Assembly: GCA_001574975.1 (NCBI GenBank)
Contig: KQ965750.1
Location: 124,001-188,000, forward strand
Direction: 5' to 3'
Source of the DNA: Gonapodya prolifera JEL478
Taxonomy: Eukaryota; Monoblepharomycota; Monoblepharidomycetes; Monoblepharidales; Gonapodyaceae
DNA length: 64,000 nucleotides
Shown here: piece after piece, positions 1 through 64,000 of the stretch
Position numbering within the stretch: position 1 is the stretch's first letter
How the letters are laid out: each line of letters begins with the position of its first letter
Notes under the pieces: model-generated
Told to the model about the DNA's origin: nothing
Databases searched by the model: none
Seen by the model: only the letters and a program-made list of their open reading frames with translations
Made by a program: the position numbers and the translations under genes

Positions 1-83
1 TCGCTTCCAACCCTCTTTTGATGAAATGCGATTGTTTATTAAATAATTAATGAAGGAAATTCAAAACAAGTGGGTTCATGTAT

Positions 84-1440
84 TCACATGACCGAGCATC
101 CCGGATCGTCTGCTCTCGACGATGCGGACCCACCCTCTTTCGCCTCTTTTTCCTGGATATCAGCGAGTTCTTTTTTCATTTTCTTGATTTCTTCGTCGCC
201 CATCATGCCACCTCGGTTCATCACCGCGCACGTCTCGCGCAAGAGCATTTGCCAGGCACGTATCACACGTGCAGCTGGAACAGGAGGGCGTGAAGTGGAG
301 GCGGAGGGGTGAACGTCGGTGAGTCCGTAGGTTCTGTGACGCAAAAGTGGTCTGGCATGTGCATCGTGCGAGACAGCCTTTCCAAACCTACATGCCGACA
401 ACCATGCATTTGTAGTCCTTGAGTCCAATCCCCCACTCGTTCATATGTCGGTTTCCGAGCTCCAGCATTTCAGCCACGGTTGCTCGTCTGTCTCGTCCGG
501 CGAGAGAAGCCTCGGCACCTCGCACCATTCGATTCAATATTCGAATGATGGGGAAGTGGTTGGGGTCCGAGATGTGCTGATGATACGCTGGGTTTTGGGA
601 TAGCAGGCATTCCAGTGTAAGGGACTGTGCGAAATACAGTATGAAGTGTGGGTGTGAGTGCAAACTCCAAACATTCGCTCATGTACCCACTCCCATTCGT
701 TCCATCAACCCCGCGTCCCCAATTTCCCTCCAGCTTTTCACAACCGTTTCCATGTCTTCCTTTGACACGTCAACCCTAATATCCTTCCAACCCCCTTGCT
801 TTTTGTCATTGGCTACGGACGACCAGTCGAACGACGACGCGAGCGCCGGCGACCCTTTCGAATCTCCCTTGCCGTGACCGGATGCACCGAGACTCCCACT
901 TCCCCCAAGAAAAGGAAGGGAAAGAATTGTCCTCCTTTTGGTTGTTGCGTTCACAACCTGTAAACCTTCTTCCTCAGCCACGGACGGAGTAGACCCCCTT
1001 CGAACATGGCCATGCCCATGTGCGTCGGCTCGAGCCATGAAGTCATTTAGCGACGGGGTGCTTCCAACTTTTCCACGCATTGTGCCGGGGTGGAAAGGGG
1101 AATTTGATGAGTTGACCGAACTAGTACCTGCGGCATTAACTTGGTGATGTATTTGTGCTGGAGTCCCAAAAGCCTTCTCAGGAGCCTCTGGCGAGTCACA
1201 AGCGCCGGCGTCGTCGAATTTGAATGCGAAGGCGGGTAATGGTGCGAGCATCGATGGCGACGATGAATCCGTGATGGATGACGCGGTGTCTGCGGTGAGG
1301 GAGGAGGTGTCTGGAGTAGGTGATGCTCGAGATGAGTCAATAGGTAGGGGTGGCAGGTGATCGGGCTTCATCGTCGAAGGCGGCAGAGGCGAGGGTGAAG
1401 CCAGCGATGTGGATCTAACTGAGTCCGGAGGACTGGCCAT
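84..1440 (-). CDS. globin-domain protein with disordered N-terminus and CaaX box
   Basis: Three exons (1440-691, 624-392, 333-84) with GT-AG borders and matching phase give about 410 residues. The first 215 residues are Ser/Pro-rich and look disordered. A helical globin-like part follows: a first helix near residue 225 (WREIGD), an E-helix-like NHFPIIRIL with a candidate distal His near 273, an F-helix motif LGNRHMNEWGI whose His near 310 would be the proximal haem ligand, and a last helix AWQMLLRETC. The final four residues are CSVM, a CaaX box of the farnesylation class, so the protein may be anchored on a membrane. Globins bind haem and handle O2 or NO or sense redox state; which applies here is unknown. 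The donor of exon 1 is ambiguous (691 or 687). Domain assignment is by motif reading only and moderately sure. Confidence 0.6.
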
Positions 1441-1902
1441 GTGATTGAATGATTCCGCTTGGAGAGCTCAGATCTTCGCAGCTGGGAGACTTCAGGGACT
1501 CTTCGGACATCGGAAGATGGGAGGTTTGCGAAGTTGCACTTTACATACCGATAAATTATACAATGTACTTCAGGAGCCACTTCTGCATCAGCCATTCTGT
1601 GTCTGTACGCGGGTAACAGTTCCGATCGGTATAAAGGGGTGTTCACACTTCGAAGGGACTATTGTCAGAACACGGAATCCCGCGCATTATCCAGCCTGGC
1701 TCGTCCGAAAAGAAGATATTTTCCATCGAGCTGCATCGGCGACGCGATCGGACGGGTCTCTGGACCGAATCGGAGACTTTCCCTGCCACCACCACCCCTA
1801 ATTTCCGGAGTCTGAAGGACACCAGGCCAAATTACCCACACAAGTTTTAAACTTGGCCACATCGCAAAACAAAGCACGATCGGGACGTGGGGAGACTGAG
1901 AG
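1441..1902. promoter_or_regulatory. divergent intergenic region between two CaaX-protein genes
   Basis: The 462 bp between two divergent ATGs must hold the promoters and 5' leaders of both genes. I see no recognisable operator, RNA gene or conserved coding frame. The shared region makes co-regulation possible but does not prove it. Confidence 0.5.
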
Positions 1903-3873
1903 ATGTTGACGGCTGGCGGCCACAGCCTCGATTCGGGAGTTGGAACGGGAAACGGCCCGACCAGCCCACGCAGACGACGGCCCACGCTGCACGAGGCGTT
2001 CGAGGTAGCAGATGTGCTGTTCGGATCCAGGAAAATCGATGGGGCGGGACCTGCCTCTCCAGTTTCGAGTCCAGGCAGCCCAATCCATTCTCCTCCACGG
2101 CAAGCACCGCTCGCACAATCTCATCTTCTCATTCCGCGTAGTGCACCACCTCAGAATCGCCGCGGGTCTTCCACGACGGACACGCCTGTCATCAGTCCGA
2201 GTGCCACGATTATCCCCGCCAGCCCCTCGCGACCACATGCGGACGACGACTCACCACCGCCAACACCGCCGCGGTGGGTGAAAACTCGCCCGAGATCTTA
2301 CCTGGCGGGAAAAGCCCATGCCGGTGACAACTCCGGTGGTGGCGCCCGACCCGGTTCCATAGCGGGTTCGACAGCGTCTCCGGCGAGAGAATCCCCCCAC
2401 CTGGATCCGTGGTGGACCCCCCCTTCTCCTGGCGCCGTGCAGGCGAAGACGACGACGTCATCCGCCTCCACCCATTCCCGCCACTCGATGGCACATTCAG
2501 GGACATCAACGCAACGTCCGTCGCCCGCGCCGTCCCCTTCACATACCCTCGTTGAGACTCCCGCGAGGAGGCGAGAAAGTAGCCGTCACAGTGGCCGCGC
2601 TGCTGCACCCTCGCCCTCGGATCAAACGCCTTACCACTCCCCTTACCATGCCAACTCTCGGAGGTCTTCCCCTACGCACTCTAGGTCATCGTCCACAGGC
2701 TCAGCGCTTGGAGCACATTCGGAACTGGCACAGAATCACTCGAAGAGAGCTTCGGTTGTGGAATCGGCCATGACACCCCATTCGGTACCCCCACCTCACA
2801 AAACCAACGACTCGCGCTCCCAGAAGTCACAAATACATGCCAAAAATGAATGGCAGGGAGGGACAATATTGAGCGCTTCTAGGGACAATTCGATGGCTTC
2901 ATTCGACACAGATGACTACGAGGTGAGCATATATCCTGCCTGGTAGTGGTTGCCGAGATGTCTGATGGTGATCATTGCCTCCTGGTGGTTCTCATTTATT
3001 CTTTGTTGTTGTTAGATTGACGACTCCCCCGAATTCGCTGCCCCACCACCTTCCTCGGGTTTCTCGTCACTCAACCAAGATCCTCCACCCGCCCCGTCGA
3101 CCTCCCCCAGGTACTCGCCACCCCCACCCCTCTCTTCTCCAACGTCCACGCTCAACCACTTCTCTCCAATCACCCGCACCAACTCGTCCGGATCTCTCCC
3201 GTCAGTCTCACTCCCCAGCCTCAATACGCCCATAGACTGGATCGAAGCATTTGCCCGGAAAGCCGCGAGCGGTCCCAATGGAAGATTACCAGACCGACAA
3301 ACATCCGGCATCAGCATCACATACCCCACGTCCCGGCCGACTTCCACGTCACCCAGCGGAATGGCCCGAACAGGATCCCCGACCAATCCTGCGCTTCGCC
3401 AGCGCAGGGTGTCGTCACCTCACCTCTACAGGCTCCCAAGCGACCTAGTGATGGGGGGGAATGCAACGACGGGTGCAGGCGCAGCAAAGACCGATGCTGT
3501 CGCCCAAAGAGCACCCGATAGGGCCTCTTCACCCTTGAGCAGTGGCACCAAGAGTGGCTATCAGCCGCTCGCAGTGCGCCCACATCAGCAAGTGCCGCCT
3601 CCGACGTCCACCCTGGAGGTTCCTCACCCGCAAGGCAACGCCCTTAAACGCTGGTCGATGTTGGACGGGGTCACTGGTGTGTGGAAACCTGGAGATGGAG
3701 ATTCCGGGAGCCAACAAGGAGGTGGGGCTTCGAGCAAGACGAGGAAGGGGTTCGACGAACGGGGGCAGGCGCGGGGTGATGCCGGAGGCGGTGGGAAAGG
3801 TGGTGAGAAAGCCAGTGGGAGAAGGAGGGGGAGCTGGGATAAGGAGAAAGAAAAGGGCTGCAATGTGATGTGA
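1903..3873 (+). CDS. disordered Ser/Pro-rich protein ending in a CaaX box
   Basis: Two exons (1903-2922 and 3016-3873) flank a 93-nt GTGAGC...TTAG intron and encode about 625 residues. Composition is dominated by Ser, Pro, Thr, Arg and His with no recognisable folded domain, except perhaps a short segment near residue 415 (PIDWIEAFARKA) that could form a helix. The last residues are basic (DKEKEKG) followed by CNVM, a CaaX box with terminal Met and an upstream polybasic stretch, the usual arrangement of a farnesylated membrane-tethered protein. It is divergent from a globin gene whose product also ends in a CaaX box. I do not recognise the family; a scaffold or adaptor role at a membrane is only an inference. 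Confidence 0.75.
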
Positions 3874-4128
3874 GCGGCTCACGAACAAGAACGCTCAAGT
3901 CTTGCGTTGATCGCATTTTTTATCTTAATTTACTATGACTTTTGGATAGACACACTATTCAATATTCCAAAATATTAAATTATAATGCTCTTCTGCTTCT
4001 AGTCCATAAATGTGTAAAGGGCCGGGGGCAAAGGTCACTAGGCACACCAGGGTTGCAAGCAGGGACACCTTGAAACAAACTTTCGTGGTCGAGCTCCATA
4101 TCAACTCCTCATCCCAGAGGAGCACACG

Positions 4129-5496
4129 ATGGCACGATCGCAGCGCCACTGCATAAGCTGGGCATATTTGCACACCTTGGTCATCGTCGCCACTGCATTC
4201 GCTCATGTACAAGGCTTGGTACATGCGGCGCAGCTTGGCATCGGAGCTTCAATGCAGGGAACCAACGATTTTTACACAGCCGGTCCGCCGGACGGCGCGG
4301 AAAACTCTACCTCCGACGCATCCTGGCCATTGAACCTCCCCCTGCGCATCATCTCGCATAATATTCGGTACGCCCCCCAGCCGCCACCCCCCCCATCTCC
4401 GAAAGCTTCCACAACCGCTCGCACTTTCACGCCTACTCGGATCGCACAACCACTGGGGGAGGCTCCATGGGACGTCCGTTTACCCTTTCTCATAACTCAA
4501 TATCGGTATACGATGCGACACCACCCGGCGGCGTTCATATGCCTCCAGGAAGTGATGCATCACCAACTCATTGATTTGCTACGTGAGCTGAATGCTCCCT
4601 CGACGCTATGGCGGTCCGGAAATGTCTCGACGACACCTGTCAATGCATCCGCAACAAACACAACCACAGCGGCGAACGTCACAGATGAATGGTCCTATGT
4701 CGGTGTTGGTCGTGATGATGGCCTCACACGGGGAGAATACTCGCCCGTAATTTATCGACCACGAGACTTTGCACTCATCGCCAATCGAACACTGTGGCTT
4801 TCACAGACACCGTCAGTGCCCTCGAAAGGCTGGGACGCAAGCTCGCACAGGATCGTAACTCTGGCGCTGTTCAGACACAGAGTGTCAGGGAAGAAGCTCC
4901 TCGTGTCTTCAACGCACCTTGATGATGTCGGGAAAGTGGCGCGAGAAAAGGGTGCCAAGCTCATCGCGGACACCGTCAACGATATTTTAGCAAGGGGATT
5001 TACAAACGCCACGTTCATTCACACACGTGCGGCTACCCCATCCAACAAATCGACCCCAACCAACACCTCTGTCCCAACCAACACCTCTATCCCATCCAAC
5101 ACCTCTACCCCATCCAACACCTCTTACCCCACCAACGCCACATCTATGCTCACCCCTGATGTCCTCATCCTCGCAGGTGACCTCAACAGCCTGCCCTCCG
5201 ACAAAGCCTATCTCGTGCTATCACGTTCTCCATCTCCGTTTTCCGACACTCGCCTTCTCACGTCGGATCCTCGACAGCAGTACGGACATGTTGACGCTGG
5301 GACGTATACCGGGTTTCCACCCACAACGTGCTCCGACGGCTTCGAAACGAAGCTGATAGATTTTGTTTTTGCTGGACCCAGAGAGGGTCAGGGCGTCAAG
5401 TGGGCCGTCGAGGGGCATGCGGTTTTGGAAAGTCATTACGGCGGGGTCTGGAGCAGCGACCACCGGCCCGTTGTGGGAGATTTGCTAATTCTATAA
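4129..5496 (+). CDS. secreted endonuclease/exonuclease/phosphatase-family enzyme
   Basis: Single exon, 455 residues. The N-terminus has a hydrophobic stretch (residues 11-33) fitting a signal peptide. The EEP-fold active-site set is present in order: HNIRY (Asn78), LQEV (the metal-binding Glu), STHLDD, GDLN (351-353), KLIDFVFAG and SDHRP (Asp444/His445), so it should be a catalytically competent Mg2+-dependent phosphodiesterase or phosphatase. Substrate (nucleic acid, sphingolipid or inositol phosphate) cannot be told from motifs. Between the STHLDD and GDLN blocks lies an insertion with six tandem N-glycosylation sequons, and more sequons occur near residues 164-184. The product is probably an extracellular or vacuolar glycoprotein. 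Confidence 0.85.
   Translation: MARSQRHCISWAYLHTLVIVATAFAHVQGLVHAAQLGIGASMQGTNDFYTAGPPDGAENSTSDASWPLNLPLRIISHNIRYAPQPPPPPSPKASTTARTFTPTRIAQPLGEAPWDVRLPFLITQYRYTMRHHPAAFICLQEVMHHQLIDLLRELNAPSTLWRSGNVSTTPVNASATNTTTAANVTDEWSYVGVGRDDGLTRGEYSPVIYRPRDFALIANRTLWLSQTPSVPSKGWDASSHRIVTLALFRHRVSGKKLLVSSTHLDDVGKVAREKGAKLIADTVNDILARGFTNATFIHTRAATPSNKSTPTNTSVPTNTSIPSNTSTPSNTSYPTNATSMLTPDVLILAGDLNSLPSDKAYLVLSRSPSPFSDTRLLTSDPRQQYGHVDAGTYTGFPPTTCSDGFETKLIDFVFAGPREGQGVKWAVEGHAVLESHYGGVWSSDHRPVVGDLLIL
5035..5142 (+). repeat. six tandem 18-nt units encoding N-glycosylation sequons
   Basis: Six imperfect 18-nt units in frame inside the EEP gene encode the hexapeptide pattern x-P-(T/S)-N-(T/K/A)-(S/T): TPSNKS, TPTNTS, VPTNTS, IPSNTS, TPSNTS, YPTNAT. 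Each unit carries one N-x-S/T sequon. The array sits in the loop before the catalytic GDLN motif. Confidence 0.9.
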
Positions 5497-6018
5497 GTTT
5501 GGCGAAAAAGGACTTTGGGTAATGCGGAAATAATTATGTGTGCGCGTAATAATGTACTCAACAATATGGCACTGCAACGAAACGTGATGTCGCTTCAGAG
5601 ATCTCATTAAAGTCCCCGCAAGCCCATTATTGAACAGAAAACATGTATTATGTTACAGGTTATTAGACCAAAGGGAAGAAGCAAGAAAGATGAGTCTATG
5701 AAAAAACAACCACGCCGACGTCCAATACTCTGTACCCTTTGCATTCGCAAAAGCGGAAGCATATCAAACTAGCCCTCCCGTCATCTCGCGTGCCTCACGA
5801 AATGCTTTGAATTTAATGATGCTCAGAACGAGAAGGACCTTATAACGAAAAGTGAACAATTGAAAGCCGTTCAGTCACTGGACAAATGTCTCCCAACAGC
5901 GCACAGAGCAGCAAGGGAAAAAAAATGCTCCTTCCATGTGTGTCCCAGTGAAAACCACACAACCTTTCACACACACTGCCTGAAAACCAACCATACAACA
6001 CCACCTCACCCGTGGCTC
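5497..6018. other. convergent intergenic region, nothing recognised
   Basis: These 522 bp separate the 3' ends of two convergent genes. The stretch is AT-richer than its flanks and should hold both 3' UTRs. I see no gene, repeat or RNA. Confidence 0.6.
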
Positions 6019-7422
6019 TCACCTCTCCCACAATCCAAACTGCACTTCTCCGGTCGTTGCTAGGGCGCCAGTGCCAGAAAAAACTTGCAGCAGCTCGTCG
6101 ACGTCCACGGTGGGGTCCACACGAGGGGCAGGAGTTGCGGGGACCCAGGGTTGCGAAGGCACAGGCGGGGTGAGCCAAACGTCCTCCCCGTGCGGCGGGA
6201 ACCGTGCGTCGAGGGGAGAGCGAGAGTCCGTGTCGACGTGGTTGGGCGCGGGCGTTGGTGGTGGTGGTGCCGGGGGTGGGCGAGAGTGCCGGCGGCTCGG
6301 GAGGGGTGGTTGGAGGTGTGTGCGGGCGGTGGTCGAGGTAGGATGTGACGTGGAGGTTTGGGTGGTGCACTGAGCGCCCAACATGCGAGGTGAGGGAGGC
6401 GGTGTGAGTTCTTGCGCGGGTTGGCTTTGAGGCTCAGGTGGTGCTTCAATGCTGGGTTCGTTTGAGTTGTGCCTGCAAGGCGTAAAAAACTGTGAGAACA
6501 CCCATAACGCAGGGGGGAGGTGCACAGCCGTACCAATTCTGCAACTCGACAATGAATCTCTCGAGCCAGTCTTGCCCGACGCCCTCAATGAGCTGCGTCA
6601 ATTCCGCATCGTTCACGTCAATGTCGGTGACTTCAGCGTCCACGTCGATCGGAGGATCCGGGGCTCGTGCCTCCGTGGAGCTCTCCGAGGGCGGGAGCAC
6701 AAGAGGGCGTAGACGAGACCGGGGACACCCGCTGGCTTCGTGTCGCGTCAAGTGATCGTGTCTACGTGAGTGGTGGATGGTAAGCGAGACTCAGGTGTTG
6801 GAGGGGGGAGCGTCCTTGGCATTCCAGGTTTCCGGTGACAGGGAAATAAAGTTTCGGTGATTCGGAGAGTCAATGTGGAATCCGATGTGAGTTTATGGTT
6901 TCATCAAGGGTCCCTACTTAGTCCGCTCACTTTCCCATTGCGCCATGAATACCTACCGGCCAAACGCCTTCCCACAGCTCGTGCATTCGAACGACCTCTC
7001 GCCTTGATGAAACTTTATGTGTCGTCGCCAGTCTCCAAGCCGATAGAACGTCGCGTCGCAGTCCTTGGCTGTGCATGGGAACCTCTGGCGGTCCTTTTGG
7101 TGCGTCTTTTGATGGTCAGACCAGTTGGACCGACGAGGGCTTATGATGTGGGTGGGTGGCAATAGCGATGAGAGGGGGGATGAAGCGTTTAAGAAAGGAC
7201 ACAACCCACCTTTTCAATACGGCGAAGCACTGCACGCATTGGAAAACTAAAGCTCCTTTGTCGTCCACCGCTGGTTGGAGGCCGAATTCGGACGCCGCCT
7301 GGGATGGACACGTCAAAGATCAGAAAGAGGTGGAGCTCGGTGGCGCCGGGATTGCAATCGCCTGTGCTGCTGGTCGCGATTGCGATGTGGCCGCACTCGC
7401 TCACCTGATGGATCGCAGACAT
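6019..7422 (-). CDS. C2H2-type zinc-finger transcription factor
   Basis: Five exons (7422-7405, 7298-7210, 7139-6957, 6761-6534, 6472-6019) with consistent phase encode about 323 residues. The six-codon first exon (MSAIHQ) supplies the ATG; the next exon has no ATG of its own. Three fingers follow near residues 25-105. The first is CVQC with an unusually long 14-residue spacer before H-x3-H. The second is standard (C-x4-C-x12-H-x3-H). The third is C-x2-C-x12-H-x4-C, a C2HC finger split by an intron right after GKAFGR. The C-terminal two thirds is Pro/Thr/Ser-rich and acidic in places, as in activation regions. Nuclear DNA binding is expected; targets are unknown. Confidence 0.8.
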
Positions 7423-7806
7423 GGCGAGTGCGTTGGGAGACTTCGTAGCAAAATCACATTATATTTCGAGCTGTAATGAGGCCACAGCCTAGAAGCTCAT
7501 GGAACAAGAGGGGGCCCTGCCAGGACCACAGGTCGCGAATCGGTTGAATTTTAACTTTGCGTCTGGAACACATCAATCATTTCAAACCAAGCAAGGCGTT
7601 GCCAAACCAAATCATCTCAACCCCAAATAAACAGACATGTAAAAATAAATCGAGGGAAGTCGGACAACTTACTTTCAATTGGGCCTTCTCCGCTCTTGTT
7701 TCGATATTTCAGCCACAGATGGCAGCTCACATTCAATATTTAGTCGCGGACCTTCGCGGACTTCGTGGCTCTGCCGTGGTCAAGCCAGTTTGTGGGAGAC
7801 ATTTCA
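7423..7806. promoter_or_regulatory. divergent intergenic region
   Basis: These 384 bp lie between the zinc-finger gene start and the likely signal-peptide ATG of the next gene. An in-frame upstream ATG at 7719 would extend the downstream product by 29 residues, but those residues would bury the signal peptide. Nothing else is recognisable. Confidence 0.4.
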
Positions 7807-10682
7807 TGCGCAGCTTGATTGCCAGTCTCTGCACGATGTCTCTTTTCTCAATGGCAACAGCTCATCCAAATATTTCAACAAGCTCGACATATAATCCAAG
7901 GGAAATCAAATCCGAAGATGGCAACTCGAATCCTCCCTTACAATCATCCTTTTCGCCAGCCTTGCACGATCAGCTCGACGTCGCGACCGCTTGCATCTCT
8001 CCTGGAATGGCTTTCCAAATCGCGGATCCAGGACTCTACATGGTTGTGGCACCGCCTGGAAGCAACGATGCAATTAGTTGCAATCTGGACGAGCGCTGGT
8101 TCACGGTTGTTGGGTCACATTCTCCCATTCAAAAACTCGAAGCCGAACATCACACCTTCCAAATCGGAGATGGATCGGCGGATATGGGAAGCACTCCAAA
8201 GCACTCTTGTGCAAACTCAAATCCGTGAATGATGGAGGCCTCGGATTTCATATCTTGGAAGACGATGTTATCATTCCTTACCTCGTAGAGTGAGTGCATA
8301 CATGTAGTTTAGGCAAACTGGGCACGTTGTTCATCTGTCCTCTTTCGACCGACCCCCACGCCATTCCTTAGCGGACGACCTGCGTCCCCGTTTTATTCCG
8401 TCGTTATTGTTCCACATGCTACTATTCAACCTGGGGCTCTCACTGTTTCCACATCACTCGAAACCAGCGAGGGCCCATTAGTCCACGAATCCAAGTTCCT
8501 TCAACTCATTGAAGCCAACCAACCCTTCCCCGTACTTTTGAAAATGCCGAACCTACCACCAGAAGCAGTAGTTGCGGACACAGACAATCAGCTGAAGGTC
8601 GAGATTTCTGTGTCAGAACCGCTGTCGGCTACGAATCCTGCTCGGAGAGTGTTGCGGTTCCGCACCTGTTTTCACTCGGTGAACTCCCCCGAACCTTTTC
8701 TCATCACATTTCCAAGCTTGCACGCCTCAATTTGTACTGCAATGGTATCACCGCCACGAGATCCCCCGGAGAATGGGGATTCTGCCCCGATCGTTGTGGT
8801 TCATACAGGGTCAATATTGCGACCCCATCATTGCTCCAGAACATTCCAAATGTTCGACAACCTCCGCTTTCCCACTTCACCATCTGCATGGACAATTGTC
8901 CCCATCAGCGTGAATGTTGAAGATAGTGCTTTCTTTGTGGCAACCGCGGCTATCTCGGAGCTCATTGAGGCTGGGAAATGCATTGTGCGGGGGCCAGGCC
9001 CGTCGTTTGACGATTTGAAGCCTCCCTCGGCGCCATTGCACTGGTGGGGATTGGTCAGGGCTGCGTGGGCGCTTTGTTTGGGGCAGTCGGTATTTCTACC
9101 GACTCAATTGCTGCCGTTGTGCTGGTTGAAGAGTCGACGTCTGACAAAATGTTGGCTTCCCTTTCCCCTCAAGACGCTCTATGGTTACATACGTCCAAAC
9201 ACACACTCGACATGGCGGAAAATGGAGCCACAGTCCCAACATTGGTACGTGATGCGTTACAATTTTTTCCTGTACTCATGTTTTCTACACGATTAGATGT
9301 TTTACAAGTGATTCGAGCAAGACCTTCTTATCCAACCTTTTCCGCGAGAGTCACAAACGACTTCAAGCTGCTGCAACCGCCATCGCCAGCGACGTACCTC
9401 ACCTTTTGCATCCGCTTGCCACAGATGCCAGCGTCTTTGATGTGGCCGAGAACTTTCTCACAACCCATCTCAACCGTTTCAACAGCAGGATTCCCAAACT
9501 CACCTCCATTGATCGCCGTTGGAGCAAATGGACACCTCCTAAACCCCTTTCACCCGCCTGGACTCAAGCTACATCACATTCTGGCATCCTGAGACATCAT
9601 GGACGTGGGCCAATTCACATTCAGCATGTCATTGAACCCACCCTTCCTACCAAGATTAGCTACCGACGTGACGGTGACGGTGTCTGGCACCTTGAGACCA
9701 GCAATATCGACCGTCTCAGCATTTCTGGACTTCCAGACGAGTGTCCGTGGAAGGAAGTCGTCTCTGTCGAACATGAACCACTTGCTGGGATCACCGTCAA
9801 CGGAAACTGTTTCCAAGTGAAAGGGTGGACAAATTTGCGTCTAAGGCAGGGTTTGGATGGGGCAGCGTGGGAGCTCGAACCTGATAGATTGTGGTTCAAA
9901 AATCTCGAATCTGATCCCCCGTCAGGTTACATGGCAACCTTGGATGGAGGTTGGGGTATTGTCGTTGCGTACGATCATACGATGAAAGATGCAGCAATTG
10001 ACTTTGCCTGGGAATTGTACCGTGTGCGTCGTCGATGGGTTCTGCTCGCATGACTAGAAGACCGGCTTGGAAAACAGGCGCTGAACGCAGTGCGCGATGT
10101 GCAAGATAAGACGAGGGGACTCGCATGCTCCACAGGTCCTTGGAGCTCCACAATATCAAAACTTTGGGGTACTCTTGACGCGGCACTGGAAGAGGTGGAA
10201 ATCGAGAATCCCCCAGATACTTCCTGTCGGGTGCATGACCGTCTCGATACGAACCCAATAGTTTTCCGCGCTATTTTCTTGTTGGATGGCACGGACTCCA
10301 CGTCAGCACTTTGGAATGCCGTGAGCAAATTGGACCCCCGCATCCATGTCTCCAAAACTTTTCCCAGCACAGAACTCACCAACCTCCAACACAGATTTCG
10401 CGCCCACGATAAGGACTTTGCACTGCCCGGGTACACCTTGGCTTACAAGTTGCCTTCCCGTCACCGAGGTTTGCTGCTGTTGCCGTGATGGGGAACTCCA
10501 CTTGCTCAGTGTTCAAGGCTGCTCAACAGTTACACTCTGCAGATAGTCCGCAGAATGTTCATCTTGTTGTTTACAGCGCCTCTTCAGGGAACCGTGGCCT
10601 GGAGGTGATCAAGGAACCGCTTTCGGTGGAAGCAATGGGGCAGATTGTCGGACGTGAGTGGAAGGGATTTGAGTGGTTGTGA
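7807..10682 (+). pseudogene. secreted hydrolase-like gene with interrupted frame (prolyl-oligopeptidase-like C-terminal part)
   Basis: Starting at ATG 7807 the product has a good signal peptide (MRSLIASLCTMSLFSMATA). Clear introns fit 8290-8371 and about 8981-9055, and a GTACGT donor lies at 9245. The later part (9.5-10.0 kb) has a pattern I associate with fungal secreted S9-like alpha/beta hydrolases: a segment like GILRHHGRGPIHIQHVIEP, then WHLETSNIDRLSI, then a second Rossmann-like block (GWGIVVAYDH). No G-x-S-x-G elbow is obvious. The frame changes near 8200, 9300 and 10445, and a TGA at 10051 interrupts it. Each break could mean decay, a sequence error or an unusual short intron. Family assignment is tentative; it is not a clean functional gene as read. 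Confidence 0.4.
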
Positions 10683-11070
10683 CTCGCACATGTAGATGCC
10701 AAACAGAAAGCCCTGTCATTTGAACAATTGTCAATCTGAACAACATGTGATGTGATAAAGGGGAGTTACAGTACATACGAAGAATGAGGCTGGACGGATA
10801 GATTTTCCGAACCGCACACCTTACACGACCCTGGCCTGATCCTCCCTCACTCTGCCAGTGGACACAAAAAAATTCTCTTGGGACTGCGCGTCGCATCCGC
10901 GAGTGCGATTGCTAACTTCTGGGCGACACGTCGGCACGGCGACGTCGAATCGCTCCGCTTAGTCTCCCGGACACCGATCACACCCCGCGCGATCTTTTGA
11001 CGCAGCCCATCGTGTAGTTTCCAAATCATTCCCCCCACCACCGCCATCGTCTGTTTCATTCATCCGCGCA
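10683..11070. other. intergenic region, nothing recognised
   Basis: The 388 bp between the interrupted hydrolase-like gene and the first ankyrin gene probably contain the promoter of the latter. No gene or repeat is visible. Confidence 0.5.
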
Positions 11071-11910
11071 ATGACCTCCCTGGGCCGCCACCTCTCTCTT
11101 GGACCAAACGCCCAGCCTCCAGTTCCATTCGACAATTTTGTCGTCGCCCTCTCGCCCCCGGACTGCCTCCTTATCAATTCCGTTGAATCTGGGGACGCGA
11201 ATGGCGTCGCGGTCGCACTTCGGCTCGGTGCGAATCCGAACGTTAGGAAGCGCGTGATCTTAGGCGTGAAGGTCTACAACAAAGCCGTGCGCAGAAAGAG
11301 CTGGTTCAATGGCGACGAGCAGGAGAAGGGCTTTGGGTCCAGTGAGACGCACCATAAAGCCGTGCTCGGCGAGTCCGCCTTGGTGCAGGCGATGATCCGT
11401 AATGACGTGGCAGTGGTCGACACGCTCCTTCAAGCGGGGGCCAATGTGAACGCAGAAGTCGAATGGAAGATCATCAAATCACGCCCCGTGTGGACCAAGG
11501 AAGTGTGGCGAAAGGTGCAAGAGGGCAGCTGGGACGTGTCGTACAAGTTTGAATCGGCGCTCGAGTTCGCGCTGGGCGTCGGGTGGGCTTTTGACAGGGA
11601 GGGCCACGTGTCGGGCGTCATGACGCTCAACCTGCGCAAACTCGGCGATCTGTGGATCAACGTCAGCGGCGCCATGGTGAAGCTCAAGGACCCCGTTGCA
11701 AACGAGACGTTGCGAACTGTGCGGGTGAAGAAAAACCCGGCCATCGTGCGCTTGTTGCTGGAGCACGGTGCATGGCCCTCCAAGGAGGCCGTTGCCACCG
11801 TGGCGAGGGACAAGGACCCAGATATGATCAGAGTGTTTAACGAGGTGCAGCAGAAGATACGTCGGAGCAAAATCCAGGGCAGCTCCCGGCAGAAAAGTGT
11901 TGGCTGGTAA
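11071..11910 (+). CDS. short ankyrin-repeat protein (tandem paralogue 1)
   Basis: Single exon, 279 residues, ATG in good context. Ankyrin-like helices are visible: LINSVESGDANGVAVALRL followed by GANPNVRKRV, then GESALVQAMIRNDVAVVDTL followed by GANVNAEVEW, and a final AIVRLLLEHGA. Insertions between repeats are long, so the repeats are degenerate. The next gene on the same strand starts 242 bp downstream and repeats the same order (VE-GD, G-ADPN-RKRV, GE-LALAI, AGADPN), so the two are tandem duplicates. This copy lacks the coiled coil and SH3 found in its neighbour. It is presumably a cytosolic protein-binding module; the partner is unknown. Confidence 0.75.
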   Translation: MTSLGRHLSLGPNAQPPVPFDNFVVALSPPDCLLINSVESGDANGVAVALRLGANPNVRKRVILGVKVYNKAVRRKSWFNGDEQEKGFGSSETHHKAVLGESALVQAMIRNDVAVVDTLLQAGANVNAEVEWKIIKSRPVWTKEVWRKVQEGSWDVSYKFESALEFALGVGWAFDREGHVSGVMTLNLRKLGDLWINVSGAMVKLKDPVANETLRTVRVKKNPAIVRLLLEHGAWPSKEAVATVARDKDPDMIRVFNEVQQKIRRSKIQGSSRQKSVGW

Positions 11911-12151
11911 TTGATTACTGAACGATTGTTGTGATGGACTCTGTTTGGCTATACGTGCCAGATACAGTACCGAGTTTTTGAAAGTACCATAACGTAACCT
12001 CTATTGTTGTATTGTTGCTCGCTGTTGTATATCCTCAAAGAGATGTCATCTTGTTTGGTGAAGTCCCTCTTATGCTGTGCAGACGGCAGCGGGGAACTTG
12101 GGTGCCACAAACCTTCCCAACCTTCCCTCCCCCGATACCCGCTTCCAAACC

Positions 12152-14901
12152 ATGATTCCAAACGAACGGCTCCTGGAAAACGTCGAAGCCGGGGACGTGG
12201 AGGCCATGAAAGCGTCCCTGCTGGACGGCGCGGATCCGAACCAGGCGCGAAAGCGTGTGACGATCGTCGTGCCCGTGAAGAAGCAGGCTCTGGTAAAGCC
12301 CAAGTCCGGGCTGATGCTGGGCATGGCCGAGATCATGTTCGAGGAAAAGGACGATAAGAGGCAGCTGGTTCAGATGGGTGAACCTGTCCTGGCCCTCGCT
12401 ATCCTCACCATGAGAGCAGAGGTCGTTGCGTGTTTGTTGGAGGCAGGTGAGAAAGAAGGTGGAGAGTGGCGGAGAGATGGGGGGCTCTGGCTCGGCGATG
12501 GCAGTCGGCCGATGTCAATGGGTTGTGTGGCTCGATGGCCTCTCCTTGAGCTCTTCACCCCGTCTCAACCCCCCCCCCCCCCCCGGCCAATCGTTTGCCT
12601 CCAGGCGCCGACCCCAACCTCCCCCTCGCCTGGTCGACGCCGTCGTACGATGCCTCGCAATCGCGGTGGACATTCACCCGCCACGAACTCCTCTCCTCGC
12701 TCGACCTCGCGCTATCTACAAAGGGCACGTTCAACAAACGCGGCGCCTCGGTGCGCTTCGACAACCCCCCACCACCCCCCGCGGGGGACTTGACGGACGA
12801 GATGGACCTCGTGCCGGCGTTGGACGTCGTCCAGGCGTTGCTCGAAGGAGGCGCGAGGGTGATGCGGCGGCACGTGGAGCGGGCGGCGCAGATTCAGGAG
12901 GGTGTGGATGAAGGTGGTTGGACGTTGAAGACGTCCGAGTTTGCGGAGTTGTTTGAGGGGCGGTGGGATCCGGAGAGGGAGGAGATCGAGGAGGAATCGG
13001 CACTCTTGGAAATGGAGGCGATGCCTGGCGACCACGGTCTTGATCGTGAGGTGAGTCATATCTTGCTCCTCGTGTGCTCTCGTCCTGTAGCAGTCAGTGC
13101 GTTGGGTGTACACGGCTAGTTGCTGCTTTGGCGAACAAACCCGTTTGAGGTTGTTTTCACACTTCTCGCACCTCTAACCAATTCGCCCATTATCCAGCTA
13201 CTCTCCCCAACCTCCCCCAAGCCCACCATTACCGGTCTTCTCCATCGCCCTCCCTCCCTCCCTCCTCGTCCCGATGCGGATCCCCTTGCCGGCACAGTTG
13301 TCGCTCACGGCACCCACGCTCACGCATTGGACGAAGAACGCGCGGCGTCCCGCAGGAGCTCGCTTATTGCGACCGTAGAACCCGCGTCTACGGTCCTGAG
13401 TGTTCTCGACGAACCTGAGGAACCGATATTCCCGCGACCACACCCGCTTCCTACCCACCACGAGTGGGACCGCGTGAGTCTTACCGCTGTTGCCGCAGAG
13501 ACGCCTTTGAGTGGGCAGTTTGCGGAGATCTCGTCCACGGATTTCGCTGCAGGCTTTGAGGGGGTGTTGCCAGAGGGTTCCGAGACGCCGTCGACACAAC
13601 CACCGCTCTCCGACCTCGCCGCTCTCGGCGCCGCACTTGCACGTCTAGCAGCGCTTGAACGGGAACGGGACGAATGGTATAGCGAGCGCGCTGAGCTCAG
13701 GGCCAAGCTTGAAGAGCAGGGATCGCAGCCAGGGGACGGTGCCTTGCCTGTAACGGGAGGTCACGGTGTGGAGTCCGGGAAAGAAATCGTGCCTGGTGAC
13801 TCATTGCAGGACACTGACGAACTTGACATTACGGAGCAAGCGCCCCGACTTCAGGAACTGGAGCGGGTGGACGAAGTTGCGGAAGCTGCGTCTCCGGACC
13901 CGGAGATGAAACCCAGCAGCGTCTCCGCCACCGGTGAAGTTCGTACCTCGCGGTCTTCACCCTCGCGGGGATCAGATGGGACCAAAAAGAAGCGTGGAGG
14001 AGAGTCTTCGTTGAGTAAGAAACGATCCAGCAAGGATGGAGAAGGATCGTCCAGCACCAAGCGACGATCGAGCGATGCGTCGGGGCCTTCGAAAGAACGG
14101 CTTGCGGATCTTGAGCGCACCATTGACCTGGAGCGGCGACGGGCCAACTCTGTGCAGCTAACTGTGCGACGGTTGGAAGGAGAGCTCAATGCGGAGAGAA
14201 TACGGTCGGCAGAATTGACAAGAGATGCTGAAGAGGCCAGAGCTGAAGTTGAGGTGTGGCGGGAAAAGGTTCTGGCGCTGGAGGATGAGCTCGAGCGTGC
14301 GTATCTGGAATTTGGAGATGGTCGAGAGGAAAAAGACCACGTGAATACTGTCGAACGGACGTCTAGCAAGCCTCCGGTGGTGGCGATGAATGGGGGTCTG
14401 ATGCATGGAGGTGACAATGGTTGGGAGTCAGCTCTGGATCTCAGCACGGCCCGTCTGCTTGGACCTATGTCGCAATCCACCGCGACTTTGAAGGACATGA
14501 TGAATGGACTGAAAGTCACGGGGCCTGTCAGTGTTCCTCTTGTCGCTCACAAGTCTCCTCTCCGTCGCCATGAGACTGCACCGGCGTACGTGTCTCCCGC
14601 CATCTCGGATACCAACGGCCATGTCCCAGCGATACCCCGACTTGCGCCTCCCCATTCCCTTCGTATTCTTCTCACTTGCGTCCGGTCGTTTGAGCCGCGA
14701 GAGTCGGACGAGGTAGCGCTGAATGTCGGTGATGCGGTGCTGTGTATATTTCGATTCGAGGATTCGTGGTGTGCCGGGACGAACAAAACTACTGCCCAGA
14801 GCGGGTACTTTCCGTTGCTACATGTGGGGATAAGAGGGGGGGTTGGCGGTGACAACAGAACACCGGAACGGACCCACTCTAAGAGAAGCGTAAGGTGTTG
14901 A
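12152..14901 (+). CDS. ankyrin + coiled-coil + SH3 domain protein (tandem paralogue 2)
   Basis: Exons 12152-12446, 12605-13050 and 13198-14901 join in phase and give about 814 residues. ATG 12152 (context AACC) is the first in frame. Ankyrin-like repeats fill residues 1-210 and match the upstream paralogue. Residues 248-550 are Ser/Glu-rich and disordered. A coiled coil lies around 550-630 (heptads in RLADLERTIDLERRRANSV and onward). An SH3 domain occupies about 735-792, with a CVRSFEPRESDE start, LNVGD, the DSWCAGTN block with its conserved Trp, and GYFPLLHV. The architecture fits a cytoskeletal or cortical adaptor binding proline-rich ligands. Intron 1 contains a run of about 17 cytosines, prone to replication slippage. 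Confidence 0.85.
12571..12585 (+). repeat. poly-C run inside intron 1 of the ankyrin-SH3 gene
   Basis: A run of about 17 consecutive C forms the pyrimidine tract upstream of the 3' splice site CCTCCAG at 12604. Length is uncertain because homopolymers are error-prone. Confidence 0.85.
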
Positions 14902-15559
14902 AGAAAGGGTAGGACGTTATTATTTATTTCGTCTTGTATTTTATAACCGTGTACTTGATGATAGCAAAAGAACATTGAGACATCCAAATCTTAATTTAGA
15001 TTGTCGGCCTGGTCTGCCTGGTGTTGGCAAATGCCTTCTGGTAAGCGCGATTTTAGGGTACTAGATACTCATTGAAACATGTCTACTCTGACAAGCAATG
15101 CTCTGACCTTCTGCTGAGCTCGTGTTGAAATTGTCGCAATTTTCCCCAAAGGGGATAAGATTGAGGTATGCAAGGCAGGGATGCACGCCGGATCTTGCCA
15201 GGGTCATCTTGGCCGCGAACTACCGGACCTGGATTCACCTGCGGAATCACTCACCACGCGAAAGAGGCGGACTGGCTGGCTGCAGCACGGGGACATCCTG
15301 GAGAGTCAGCTGAAGGCCGACGAAAGACGCATTTCCGGTTGGGCCCGGGCCAGCAAGCGGTGGAATTGGGGCTGGAGTGTTACCCAAACGGGGCAGAAGT
15401 ATTGAAACTGGGCGGAAGGAAGAAAGAGACGAGAGGAAACACTAATCAAAGATCAGCGTTGCCGGCAGAGGACCGTGGAATCCACAGCAAGGCGTTCCAA
15501 TATCACTGGAGGAGTGGAGACGCTGGAAAAACGAAGCTCGCTTGGCGCTCGTCAGCACC
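14902..15559. other. 658-bp intergenic region, nothing recognised
   Basis: This stretch holds the 3' UTR of the SH3 gene and the promoter of the next gene. Short open frames occur but show no protein-like composition or homology I recognise. Confidence 0.5.
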
Positions 15560-18500
15560 ATGAGTCCTGCGGAAAAAGAATACGGGATGTCTGGGACTCA
15601 CGGTGGGTGAGCGAAAAACAAAAACGTTGCTCAAGTGCAGCTCAAGACTCGCCAATTCAGATGGGCCCGCTGCGCCACTTTCTCTTTCCTCCACGTCATC
15701 TCTCGTTTCCAGCTCGGGGAGCTCATCAATCTCACCATCAACTCTCCGCTCGCCAAACCTTTCCCTTGCCTCCCTACCCTCTCGGGTCGTTGTCGTGAAG
15801 TCGGCGATTGTTGGTGCCAAGGCACCCCATCCTTCTTCTTTGCTTGATCAACTCTTCCCGCGCTCACCGGACCGCACACTCTCCCCATCTCCCGGCTCTA
15901 CTGATACATTTCAGGACTCGGCATCTCTCCTCTCATCCCATGCTCAAATCAACCCCAGTCTTGCATCTTCTTCCAACTCCACACAAAACGTCAAAAAGCA
16001 ACCGTCTCGCTCCTCTATGCGGCCTATGCCGGTGGCGTCTCCCCTCGTTCTCCCTTCCGCGCTCTCGTCGTCACAACCTGGGTCTCCCTACAACTTCCCC
16101 ACACCAACCTCTTTTGGATCCCCCGTATTTAAAATCCTCTCACACAAACTTTCCTCCCCTGCCATGGCACCTACGTCCACTCTCAACATGTCCTCGGGCT
16201 CTACACAACCTTTGACCTCGTACTCAGGTTCATCTGCCTCGTCCTCCGTCTCGTCCCAGGCTTCTGCGCCGGCAGTGGGAGGTCCTATAAGTTCTCCTGC
16301 CGCCGTCAGTACGTTCGGCTCGACTGGAGGGTATATCTCACAGTCGGGGTACGCTGGTGAGTAGAGAACAAAGTTCCTTTCGTGTGACACGGAGCGGAGG
16401 CGGAGGTCGCGAGAAGATTCCCATCCCGTGAGCGCCTTCATGGAAGTCAACATCGGAAGGATCAACAGATCACAATACGGGAGAAATTCGGAGAACAAAA
16501 AGCGGACGGATCACGAACTGTGGCGATGATGCCGTATCATTTGGAAAGGCTATCAAGTAACAGCTAACCACCCTTTCTCTCTATCCCTCCTCCCCTTTCA
16601 GCTTCCCTCTCCGCGTCTACCCCATCTCTGCCGTCTCCGATCTCTCCCCAAACCACGGCGACGTCAGCACGACCGTTACACAGTCGAGCACGGTCCCACG
16701 CGTCCTGTCGGTCCGCATCATCATCGACATCCGCCCACTCCCACCAACCCTCCACATCGTCAACAGTATCCGGCGGCGCTCTCGGTATTTCCTTGGGTGC
16801 GGGCAGGTCCTTGTCCCCACCTGCAGCTGACGAGGGGCGCATTCCTCCTTCTTCTCCGTCTCCGACACGCGCTCTATGGAGATCAGCGACAACATCCAGA
16901 GCCCCATCGCGACAATTATCTGGCTCCAGCGATCGACATTCTCGATCCTCATCGACGTCCACGTCGCTATCGCCGGGACAGTTCGCCGTCGTCTATGGGC
17001 CACCAACGCCGTCTGCGACTCCGCCCGTCGAACACGACTCCAGCGTTCGACGGGTCGTGTCACCTGAGCCGCCAGTGGGACGACGAGTTCTCTTCCCTGA
17101 CGCAGCGTCAGGGCGGGGCCGCCGCATGATTTCGCCAGAGCCAGTGACACGAGGACGCGTGTTGTCACCGGGGCCGCAATTTCCCGTGTCAGCTCCGGCG
17201 GCTGAAAAATCTGGAAGCAATACACCAGTTACGCAGGCCCGCTTGCTCGCAGCCGAGGACAATTTCGCGTTCACGGCTTCTGGAGCTGGTGGTTTCAATG
17301 GTCCCGCGACCGGTCAAGCATCGGAAGCACCTGCTGTTCATGCGATGCCAATGGAGAGACAAACAGGGCAGTTGGCTCCTCAAGGTATCCCTCAAGTTCC
17401 CCATTTACGACAAGGCGGATTCGCAATAAAAAGAGCACTGAGCCCTACTGGTGGGTCAAGGGGTGTGTCTCCGAGTCCGGCAGAAAAAAGTACGACCACT
17501 GGCGGTGGCGGGCTTACCATCCCATTCTTTGCAAGTCCTCCCAATTCGCCCCGCGTTTCAGTGTCTCTTCCCACCTCACCACCCGAGGGGGCTCAAAAGC
17601 GAGGTAGATCGACTGGATGGTTCATGCAAAACCTGGCTAGAAGAGGACGCCAGGGTGGTTCTGGGCAGCCACAGGCGCAAGGGCAGAACGGGCAGTCCGG
17701 TGTTGCAAGCGCGGCTCCTCCAACGGTGACGTTTGTAGATCCGACACAAATGGATCGATCAGTATTTGAGCTCCCAATGCAGAAAGGCGATGGAGTGGTG
17801 GCTAATAATGGGATACCGCCTGCGGCGCTTCGAGGATCTGCAACCGGTGCACCACAGATCCCCCACCCATTCCAGCGAACGACAAAGAGTCCCCCCCCCT
17901 CGGATGATCCCGATCCCGAGACACCGCTTCTCGGCGGCTGGCAGCCCAGAAGGCGGTTGGGTGCAAGGGCAAGGGGAGGAAGTGGAGGGGGCCCGGAACC
18001 AGGGTGGATCAGAGAAGCTGCGATTCCTGCAAGACCGAGACCGAGCTCAGAATTTGTCAGGATGAGTGATTGGAAAGCTGGTGATTGGATGGTGGATCGA
18101 GATATGATGGCAGGAAGTCATGGTAGCTATGACGGGGAAATCAATGAAATGGGCGGAGCCTTGTCAAAGAGCTGGGCTGCAGGCACTCTTGGTGCTGCGC
18201 TTGGTGCGGCTGTTGGAGCAGCGGAGAAGGATCGGGAAGCCTCGAGAGTTCCTGCGACTTTGGCTGAACCCATCCCGATTGCTCCCAAGGTGCAAGCAAT
18301 TCCATCTCCACTCTCCCCTATCACGGGACCACGCCGCTCTAGTTCGTCATTTAGACTTGATATTGACGAGCTTTGGCGTGTAGCGGCGGCATCAGCCAGA
18401 CCTCCCCCACCGGCGTCACCAGGGTCACCAACCAGACCTGGCTCACCATTCCTCGTCGCACTTGCCGCTCTGAGAGCTCTTGACGCTGAAAATGATGGCA

Positions 18501-21500
18501 CGGGGCGTAGAGTTCCAAGTCTTGGGAGGACAGGACGCGGAAGGGATTGGGATCGGTGGGACTCCGGCCCCAGCAGCCCAGCACCTCTTGGACGAGGGGG
18601 AATGAGAGAGTCTCCAAGCATGTGGAGCGTAAGGTCAGCATCTCTACGGATAAGATCCCAATCAACTCCGCCTAGGAATCGCCAACCTAGTGGTGCTAGT
18701 GGGACTGCAAGGTCTGCATCACCGCCACCGCGTCCTTCCGATGACTTGGATCTTGGTATTGACCCAGATCTGGCAAGAGCCGTGTTTGCCGTAGCGGCAG
18801 GGGGTAAGTTGGCCGCGACCGGGTGGGGGGATCCGTCTCCGAAACGTGGGATGAGTGGTGGAGCTCCAGGGATATCCAGAGGAAAGCTGAATCTGAGCTC
18901 GAGCTCGCTGGCAGCTGTGGCAGCGAGCACGTGGAGTGGTGCCATGTCCCCAGTCTCCCCTGCGAGTCCAGTCTTGCCCCCGCGGAATGCCAGCTTTTGG
19001 GGATCATCTCTCTTGCCGACACGAGCGCCGTACCTCGCTCCGCCACCACCTCGGTCACCACCTCCAGCACTCTCCTCCCCGACTCCACCTTCACCACCGT
19101 CCCGAAATCACGGTGGGAATGCCACTACGGGGATGATCCCAAGTCCGTCTACAGTCTCCGTAGCTTTTCCGAAAGCCCGGCCTTCGGTTGGCTGGAAGGT
19201 GGCCGGAAGTGTGATCGGAACAATGGTTGGATCGGCGAGTGGCAAAGTGGCACTTGGCGGATATTTGAGCAGTGCAACAGATGGAACCGATACGGAGAGC
19301 GGCACAGAAGGAGAATATAGGCCCTCCGGAGTTGGGACTGATAGTTGGGGAAAAGAAAACAAGAACTCTGATCCAACATTGATGGCGCGTGAGAGAGCAC
19401 GAGTGTCTCCGGACGCCGTCGTTGAGGCCTGGAAGGAAACTGCACGAAGGGCGAATGGGAGGTTTAACGTGCATAACATCGACGTGGAAACACAAATACC
19501 ACCAGAAGAGCACGGGGCAAAGGATGACGAGAGAAGTCAGTCGATTACCGTGCGACCACATTCTGAAGTAAGCGAGACGTGGTCAACGCCAATGGAGACA
19601 ACAGTCCGTGACTCTTGGAGTCAGAAAAGTGAAGGAATGCCCTTGGACGAATCTACGGCCACAAGAATAAACGAAAACGACAATTGCGGAGTTCACTCTG
19701 ATGGTGCGCTCGATTTCGAGCAATCGTATTCTCCTGTCAAAGAAGTTGCGCTGGCAAGCGACTTACAAGACGAAAACTATGAGTCATGTGAGAGTTTTTC
19801 GCGGTTGAATTTCAAGTGCAAGATTGGGATCCTTTATCAAACCACAGCTGTCGGACCAATGACGTTAAAGAATCAGACTGATTTGCAACCAGCAATTGAG
19901 GAAGTTCGAAACGACAACGAACCATCAGCTAAGGTTCCGTTTGATCCAGCGTACAGTGTGCCACCGGACAATTTCTTTTCTGAGAGTAGTGAGCTCGGCC
20001 ATGTGGAAAGTGAGAATATTGTGAGGACCATTACCTGTGATGTTGAAAAGAATGTGGCGTCTGCGAAGTTGCGCACACCTGCTTCGGATCAACAAACCGA
20101 TTTAACTGGAAAAGGACTTCCACCGTCAAATAAGTTACAATCAAAAGCTCCCACATACCTTGAACGTACACAACCTTTTCCCACGTCACCCGAATTGCAC
20201 CACCCCGTGGAACTAGAAAGCACCCCAACACCTCCGATCCGTGGTAACCGGAGCCGGCTTCGACCTGCGACTTCCGCAGCGCATGCCCGTTCTCTATCAG
20301 AATCTGCAGCAAAACCTCCTGCACCGCGAGAGCGTCGGCGACGTGAAATTCGACCCGAACAGGAAACAGGATCAACCAGCCCCGCGCAAAGGACTTTTGC
20401 AATTGTCGAAGAGGCACCCGAGTCCCCACCCAGGATGGAAGCAGAATCTCGCCCATCTATGTCGTCTGATGCAGCATTCACCTTGACACCACCAACACCG
20501 CCGCGCAGACCGGGCGGGAAGCAAGGTTTAGGCCGCAAAGTCAGTCGCGCGCTGGAGGAGGGAGACCTTGCTGCAGTATTGGCGAAGGGGTCCGCAGATA
20601 GCAACAAGCTTACCCTTCCACCATCTGTCGCTGTTGACCAAGATCCGCCACCACCAGTAGAACCGGCGCCACCGCCACCACCTGATCGCGAACTTTCCAC
20701 GGTACTACCTCTACGGGCTGGTTCACGACGATCTTCACGCGCAGGATCAATGTCACTAGCTCCAAGCGATCGCTCAACACTCTCACCCTCACCAACCTCA
20801 TCATACTCTGACCGTAGCTCACCATCGCCAACTCCTACTGATCGTTTGTCTCCAAGTCCGACAGGAAGAGCTGCAGAATCCACCGAGTTGTCTGATGGAG
20901 AACACAGGTCGGGTGGAGCGGTCGATATTGGTGACGGGCGAAAAGGGCGTCACCGAAGTGGCAGTGATCGCCGAAGGGAAGGATCTCGCAGTGGAAGGTC
21001 CCGATCTACTTCCCGCAGCCGGAGCTCTCTGGACCCAGCTGTGTCAGTTGGTGACGCTCCATTTGCACTCCGCGATTCTCGACGGGAAAGGCAAGGAAAA
21101 GAGACTTCTGTAGAGCGGAGAGATGCAGGATCAACGTCGGGCAGTGTTCGGGAAAGGTTTCGACCTCGAGTTCCTCGGGGTCATCGGGCGCTACCTGGAG
21201 CGGTAGTTTCGGATGCCGAGCATGTTCCTGCAGTCGGTCAATTGTGGCTTGAAGTACCAAAGATGCCGGTACGAAGTGCAATCCGAACTGCGAGGCCGAT
21301 ATTGAAAAAGACAAGAGGAGGTGCTGAGAGAAGGAGAACGGTATACGGTGTGGCCTTTTCTGCAACCGTTGAGGAAATCATGCCTGCAAAGAATGGCGCC
21401 TCTGGGCAACAGAACGGCGATCGACGGGTAACTTTCTTAGACAGGGTGGTTGCACATGTCGCACCAGAGTGGGACAGATGGATCCCTCCCACGAAGCGCC

Positions 21501-21604
21501 TAACAGAAGAAGAGTTTGAGGAACTGGAGGAGTACGTCGAAGAACTCCGGAGAGAATGCGAAGATGCCAGGAAATGGGCCATTGGTTGGGGATGTAGTCG
21601 ATGA
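15560..21604 (+). CDS. 1,913-residue disordered protein with PP1-docking-like C-terminus
   Basis: Exons 15560-15602, 15661-16356 and 16602-21604 join in phase. ATG 15560 sits in a strong context (CACC ATG A) and encodes MSPAEKEYGM before a 58-nt intron. Almost the whole protein is Ser/Pro/Arg-rich and disordered. The exception is the C-terminal 100 residues: RPILKKTRGG, then an RRVTF motif near residue 1855 fitting the RVxF protein-phosphatase-1 docking consensus, then VAPEWDRWIPP, and a final acidic helix (EEEFEELEEYVEELRREC). The RVxF-plus-EWDR layout resembles PP1-targeting subunits such as those of fungal polarity proteins, so a PP1-recruiting scaffold is a reasonable guess, not a demonstration. 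Confidence 0.75.
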
Positions 21605-21656
21605 TGTGATTAGATTATTAATTTTTGTGTTGTGTGCCTCGTATAATGGACGTGAA

Positions 21657-24600
21657 TTACATAGTTTCATCGTCGCCGTCCGACAGAGATGGTGCCGCCT
21701 GCTGAAGATGTGAGGTGTTTTTCGCTATGTTGGTGGAGGAATTTTTTTTTATTCCGGGAACTTTATTATACGAAATAGAGCTCATACCTTGCTTTCGATA
21801 TGACACAAGCCCAGTGGATAGTGCAGATTGAAGACTTCGGTATCCATCGTCAGTAAAGACATTTCCTCCGAGTTCAAGAAATCTCAAAGATGATGACAGT
21901 TTCAAAGCATCAGCGAGAACAGTCAGCGACTCGTCACCCAATTTGTTGTCTAAAATAGAGCGGAAGTAGAGACATGGAAACTCGCAAAAAGAGAAAAACT
22001 TACGCACCTCTGAGTTGAAGTGTACTCAAGGTCCGTGAATGCGCAACCAGATCCGCGATTTGATCTATGACTGGCGAAAACGATATTCCATTTCGATCGA
22101 GATTAAGATGCTCCAATTTGTTGGATCGATGAAGAGATTCAAGTATTAACAAAATGCCATCGTTGGAAGCCTGGATGTCTGCCAAAAAGGTATGGAAAGA
22201 GAAGAAAAAGAAAAGGGGGAACAGCGCACGTACTGCCCAAGAACAGACTTCGAAGGGATGGTGAATTTGACAAAAAGTCCGCAAGGGCGGCGGCACCGTC
22301 CACTCCAATCGCGTTGTCGTCCAATTGTATCTTCCGAAGCATCTTGCAGCCCTTGAGCGGGGAAAGTAGTCTCATGCCGTTTGATGTGAGGCGATTCTCT
22401 AAGACGTGAGAGGGGGGAGATATAAAGTAGTTGATTAACATCCAAATTCAAACTCACTCTTGAGCTGCAGAACAGCGAGATTGGCTTTATTCGCGAGTGC
22501 CAAAGCGATGGGAGCTAGGCCCGAATCACCAATAGCGGTATCTGAAATTTGTTGGAATCAGGACTTTACCATGACCAGCATAATTCCATTGCACCACCAT
22601 TAATGTCCAGCGATTCTAACATCGAACAAAATTTAATCACATCTGAAAGTGCTTTTGCACCCTCGGGGCCGAACCGATTTTCTGTTGGCAATCGGTTAGA
22701 GTAGCACATAAGTAGGAACAAAGACAATAAAAAGACGAAACATACTGCTCAAAGCAATTGATCGAAGCTCGATATGACCATTCAGTGCTTCGGTTAAAGA
22801 TTTTATACCCCGTTCATGGATGCCGTTCGCGCTGAGGTTCAGTCGGCGCAACCCTTTTCCGGAACGAATCACCTTGCCCAATTCGGCAACTCCCCGGTCG
22901 CTGAGGTTGTTATCTAATTCAAAGTGATGGTATTGTGGGTTTGAACAAGTAAATTGAAGAATGTGTCGTACTTTCCAAAAATATGTCCTCCAACGTTTCG
23001 CTGACTTCAAAGTTTTCACACAAAATCTTCATCCCCTCCGGTCCCAAGAAGTTCCAGCTCATGTCCAACATTGACAATTGTTCGCGCTGACCAAACATTT
23101 CAGCAAGTGACCTCGCTCCACTCTTTCCGGACATATTACCTACGAGCCGATGTTAAGATGCGACCGACGAGAACTTCAAGCACGTCCTCACGTGAAAATC
23201 CAAATACTCGAAGACTAGATTTCGATTTCAAAGCTTCACAAACAGACTTTGCTCCGACTGCTCCACATGAATTTGCTCCGAGCTCCACGTGGGAAAGGGA
23301 AGGCAAATGCATCAACGCTGAAGCAATGAGAGATGTTCCATACTCTCCAAGATTACATCCTATTCGAGCCTCGTTCAGAGAGGATGGCGCTGAGCACCAA
23401 AGAAGGAGACCCACTTGCGAGGATAAGGCTCCGTAATTTTGAGGTGGACTTCAACGCTTCAGCGAGATCCTTCGCCCCGCCCTTTCCGAGCTCATTCGCG
23501 GCAAGATTCAAATAGAGGAGCTGGGGCATCGCCGAAACAGCAACGGCAAGGTCTTTCGCGCCAGACTCCCCAAAGGCGTTTCCTTTTGGGTACGAAGTCG
23601 GTTGAACCCCTCTGCCTTAAACAAAAAGCGGTGGGAAGATCGTACCTGCCAGTGTAAGATGGGTCATTTGAGCCTTCACGCGGAGCACATACGCTAATGA
23701 TTTAAGCCCGACGTTGGTTATCCCGTTGTCTAAAGAGCAAGACAGGTGAGAAAGGGGGGGAGAAGAAAAAGAAGGAGATCTTCTCACTCCGGATGCTCAG
23801 AAAGCAAAGTTTCGAATTGAAGCTCAATGCATCGGCCACTGCCAAGACACCTTCATCAAGAATATCGTTGTCTAGGCAAAAGGTAAAATGAGCGAGGTTT
23901 GGGAGGGGGAACAGTGCACGACAAAGCCGAACGTACCACTCAGGCCGAGGCGCTCCACAGATCGATGCAGTCGTAGGGCTTTGGACAACGCAACGGCGCC
24001 TTTGGAGCCAATCTTACAGGCTTGCTCGACGATGAGTGGTGTGGCGAACAGGACCGGCATTAACCCTTACTCACCATCTGCTCGCAGCTCCGTCAAAGAA
24101 CCGGTTTTCCAAGACAGGAGAGACTCTGCAATGGCGGCTGAGCCAAGCGGACCAAAATGATTGTCTTTGTCAAAGAGTGTGGTCAGTGGCTTGCAAATCG
24201 GAAAATTGAATGGCGAGCTAACTTTGGATCCATAGTTTCTCGAGTTGTGTCAGAGGTTTCAAACCAGCAGAGATCGTCTTGGCAGACGCTTCTCGGATGC
24301 CCAAGCCTGCCCACAACCACGTTAAAACAAAAGGAAGGTCAAGTGAGCACACAAGGACTGACCAGACAGGTCAAGGTGGACAAGCTGTTCACAGCCTTTT
24401 ATTGCATCCGCAACCTTCTCATGTCCCAAGATCGTGACAATATTGCTTCCTAGAGGAGTGATGTCCGTCAAATGCAACCGAACAATTGGAGGGGGATGAA
24501 CTGACCTCCGAACAACAACCGCTTCACGTCATTTCTCAGCAGAAGACTACCAGAAATCATGTCCGCTTGATGCTCAACAAGAATTTTTCCTTGCAGCTCC

Positions 24601-26545
24601 AGCGCATCATCCTTTCCCTGCACGTATCGGACAACAGCGAGGGGTACGTCCAGGTCCAACACCTTGTCGATTTGCGACACGACGCCCGATTCCCGAGTGG
24701 AGGTGTTTGTGCCATAGCACGTTCCGTCGGATGTTGCCAACTGGATCGAGACTTGCCCCAGAATGTTGGACACCACAAGCGCTGAGTTGTGGTTTTTTCA
24801 CATGCACCCACATTTATCCCCCGCCAAGAGCCTGAACGCCACGTCGCTCGACGAAACGTAGTCATTCCTTGCACACCAACCAGTGAGTTGTCGAGAGGGT
24901 ATTTGCAGGCGACGCACGCACGCACTCACGCTACAGTCACGATCCACCCTGACAAGAGAGGATACTCGTCCGCGGAGGGACCTTGACGAATGACGACACC
25001 ATCCAACCCCACGTTTACCGCTCGCTTGATCGCTTCGATGAAAATAGCAAGCGCCACGCACCTTTCGGCGCAAGCTTGGACGTTCGTTCCGCGCTCAGCA
25101 GCCAAATGTCCACGCCATCGTTGTAGCTCCCGATGTTGTTGTCGCGGGGTGCATCGGAGTTGGAGCCGTGGGGTCTGCAGGGGCGTGGTGGGCGTATGGC
25201 GCGGGTACAGCGGGTGAGGGAAATGAGAATGACGCAGTGAGCGCGGTTAGAAGCGTGCGACACGACGGTAGAGTGCAAAACCGCTCCCTTTTGTGACGCC
25301 AAGACAGAAGAGCGTATCCGTCAATTCTTCCGTTGGAACAAGACAGTGGAGCGCAGCAATTAACCCGTCTCCTGTCTTCGCGACTGGAGGGCAGAGCCCC
25401 TCCCTCCTTCAGTCCAACCGACAAGACAGAGAAGAGCATCAGTCCCCGGACCCTTGTAGCGAGTGTAAAAAGCCGTTGGGTTGGTTCACGTCGTACGTAC
25501 ATCATGGTTCCGAGAGTCTCGACAATCTGCGTGAAGGTCGGCCGTGCTTGCTTATCGCCGTCCCAGCACGCTTTGATGAGCTCCTTGAGTCCGTCGGGCA
25601 TGTCATCGAGGGCGTCTATATCGGGGCGCACCCCTTCGTTGGCCACTCGGGATAAGTGCGCGACGATATCTGCCTCGGATACGTTGGGGTACAGGGGTCC
25701 AGAGCCCCAAAGCTGGAACGCCGTCATGCCGAAGGCGAAGACGTCGCCTTCTTTGCTCGTGGGGCCTTCGCCGCGCAGCCGTTCTGGTGGCATGAACAGC
25801 CTGTTTCGGAGGTGGTGGTTTGGGAGGAAGCCAACTGTGGGGGATGGTGGGGGCCGAGCTGGGAGAAAGGACCCACCATGTGCCTGCCCGGTTCCCGATG
25901 GTCCTGTCCACGTTTCCCTTCTCCTGCTTGGACGAGCCGAAATCCGCCACGAGACCTTGGCCGTCGTCGCCGATCAGAATGTTGAGGGGCTTGAGGTCGG
26001 CGTGAACGATGTTCTCGGCGTGGAGAAACGCCATCCCGCGCGCGATGTCAGAGAGCTATCCAAGTTTCTCTTTCTTTTTTGTTTTAACAGGGGTGACTCT
26101 TCAAGCGCTCACCAGCTTTACGCGATTCGCCTTTGGATTGCGCTTTAAGTAGTGCTGGGCATCGCCGTTCTGGCACAGCGGTGACACCTGTGCGGGATCG
26201 GAGATTGAACATGGATCGAAATACAATGAAAAAAATCTTCACACCGACCAATAAGGAAGGATCCAACGAGGCGCCAAAGAGGTTTAAGACGTTGGCATGG
26301 TTTCGCAGTTTCCACCACGTCTCGGTCTCAGACAGAAACATTCGCACTTTGTCGGGGGCATCCTGGCGCGAGAGTCTGAGCACCTTGACGGCGACAGGAG
26401 TGACACCGCGAAAAAGGCCTCGGTAGACGTCCCCGAATCCGCCCTCGCCCAGTTTGTGCTCCTTTGACCATATTACATCTTCAGGGTTCAGCCACCAGTC
26501 GTGGCCGCCCACAGAAACGTCTGAGGGGACCGGATTTCCCTCCAT
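21657..26545 (-). CDS. TKL-type protein kinase fused to ~22 leucine-rich repeats
   Basis: First ATG 26545. Kinase exons: 26545-26249, 26187-26113, 26055-25877, 25800-25501, 25174-25062, 24981-24930, then 24867-24506. The kinase part shows GEGGFG (residues 33-38), VAVKVL (Lys54), HADLKPLNIL (142-151; the HRD Arg is Ala, so non-RD), DFG (162-164) and PPERL. A linker of about 170 residues precedes roughly 22 ribonuclease-inhibitor-type LRRs (pattern like NNLSDRGVAELGKVI) spread over exons of about 80 or 165 nt, one or two repeats each, ending DGDDETM. One in-frame TGA in the linker (near 24802) is left unless a 30-nt GT-AG interval is removed. It probably senses something through its LRRs and signals by phosphorylation; the ligand is unknown. 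Confidence 0.75.
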
Positions 26546-26620
26546 CGCGTCCACGATGCAGGCTGCTGGCGCTGAGGCCGTGGGATTCGCTGTGGAGGGG
26601 GTAGAGGCAACCGCTGTGCC

Positions 26621-27691
26621 TCAGAAGGACAGATGCGCATGGGCCATGTGACTGTGGTGAGGATTCTTCGGCTTCTCACGACACAGATAGTTTAGAAAAG
26701 GACCGGCTCCACCGATTGTATTGAGGACGTTGCCTAGATTAGAGGAGCACCTCGTGCGAAAGTGGTTACTCACACATTGCCCGCGGTACCGGAACACGTT
26801 TGAGACGCTTACCAGTTTTGCCCTGCCCCTTTGCTGACGCCGAGTTGCCCTCTCCACGACTTGGCGTCGAGGCACTGGAAGACTTAAGACTTGCTCAGGT
26901 GATTGTAGACAGACGCCACGCAAAACAGGCAACCAGTGATGATAAAGTGGGCCGACCCTGACGCGAGGAACATCTTCCAATTGATTGTTTCAACAGGCTC
27001 GGCGAGCTCCGAGAGCGCAATGATGCAGTCGACAAGTGACGAGAGAACGGCGAGAACGACTGAGATGTCGATGACGAGAGTTAGTCAGTTGATCTCTTTC
27101 TCGTGCGATCGTAACGTATAGAGGACATAGAGAAACCAAGACGTTGTGGCACTGCCGATGAGAAACTGGAACGCGAAGATGGGGTAGTTGGGCGGCGTGG
27201 GGTACAGCATCTGACACCAAATAAATCCGGACTGAACCTGTACCACGACAGCCAAGATCAAGTACCACACCAGGCTGAATGCTCGCATGCCGAAGCGCAG
27301 TTTTGGTGGCATGTCCGGCGTTACAATCTCAAAGCGGATCAAGGCGACGTCCGTGAATACAATCTTGGTCACAAAGTAACACACGTTGTTGAGCCGGGCC
27401 TACACAGGGCTGCAGACGCCCTGGTAGGACCAGAGTATGTTGATGATTTTGGAGAGCATTGCGACGGAAACAGCTAAGAGCCACATTTCAGCCGAAGTGG
27501 AAGAGTGTCCAATTCACCGTTATGACGAATAGTCTACTTGCCAATGAGGTAGACAATGTACCGCACGTGAAGCTGATGGCTACGGAGCGGCGGTGGAGTC
27601 CGTTTCCCCACTTCCAATTTTTGGTCCAAACAGTGCGGATTACAGTGAGCCAGCACAGGGGAGCTTTGATAGCACGACAAAATTGTGTCAT
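26621..27691 (-). pseudogene. multi-TM membrane protein, frame irregular; possibly N-terminal part of the kinase-LRR gene
   Basis: Reading leftward from ATG 27691, exon 27691-27538 joins 27473 onward in phase. Hydrophobic segments follow: SVAMLSKIINILW, then FSLVWYLILAVVV, FAFQFLIGSATTSWFLYVLY, VVLAVLSSLVDCIIALSEL and FIITGCLFCVASVY, i.e. five or more membrane helices. A TAG at 27402-27400 and a phase mismatch near 27080 interrupt the frame. The last stop (TGA, 26623-26621) is followed in the same frame by an open stretch leading straight into the kinase ATG 26545. Upstream, 27873-28124 (minus) has coding-like composition and may be another exon. I do not recognise the family. It may be decayed, mis-sequenced, or part of a receptor kinase. 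Confidence 0.35.
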
Positions 27692-28150
27692 TACAATACT
27701 GCAGCAGAGCAAAACGGAAATAATATGGTATATCTATAAGAAAATTCTAGCGATACAGCCAAGTCTTGACATAGTCATGACAAAGACGGAAACAGAAACG
27801 GAGTTATGTCAGCTGAGAGTACCAGTCCTGTTCTGCTCCTCCGACCGCCCTTGAACCGAATACTGAAGCGTTTCATGTGGGGGGAGCAACGGTCTCTCGA
27901 CAGCCCACAACCGCCGTGAAAGATGTTCGAGACGACCACGATTGGAAGAATCCCCGGTCCCTCGTCTCGGCGCGCGAAGCAGAAAGTTCGTCGCAGTGCC
28001 ACGATGCGTGGGCTGTGGGGGAGTTCGCGGGTGTGTCGTTGTCGCGAGGGAGGGAGCGTGTGTCGTAAAGTGCATAGTTGCTGCGAATTGATTCCGGACG
28101 TTGGCCCAAGAAGACAGCCAGCAAACAAGAAACTGCGCTGACAGTGTCAC

Positions 28151-28840
28151 TCTACGAATGAACGCGGGTTTTTCATCGATGCATTAACGGAGGACTAGAC
28201 GCCGCAACTGCATTCGACTATGTACCTCTCGTTTTCCAAGCACACGTGGTCCCTCTCGGCGCCCGACGACTCCGGAGTGGTCTAAGCTGTAAAAATCGTG
28301 GCAGCAAGACCCGCTAACGTTTCGATGTGTAGGGCCGAAGGAATCCCTGCCCTGAGAGATCGACACATTTTGAGAATCCCGATGCAAAAAAGTTCATCAA
28401 TGAAGAAATATCCATAAAGCAAGAAAGGCGTCCCAAATGGGCCCACTACCATTTCTTAGATTTTTTTTATAGAAACAATGAAGACCTAGCGGTTTGTTCG
28501 GTGGCCCCATGGATGGGTAGGCCGGGGAGAAACCAGTCGGAAGAATGGCAGATTGCACCGTTTTGAGAACGTACGAAGTCATTCGAAGAACAGGTTGGAT
28601 CTCCCCAGCCTAGTGGATAGGCGTCCCAATGATGGGTTAGGCAGTCAATCCCGACAACACTCGAACCCCGTAAATACATTATTATATACGCGCCGGTATT
28701 GTGTCCACAGTAAGAAATACCCATGCCATAGCTTGCCTAGAAGTGTCGTCATTATGACATTTACAAAAGCTAAAATGTATCGTTCATTACATTACAAACT
28801 TTGATTCCCTTCACCTAACATCGTGATTCCCGACCCTCAA
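28151..28840. other. intergenic region, nothing recognised
   Basis: About 690 bp with below-average GC. I looked for tRNA, repeats and coding frames on both strands and found none I can support. Confidence 0.45.
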
Positions 28841-28956
28841 ATGAGCGGCGCGCCGGCACCTGATTTCTCCAAGGTCAATCAAGCAAAGGAAGCAGCCGAG
28901 CGCAAAGCAGCGGTTGGTTTTTTGTGAATCGAACGCTGGCAGCTGGCGTCGGTTTG

Positions 28957-30553
28957 ATGATTGGCTCCCCACCACGTTCTCGCCCAATGGGACGACAGGC
29001 AGAGCGCATGTACCAGCAGTATGTGCGCAAGTTTGAGATTTCGCTCGAATAGTGAGTTGGGGCGTGTGGTCTAGGCAAGAAACGACCAAGGCCGCGGGGG
29101 AGACACATCATAGTGAGCGATTTTGGACAGGATTTCCCCCGGAAGAGGGCTGGATGGATAGATTGCAATCTGTGGTTTGTCTGGCGTAGGAATCCCGGCA
29201 TTCGAAACTCAGGCTACAGCAGGAGATATGTACCTCCGTTGTTTTGGGAAGCAATTACATGCACGATTCCGAAGAGCGCTGGATTGAAAGACTGGAATCT
29301 ACGGGCTGTCTGGCGTGGGAGTCCCAGCATTCACGAATGACGAGCTCCACATCGTCGAGGGTGCACTCATCCCATCAACGACCACGAACTCGATCCTGTC
29401 TCACCATATCATATGCCGCCCCTCCCCCTCCTCCTCCTCTATAGCAAACAGATGGCAGACCACGGAACTCGCGGAGTGTACCTCCTTCCATCTCCCGACG
29501 ACGTGTCCATTTGGCACGGCCTCCTCTTCCTGCCCTCTGGCGCCTTCAAGGACGCCGTGATCCGGTTCACCATCACGATCCCCGCACCGCCTCCATCTCC
29601 ATCCCCATCTCCATCACCTTCCGCCAGCGCGTCTCCTCGCCCGCTCATTCCGTCGGTGCACATCCAGTCGGACGTTTTTCACCCACTCGTGACACCGGTT
29701 GGGGGCGCGTTCGACCTCTCCCTCATGGAAGCATATTTTGATGAGAAGCGGGCGCAAGCAAGCGCGTCTACCAGCACGCCCGGGACGCCTTCAACACCAG
29801 GCGCTGGGTCACCCGCAAGCAGTGGTCTCTCCTCGGCTGCAATTCGGCGACCGCATCGGTATCCTGTACATCGCGTTGTACGGTTTGTGCGGGCAGCATT
29901 CGACGAGAGCGAGCTTGAGAGGATTCTGAAGATGGGTGGGTATGTCGGCAGTGAGGGAAGCATTGGTGGCGCGTTGGACGCGAGTGACGCTCAGAAACCC
30001 GGGGACACGCGGTGGTCAAACATTGACGCGGTCAAAATGTGAGTTTTGAGCGGGAGAAAGGAGCGAGAGACCGGAAGTCTCAGGAATAAGTTTTGCAGAG
30101 GGACTTTGCCGTGTTTTCACCGTCTTTGCGCTCACCCGTCACAGGTTCATGTCCGACCGTCCTCTCTTTCTTGTTCTTGCGCGCAAGCAAGCTCTCGCTT
30201 CCTCTTCGGATCAAATTCTTTTCGACGAACCCTTCGCACCAACCCTAACTCCTACAGGGGGCCGATCCCGATCTGCGTCTGTTGCTGCTGCTGGGGGTGC
30301 CAGCTCTCACGAGGTCGGGGGCGCCGCTGCGACCGACGCTGGAACTACACATCAACAGAGCGAGGCTCTACTTCCAGAACAAAGTTCCATTCCGCAGCCG
30401 GCGTTTCGGCTGCAGCGACTGGATCACACGATTTTCGATAAAGCAATACAGCGTCTTATTTCCAGCTATGATCCGGGTGCTGTTGAAGATGCGCGATGGA
30501 ACGTTTTGAGTGGAGTCATCTGGGATGTTGTCTCTGCACGAGTGAGGGCGTGA
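28957..30553 (+). CDS. AKTIP/FTS-like ubiquitin-conjugating enzyme variant
   Basis: Exons 28957-29051, 29445-30038 and 30145-30553 join in phase to give about 365 residues. The 3' splice site at 29444 has a long pyrimidine tract. The UBC fold is recognisable: SLEYKQMADHGTRGVYLLPS, WHGLLFLPSGAF, AVIRFTITIPAPPPS, DVFHPLVTPVGGAFDLS. This is the FTS/AKTIP pattern, in which the catalytic Cys is absent, so it should act as a non-catalytic E2 variant. FTS works with Hook and FHIP proteins to link early endosomes to dynein. A low-complexity Pro/Ser insertion breaks the UBC core. An ATG at 28841 could give a longer N-terminus if a 26-nt interval (28914-28939) is spliced. Confidence 0.75.
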
Positions 30554-30820
30554 CGTGCAGATACTTTTCGCTTGTCATTCATACTTTGATTTCGAGATTA
30601 GAAGATTACATGATTCAAATATGAGGAGTTGAAAAACCAAGTCTTTGGCCACGTTATGGTTGTGGTCAGGTGAGGGGTCCATTCACGTCTAATGGAACAT
30701 TTTTGACGCACCGGCTGACTCTAGAGAGCATCTTCGCGTGCTATCACCTCTCGGTTTAGGGAAAGACAGGGGGAAGGAAAAGCTATACCAGATCCCAGGC
30801 GGAAAGATTGAACAACAGCA

Positions 30821-33800
30821 ATGGACTCACGAGGAGCAGCATCTGATGGGCACTTGCTGCCAACGTCGCTTGGCGCGGATACACCAGAGAGGGTGGAAAA
30901 TGTGATGATGGTAGAACGAGCCTCTCCCGATGGGCCACCAGAACATTCCGGAGAAATGGCGGTTGGTAATCCTACACCCGGGGGGGAAGGATTGCCGCGA
31001 ATCGTCATTCTGTCCCCGGAGTCGTTGCCCGGATCAGATGCACGGAGGGAATCGACTTCCCCGACTTCCAACACCGCCCCGAGGGTTCCACTCAAACCCA
31101 GCCTGAAGCGTGGGACAACGGGAGGTGGCACCACCACAGAGACTACCCGCCCACTATCTCTCCCGCGTGTGCAAATACAGCTTGAGCCTATTTCGCTGAA
31201 TCACGTCAAGCCCTCAGACTCAGGAGATGAGGATGGCCTTGCCGTCCCAGGCTCTGCGCTTGCTGTTGAGAGCCACGTCGATCATCTCTATCGCTTTTCT
31301 CAGTTGCCGGGCTTCAGGCCTTTTGTGTCAACACTCGCGGAACCACCACCACCTGGATTACGAGTTCCTCCTCCATCATCTTCGTCGTCAAATCTCTCAC
31401 CTCCAAGAACGTCGCTTCGACAATTCGAGACTTCCACTTTTCGGCCCTTCATTTCGACCTTGAGGTCAAACGTCGAGTCTGTTCCTCCCGAACCTTCCAC
31501 AATTTTCAGACCCCACGTCTCTACACTCCGATCTAACATTGGTCCCATCGTCCCCGATCGATCGTCGGGCACCGGCGTGGTTGCGACTTCCAATCCCAAC
31601 TCTCCAACGTCACCCTCTACCTTGCTAGTCGAGTGGGAAGACATTCTTCCCCGGAGCTCACACAAGGCCCGTCCACGGCGTCCTACATCCAGTCCTAGCC
31701 TAGCTGCCGCCGGAAAGAGACCCATTAGCTCCACCAGCGGCACAACATTGGCTCGGTCCTCGAGGGCAGACTCTACCAATATCCCGGTCGAGACCTCCCC
31801 CCAAGTACCAATCAGCATAACCACCGAAGCATCCCACCAACATTCAGAAGTTCGACCCTCATCCTCTCCTCACACTTCGCCCTCGCAATCCCGTCAACCG
31901 AGGCGGTCCTCCAGTTTCCTGGGTGTCGGAATTGGAAGACTGTCTGCTCTCCGAACAATGTTTGCTTCTTCCTCCACATCCCGTCGCTCAACACGCTCCT
32001 CATCTTTGGCACCCATCACACCATCTGACCTGCACGGGAAGATACCAACTTCGTTGTGGCTCTCCTGCCTTTACACCGTGATGGGGTCCTATCTTATGTC
32101 CCCTCCGTTCCAGCTCGCCATCAACACGTCAAACATGTTGTTCTTTACCTTTCTTCTCTATTCTGACTCTACAACACTGAATGTCAGTTCGAGCTCGATA
32201 GCAACTGTTGCAATTTTTGCGTTTGCAACACAGCTGTTGGCAATGCAGTCCGGCAATGTACTGGCGAGATTTCATCGTGTTAAAGGGAGACTGCACCCAG
32301 TGGCTCCGGCGGGGAGAATGTTGCGGTCCATGTGAGATTGCATGTGCTCCTCTCCTACCAAGCAATTCACGAGCTCACTGACGCTACATCCACTGTACGG
32401 CCACTGCAGTCAAGAGGCCCTCAGTCTTCCTAATTACAACACCAATGTTTCTCATCTCCCATCCGACACTGCGTGTGGGTGCCGAAAATGCACCACCGCT
32501 AGCCTCCGTTCCGCCGGCACATTTTTTCTCGCTATGACGGTTGTGACCACTATTTTGTATGTCCTTGCAAGTGTGTTTGCAATTCTCAGGGGATTTCAAG
32601 TCGACACAACGACATGGACCAGAACTCTGCGAATTGTGAGCACTAAGGTTTCTGTCAGCATTTGGCAAACTCATCGGACTTCATTTAATCAGGTGTTCGT
32701 ATTATGGCATCCTCTAATCACTTTTTCGAGCCCTACGGCCTTGGTTCTGACGTCCCGTTTGGCATCCGCGTTTGTGCTCCTGGGCAAGGTCAAGTGGGAA
32801 CAACGCATGTTTCGGGAGGCGTTTGAAAACGTTAGTTCGCGTCTCCAACGATGTGCTGCTCACCAAATGATTAAGTAACATTTTAAACCAAAAGATGTTG
32901 CGCGTTGTCGCGAATGATCCTAGTAATCCACCTCTGCCAGACACTACCGGGATGGAGTACTGGAATATTCACTTGACGCTACTGTCAATTCACGAGCAAG
33001 TATGTGATATTTTACCATTTACCCGTACGATCTCCATCTCCTAACCTTTTTTTTTACGCGTCCGTTATCAGGAGAAGTCTCATTTCGAATCCGTGGCACG
33101 TGTGAATGCATTCCTCAATTTGCAACATTTCTTGATCGTTATTGTGCAATCAATTGCTTCAGAATGCGCTTCGGGATATTGGATCATTGGTAAGTTGGGT
33201 GTATTATCTTTGAAGCTTTTGTTGCGTGAAGGCGGCGAGGCTTATCAATGTGATGTGTCACACCAGCACTCGTTGTCGTCCTTGTGTTGCTTCTCTCTCA
33301 GATATACGTCGTTGCGGTGTTCAATTCGTCAGTTGTGGACACATCGCGTCTCATTAGAGAGACGGAGCGAGCGCTCTGTGCAATTTCCCTCTCGCTGGTG
33401 TTACGCCGCAAGGAATTGTTCACTAAATTGGAGTCCCTCGGGGATGCCATGTCTTTGGAAGTTTCAGGATCAGGGTCTCGATCAGATGGGGTTCGCCAGC
33501 AATTCGAGGAAGAATGGCCGAAAGAGTCGAATTTTGAAATTCCACTTTGGTAACTACCTCCAACTTACTGACTCACAAAACAGATAGTGGAGAATCTTAT
33601 TTTTCTAACTAGGAATGAGAATCCCGAAAAGTTCCGTACACGGTCAAAAGCTGACGAGAATCCTGGCTGGCTCGCGGAAAGCTATCCCCGAAGCATTCGC
33701 CTTACTGGGGCGAAAGTAGGATCCGACTCAAGTAAAGCGGGCTCCGAAGTGAGCTCACTTCGCTTGGAGATATCGCGAGCAGAGCAACGAATTCAAGAAG

Positions 33801-33994
33801 CTCACAACCACCAGCGGCTTTTATCCCAGCTTCAGAACTCAGAAGATCACATCATTCGGTTCCTCGGTGCCCCTCTCACGTTTGAGACTGGTCGTGGTAT
33901 ATCCTCTGTGGTCCTCACAGGGTTATTTATTGCATATCAACTATTTCGAGCTAATGGCTACAGTTTCCAATTGCAGTTTGCTTGTGCAAAATGA
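30821..33994 (+). CDS. multi-pass membrane protein with long disordered N-terminus
   Basis: Seven exons (30821-32331, 32410-32635, 32693-32830, 32895-32999, 33072-33189, 33267-33549, 33613-33994) join in phase, giving about 920 residues. Residues 1-410 are disordered and contain three related copies of an FRPxxSTL motif (FRPFVSTL, FRPFISTL, FRPHVSTL). Six or so hydrophobic segments follow: LWLSCLYTVMGSYLM, MLFFTFLLYS, ATVAIFAFATQLLAM, GTFFLAMTVVTTILYVLASVF, WIIALVVVLVLLLSQIYVV and a C-terminal SVVLTGLFIAYQLF, with a coiled-coil-like cytosolic stretch before the last. I do not recognise the family. Confidence 0.75.
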
Positions 33995-34158
33995 TTTAGT
34001 ATAGTTCTTACACTCTTGTATTGTTTAAAACCAATTTTTTGGGGGGTGACCCCGTTCGGAAACCATGTTCTTGTGCACTGTGTGTATTGCAAATATGATT
34101 GTAGCTAAAAGGTGCATCATACAGACTGTCTGAGTCATTCACGAATCTATGGAGTGAG

Positions 34159-37100
34159 TTATCGGACAATAAAACCATCAGGGGGTACTTGATGTTTGAC
34201 CGCATTGAAAGCCGCCAGGGCTCGATCGAAATCCCATTGTGTCTCTACCAGACATTGGCAGGAGTAATTGTATGTGAGATTGGTTTGCGCAGAAAGCGTC
34301 AACACTTTTGCATGCTGCAAGTCGTCCTATAGTAGATAACGGTGAGTACGGCTCTGGTGCCCTTGGACAATAAAACACGTACCAGACCCAACGCCACTTT
34401 TCTCTGCTGCGCATCAAGAGGATCCATTCCTGGCGGTACTGGCACCTGTGCCACTGGCAAGACAGGTTCCGGGACAGGGACGACTACGGGAAGGGGCGCG
34501 ATGGGTTGCAAGGGTACCGGAGGAGCTGGCGCGGGAGCGACCACTTGTGCGCCTTGCTCTAAAGCGTCACGCCAGGCGAAATTTTGCGACCAAGGGCGTA
34601 CCGTGAGCTGATCGTTGAGAACTTCGAAGCGGTAGCCAGCTTGTTGTGCACTATCGATCGCCATCGTTTGAAAGATAAGGTGAACGGCACACGCAGTTGA
34701 GTGTCGGACTAATTCAAACTTACGGGGATCCTTCTCTCGCAGGTGCAATTATGAAAAGTCGATCATAACTTTTGCTCAAATTCATCTTGACTGAAACGAC
34801 ATTTTTTGATACGAGAAGGGTGAGGCGACTCGAAAACAGAGCTCACCCTCGATGAATTCGCCATGTACAGAGACAAAGAGTTTCACCGCACCGGTGGCCG
34901 GATCTTGTTGCATCCAAGAATCAACAACCTTTCGCGTACGGTCGGCAGTATGGCGTGTGTGTGGAAGCGCTTTTATCGCAGCGACAATCGCCTCCGGACC
35001 ACACGCAAGGGTATTGAGGCGTCGGGCTGTGAAGCACAAAAACAATGGTGAGGAAGTGAGAATCAATCGACAGTCCCGACCAGGTCTTACCGGGTTCACG
35101 CAGGGTAGTGAAATTTCTCGATACAGCTTGCCAACCCGACATGTCGTCTGCGAGTTGACCGGTTGACCGACTTCTGACGGTCGATGGTTTGCGGAAGGGG
35201 GGCACGTGAGTGTTGGAGGCCATTGAGAACACGGCGTTTTGGTGATAAAATACACCCAAGGCCGCTCGATTGCTGTCGAACAAAGGGAAGAATCTGGCAA
35301 TGTACGGATTACAGTGATGTGGATACAGTTTCGGAACAGCAGGTACGAACTTGGAGAGGAAGTCTTCCACCACTTCAGCTGTTCCCTCCGAGTCGACCCA
35401 GCCCTTCTTTATTGGTATTGGCCAAATAGAGTCCGGGCCTATAACTCCAACTGCTGCTGCAGACGCCCCGGACGAAGGACGACCTCCAAATGTAATCTCG
35501 CCATCGTCAGGACCTTCTTCAATCGATTCGTCATCCAGGATCATAAGCGTCGGGAACATTGCGAGAACATTTTCGCGGAACTTCTTGCTGGTGGTGGTTG
35601 TCTGGGATCCCGCCATCCCCATAGTATTCAGGTGGTTCACGTGCTTCGCGGCGTCTCGGTCGTACACTGGATTTCCTCGAAGGCGAAGTTCACGAAGAGG
35701 AGCGTTCTTGATGGCCTCTAGATCGCGAAGCGAATTTAGGTTGTTTTGTTCCAGGGAGAGATTGACCAGGGAAGGGGCTTTTTGGAATAAAGTGCGGAAA
35801 CTGTTGAGGGACGCCAGGCGGTTGGAATTGAGAGCGATGGATTGAATCTGAAGGTGGATGTATGGGGGATTGCACTGTGTGATTATTCGCACACCCATGT
35901 CAAAGCAGTCAGCAACACATACCCCAGGGAATTCTTCGCCAATCATCTTACAGAGCACCCCTCCAACTTTTTCGTTGTTGAGATCGTGGAGCTCGGCTTC
36001 TCGAATCGCCGGATTGTTCGCCATACCGGACAGGTCCAAAAGGTGGATCTGCTCTGCGTATTGGAACTTGAGGTACTCTCTCAGAACGGGAATGCGATCC
36101 ATCAGGGCCCCTGAGGACGTCCCCCCTTGCTGTTTCGGGCCGGCACCTCCCTGAGGCCCGTCTTTAGGCTCGGACGACTGCACGGGGTCGAATGAGAGTT
36201 TGAAGCTTTGGAAGCTGGATCCCGATAGGCGCTGCAATGCAGATGCTTCAGCCCAGTTCCCCACGGTCAGCACAACCGTCGTGCCGCCGTCTGTTGTTCG
36301 GACCTGCGAGATGTTGAGATTGCGCTGGCACCGGCGACGCACGAATTGTATGAGTTGTTGTCGTGTTGCGTTAGGTCGGGGACTCCAGCCGGTGATCTGC
36401 AACGTCGTTGAAATAAAATGATGATCAACAAAAGACGGGTGCAGATAGGTAGCGCTTTTAAACGGGCAAAAGAAAAGGCGAGCCCAAAAGGTGGATAGCT
36501 GTCCTGAAGTGCACTTCCACAATTCGCACCCAATCGACAAGTCCCTCGAGTAGGGATGAGTACGTTCCGTAAATCCAAGCAATCGGTTCCAGTCTCTCAA
36601 GCTTATTTCGGCAGAAATGATTCCACCACCCAAACCGCAAACAATCAGATCTTGTCTCTCAAACTCATCATGAAAGAAAGTGAGAAAAATTAATTTGCTC
36701 TTTCACTCACTCACCGCGACATCGACGTTTCCGGGTTTCCTCTGCCCTCCACCCTCCCCAATCATGGGTCCGAAACCGTTCGACTTTTGTCCACTCCCAG
36801 AGCCACTCCCGCTGCCCGCCGAGTTTGGAGCGTTGTCAACCACGCGTCGGCGACTTCCCCCATATGGATCACTACAGTTGTTTCGAGTTTATTTTGTGAA
36901 GTAGGTGAGGTTGGATTGATTCGAGGTGAGTCCATATTAGGAAGGTGGGGGTGGATTGATTCGAGGTGAGTGCATGAGAGTCCATCACGCAGAGCAGAAG
37001 CCGACAAGCAAGACAAAGCGACTTGTGAATTCCAATTCCAGCACGAGGAAGAAAGCCGTCGTGATGAGGGCAAACGAGAGTGTGGAGGGTGAGTGCTCCA

Positions 37101-37468
37101 ACAGTCACGCTGCGCTCGCCACTGCTGCGTCCCGCCAGCTTCCACTGCATGGTCATTCACTAGTCGCCGTGAGGATCAACTTACAAGCCCTTCTTCATTG
37201 GTTGAGCGGTCGCTGACCCGGCGGAGTCTCCCATCGGTGCGTCCCCATCGCGGTCCCCATCGAAAACAACCACGCCGTCTCCAGGTTTCGGACCCAACCT
37301 GTTGAGAACGCTGCCGTTTGGACCGCCTCCACCGCGCCCTCTGCCTCGCCTGCCTGGGCCACCCCGTCCCCCACGGTCTCCCCCGCTACCACGTCGCACA
37401 GCCCCTCCACCACCCGACCTTCCCATTGGTTGCGTCTGTTGTGCTGATTGCGCCCTGTCCGCATACAT
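34159..37468 (-). CDS. MEX67: mRNA export receptor Mex67 (NXF1/TAP)
   Basis: Seven exons (37468-37185, 36871-36715, 36396-35091, 35026-34847, 34790-34724, 34650-34383, 34326-34159) join in phase to 809 residues. In order: a Gly/Arg-rich N-terminus (GRGRGGGG); an RRM-like fold from about residue 148; a leucine-rich repeat block with LNSNRLASL, SLEQNNLNSL and LRLRGNPV; an NTF2-like domain with VHGEFIE and KSYDRLFIIAPAREGS; and a TAP-C/UBA-like end (NYSCQCLVETQWDFDRALAAF). These are the hallmarks of the Mex67 receptor that dimerises with Mtr2/p15, binds FG nucleoporins and carries mRNPs through the pore. Introns 1 and 2 are about 310 nt, longer than most here. The start codon lies 70 bp from that of the divergent MARVEL gene. 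Confidence 0.95.
36912..36975 (+). repeat. direct repeat inside Mex67 intron 1
   Basis: An approximately 19-nt unit (ggattgattcgaggtgagt) occurs twice about 38 nt apart within intron 1 of the minus-strand Mex67 gene. It looks like a local tandem duplication. Confidence 0.7.
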
Positions 37469-37538
37469 GATGGGAATGGCGGGAAGTGTGGACGAGAAAT
37501 AGGTGTCCGCAGTATTCAGCGAACTTCAGCTGCTCAGA

Positions 37539-38990
37539 ATGACCATGTCAGCACCAGACGACAAAGACGCTCAAACTCCGCAGCAACCCGATTCCAATCC
37601 ATCCCCACCACCCCCGACGCCTGCCGATGGCGAAGCTCCCAGCGCTCCTGCCATCTCGAGCAGGGTGTCACAAGAGTCCTCAAAGGCTTCATCCCCTCGC
37701 TCCGTCCACGCTGTAGAATTTACTTTCGACCAGAGCTTCCAAAGGCCGAGCACGGACTCTCGAAAACGACGGCAGGATGAGGACCCCATGAGTCGAAGGG
37801 GTGGTGATGCTTCACTGCCACAATCCCCGAGCAGTCCTGCCAGTGCAGATGGCGCGAGACAACGCAAGAACTCGAGGGGTGCGTCGGACAGCAGTGAAGA
37901 CGACGTGGACCACTTTCTTTACAAGGAAGATCTGGACAAGCTTTTGATCTTCACAAAATCTATCCCACCGCCTAATCCACTCGCGACCATGAGAGAGCTT
38001 CGCTTTGTTTTTCGCGCCGTGCAACTTTGCGTTGCTATTGGTACGTTGGAACATGGGCCCTGGATGGTGATATTTCGCTTCACTTTATTTGCTCGCCAGG
38101 CTCCTTCATTTCCCTCTCCCTTTCTTCCTTTGACGTCAACTACCCCTCCACCCTTATCGGAACCTCTGGTATAAACTTTATGTGAGCTTTGACCTGGAGA
38201 CTGTGAGGTGCGAGACTGTTCCAATCACCGCTCACATCGCGTCACCGCACAAAGGTGTGCCACCTCCGTGTCGTCCATGGTGAGTCGAAAAACTGTTTCG
38301 ACCATTGCTTTTAATACGCCCCCTGCTGACCTCCGGGTGGGGGGAACGAGATGGTGTCTATATCCTGCATGTTCCTCTACCTGTTCCCACATTTGCTGGG
38401 GATTCCACCTGTCAGACACGTGAGTTAACGTCTAGCATAGATACACTCTCTGAGCCGGAGGTTAAACTGCCCGCATTGACGACACGCACCCAGCCCCGCT
38501 TTTCTCGTGTCGAAGTTGCGACGGACCTCTTCTGGATTGCATTCTGGATCGCTGGTAAGCAAGTGTGGTAACCATGACAATCTTTATTTGTGACAAGTGC
38601 ACCTCATATCGCAGCGTCAACCGTCGGCGCTGTCTTCGGAAATTGTCCCCGAAAATTTTTCGACCCCATCACCAAGGACAACAACTCGTGTGTACCTTGG
38701 AACTTGAGTATGATTTTGGGCTACTTGAGTGAGTGGCGCAGGCCGCATCTTTGAAAACGGTCTCATTATCACACACGACTTGGCAGCTGCGGTAATGTTT
38801 GCCGTCACGTTCACAATGGTGCGTATCACTATTCACGAACCAACCTTGGTCACCGTCTCATGCGGGCTTCGAACAGGGCGTTGTGGACCTCAAGAAGTAC
38901 GGCTGGGGTTATGCCACTGGCAAGTTTTCCGCAAACGAAGGATGGGTCGGGTGGGCACGAGGGAGCTGGGCATCGCATTCCGATATATAA
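37539..38990 (+). CDS. MARVEL-type tetraspan membrane protein
   Basis: Eight exons (37539-38040, 38100-38181, 38255-38279, 38351-38419, 38494-38554, 38615-38728, 38787-38818, 38877-38990) join in phase to 332 residues. The first 150 residues are disordered and charged (SSEDDVDHFLYKED). Four hydrophobic segments follow in MARVEL spacing: FVFRAVQLCVAIGSFISL, SVSSMMVSISCMFLYLF, VATDLFWIAFWIAASTVGAV and LTAVMFAVTFTM, with a short cytosolic tail. MARVEL proteins organise membrane domains and vesicle carriers. The exact family is uncertain. Very small exons (25 and 32 nt) are typical of this gene-dense genome. Confidence 0.7.
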
Positions 38991-39033
38991 AAGATTTTAC
39001 ATTAATTGAATCATTTGTACTACTTCCACTCAT

Positions 39034-40023
39034 TCAACCTCGCAACAATATGCGCACCATCTTGTTCCCCGCCTTGCATTCGACGCACCCAGCGTGCAGA
39101 CCGCTCAGCAGACCCAACTCGTCCGCAAACTCGTCCGAAAGCGTTCGCAAGAGATTCTCGCTGCGTGTCTCCACGTCGGTCCAGGCAATACTAACATGAA
39201 AGCTCGGTGTCGCGTAGTACTGCGGGAGTTGGAACGTTGCCAGAACTGCGTCGGAGTCAGAAACAAGGTTGTTGAACTTGGGGAAAGCGGTGCGTCAGAA
39301 ATCTCCAACACGTCCCTGTGGCACGTTCCAACCCACGTCCCGCTTTCCACCGAGCACATCGAGCGCGAGGAAGGTCTGGCTTTTGTTGTAATTTTGGTAT
39401 GTCTTGAATGACCCTAAGCTGTAGCGAAACCTTCACAGATGGGCCGATGAGCGAGTCATGGTTCCATATCCAGCGGCTGAAAAAGCATATGCTGTATGCC
39501 CACTGCTTCCGCTTCGACGCCCGCATTTCCAGACCCTTTGTAAACGCTTCAAGCTGAAAAATCCGCAGTATCACGGGCCTTGTCAAGCTCACGTGCAGCG
39601 ACGTGTAGCTGCCATCTCTTGATAGCGACCGTAGCGAGGGTTCGAACTCTCGAGCGCGAGCCACAATTCTTTCCACGAGAGAGCGTTGATCCTCCGACAA
39701 TGATACGGGAATGTACGCGATTGCCGTCCTGTGCCAATAGAATGGGTTATGTAATGAGTGCAGCGTGCCCCCCAACGATGAGAGGTCTAACCAATCGCCC
39801 TGCGAGTGTACGCGCGCCTGGGGATGATTTGTATTCGCTACCTCTGGAAAAAGCAGAGATTGTATAAATAAGAGATCCGTAGTCTGGTTTGCTTTGAGAT
39901 GTTCTCACGAGATTCACTCCCTTCTGGGAGGGCAGCCGATGGCAGCGAGCCGGTGCCCGTCGCTGAGACCTGATCGTTTTTTGTATGAACATCCTCGTCG
40001 GATGAATAGTCCACAAGGCTCAT
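39034..40023 (-). CDS. USB1: U6 snRNA 3' phosphodiesterase Usb1
   Basis: Five exons (40023-39909, 39843-39792, 39728-39437, 39375-39337, 39276-39034) join in phase to 246 residues. The N-terminus MSLVDYSSDED matches Usb1 style. Two HxS motifs of the 2H phosphoesterase fold are present: LHVSLTRP (His101, Ser103) and FHVSIAW (His193, Ser195), with TFLALDVLGG between them. Usb1 trims and modifies the 3' end of U6 snRNA in the nucleus, stabilising it for the spliceosome. The coding start overlaps by 22 bp the likely start of the divergent exchanger gene. Confidence 0.92.
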
Positions 40024-42526
40024 CGCTCAATCTTTCGGTGTTTTCATATATTGGCAGCAATGGCAGTCAAAAGCCATGTCCACAGTATGTTCACGAATTC
40101 TCCATGGAATGCGAGAATCCGACGAGTTCGCTGCTCAACTATGCGGGATTCTACTATTGCGTCATGGGTGGGCAGCATGCCCTGGCTCTGGTGCTCTTGG
40201 TGAAGGACCTTGTCCAAGATGATGACTGTCGGCTTTCTCATCGCGCACAACCCCACAGATCGTGTGGCTTCTGTACGTGTTCCTCATTTTCTCCACAGCG
40301 GTATCCTCGTTTTTCGTACCCAACATACAATGGCTCACGAAGTGAGTAGTCGCGGAGGTGATGCACCCCACCGGCAATTCTTACAATCAAACGATTTCAA
40401 GAGCCCTGTCTTTGTCCGAAACGGTAGCTGGAGTCACACTAGCTGCCCTGGGTAATGGAGCGCCTGACATATTTTCGTCGGTGGCCGCATTTGCGAATGG
40501 GGGAACAAATGAACTTGGAGTTGGTGTGCTACTGGGTTCGTAGGTGGCTCGCAAGCATGGCGCTTGAATCTTTTTCAAAAGTGTTTCAATCTAGGTGGCT
40601 CTTTGTTCGTCATAATGGTTGTTGTCGGTGTCATTGCCCTTTTGCATGATGACCCGGTGTGTGCAAGCAAACTTGATGCAGAACTCAACCGTGACCTTAG
40701 ATTTCAGTTCCCAGTCGCAAAGCGGCCATTTTTGCGCGATATTTGTGCCTTCTTAGGGGCCCTTGTAATGCTACTCGTCATTATCGCCGATGGCAAAATC
40801 ACCATTGTCGAAAGCACTGTACTGGTATGCGAGGCACCATTTTCGACACACTCTGCATTTCACGTTTGCCATTCGGAATCCTTTAGATAGTGTACTACCT
40901 CGTCTACGTGCTCGTGGTCGTTGTTGCGCATGTCATATATCGCCGGCAAAAAAGGAACCTACCAATCCGTGAATTCCAAGTTATGTCAAGTTTCTAACGA
41001 GAGATTGTGTAGCTTACTTTACTGTGCTGTATAGGTGCACCATCTGAAAGCCAAGTGCCCGACCTTCAAGGTCGCCGTTCCGACGAGGGTGCTTGGGTCG
41101 ACGAATCCTCCCACCTGCTATCAGACGACGAGCTTTCTGATGTTAACGTGCTTAACTTCAACATTCCCGTGATAGAAATATCTCACACTCCAACTCTGGT
41201 TCCGTTATTTGCCGAGGAGTCCAAATTTCATCACATTCTCCAGTCCCTGTCACCATTTACAAACGGCTGGGTCCACGCACCCCTGCACGAGCGCCTAACG
41301 GGACTAGCGTTACTTCCCGTTTGGATGATGCTTCGCCTCACTATTCCGGTTGTGACTGATGAGTACGCCCAGAGGGAGCCTTCTCTCCGTCTGCCGTCCC
41401 CGTTGGTTGAACGTGCTTTCCTCGGCTTAAACGCCGACGGGACGTTGTCGGTCTCTCCAGAAAGTGCCTCCCCTGAAGAAATTGACGTTTACAGTGACGA
41501 GGGAGCAGAAGACGACCTTCCGCGAGATCTATCGCAGACCGACACGAGCTCATTTCGATACATCACTGAGGCCCTGAGTTTGAAAACAGGCTTGTTGCCT
41601 AGCCCTAGGGTCGATTGGCACCAACCCCAACAAGTTTGGCACAAGTGGCTGACTGTTATCAATTGCGCTCTCTTCCCGTGGGTGTTTGCATTCAGCTTCA
41701 TAGGTGAGTTCTTTAGATCCTTTAGACCTCCATCCCTCGGTAACACATTCTGTTTAAGGCCTCTCCAATACGACCCTAGGAGTTCCTTCTTGGGTCGTTG
41801 CTCTACTCTTCAGTCTTGCCGGCGGCTCGAGCGCGTACTTCTTTTTATCAGCGACTGCACGTCCGAAGTTGCTCGACTTTCTGTCGGTTTTAGGATTCCT
41901 TTCTGGGATCGCGTGGATTTATGTGAGTTCGCTAAACGCCGACACCTTCTTGATCTTAGGAATAATGGCACCAATGCACTCGCAGGTAATTGCAAATGAG
42001 CTCGTCGGCATTTTAAGCACGATGGGTCAGATCTTGCAAATACCTGACGCGATCTTGGGACTTACCGTGTTCGCTATTGGGAACAGCTCGAGCGATTTAA
42101 TCGTGCGTATTGTGGGATGATACTTTTTGGTGGCTCGTCGCACATACTGACGTGGAATCACAGACCGATATTGCAATGGCACGAATGGGGATGGGCCGGA
42201 TGGCTATTGCCGCTGCCTTTGGTGGGCCGTTGCTAAGTGGGTAATTCAAGCCTTGCCAAAAGACATCAACTAAACCTTCGTCTTGTCCAGACCTGGTGCT
42301 AGGCCTCGGACTTTCGTTTGCACTTCTCTCCATTGCGAACGGAGAGGTTTTGTTTGAGGCTTCCCACGTAATATGGGCCAGCTTGTGGCTTTTAATTGTT
42401 GTTTTAGTTTTGCTCGGCATTGCCGTTCCATTGCAAGGTTTCAAAATTCACAGATGGCTGGGATATTTTCTGATTGGGGGTTACTGCGTTGTAACGTGCC
42501 TAGAGATTATTGTCGTTTATACATGA
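40002..42526 (+). CDS. NCLX-type sodium/calcium (cation/calcium) exchanger
   Basis: Ten exons (40002-40199, 40259-40341, 40402-40535, 40595-40824, 40887-40968, 41035-41703, 41759-41922, 41986-42102, 42164-42236, 42291-42526) join in phase to 661 residues. A Cys-containing N-terminal loop (CPQYVHEFSMEC then SLLNYAGFYYC) is the NCLX/CCX signature. The alpha-1 repeat is GNGAPDIFSSVAA; the alpha-2 repeat is GNSSSDLITDIAMAR followed by GGPLLNLVLGLG. A long acidic cytosolic loop (about 290-500) separates the two halves. It exchanges Ca2+ for monovalent cations across a mitochondrial or endomembrane. The ATG at 40002 lies inside the USB1 first exon on the other strand, so an unseen upstream exon for one of them is possible. 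Confidence 0.88.
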
Positions 42527-42602
42527 TTAAATTCTTCACATCTCCACAATGTACGCGTGCGCAGAACAGTCAATACTACTGTCTCAAAACATGATCTGTT
42601 GG

Positions 42603-45600
42603 TCATGATGTGTTCTCGAGTGAAATGCTCTTGAGCTTCTCGGACATTCCGGCAAGAGTATCCACTACAATGCTCGCATTTCCTCGAGCCGGGATTCGAA
42701 TTCGAGTGGCTAGGGCTCCGTCAACGGGTTTGAAATCATCCTTCAGTGCAGCACCTGCTGATGCAAACACGGCTGCGGCAGCCTCGGGCGCTATTTTCGG
42801 AGGTGGGATGACGGGATCCCGCATGAGGGCACGTGACGAAGCCTTTTAGAGAATTGGATGAATCTAAGTGGCAGAATGTTGGCTAGTGATATTCTCACCG
42901 GTAGGAAATCAAACTTTTTCAGTCTCCTGTTCCCGGACGATTCCCTCCTCAAATGCATCTCAGTACTGGAGCTTAGAACCGTGCCAAATGAGTTTCTTGA
43001 CCGTATTGCTCCTGGCCTCACACGATGGTCCAATGTTGCACTTAATTGTGTGGCGGCCTTCCTCAAATCCTTTGCTCCAGTCGCGGTTTCGGGCATAAAC
43101 TGAAGAAGAGAATTGATTCTCAGAACTGCAGTTCGAGCAGGTTCATCTCGGTTATGCGAATGCACACTCGACAAAAGAAGCTCGCGTGGGTCCAGTTCGA
43201 GAAGATGATCTTGGTCTGTGTCTTCCTCTGGTTTTTCCTCACCATCTACAATCATTGATTCACTTGTAGCCTCAGCTAGCTTTGCGGCTTTAGGAACTTC
43301 GTGCTGATTGGACGCACGCATATTTTGATTGTCATTTTCCACCCACTGATTCCGTCTTCTTCGAAAATCTCGCTCCCTCATTGCAGGAGGGTCAGGACGC
43401 ATAGAGCCCCTCACGGAGTCAGGCAGTAATCCATCACGACGTCCACGAACTTGAGGATACCTCCAATCCTTATTCGCACTGAATTCTGGAGGATAAGAAC
43501 TGTCATGATATCCCCTGGGGCCTTGGCCCCGTCCTCCCCGAAGAGCGGTCTCACGATCCCATCTTTCCCAATCCATTCGATGCCGTTCCCAGTTTTCCCT
43601 GGCAATGGGACCCATGCGAGCTGGTGGGGGTGGAGGGAGTGGTGGTGGTGGTCGGACCATCATTGGAGGGCCTCGACCATCCCATGGGCCAGGCCGCGGA
43701 AGTGGAGCAGTTGGAGGAAGTGGACGACGATCCTGCATGTATGCGTTGGCCGATAGGGGAGCTTTCGGACCAGGGAGTCGACCAGGTTCTGCTCGGTTCG
43801 GCGGCCATGCTTCAATTGATTCACGCCCAACACGTCTATCACGTCCAACGCGTCCATCACGTGCATCACGTGGGTCGCGTGCGTCACGACCTTCCCGTAT
43901 ATCGCGTAAATCATGCCCTTCCCGAGGGTCACGAGTGTCAAGTCCTTGCCGGGTGTCCCTTCCTGCCATGGTCCGAGGCTCGCGCTCCCGTATCCGTAGG
44001 TCGTTTAGTCTATGAGAATGAAATGAAATTTCTCCATCGTCCGGACCTGTGGCACTCGAAGGTGGTCTTGCAAAGGGACGTGGACTCAAAGCCCGATCGC
44101 TCCGTTGTCGAACATGGCCACTGGCACTATGAGATGGGACCATTGAATTTGGTTCCATTTTGGAATCTCCAGAGAAAGATCGTTCGATGGGTCCTGTGAT
44201 CATGTTTTGCTCACGATCAGTTGTACCACTGGCACCGGTGGCGGGCTCCGGCCAGCTCCACGTTGTTTCCTTAGTTTCTATGTTCCAATAGTAAGTGCGA
44301 CTATCAGGAGTTGAAGCGCTACGCCAACTTGGAGGCAGGGTAGCCTGTGGGCCTCGGGAAGTATCTGACTGCGTGGGGGAGGTATTATTGTTCTGGTGGT
44401 GTGGGATAGTTGGGGAGCTTTTGTCGATTCCTGCGACAAAACTTCTGTCGCGAGAGCGAGATTCGTCCCGTGTGTGGCCGTCACCCCGTCCTCGTGATGT
44501 GGACCGTTCATCGGATGTGCGCCCTCTACCACCTGCACCACGCATTACCAGCTCGCCATCATTTGCGAGTTTGTGCTTGCCACCCGCCGTTTGAAAATTT
44601 GCTTGCATCGATCCTCTTCGAATATGTGGGGGATCATTCCGTACAGCTCCCAGTGGTGGTGTGGTTGCCCAATCTTCAGAATCCTTCCGCCACCTTGAGT
44701 CCGACCACCATCTTGAATGGGTTTCCGTTTCAAGAACGTCCCTTCGATCAGTCAAGCGAGGCCCAAGAGGTTGTTGTCGTCCCGACCGAGCGTTCTCCTC
44801 AGAAATCCTGGGGCGTTTAGCCAAAGGCCTATCATCCAACGTGCCTACTCGTCCCGTAGGCGGAGGCGACATCACTCGGTGCCTCTTCTTATCACCGAGT
44901 CCATCTCCATGCTCTGCGAGCTCCCTGCCCGGCTGTAGGCGACTCCCTAATCGGTCAAGAGCGGATCGCTTCGGCATTGGAGTTTCACCGTACGCTAGTT
45001 TCTCTCCTGGTGACGATGAAGGAAGGCCTAGCGGGGGTGAGATATTGGACAGCGCTCAAAACTTGGGTTCGCTGCAGCACACCTCTGTCGTTGGTCTCGT
45101 CTGCCAACGAAAATTTTCTTCGCACCAAAGGCCGCCCCACGTCTCCACGCTCAGGCCCACCACTCGCACCGACGTTATTCTTCGTTTTTGTAAAAATTTG
45201 CTCCTGGGGAGGGAGTGGTTTGCGCTCTCTTGAAGGAGGAGGGTCCATTCTGGGTGCCCCCTGTTTGCGAACCCCGCGGTCGCCAGGGGTGGGCGATGCA
45301 GTCTGTAAGCGCTCTCGCTCGCGGCGCGCAGCACCCATAATTTGAAAGTCTGTCTTGGCTGGGTATTGAGGAGGATCAGGTTGGGGTTCAAAACGCCGTG
45401 CGGGCGGCAGTGTTCCAGAATCTGGACTGGGCACATAGTGCCGCGAGGGATCCTGTCTACTCCGAGGGGGTTCTTCAGTTCGGGGTTGATTTCTTCCTCC
45501 ATTTTGCGCAGGAAAACGCTCATGCGAGTGAGGTCTTTGGCTATCGTTGGTGGGAGTCCGATTGTTGGTCGGTGGTGAATACCGCGAAGGACTGCCGTTT

Positions 45601-45800
45601 GCTGTCGGAGCAGACAAATTACGTCCCTCTGGCCAAGCGTTGTCCCTCTGGCCGCGATCCGGTGCAGATGTGGGACCCTCCGAACGCTCCCCGTCTGCCC
45701 GGTACGAATCTCCTCTCCGTTGATCCTGTGCACCACTAACCGGTGGAGCGTGCGCATATGGACGGAGACGAGCAGGCGGTGGTGGTGGAAGAGAGTGCAT
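42603..45800 (-). CDS. WW-domain, Arg/Asp-repeat rich nuclear protein
   Basis: Modelled as three exons (45800-45015, 44968-42899, 42842-42603), about 1,031 residues. The first intron would be 49 nt (GTCACC...GAAG). Without it, two open frames lie 7 bp apart on the same strand, which is unlikely in a eukaryote. Features: a Pro-rich N-terminus (HSLPPPPPARL), a basic KKRHRV/AKRPRI nuclear-localisation-like segment, a WW domain near residue 475 (LPPSWRSASTPDSRTYYWN... TTWSWPEP), a run of RD/RE dipeptide repeats (43850-43935), poly-Pro, and a helical C-terminal part (RDPVIPPPKIAPEAAAAVF to the end). The RD/RS and WW content suggests splicing or RNA-polymerase-linked functions, but no specific family was recognised. 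Confidence 0.65.
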
Positions 45801-45919
45801 TTGGGGAATTCATGCGGATGTTGCTGTGTTCGCAGCAGTTTGGCAGCCCATCATTGAACTCGCCTTCTCTCCCCAAAAAAAACATGTAATCCAGCGTACA
45901 AGCGATAGGTATATCGTAG

Positions 45920-47195
45920 CTAATTCCGAAGTCTCTCCGCGGGCTCCCTCTCTTCTTCATACTCAACTTCCACTCGTCGTCTCCCGGGTTTCAAATTAGA
46001 GGTTTTGGAGCCCGGAAACGGTTTCCGCCCTTTGGCTAATGATGGGCCCACTTTTCGAGCTCCAGGTTTCGGTTTTGAGCCTTGACTGAAACTGTCCTCG
46101 ACGTCATCGGAATCAGACTCTTCCAACATCTCCTCGACTTCCTCCTCAGACTCTTCCATTTCCTCTTCCATTTCCATCTCATCCTCATCTGATTCATCGT
46201 CCTCCTCGAACATGGCGCTACCGTCATCGCTTTCATCCTCCAGCTCCTCCTCCTCAGAATCTTCGAGCTCGTCTTCCTCCTCGAGCTCTTCTTCGGCTTC
46301 AACGTTGTCCAGCGCCCGCGCGAAGGCACTTGGGTTGGTATTGACAATTCCATCCTGGATGGGACAAATGGCAACATTACGTTACATGAAACATCCGCTT
46401 CAAACGGAAGACAAGCGAACTCACCGTTCCGTACACGCCACCTTTCAACCTATCCAATAGTTCCTTCTCGATGGCCTGTTCGAGGCGTGCGGCGGATTCT
46501 GCCTTTGCTTCGCGTGATCGTTCCCGCTTCTCAATTTTTTTATGGATAGGCACAAGCTTCGGCCTTGAGCGGGTGAAACGACCATCAGATACCTCCACAC
46601 AACCTCAACCGTCAAAGCTTACTTTGTTTTCATTCGAAGTCGTCTCGCTCGGATCAAGTATTGTGTTATCTTCGTGAGACGCTGCTTGCACTTGTGAATC
46701 TGGAAATTCGGGAAATATTCGAGGTTTTTGTCGATCTTGAGCGACAAAAGAACGGTGTTGGTGCAGAGTGGAGAGAATGTGTGGTCAACGTGGCTCTCAC
46801 TTGTTCCAATGCTTGGGCGTAGTTTTTCGAAAGGCGAATCTTTTCCCACATCTTTGCAGGAGAGTGAGCGCGCTCGATAGTCTTAATGTACAGGTAGCAG
46901 ACACCTGAGATGGCATTCGAATGAAGCAAGAGTATTAATTTATTAAAAGCCGGGACATTTCACTCACCCTCCCGCTCCCGAACCGTCGCATATTGCGAGT
47001 TTGCTAGAGGGCACGACTGTCTGTTACACAGACCAGTGACGTTGTACTCATTACGACAGAAATTTTGAGTCACAGTTCTAAAGAACCATCGTGAGATATT
47101 CTGCGACCTGATGGGCGGCTGAGGCGAGCTCACTTGACTTTAAAGCTGCAAAACTGGTGGTTGATGACCTGCCAAATGACCTCATCGTGCTGCAT
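45920..47195 (-). CDS. MAK16: ribosome biogenesis factor Mak16
   Basis: Six exons (47195-47134, 47077-46968, 46904-46801, 46735-46623, 46563-46425, 46354-45920) join in phase to 320 residues. The start [20 protein letters not shown], the C-rich [20 protein letters not shown] segment, [20 protein letters not shown], and [19 protein letters not shown] are diagnostic. A long acidic tail and a basic end ([18 protein letters not shown]) follow. Mak16 acts with Rpf1, Nsa1 and Rrp1 in early 60S pre-ribosome assembly in the nucleolus. The gene is divergent from the TMX gene with 98 bp between ATGs. Confidence 0.96.
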
Positions 47196-47293
47196 CGCGT
47201 TGATTTGAGATGTTCTTGATATAAAAAATCCAGACCACGACCGACCGCAGCGCCGTCTTGTAAATCAATAAGTGCCGCGGTCGTCATCCGATA

Positions 47294-48341
47294 GTAATGC
47301 GATTCATCTTTCCCCTCGCCACTTTCCTCTCTTGCGCACTTCCGCTCGCTGTTGCAGAAAGTGGAGATTCCATCGTGGCGGGACGCGGCTCACCCATCGA
47401 TCTGACGGACACAACATTTGATTCAGCTGTGAGTCGCAACTGATCGTGAACTGTTTCGAGTCATACTTGTGAGCATGGTTGCGTATAGCTTCGAGAGTAC
47501 CCCGCACATTCTTGGCTCCTTGAGCTCTACGCGCCATGGTGTCGATACTGCCAGCAATTCGCGCCCCAGTATATTCAGGTTGCGAAGGCAGTCCATCAAT
47601 CCCCTGAGGAATTCGGAAACGTGATGGTGGCACGAATTGATATTGAGGCAAACCCTGCCCTGGCCGCGCGGTTCATGGTAACAAGGTGCGATTTTCCTTT
47701 CACAGCGACAACGTTTGACATGGGCGCGTGTCCAAGAGAAGTGCTTTTATGGTCCGCTAATTTAATCGTTTGCGCAGACTGCCCTCCTTCTATTACATTA
47801 CTGGGAAGAGCGTATTTCCGGTCGAATTGAACTCTCGCTCTCAGAATGCATTGCTATACTACCTAGCGGACCAAGATTGGAAGAGCGCCAAAGCAGTGTC
47901 GTGGCTCATGGGTCCCTTTGGGCCAGTGTAAGCTCCTGGACGCTTCTTTCCTCCAAATTGCGTCGCCCATCTCATCATCTGCGTCAACTCCGGGGTTGTC
48001 AGAGCACGCCTTCTTGGATTCACAGCACGCCTTATGTTCTTGGTCCAAAGTCTTGGCAATAGTGCGAAGGGTCTATTCAGCTGGGTTCCGTAAGTGCTTT
48101 GTTGCTTGGTTTGAACCAACAACTTGGTCAACTCACCTGTGGGTGCAGCCAAGAATATCTTCCCGTCCTTCTCTTCCTCGTTTTTCTTATTCCTATCGGC
48201 GCGCTCGTTGGCTCGCTGTACTGGACATCGGCCTCCCTCAAAGCTCGTCGTGATGAAAAAGCCGAGCAAGATTCAACTACTAGCTCCCAAACTGCGCCGA
48301 AAGTAGAGAAAGCTGGGAGAGCTTCCAAGAAAAGAGATTAA
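47294..48341 (+). CDS. ER membrane thioredoxin-related protein (TMX/PDI type)
   Basis: Five exons (47294-47428, 47489-47685, 47778-47927, 48003-48089, 48149-48341) join in phase to 253 residues. The signal peptide is MRFIFPLATFLSCALPLAVA. The thioredoxin domain carries APWCRYCQQFAP (Cys63-Cys66), a redox CxxC, and a conserved LPSFYYITG strand with its cis-Pro. One transmembrane segment (YLPVLLFLVFLIPIGALVGSLYW) precedes a charged tail ending KKRD, a dilysine KKxx signal for retrieval to the ER. It should catalyse or sense disulphide exchange in the ER lumen as a type I protein. Confidence 0.92.
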
Positions 48342-48456
48342 TTTTGCTGTAATGTAATATGCTTCATGTGGTTATGCCGCTCGCCTATGATACGGTGAGG
48401 CGGTGCAGCCGCCAAAAGGCACATCAATATCGGTCAACCGGCAATCTCCCAATTCG

Positions 48457-49403
48457 ATGGCTCGCGAGCGGCATTTTCTACCATCTCTCCCCACACTTGC
48501 AATTGCGCTGCTTACGGTCGCTTTCTTTGCCGGAAAGCTCGTTGAAGCTGGAACATGCTAGTAAATAACGATGCGGCGATGAAACAATCATGCCACACCG
48601 AACATTCTTTCCACAGCTGCCTTTGCTGCAACACAGCCAATTGTGATGGATCCCGTATGCACTTGGTGTACTCTCTGAAATCGACCCTTCTTACAGAAAA
48701 GATGGTTTCTAGAGACGAGGATCCTTTCCACGAGCCTGTCTAGCTCTCGATGTACACGACTAAACTGCCCATCGAGCGCTTTTTCACCGCCGGTACGAGA
48801 AAGGGCGGGGANGGGGGTGGTAATTTCAAAATTCCTAATACTGTCCAATTGCAGTGTGCTTACTCGGGCACAGCATACTGCCAAGGCGGAGTAAGTGACC
48901 TTCCAGTCTGTAACAACGTGTCATCGTGTGAGTGTGGATGAGAATTCTTGCCTTGTGTGCTGAATTGAGATCCCCTCAATTCGTTCCAAGTTACGAGAAC
49001 AGTGATTATTGCAGCCTCTTCCGCAAGCGTAGCGGGTTTTTTCTTCATATTCTTGTGCGTTACTTGGTTTTCGTTTCGTATCCATGTTTTCATTTGTCAT
49101 TTTTCTATAGGTGCTGCTACTTTTGCTGCTGTCGTCTATCGGTGAGCTTGCGTCGAATTACATTATAAAAGTCAGAGGTTTGACCTCTTCTTGTCTACTA
49201 ATAGGCACCTTACTACACGACATACACGACGTACGCCCCTTGGCCCACGGCTCCGAAGACAACGTACGTCACCGTGGAAGGTGGTCAGACAGTGAGTTTA
49301 TTTTGCTGTAAACTGCCTTCGAGTGATGCGATTCTGATGGCATCTGGGGCAGCTGTACACGACAACAAGCGCCAACCCTTACAATGTATACACTCGTTAC
49401 TGA
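48457..49403 (+). CDS. small Cys-rich type I membrane protein
   Basis: Seven exons (48457-48560, 48617-48665, 48855-48927, 49015-49066, 49111-49141, 49205-49291, 49353-49403) can be joined in phase to about 148 residues. Signal peptide to about residue 31; a short ectodomain with paired cysteines (CYCLCCNTANC, CAYSGTAYC, LPVCNN); one TM (GFFFIFLCVTW) immediately followed by a cysteine cluster CCYFCCC, likely palmitoylated; then a Tyr/Thr tail (APYYTTYTTYAPWP ... NPYNVYTRY). No family recognised. The exon 2/3 junction is the least certain; the intron there holds the single ambiguous base of the window (48812). Confidence 0.6.
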
Positions 49404-49551
49404 GTCTATTTTGTAAGGTCTTTGAGACGTTATAATTGTTTTCTCGAGATGTGGTAATGCGTAGTTGATTAGTAGATTAGTAATTCTATTCGAAGAAAGT
49501 TGGCGAAAAAAAAAAAGGTCGGCTGAACTCTCTCGCACCATCGACGTGAAC

Positions 49552-52500
49552 ATGCAATCAGCGCAGGCGCAGCTGCAGCGACCACCGCAGCAACGATCTG
49601 AGATTCTAAGCGAGCAGACTTCGCTTACCGCCATAAAGAATCTCCTGGGTATGTTCAAGTCAACGGTCTGTCAGAACGAGTTTCAAGGCACTGAACCCTT
49701 CCACTGTGGGCGTTTTAGGTACAGCTCTTGCTTCCATCACGTGAGTGTGGCTCAAATTTTGCGTGTATGCTCGTTTTACGCGGAAAATTGCTCAACTCGT
49801 GGTGCTCCCGTTGTTCGCACGTTCAAAAATGTTCCATCGTGCCCGTATTCCCAAGTTATCTTCGCGGATTCTTTCCGGAGGAGTACTATAGAGACCAAGG
49901 TATTTGATTTTTCTGACTCGGTCGTTTTACCAAAGATTCGAGAACATCTTCTCATTCCATTCTGCACCTTTGTCCATCCCCACCTTGCGCCTTCTCAATC
50001 TCTCCAATTTTCTCACCAATTTGTGCTTTCATCGATCCTTTAAAAGCTGTCGCGGGTGTTCGAATCAAGACTTTCCAACGGGGTGCCGCCTCCGAGGCTG
50101 ATGAAATCGCTGATTGGATAGAAAAGGGCGTCTCAGACGCAATCGAAAAGAAATACGTAGGTTTTTTTCACTCATTTGAAGCCCAAGTTCGCCTTCCTTG
50201 CGGTGTTGACTCATATTTCTCAAAGCTTCGTTCCGTCGTCTTTGGTATATTTCTGGACCCCAGGTAGGTCACCCATTAGCCGTTCGGGTTTTATTTCTTC
50301 TCTCCTCATAGATTTGTGTTTCGTCACTCAGCAAACCCAACGATCTCGTCGAATCATACACGTTTTCCTTCACGTATCCTTCGTCCCGCGTCCACTGGTC
50401 CTTTCAACATACTTCTTCCACCGTGCAGACAAACCAGTCTGAAGTCAAGGGCAAAGGCAAAGGGAAGGGTGGTGGCAAGATGAGCCAGCAGAAGGATGAC
50501 GCTATCGATGGGGGGGTCGGAAAAACGAAGGAGGATATGAGGAAGGCAACAGTGGTACTGGTGAGTAAAAGTGATTTGTTCGACGGTTGGGATGAGATGT
50601 CGCTCGTCGCGTTGGCAATTTGCGTGAGAATTAATGCTGGAAAGCGTTACTTTATCACCGAAACCTCTTTGCTAAAATATCTGTTCGTTCTCCACAATAG
50701 CTCAGAAAACTTCTCTATGTGACACAAACACTCGCGGTGAGAACTTTCGTGGTCGTTGGTTCAATTTACATTCGTTATCCTCCATTCAAACCCTTTTCCC
50801 ACCAACCATCAAATGTTGTCCACCAGCCTCTCCCAGATGATCGTTACATCACTATGAAACTGTTCTACTACGATGACATTACACCAGCGGACTACGAACC
50901 ACCTGGGTTCGTCGCTCCACCTTCAGAACTCGAAGGTGCGTTGTAAGACAGTAGTTCCGGGAACTTCCCGATTTCATTGACGAGATTCTTGTATCATACG
51001 ACATGTGCACCCATCATGCCTATCTGTACGCCGACTTTGCTCCCGAAAGGAAATTTTGCCTTTGGTGAAGAGCCAAGCCGGACGGCAATAGGGACTATCG
51101 AGACTCGTAAGTCTTACATGACCAACACCTCGAGTATCAACTTCCCACGCAGCCTTTCCTTGTTTCAGATCACCACACGCTCTCACTGAGAATTCGCACT
51201 ACCTGCGAAGATGCCACCGCATCGCGCTCTGATGAGATTCAAGAAAGTGAAGCACCCTTCATCAGTTCCCAAGGGCGTCCTGGTACCGTTAACGATGAGG
51301 CAAGGATAGCTGAAGACGAGCCCGGAGTGTTTGGTGGGGTGAGAAAAGATGTCAAGAAGTATGTGAGACAAGAGCAGCGGGTCAACGAAGACGAGGAGGA
51401 GGATGTGGATGTGGTGGGGAGTTGGGACCAGCAAAGTGACAAGAGTGACAAGACGCAGAATGGTCAGTCGTCGAGGTCGCAAAATATGGTGTCCGGCATT
51501 GTTGATGTGGCTATGGAGGAGACGGACGAAAGCTTACTTGGTGGTGCTAAGGTCGCTGGTTTGGCTGAGCGTGAGTACATGGGATTTCGCGCACTCTCTC
51601 AGATCAACACGTTAACAAACAATTTCTTCTCTGTCAAAACCTTTTAACAATGATAATACCCTCAATTCACTCCCACCCTTCCAAATGGGTGTAACGCACA
51701 CCATAGCGTCGTACTCATTTGCGGACACAGACATCTTGAACAGCTCGCACGGTACCACGGGATCAGTATCGCAGATGGAAAGCCAGAGAAGAATGAGGCC
51801 TGGAATGGAAGAAGAAGAAGGAGACGAGGTCTTTGGGATGTATAGTGAGCATGAATCGGGCAACTCGCAGAGACGCTTTTGTGATATTCCTCCATTTTCC
51901 ATTTTCTGTAGAGTCCCACCGCTTCGCCCCGTCACCGTTCAGTCCCACTGTCACCGACGGGGAAAACACACAGGCTCTCATCCGCGACCTCGCCAGGGGC
52001 GAGTCTGGACCGGATACTTCACGACTTCTCGGCGAGACTCGCGAGGTGACGAACGGTGTGGATAGACGCGAGATTAATGACGATGGCTCGAGGAGATTCT
52101 CGAGAGTTTCACCACATGGGATCGTGTTGCAACCAACCAGGGGCCTATCAAAGGAGGGGTTGTGTTTGCCAGATCTCATGGATGGGGCATCACAAAATGG
52201 GAACGAAACCAACCAGAACAAATTGATTCCAAACAGCCAAGATCACACCATGAATGAGACAGAGCTTTTCGCTGATCACATGCAGATTGATGAAAGAGAA
52301 CGAACTATCGACCTCCCAGTTCCTTCGAAAGGGGTTCGTGGTGGTATTGTTCCGAAAGGGAAAGGAGAAGATCAAAGGGTGATACCGAGTGGGCAATCGA
52401 GGGGTGGGCTCAGACGTTACGAGATCCCGACCCTTACACAGGAGCTCAATATTGAGATGAGTGACCCTGGTCAGAGGATCATACCAGGTCCATCTCGCGG

Positions 52501-53955
52501 AAAGGGAAAAGTCAAAACGGTTGCAAATGACGACGCGATGGATGTTGATAGTAGTGGTTGCTTTTCTGGTCTCCGCCGGGCAAAAAAGGTTCTCCCAACG
52601 TCAGAAGACGAAACAAGAGAGATGATGTGCATTTGTGGGGATGACGCTGTGAGGATCAAGCCCATAATTGAGTATCTGTGATAATCTCATCTGGCATCTA
52701 CTCGTTGCGTAGGATGACGGTGTGATGATTCAGTGCATGACGTGCCAAGTTTGGGCACATGCTTCTTGCCACGGTGAGACCGCTTTCACAATCAATTCAA
52801 CTTTCTGTCTGATTTTATTGCGGTGCAGGCTTCTGGAGCGCTCGCGAGGCGGACAAGAGTGATCACATATGTCTCCCTTGCCAAAACGAGAGCAACAGCA
52901 TCAAATGGGATCTGGACGAGTGCGCTGACGTTGCTCTATTGAGAAGATCGTTGAGAATATGTTGGGCTGAGGGATTCCAAAGCATGAATGCACTTCGTGC
53001 TCGGCTAGGTGCGTGCTCAAGTCGTTGATGTTCCATTCCTTTTTCCATCATGAAGATGTTCTCTTTGCAGAGTGCCACTTGTCTACCGCAAAGAATATTG
53101 TTGAAAGAATGAAGAAAGCGGGGCTTCTCAGATGCAAAGGAAAGCAAAGGGTAAATCTTGTCACGACCGTCGACGCTTCCAGTTGCTGACTATCCCAAAT
53201 TTTCCGACAGAGCGGAAAGCTGGAGTTTGTTAGCGATAAAGCCTCTTGCGATCGTCTATTCAGAACCCCGTTTGTTCGTGAAAGGGTGGTACAGGTGCGA
53301 ACAACTTTGCTTCAGTTTGACATGGACACTCAATGCAATCTAACCTCGTTGATGCGCAGATTGAGACAATTACAATACCTAGCGATGCAGAGGCTTTCCC
53401 GGAAGCATCTTCTATTGAAATGAACGGGGCCGAAAACCAGCCACCTTCAGTGATATCACCAGTTTCCAACCAAGGCCCAATGACGCAGACCATGATGAAT
53501 CGGATTCCTCTAGCAGAGACAGCTCGAGAAATTAATTACGACAACCATCTCATCACGCCGCGGGCCAGTGTGCTCAAGAAAAAGCGTCCACTCGAGGGTG
53601 CAGATCAGACTAAGGGAGAACAGAGTGCACCAAGAGCTGAAGAAGTGCCGATATTCAAGCAGCCATCTATTCATCAAATCTCGCTGAGTCACGTGAGCGA
53701 CTGTTATAGGAAGGTGCCTTGCGTTGTTTGAACACGTTTTATAATCACGAACAGGAAGTGGAGCATTTCAGTGCGTCGCAAGACAGTCAACTCTCTCAGC
53801 TTCCCGTTACAGTGCCACGTGCTCGAGTGGATGCATTGGGTGAATGTGCGACCGCATCACCAGCGCCATCAAGCACACATCAATCCGTCATAGGAGGCAA
53901 AAAGCGTAAAGTGTCGGTTCCGAGGAAGCATGTCACAATGGAAGGTCGGATGTAG
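49552..53955 (+). CDS. HOP1: meiotic chromosome-axis protein Hop1 (HORMA + PHD)
   Basis: Eighteen exons join in phase to about 985 residues: 49552-49648, 49719-49740, 49856-49899, 50047-50156, 50226-50263, 50332-50560, 50701-50736, 50827-50935, 51050-51106, 51169-51570, 51707-51844, 51912-52648, 52713-52773, 52829-53008, 53071-53150, 53211-53294, 53360-53692, 53755-53955. The HORMA domain (about 15-270) shows SEQTSLTAIKNLLG, ADEIADWIEKGVSDAIEKKY, LPDDRYITMKLFYYDDITP and GTIETHHHTLSLRI. A PHD finger near 665-712 has CIC, CMTC, HASC and CLPC pairs. A winged-helix-like segment follows (TAKNIVERMKKAGLLRC). The end KKRKVSVPRK is a likely nuclear signal and may be a closure motif. Hop1 builds the axis that controls meiotic recombination, so this fungus is probably sexual. 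Confidence 0.95.
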
Positions 53956-54087
53956 GAACGATCTTTGAGCAGAAATTCTTTTCTTTTCTATTTCCCAAAT
54001 GTAATTGTTAGAGATAAAGCTAAAAGAAGATTGGGTATTTTGGAATAAAGGGATTTGGACTAAATCGTATGTCGCACGACGTTGGAA

Positions 54088-54648
54088 ATGTCGTCTGAAC
54101 ATGAACATGGGATTAAGGTCGTAGCAGGGCAAGAAAGCCCCGATGTCGCAATGGACACAGTGTCTGTTGATCCCCCTCCTGATGCGATCGCGCGCTCCCT
54201 TCGAGATACGATCGTTCCTGCAGTACAGGAGTTTGACTTGGCCGTCATTGGAGCTCGAAACAGCCAGATGGAGCTATGGAATGAGCTAGAGCGATTATCC
54301 GCAGGTCAGTATCGTTCGTGATAGCCGTGGACAGAATCTGGATGGTGGCTAGTTGGTGAAAAACCTTGGCATTTTGGTTTGACCTCGATTGTTATTTGGG
54401 TCCTTCAAGAGCTCGACCTTTTTTTCACATCGACGACGCCCGCGACACCGCTCAGTGGGTCCCTTTATACCACAATGTCCGGATCTTCGCATGCTGACAG
54501 AGACCGTGCTGTGGAAGCGGCGATTCGGAAGGTGGACTCGTTGAGGAAGCGATTGGTTGTGGTGAATTCCACTTTGATTGGATTGAAAGACAGGCTGGAG
54601 ATTGCGACTGTGACACTCGCTCGAAATCGTGACGAGAAGGTCCCATAA
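54088..54648 (+). CDS. BLOC-1 subunit, Snapin family
   Basis: Two exons (54088-54304, 54410-54648) join in phase to 151 residues. The conserved Snapin helix is clear: LRDTIVPAVQEFDLAVIGAR followed by NSQMELWNELERLSAELDLF, then a second helix (RKVDSLRKRLVVVNSTLIGL). Snapin-type subunits form BLOC-1 with other coiled-coil proteins and act in endosome-to-lysosome-related-organelle sorting and SNARE binding. The ATG used is the first in this frame after a stop. Confidence 0.88.
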
Positions 54649-54740
54649 AGTGGAATTAGTTGTAAAAACTGCATATGTTTTTGAGGAATTTCCGCCGTCG
54701 GCGGTCTGAGAACGAAGACAACCAATTTTGCATCCGAACA

Positions 54741-55510
54741 ATGAGCCTTTCCCGAATCAATCTCCAAGCCATCCAGCTACCGCGAACCATCGTCGCGCAT
54801 CGTTCTCTCGCTCCATCACTCTCCCCAGTTGCCCCCACCCTCCTCTCGAATCGCTGGAAGCAGACAATCACAAGGACCCATCAACAACTCGTCGATGAAG
54901 CAAATGCTTCCGTAGAAGTTCTGCAGCCAAAACAAGTGGCGCAGATTGTCGAAGATCCGGATGTTCTCGTGGTGGATTTGCGGGAGTAGGTTGCCGTGTC
55001 TTGAAACGTTGGAATCGCATCCGGCTCTTACCGCATTTTATCAGCCCGAGAGAGCTTGAAAGGGAGGGAAAGATACCTGGATCTTTTCATTGCCCTCGCG
55101 GAATGCTCGGTATGTACTTGGAATCATCGCCCGAAACATTTGGATCCGAATTCATTGATTGAGCGTGGGGAATGGCACAATGTGTATCCCGGAGAAGCTC
55201 TAAAACATTGCAGCAAGCAAATGTCCTCAATCAAAGGAGATGGTCGCACTGCTATCCGAGCAAGTTCGCTAATGTTTCTAATTTTTCTTTTCCAGAGTTC
55301 TGGATCGACCCCACTAGTCCATACTACAAGAAGCAGTTTGAGGCTGATCGGAAGAAGATAGTCTTCTATTGTGCAGGGGGACTGCGGAGCGCGCTCTCAG
55401 CGAAGACAGCCCAAGACATGGGTCTTAAACCCGTCGCACATATGGACGGTGGTTTTTCGTCATGGAAAAAGGAAGGTCTACCAGTAGAAGAACACAAAAA
55501 GCGTCATTAG
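54741..55510 (+). CDS. mitochondrial rhodanese-domain sulfurtransferase
   Basis: Three exons (54741-54985, 55045-55109, 55296-55510) join in phase to 174 residues. The first 40 residues (MSLSRINLQAIQLPRTIVAH...) lack acidic residues and are Arg/Ser rich, as in mitochondrial targeting peptides. The rhodanese fold shows VLVVDLRE, IPGSFHCPRGM, and the active loop FYCAGGLRSA with catalytic Cys129, then HMDGGFSSWKKEGLP. It should transfer sulfane sulfur via a persulfide. A longer start at 54675 is possible but would hide the targeting peptide. Confidence 0.92.
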
Positions 55511-55808
55511 CATTTATGGAAGTAATGAATCGTGGCTGTGACACCACCAAAACGCCACTGCCCTTTCCACTCCACACAATCACCCCGCATCATCAACTCC
55601 CGCCCCTCACCTCATTGCTTACGACGTATATTCGCCTATTGTCTCAGTTTCTCGAGGAAGGACACCATTGGGGACGATAAATCTGGGCCCGATTTTGCAG
55701 AACCCTTGAGCAAGGAAAGACCGCCGAAGTGTCCAAGGAATCGACAGTGCCTGCAGTACATACCGCGATTGATTCTACCGTCACCTGGAGCGACTGTGCG
55801 TCAGAGCA
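55511..55808. other. intergenic region, nothing recognised
   Basis: About 298 bp between same-strand genes; presumably a 3' UTR and a promoter. No feature seen. Confidence 0.45.
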
Positions 55809-58310
55809 ATGGTCCCCGCATTCCAGAGTACCTTGCGCAGTGATTCGGGACCACCTTCAACCCGTATTCCAACTTCCTTGTGTTCCAATTCGACACACGA
55901 TGGTGCATCATCTTCCACTCGACACATACATCGCCCGAGCACCCGCCGTAGTTTCCGACTCAGCGTTCAGGTGCTCGCCCTCGTTGCAGGGACCGCGGCC
56001 ATACTTACTTGCCAAGCGTTTGGAGCTCTTTTGATATACCAGCAAGAATATTATCCGACTTCGGGGTGTTCTGGTGCGTCGCGGCCCCCTTTGTTGAGCG
56101 ATGCCCCTGTAATCGGATTGAAACAACCTAAATAGGTACTCCGAGCACCGTCATGGTCCGTTCCTACACGGTATCGGCATCGCTCAACGTCACGTGTGAC
56201 ACACTCAGTGTGGGGACGTGTCAGTCCAATCCTCTGAGCACGGCGAATTACATTTCAACAATGTCCACGTACTGCACGGTTGCAGATAATGACAATTTCT
56301 GCCTTCCACCGTGGATGCAAGATCTTAGTGGTAAGTACATAGTAACGTGAGGCCGACTCCATGTGATTCCGCAATCTAACAATCTCCTGCTGACTCTAAG
56401 GATTATACGAAGCCCAAGTCAGCTACCAGTCTGGCTCGCAATGCAATGGCGCACCATTCTCTCTGACGTTCTTGTCCAAAAGTCCCGAATGTACCTTGCG
56501 CCCATCGGATCAACTTACGTCCGGCTCAGATGGTGCCCAGAACTACTACACCTTGGCCTGTAATCAGGATGGAACCGGATCGTACAACTTCTATTCCGAT
56601 GTTGGATGCGGAAGTGCTTCTCGGACTGCATTTGCCGCGATTGACACAAAGGCATGCGAGGCGGCATCTGGGGGTCCCATCAGGAGGGCCTGTATTTCAC
56701 AACAAAGCGCTGCCGCCGGAGGGGTGAGCAACATCGCCAATGCCCTGAGTGGACTGACCGTGTGCCCTACAAGTGGAGCGAATGTTTTCTGGGCCGGCGC
56801 AAATGCCACTGGTTCCATTGCAAGATTAAACAAGTGGGCCAGAGCTGTTGTTAGGACGGGCAATGGAATGGGTATGTTGCCGAGGTATTTTTGTTCTGTT
56901 CCTGGTTTCCCAATCATCTTGTCATTAGCAAATTCCGTTTCACCTTATTCTCTGATTGCTGGGAGTGTTGCCACGACCGCGGCGTCTTCAGGACCGAACG
57001 CAAACTTGATCGCTACCATTATAGTATCTGGGATTTTCGCGGCAGTCATTCTTGGATTTGCGGCAAGTTCTCTCGCGGAATTCCACAAGAAGAATGATGG
57101 CGATGACGATGACGATGATATGATTGATGACGAAGATGGCGGTTACATGGGGGTGGACAATGAAAGCGTAAAGAGCGGCAGTGTTTTGAGCTTTGCGGCA
57201 CCAAGTGACAGGTCTGCAAGGACGAACAGTGCCACTGGGGCCAAGTTGCCCCCAGGTCCTAATCTCAATGGAAGACGAACGACCAGCACCCCCAACCTCC
57301 CAGGAATGATGCCACCTCAAGACCAAATGGATGCGTCCTCAAACGATGGATCGCTTGGGCGACGCACTCGCAACTGGATCGCCACCGGTCCCAACGGCCT
57401 TCCAGGTAATAATGCAGGAATGTACAGAAACCGGAGCGCCCAAGATCTCAAAGAGCTTGGTTTTATGGGACATGATGATGGGAGCGGCGCGGCGACCAGT
57501 GATTCCGAAGTGGACGATGGTGGAAGTCGCAAAATTCTGTGGATGGGAGCAACAGCTGCAGCGAGAGCGAAGGGAAAGAGTGTGGTGAAAGATGAGCTCA
57601 CAGCGCAAACGCCGCAACACCTTCCCCCGTCTCCTGGACTTACTCCCACACCCATCGCTTCCCAATTCGCGTACTCCCCTGGATACGGGGGAACAGGATC
57701 ACCCTCACCCGCACCATCTCCTTCACCTGCACCGATGGCAGTTGCGTCTCCTGGGGCAGTGCCTCTTGTTGCACCTCTTGCTGTACCCGCAGCGCAGAAA
57801 GCCCTGCCCCCATCACCTGTATCTGTGAAACACGGCCCACGTCCTCTTTCTCCCTTGCAACAAGTCGTCGCAGCTGCGCCATCGTCTCCTACACAACCTT
57901 CACCTTCGGGACCAACTGCGCCAGCAGCGTTCTTGGCGGTCCCTTATGCCGCCACCCCTTCCGGACGGCCAAGCCCGCCATCGCCATCATCATCGACGCT
58001 CACAGGAATGCAGCAGCCCGGAACAGGTCAAGCAGGTCAAAGTGGCAGTGCACCACCATCGCCCACCCTGCCTCCGTCACCTGCCTCAATGCGAGCCGCA
58101 GCTGCAGCCGCCTTGGCAGCCGAAAACTCTCTTCCAGAGCTGTCTCCATTGCCTCAAGGTGCAAACCTTGATCGCAAAGGCAAAGCACATTCTGGCGTTT
58201 TTGACGGACAATTGCCAGTTCGGTATTCCTCCACAATGATGACTACCGACAGTCAGACCGGAATTGCAGAGAATCGGCACAACATGGAAGGTTATGGGAG
58301 CAACTATTAA
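55809..58310 (+). CDS. membrane glycoprotein with Cys-rich ectodomain and long disordered tail
   Basis: Four exons (55809-56073, 56136-56330, 56401-56871, 56929-58310) join in phase to about 770 residues. A basic Ser-rich N-terminus is followed by a hydrophobic anchor (VQVLALVAGTAAILTCQAFGALL). The ectodomain (about 90-345) has regularly spaced cysteines and several N-glycosylation sites (NVTCDTLSVGTC, CLPPWMQDLS, CNGAPFSLTF). A second membrane helix (NLIATIIVSGIFAAVILGF) precedes an acidic DDDDDD stretch and a 400-residue Pro/Ser/Ala-rich tail. Both ends would be cytosolic. Family not recognised; a surface sensor or adhesin is a guess. Intron 3 is 57 nt and keeps the frame if retained. Confidence 0.75.
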
Positions 58311-58655
58311 TCGTGCCTCATTGGGACGCTGTATTAGGGTCGTTTAAGTCACCAGTTCAGTTTCAGCAGCAAGCAGAATACTTACACAATAGACATCATT
58401 TCTCGTTCAACTTTTCGAAGTCCGTAATTCAGTTACCCTCTCGTACTTGCGTTCTTTTGTAATAGATTTCTCTACACTTTACCTAACATACATTTCCGCT
58501 CTTCTCTATTTATTACCTACACACTTTTCATTGTTGCTGAAAACCGTTTCTATGCGGAGATCCTCGCTGAACAGGGGATCCTCGCTGAACATTGATACAC
58601 TCGTAGGGCTCTGAGAGATACCGACATATAAATTTTGCATCATCCAAAGGCCACA
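58311..58655. other. convergent intergenic region with a short direct repeat
   Basis: The 345 bp hold two 3' UTRs. Around 58558-58592 the unit gatcctcgctgaaca occurs twice in tandem (about 19-nt period). Nothing else is recognisable. Confidence 0.55.
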
Positions 58656-60887
58656 CTACCAACCCCCACAACCTCCAATCCACTCCTCTACCACTCCGAC
58701 CACAGCACCCTCCACACTTCTCAGCTCTGCTTCCTCCATCCAAGTTCTCTCTCTTTCACCCTGCAAGTCCCCACCATTTACTGCCCGAAGGGGGAGTGTC
58801 TGGGCGATAGAGCGCGCCTCAAATGCCGACACCGACTGAGATCCTTGCCCTACCTTTCCACCGTACAGCGCCACGAGGTACGAGAGGTGTGAGGCCTTTG
58901 AGGACGAATGTGACAATCGCACAAAGAATGGTTGGATGACGAGAATAAGGGTAGTTTGAAGCGATGCAAGGAGCGCGCGGTGGGAATCAGATGCTAAGAG
59001 GGTGTGGTGTGGTTGAGCAACCTCAGGATTGGGAAGTGGGATCGCAGAGGGTTGGGGCATAGCGGGTTCAGTGGGGGATGCAGCATTGGTGGATTTCGGC
59101 ACATATCGTTTGACGAGAGCGTGGAGTGCAGACTGCATAAGCATTCGATTGTTAAAGTAGCGCGGGGAGGAGGGACACATTTGCTTTTATGAGGAGGCTG
59201 TGTGGCACTGCAAATGAAGATGTCTCACCTCAACCTCCTTAACCGCGGCATCAATGCCTTCCACCACATTTCCCGCTCCCCAAACACCATCTTCTGTACT
59301 AATTCCGACAACATTAACGGTTGGAGCGTCCTGGAGCCACTCCACAACCCCAACCTTGTCAGCGTCCTCGTCCAGGTCTTCATCTTCGGCTCCCGTCGTC
59401 AATCCTAGAAGTAACCCAATAGTTTTTCCTGTGCCAGTTGCAGCCGCCGCAGCGCCAGAAGTTGCGGTCCGTCTGTGAGCTTCCCTCACGCGTTTGCCAA
59501 TGATCTCCGTAGCGACGTAGTCAGCCATTGAAGGTAGGTGCTGCGCTAGACTCGGAGCGACCGTTGAAGGAAAGCTGAGAAACATTATTGGCGTCGGTGG
59601 CGGGGCAGTTGGGGTGGGTTCTCCTCCCGAAACCGGTGCACCTTGTGCAAGTGGTTGGAGCTGGTCAAGAATGGAGGCTCCGAGGTGCTGCACCTCGCGC
59701 CATTCGGAGCGTAGGAGCGAAGGTAGGTTCGACGGGCCGGCAGACGTTTCCGTTGGAGACGCGATGTGTTGGGTAGCGTCGGTGGCGGAAACGCGTGAAG
59801 GTGCGCCTCCTCCTCCGACACCGCGAGCAGGTGCGTTTGTGCTCATTTCCTCTTGTACTTGGGCCACTATCTCTTTCGCAGCACGTTCCGCCTGTGTCTT
59901 TGCTGTTGCCACCCACTTTGCCCCAGTGGACAAAACTGAAGACGACCACGAAGACCACGAGCTCGGTGCCATGGACGTGATGGAACCGATCGGATTTGCT
60001 TGCTGAGACTCGGAGTTCTGGACGAGGTCTGGCGTTGAAGCGGAAATCGTGGTGAGCTCCGGCTTCGCCTCCGGCACCTTCACAACTGGATGGCCAGAAA
60101 CGACCACTGGTGGGAACGTTGACGAGGGATGGTCAGATGTTGGAGATAAAACTTCGGGGGCGGTCATGATTATACGTTTTGAGTGGTGCACGTGGTCCCG
60201 AGGTGCATTTTGGGGGTGCGCAGATGGGACAAACCCAGATTTTGGTGGTGGTGGAAGGTTCGCAATTCCACTTCCGGAGGAACCAGTGGATGGCGCATCA
60301 TCTTCACGAACAGGCTCGACCGGTGGGAACATTGGAACATTCGCCGACGAAATGGAGGGTCGGGTCTGGTGTTTCGTTGGACCCTTGGCCGAAGGGGCTG
60401 GTGCAGATGAGCTCAATGTTGGTGGAGTTGTGGGAGCGCTTGGGGCTGGACGAGACGCGGCCGGGCTCGCAGGGGTAGAAATGGTGGGGTGAGGAGGAGT
60501 TGCCGTTGGTGGTGCGGATTTTGGCGGTGAAGTGGGAGCAACACTCTGTTGGGCGCCAGAGCCACCGCCCGCAAGTGATGTAATTTCATCGAGGAATGAT
60601 AAAACGTCGGCCGTGTCTAGCAAAATCGCGAGTTAGAATGCATGTCGCAGAACACAAGCAGCCAAGCGGCATTCGGCTTGCTTCAGCACCGAATTGGACC
60701 GATGCAACAGCAGTGCTTTGAAATTCAGCTCACCTGTCCCGCTTGCGCTTGGTTTCGTGCCACTGCCTTGAGTGTCACCAATCGTCGTTAAAGTCGACGG
60801 TCCAGTCGATCCCGTGAGCGTGTCCAAGCTGTCGAGAAACGAAAGAACGTCTTTGGTGTCGTTGCCAGGCCCCGAGCTTTGAGCCAT
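58656..60887 (-). CDS. MTC1: Mtc1-like protein (maintenance of telomere capping 1)
   Basis: Three exons (60887-60734, 60616-59229, 59132-58656) join in phase to about 672 residues. The N-terminal motif DVLSFLDSL (exon 1) is repeated as DVLSFLDEI at the start of exon 2; the single DVLxFLDEL motif is typical of the fungal Mtc1 family. A Pro/Ser linker follows, then PSSWSSWSSSVLSTGAKWV with an amphipathic helix (TQAERAAKEIVAQVQEEM), a block with TPIMFLSFPSTVAPS, and a helical C-terminus. Mtc1 genetically links COPI/vesicle traffic and telomere capping in yeast; its biochemistry is unclear. It is divergent from the dioxygenase gene with 64 bp between ATGs. Confidence 0.75.
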
Positions 60888-60951
60888 TTCAATTGGGTCA
60901 CAGTCTGGTGAGAGCGCCAGGTCGGCCGGCTAAACTACATCCTCCAACAAA

Positions 60952-62545
60952 ATGATGGAACCAGATTTATCCCACGCCATTCCCCCTCCACCGCCTCCCT
61001 CGGATCCGCCACCACCTCTGGAGGCACTGGTCGTTCCCGTGATTGACCTGTCCGATCACACGCAGGTTAAAACGCTGCTGCCTCATGCGCTGTTCGAATG
61101 GGGAAATTTTGTCATCATCAATCATGGGATTGAAGTGCGTGACATCAAGCGACTTGCGGCCCAGCTTTTCGAACTTCCGGGAGATGTGAAGAGAGCAATG
61201 GGAGTGGAGGAGAATCCCCACTTTTTTGGATACACAGCGATAGGTACAGTGCTTTGTTTTCACTCGCATTCAATAACCCAAGAAGCACCCTATTCACTGT
61301 GTTGCGGGGTCAGGGCAGGCCACGACGGAAGGCACCCCGGATTCTCGAGAAGACTTCGGTGAGGAGACGCACCACCGCTGGAGGCGGATTGAAATGCACT
61401 GTGATCTCATGCGCTTTCGGATATTCTGGGAATTATATCAGACTTTGGTAACGACCTCCCGTGTAACTGGGATGCAGCACAACCACCCCATCTCCGATAT
61501 CGCCCCGGCCCAAATCAGTGGCCTCCCGACCACCTGATACCAGGGTTCAAAAGTGCTTGCAAGAGCTACTCCGACGCAATGATGAAGTTGGGCATGAGAT
61601 TCATGAGGTGGATCGCCGACGTGTTGCAAGGACGAGAAATTGCGCTGGAGGACAACATCGGCAACACCAGCGACCCATTAGAAATTCTGTCAGATCCTCT
61701 CGATTCTTCTCTGTTTGAGCGCTACTTCGACCACTCAGCAAAGTCCGGTGGTCGTATAAAGTTTGTGAGGTACCCTCCTGCAGATGCGGAGGAGCTGCAT
61801 GGCGTGGGTAGCAGACAAGGAGGCGAGTTTTCCCTTCCCCTTCCTGCCGCCGAAAGTGGTAGCTTATGATCTCATCCAATGCCGCCGCGATGTCATTCGT
61901 AGTTGGTCCCCACAGGGATTTATGGCTCACTTTCTTACTTCATGCGAACGACCAACCGGGGCTTGAAGTGCAGTCAAGATATGGTTCGTTTTTCTTCCCG
62001 TCACCTTTACGGTGATCCCAGCTCACCAATCGCTGTCATAAATACCCTGTAAACTAGGCACCTGGTTACAGGTCCCGCCAATCCCAGATTCGTTCGTCGT
62101 GACAGTTGGTCAGGCGCTGGAATCGGTAACGCATGGAGTTCTTCTGGCGACACACCACCGCGCCGTGACACCGCTTGCTGGCGCTCCAGAGCGGCTCACG
62201 ATACCGTACTTTATGGACCTTTCCGGTGACGTGACGCTTGGCATGATCAAGGGAGGCTTGAAGGTTGGCGAGGAGATCAACCAGCAGCTCTATGAGTGGG
62301 CGCGGTGGCGGAGGTGGACAGATGGGCAGAGAAGAAGGGCGATCCTTGCCGCCACGGCCCCGCCAGTGGAATCTCGAGATACTGAAAGCGCCAAATCAAC
62401 GCTTGCCAAGGAACCAGCTTGGCTACCGCTATTGTCCACAACACTACGGGAGCTGCATTTTCGTGGCATGGTTTCGAGGCGACCACACGTGGGAAGGAAA
62501 TGGTATCCCGAGATTGCGAACGAGAGGAACGCCGACGAGGAGTAA
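60952..62545 (+). CDS. 2-oxoglutarate/Fe(II)-dependent dioxygenase
   Basis: Five exons (60952-61243, 61314-61358, 61442-61807, 61903-61983, 62058-62545) join in phase to 423 residues. The N-terminal DIOX_N part shows VPVIDLSDHTQVK, WGNFVIINHGI and GRPGPNQWPP-like spacing (YRPGPNQWPPDHLIPGF). The iron site is GPHRDLW (His238, Asp240) with the distal His near 295 (ATHHRAV), and Arg in ERLTIPYF fits the 2-oxoglutarate contact. The family (IPNS/gibberellin-oxidase-like) hydroxylates or desaturates small molecules; the substrate is unknown. The exon 2 donor at 61358 was chosen because it restores SREDFDFGNDLPCNW, a family-like segment. Confidence 0.9.
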
Positions 62546-62763
62546 AAAGCAATGCAGCGAGAAGTCATGTTTGTATTTACAATGGGGTATCACTCTATTG
62601 CAATATTGTGTTCCAGCAACGCTACAATGTTCCATTATCGCACCATGAAAAGCAACTCAGACGGTATTCAACCGTATCCAGACACTTCACCCCGAAACAA
62701 CGTTCCTCCCACCAGTATTGTCCAAGGCTTTCGAATACGATTCGCTCCACCAATTTTCAATCC

Positions 62764-63183
62764 TTAAGTCGCCCTCTTGGTTGCAGCAGCCTGTTTCGTG
62801 GCCATTTCCACCTGTTTGGCAGCCATAGCCTCCCGCTGTTTTTGTAAGGGAGTAGGTGGCAGCAAGCCAACCTGGACAAACCGATGGTTGGGTTCGGTTG
62901 ATTTCGTTGAAAATTTATCGCACAAAACAGGACGACGAACCTTTGTCAGCAGCCATCCCACCCTATCTGTAGGATGCGCACCGTTTGCAATCCAGTATTT
63001 GGCGCGGGCAAAGTCCAGTTCGATGTGCTTGACACCGTTTTCGTCAGGAATAGGATTGTAGGTCCCGATTCGTTCGATGTGACGTCCATCGCGAGGAGCA
63101 CGCGCCTCCGCAACCACGATCCCGTAGAATGGATTGTGCCGAACTCCCCATCGTGCGAGCCGGATTCGAACAAGATTTCCCAT
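62764..63183 (-). CDS. mitochondrial small-subunit ribosomal protein bS16m
   Basis: Single exon, 139 residues. The bS16 pattern is full length: MGNLVRIRLARWGVRHNPFY, VVAEARAPRDGRHIERIGTY, NPIPDENGVKHIELDFARAK and YWIANGAHPTDRVGWLLTK, with a Lys/Ala-rich C-terminal extension (RFVQVGLLPPTPLQKQREAM...). It belongs to the mitoribosome small subunit and binds 12S/15S rRNA. Called Mrps16 in yeast nomenclature of the bS16 family. Confidence 0.95.
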   Translation of the reverse strand: MGNLVRIRLARWGVRHNPFYGIVVAEARAPRDGRHIERIGTYNPIPDENGVKHIELDFARAKYWIANGAHPTDRVGWLLTKVRRPVLCDKFSTKSTEPNHRFVQVGLLPPTPLQKQREAMAAKQVEMATKQAAATKRAT

Positions 63184-63291
63184 CTTTGCGTGACAGTCTG
63201 CTTTGGACGGACTTTTTCGACCTGAGCATCATGCTTTCAACGAATGACCCCGGTATGCTTTAAATCGACAGGGTAACTATAGTACATGGTA

Positions 63292-64000
63292 TCAAAACCA
63301 TTCCGTGCTCAAATCAATCTCCAAAAGATCATCCACCACGCGCTCTACGTTACTACCAACACTTTTGGCAATCTCTCGCTGTCGTCTGACGCTCAAGTTA
63401 CTAAACATCTCCATCACATTACCGTCCAAGATATTGGCACCACGCGACACAGTTGAAGGTGAGCTCAAGAAAGAAGCAGATGTAGATCGGAGCCGTCTAG
63501 TCCAGAGGAAGGCATGGGAAATCACCAACAAAAGAAAAATATTAGATGCAAATCCCACCTAAATGCCTTGGGGTTCAAGCCGGCGACCTGCTGAGCTCCA
63601 GAAATCAAGCGATTCGCAACCGCCGTCAATCGACGGTACATCTTTTCCGATATGGGTACCATGGCACACAGGCCTCCATCAGCCGTTGCTGTTGCACAAA
63701 ATTGCAAATCGAATGAGAGTTCATCACCAACGCGCAAAGTAAAACAGAAACCCGATACTCACTCATAATGACAGCCTGCTGCCTACTCGTCACAGCAGCT
63801 GCACCACGTTTGCGGGGCAGGGACATCTTGCGCATCCGGACCATTTGATGCACTTGGCTACCTACGTGAAACTCTCCACGTCCAAGAAGCTTCGTACCGC
63901 CTAGTGAGCGAACATCTACCATGTTGCAGTGGACCGAGTGTTTGGTTAGGACCACTACGTACTGAGGAACGGCTTCTCCCTCTCTCACCTTCAGGGGCAA
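63292..64000 (-). CDS. CFT1: CFT1/CPSF160, C-terminal part (runs off window)
   Basis: The last three exons are visible (64000-63764, 63688-63559, 63496-63292) and join in phase; the rest lies beyond the window edge. The C-terminal CPSF_A-like pattern is seen: HVGSQVHQMVRMRKM, then ATADGGLCAMVPISEKMYRR, LISGAQQVAGLNPKAFR, and a helical end (VMEMFSNLSVRRQREIAKSV). Cft1 is the large scaffold of the cleavage and polyadenylation complex. No start is visible, so only the 3' end is annotated. Confidence 0.88.

Follow-up and report, generated by a model that had tools for sequence, protein, structure and literature searches.

A paralogous family of globin-like proteins with predicted C-terminal prenylation in Gonapodya prolifera JEL478

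The locus at the start of the studied stretch raises the question of whether a protein with a globin-like domain is held at a membrane by a lipid attached to its C-terminus. The stretch, hereafter called the window, comprises 64,000 nucleotides of the Gonapodya prolifera JEL478 genome (contig KQ965750.1, positions 124,001 to 188,000). A first-pass annotation, made from the sequence of the window alone, had placed at positions 84..1440 a globin with a long disordered N-terminus and a C-terminal CSVM fitting a CaaX box of the farnesyl type, a His near residue 310 being expected to face haem. The predicted gene model is given in Table 1; the coordinates proved to be exact.

Table 1. Predicted features of the globin-like gene and its surroundings (positions in the window)
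Feature	Position	Strand	Description
Gene	1440-84	-	three predicted exons, ATG at 1440, TGA at 86-84, 410 aa
Exon 1, residues 1-250	691..1440	-	disordered S/P/T/G-rich arm (~1-205), conserved lead-in, predicted helix A with Trp237
Intron 1 (predicted)	625..690	-	GT-AG, 66 nt, phase 0
Exon 2	392..624	-	predicted helices B to start of G; His310; CD1-position Ile268
Intron 2 (predicted)	334..391	-	GT-AG, 58 nt, phase 2
Exon 3	84..333	-	predicted helices G-H (RAWQMLLRETCAVM), hydrophilic linker, CaaX box, stop
Globin-like domain, approximate	207..768	-	residues ~225-370, introns included; profile matches to PDB globins and bacterial F globins
CaaX box Cys407-Ser-Val-Met	87..98	-	translation of the splice model; same-type ending in 16/16 family last exons
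Intergenic space, 462 bp	1441..1902	.	between two divergently transcribed genes, both ending CxVM
Neighbour gene (predicted exons 1903-2922, 3016-3873)	1903..3873	+	625 aa, 56% P/S/T/G/A, low-complexity, ends CNVM

Both introns were recovered by spliced alignment using the model's own protein; an acceptor of intron 2 at position 275 was rejected by eye, its phase being incompatible with the donor at 391. The P/S/T/G/A content was 57% in residues 1-205 vs. 30% in residues 206-385, in line with the annotated disordered N-terminus. The expected His was present as His310 (codon 447-445, within LELGNRHMNEWGIGLKDY) and aligned to the proximal haem His. The C-terminus reads ...SRADDPGCSVM, followed by TGA. 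The protein runs only about 40 residues past the globin-like domain and lacks a C-terminal FAD/NAD reductase domain; a flavohaemoglobin was rejected on the absence of that domain. Judged by eye, the introns seemingly fall at neither of the two positions, B12.2 and G7.0, that are ancient in animals and are named in the available part of PMC7771090.

The genome was searched for paralogues with residues 202-410 of the window protein (47.6 Mb, 207 contigs, E up to 10). The 31 match places all fell inside 15 loci, namely the window, two loci on each of the contigs C11, C3, C10, C32, and C44, and one on each of C66, C113, C98, and C17; the best paralogue place had an E value of 6.2e-18, and the copies diverged from the window protein down to 23% identity. 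Searches with members of the C98 and C32 types contributed just one addition, an isolated last exon on C32 (23410-23640; L015:3876-4144), which is about 90% identical to that of C32a and has its CKMM tail intact; no matches to exons 1 and 2 were found alongside it. Three contig pairs were similar beyond the genes themselves: C98/C17 (85 and 87% identity in two DNA blocks), C66/C113 (77 and 86% in two main blocks), and C32/C44 (larger blocks at about 76-81% and one block of 1.4 kb at 99.9%). These pairs may represent diverged haplotypes or recent duplication, perhaps with conversion, and the number of distinct loci is therefore given as 11 to 15.

Alignment A1 included 12 of the 15 domain copies; C44a, C44b, and C66 were omitted because they are near-duplicates of C32a, C32b, and C113. 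For the close pairs, dN/dS was 0.07 (C98/C17), 0.07 (C32a/C44a), 0.10 (C32b/C44b), and 0.13 (C66/C113), with the tails left out for C98/C17 and C66/C113 and with the last value carrying the uncertainty of the C66 and C113 models in their Ser-rich insert. Among four other pairs, two gave values of 0.24 and 0.39, and two were incomputable, the synonymous sites being saturated. Judging from these codon comparisons, purifying selection is acting in the four close pairs. Relatives were also sought elsewhere with two subgroup alignments, A2 (C10a, C10b, C32b, and C113) and A3 (four sequences, the subgroup of the window copy): A2 against genome contigs and A2 and A3 against viral contigs gave 35, 43, and 187 pattern matches, respectively, none of which was confirmed.

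The paralogues bear directly on the tail. A CaaX box closes all 16 last exons of the family, as CxxM in 14 and as CTIL in two; the endings are CSVM (2, the window copy and C11a), CKVM (4), CVVM (3), CKMM (4), CKLM (1), and CTIL (2), those of C11b and C17 having been read from last-exon frames. In the window protein, the Cys stands at position -4, the second a is aliphatic, X is a permitted residue, and the box occupies the very C-terminus. The tail Cys is invariant in all 12 aligned members. Loss of this Cys in orthologues had been named as grounds for refuting the annotated farnesylation signal; looked for among the same-genome paralogues, the Cys was kept in 16/16 last exons, and the reading of CSVM as a CaaX box was borne out through the family.

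For a background estimate, the strict pattern C[^PC][VILM][ML] before a stop, defined only after the tails had been seen, was scanned in 12 stretches of the same genome (the window and 11 loci). It preceded 25 of 5,960 stops: the 16 of the family, one of the divergently transcribed neighbour gene, and eight of other frames. A chance origin of the CaaX ending in one gene is almost certainly wrong: the pattern does occur before 9 of the 5,944 non-family stops in these stretches, but the ending recurs in 16/16 last exons of copies as distant as 23% identity, which refutes the idea within this genome.

That neighbour gene lies immediately upstream of the window copy (Table 1). No second copy of it was detected in the genome at E up to 0.01, and no comparable CaaX-ended neighbour was present in the stretches around the other family loci; apart from family members and this gene, frames of at least 100 aa ending in the strict box were absent from the scanned DNA. 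Among the family loci, the two genes are thus paired only at this one, perhaps by chance. Two further genes were observed in the window. A single-frame gene at 4128-5495 (+) resembles, by eye, exonuclease-endonuclease-phosphatase proteins and has a signal-like start, with nothing in Pfam at E 1e-5, and a frame at 34924-36702 (-) has matches of the RRM, LRR, and NTF2-like kinds to families of nuclear RNA export factors.

In the CaaX pathway, CxxM is the farnesyl-type box and CxxL the geranylgeranyl-type box, and proteins such as Ras, lamin B, and G-gamma carry one or the other after a flexible C-terminal linker. The family has the same box and a flexible linker, preceded in some copies by a basic stretch; the proteins named carry a GTPase, lamin, or G-gamma part, whereas a globin-like domain precedes the tail here. 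According to the paralogue alignment, the lead-in to helix A is conserved, and the linker ahead of the box varies in both length and sequence.

The genome encodes enzymes of CaaX processing. Prenyltrans-family genes were found at four places and ICMT genes at two. A one-frame fragment of the gene on contig C19 matched solved farnesyltransferase beta chains with a best E value of 3.4e-25; it scored higher with chains that we take to be mammalian than with a Ram1 chain, presumably the fungal one. Farnesyltransferase-beta-like sequence was observed at two loci, L021 on contig C75 (judged by eye) and L022 on C19.

A genuine globin family whose tail escapes prenylation in vivo, leaving the proteins without membrane attachment, is improbable. 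Such a reading draws on the composition of the boxes, in which the first a residue is Lys in 9/16 tails and the second is Met in 4/16, both being less typical than the N-Ras-like CVVM. Against it, the box is retained in 16/16 last exons even though the linker before it varies, its codons differ synonymously among the copies (TGC/TGT, AAA/AAG, and GTG/GTT/GTC), and processing enzymes are encoded in the genome.

The globin identity of the domain was less readily obtained. The window protein matched no Pfam family at E up to 10, so the profile check with Pfam Globin suggested in the first-pass annotation gave a negative answer, and the only phmmer match of its domain in the PDB was a ribosomal protein (E 0.4); taken singly, it would count as an orphan. 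Exon-by-exon searches of the genome with PF00042 (Globin) and PF11563 (Protoglobin) returned no candidates for either. Among the 12 aligned members, PF00042 matched two, below its curated cut-off (best E 0.03); two unrelated Pfam families matched one member each (E 0.11 and 0.18), and NCBIfam gave only three single-member matches (E 0.11 to 0.17).

The profile of the whole family gave a different picture. With A1, 45 distinct PDB sequences were matched at E≤10, of which 44 were globins (one named only 'Alpha chain'), chiefly animal haemoglobins and myoglobins; these are not independent because most are closely related haemoglobin alpha chains. The best match was haemoglobin zeta (E 9.4e-5, profile positions 24-160), two matches had E values below 0.001, and the one non-globin was 1t3g, an interleukin-1-receptor-like protein. 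Subgroup A2 produced 30 matches, including 28 globins (best E 0.0039). No PDB globin was matched by A3, which gave two non-globins (better E 0.0083), or by the single C98 sequence, which gave one (E 0.13).

The family was then compared by hhalign with bacterial globins. A scan with the globin domain of E. coli Hmp kept only close enterobacterial copies (80/465), and a wider draw was used instead, in which 61 of 90 loci (L105-L194) passed the length and stop filter, comprising 26 F, 20 S (protoglobin-type), and 15 T globins. The family reached 36% against F, 42% against S, and 0.17% against T globins, and the trimmed domain reached 45% against F and 46% against S; in absolute terms, 36-46% is a modest level. 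The controls reached no more than 0.15% for the reversed family alignment and 0.69% for the best of 20 column-shuffled decoys. Among themselves, the real globin classes matched at 9.6% (F-S), 18.8% (F-T), and 2.05% (S-T). A T-type globin was rejected on the value of 0.17%. The family His fell on the proximal His in both the F and S alignments, and the helix-H Ala-Trp was in register with the F globins; the identity to globins in the profile alignments was 12-15%.

The subgroups behaved unevenly when compared separately. The window subgroup (five sequences) gave 8.6% against F (decoy maximum 1.4%) and 10.5% against S (decoy maximum 0.6%); the C10-type sequences (five) gave 0.26% against F, below the decoy maximum of 1.04%, and 8.8% against S (decoys 0.87%); and the C98 pair gave 5.7% against F (decoys 2.06%) and 0.61% against S, below the decoys' 1.72%. 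The subgroups matched each other at 93% or more. A structure predicted for exon 2 alone settles nothing: its mean pLDDT was 64, and it showed two strands and two helices, 25-40 and 46-63, at the places expected for helices E and F. The globin reading thus rests on the family as a whole, the window subgroup on its own giving weak hhalign support above its decoys.

An all-helical domain of another kind, with a globin-like pattern arisen by chance, would explain why no member exceeds the Pfam cut-off, why identity to globins in the profile alignments is 12-15%, and why A3 alone finds no PDB globin. This is very improbable given that 44 of the 45 PDB matches of A1 are globins, that both the His and the helix-H Ala-Trp line up with their F-globin counterparts, and that the hhalign scores lie far above the 20 decoys and the reversed control. 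The annotated globin identity is accordingly upheld through the PDB and hhalign profiles of the paralogue family rather than from the window protein alone, and the profile case for it is strong but not beyond doubt.

The residues of the putative haem pocket were compared across the 12 aligned members. The helix-A Trp and the His at the proximal position are invariant (12/12). CD1, which is nearly always Phe in globins and was assigned here by visual inspection of the match between A1 and the PDB globins, is Phe in six members, Tyr in three (together 9/12), Leu in two (the C98/C17 pair), and Ile in one (the window copy). The presumed E7 residue, likewise placed by eye and not firmly placeable without a structure, is hydrophobic or aromatic in 12/12. 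The column three residues further on contains Gln or His in 8/12 and otherwise Gly (window copy), Glu (C10b), Ile (C98), or Val (C17). As far as the alignment can tell, the pockets of the window copy and of the C98/C17 pair are the least canonical, and for this reason haem binding is less sure for the window copy than for most of its sisters.

Haem-free globin-like domains exist in bacterial stress regulators, and the family could by analogy be a prenylated globin fold that does without haem and acts as a protein-interaction or signalling module, its His being kept for other reasons. The CD1 residues of the window copy (Ile) and of C98/C17 (Leu) and their near-distal Gly and Ile/Val, vs. Gln or His in 8/12, speak for such a module; an invariant His (12/12) and a CD1 Phe or Tyr in 9/12 speak against it. 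We regard it as unlikely for the family; haem loss confined to the window copy, or to C98/C17, would also be compatible with haem binding elsewhere in the family.

Taken together, the gene probably belongs to an expanded family, kept by selection, of globins with a diverged domain that are prenylated, attached to a membrane, and likely to bind haem; to this reading, drawn from sequence comparison, we assign a probability of roughly 0.75. According to the known CaaX pathway, Cys407 and its equivalents would be prenylated, with farnesyl on the CxxM copies (14/16) and geranylgeranyl on the CTIL copies (2/16), after which aaX would be removed and the Cys carboxymethylated. The globin domain would then be held on the cytosolic face of a membrane, and the disordered N-terminal arm would stay free to bind partners. 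With less certainty, most members may bind haem through the invariant His, and the role may be redox or gas (O2/NO) sensing or the protection of membrane lipids, and not oxygen transport; differences at CD1 and at the distal position would adjust the ligand and redox behaviour of each copy. The sensing or lipid-protecting role is proposed because of the analogy with N-acylated membrane globins. A more specific proposal, in which the 11 to 15 prenylated globins are membrane-tethered gas/redox sensors, the farnesyl and geranylgeranyl copies go to different membranes, and the arms relay the haem state, is possible but tentative.

Lipid-tethered globins are known from animals. In the available parts of PMC3176823, PMC3520999, PMC7457136, and PMC7771090, Globin X was shown to depend on its N-terminal acylation sites to reach the membrane, GLB-26 is presented as an N-myristoylated protein found at membranes, and many arthropod and annelid globins have predicted acylation sites. 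Globin X, GLB-26, and the other N-acylated animal globins resemble the present family in being lipid-tethered, or predicted to be so, and in these sources redox or ROS roles, not transport, have been proposed for them. Their anchor, as described there, is an N-myristoyl group with or without palmitoyl, whereas the window protein starts with Met-Ala (MASPP) and carries a predicted C-terminal prenyl; GbX-type anchoring was rejected for the window protein, which has no Gly2 for N-myristoylation. The term 'prenyl' is absent from the main texts of these four papers. In keeping with the first-pass remark that a few membrane-bound animal globins are acylated N-terminally, the known membrane globins carry their lipid at that end, and no prenylated globin was found in the open-licence literature among the matches listed, by titles and abstract starts, which does not imply absence from print.

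Among microbial eukaryotes, the cryptomonad Guillardia theta also has a multi-gene globin set, with a mostly hydrophobic E7 and one predicted lipid site, as described in the available part of PMC4101818; there, N-myristoylation is predicted for the only member lacking the F8 His, whereas the tail here is C-terminal and present on every copy. The 2012 census of fungal globins (PMC3287990) lists, in its available part, flavohaemoglobins, single-domain F globins, single-domain S (sensor) globins, and T1 globins, with S globins reported in Chytridiomycota and Blastocladiomycota and with N-terminal extensions of over 100 residues in some single-domain F globins of Mucoromycotina. The globin fold with a proximal His is common to those proteins, as far as that part describes them, and to the present family, which differs in having no reductase domain and in lying below the Pfam thresholds; neither 'CAAX' nor 'prenyl' occurs in the main text of the census. 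A routine census would miss the family because its scanned members fall below the Pfam globin cut-off.

From the lipid-anchored globins of animals, a membrane-bound ancestry of respiratory globins has been suggested (Blank and Burmester 2012, cited in PMC7457136), an idea not corroborated by the trees of PMC7771090, as far as the available parts of both texts go. The present data point to membrane-attached globins of a kind for which no description was found in the open-licence literature. Because CD1 and the distal residues vary among the copies, the question of the haem pocket lends itself to direct testing. If true, a large C-terminally prenylated family would represent a separate solution to the membrane attachment of globins, apart from N-terminal acylation.
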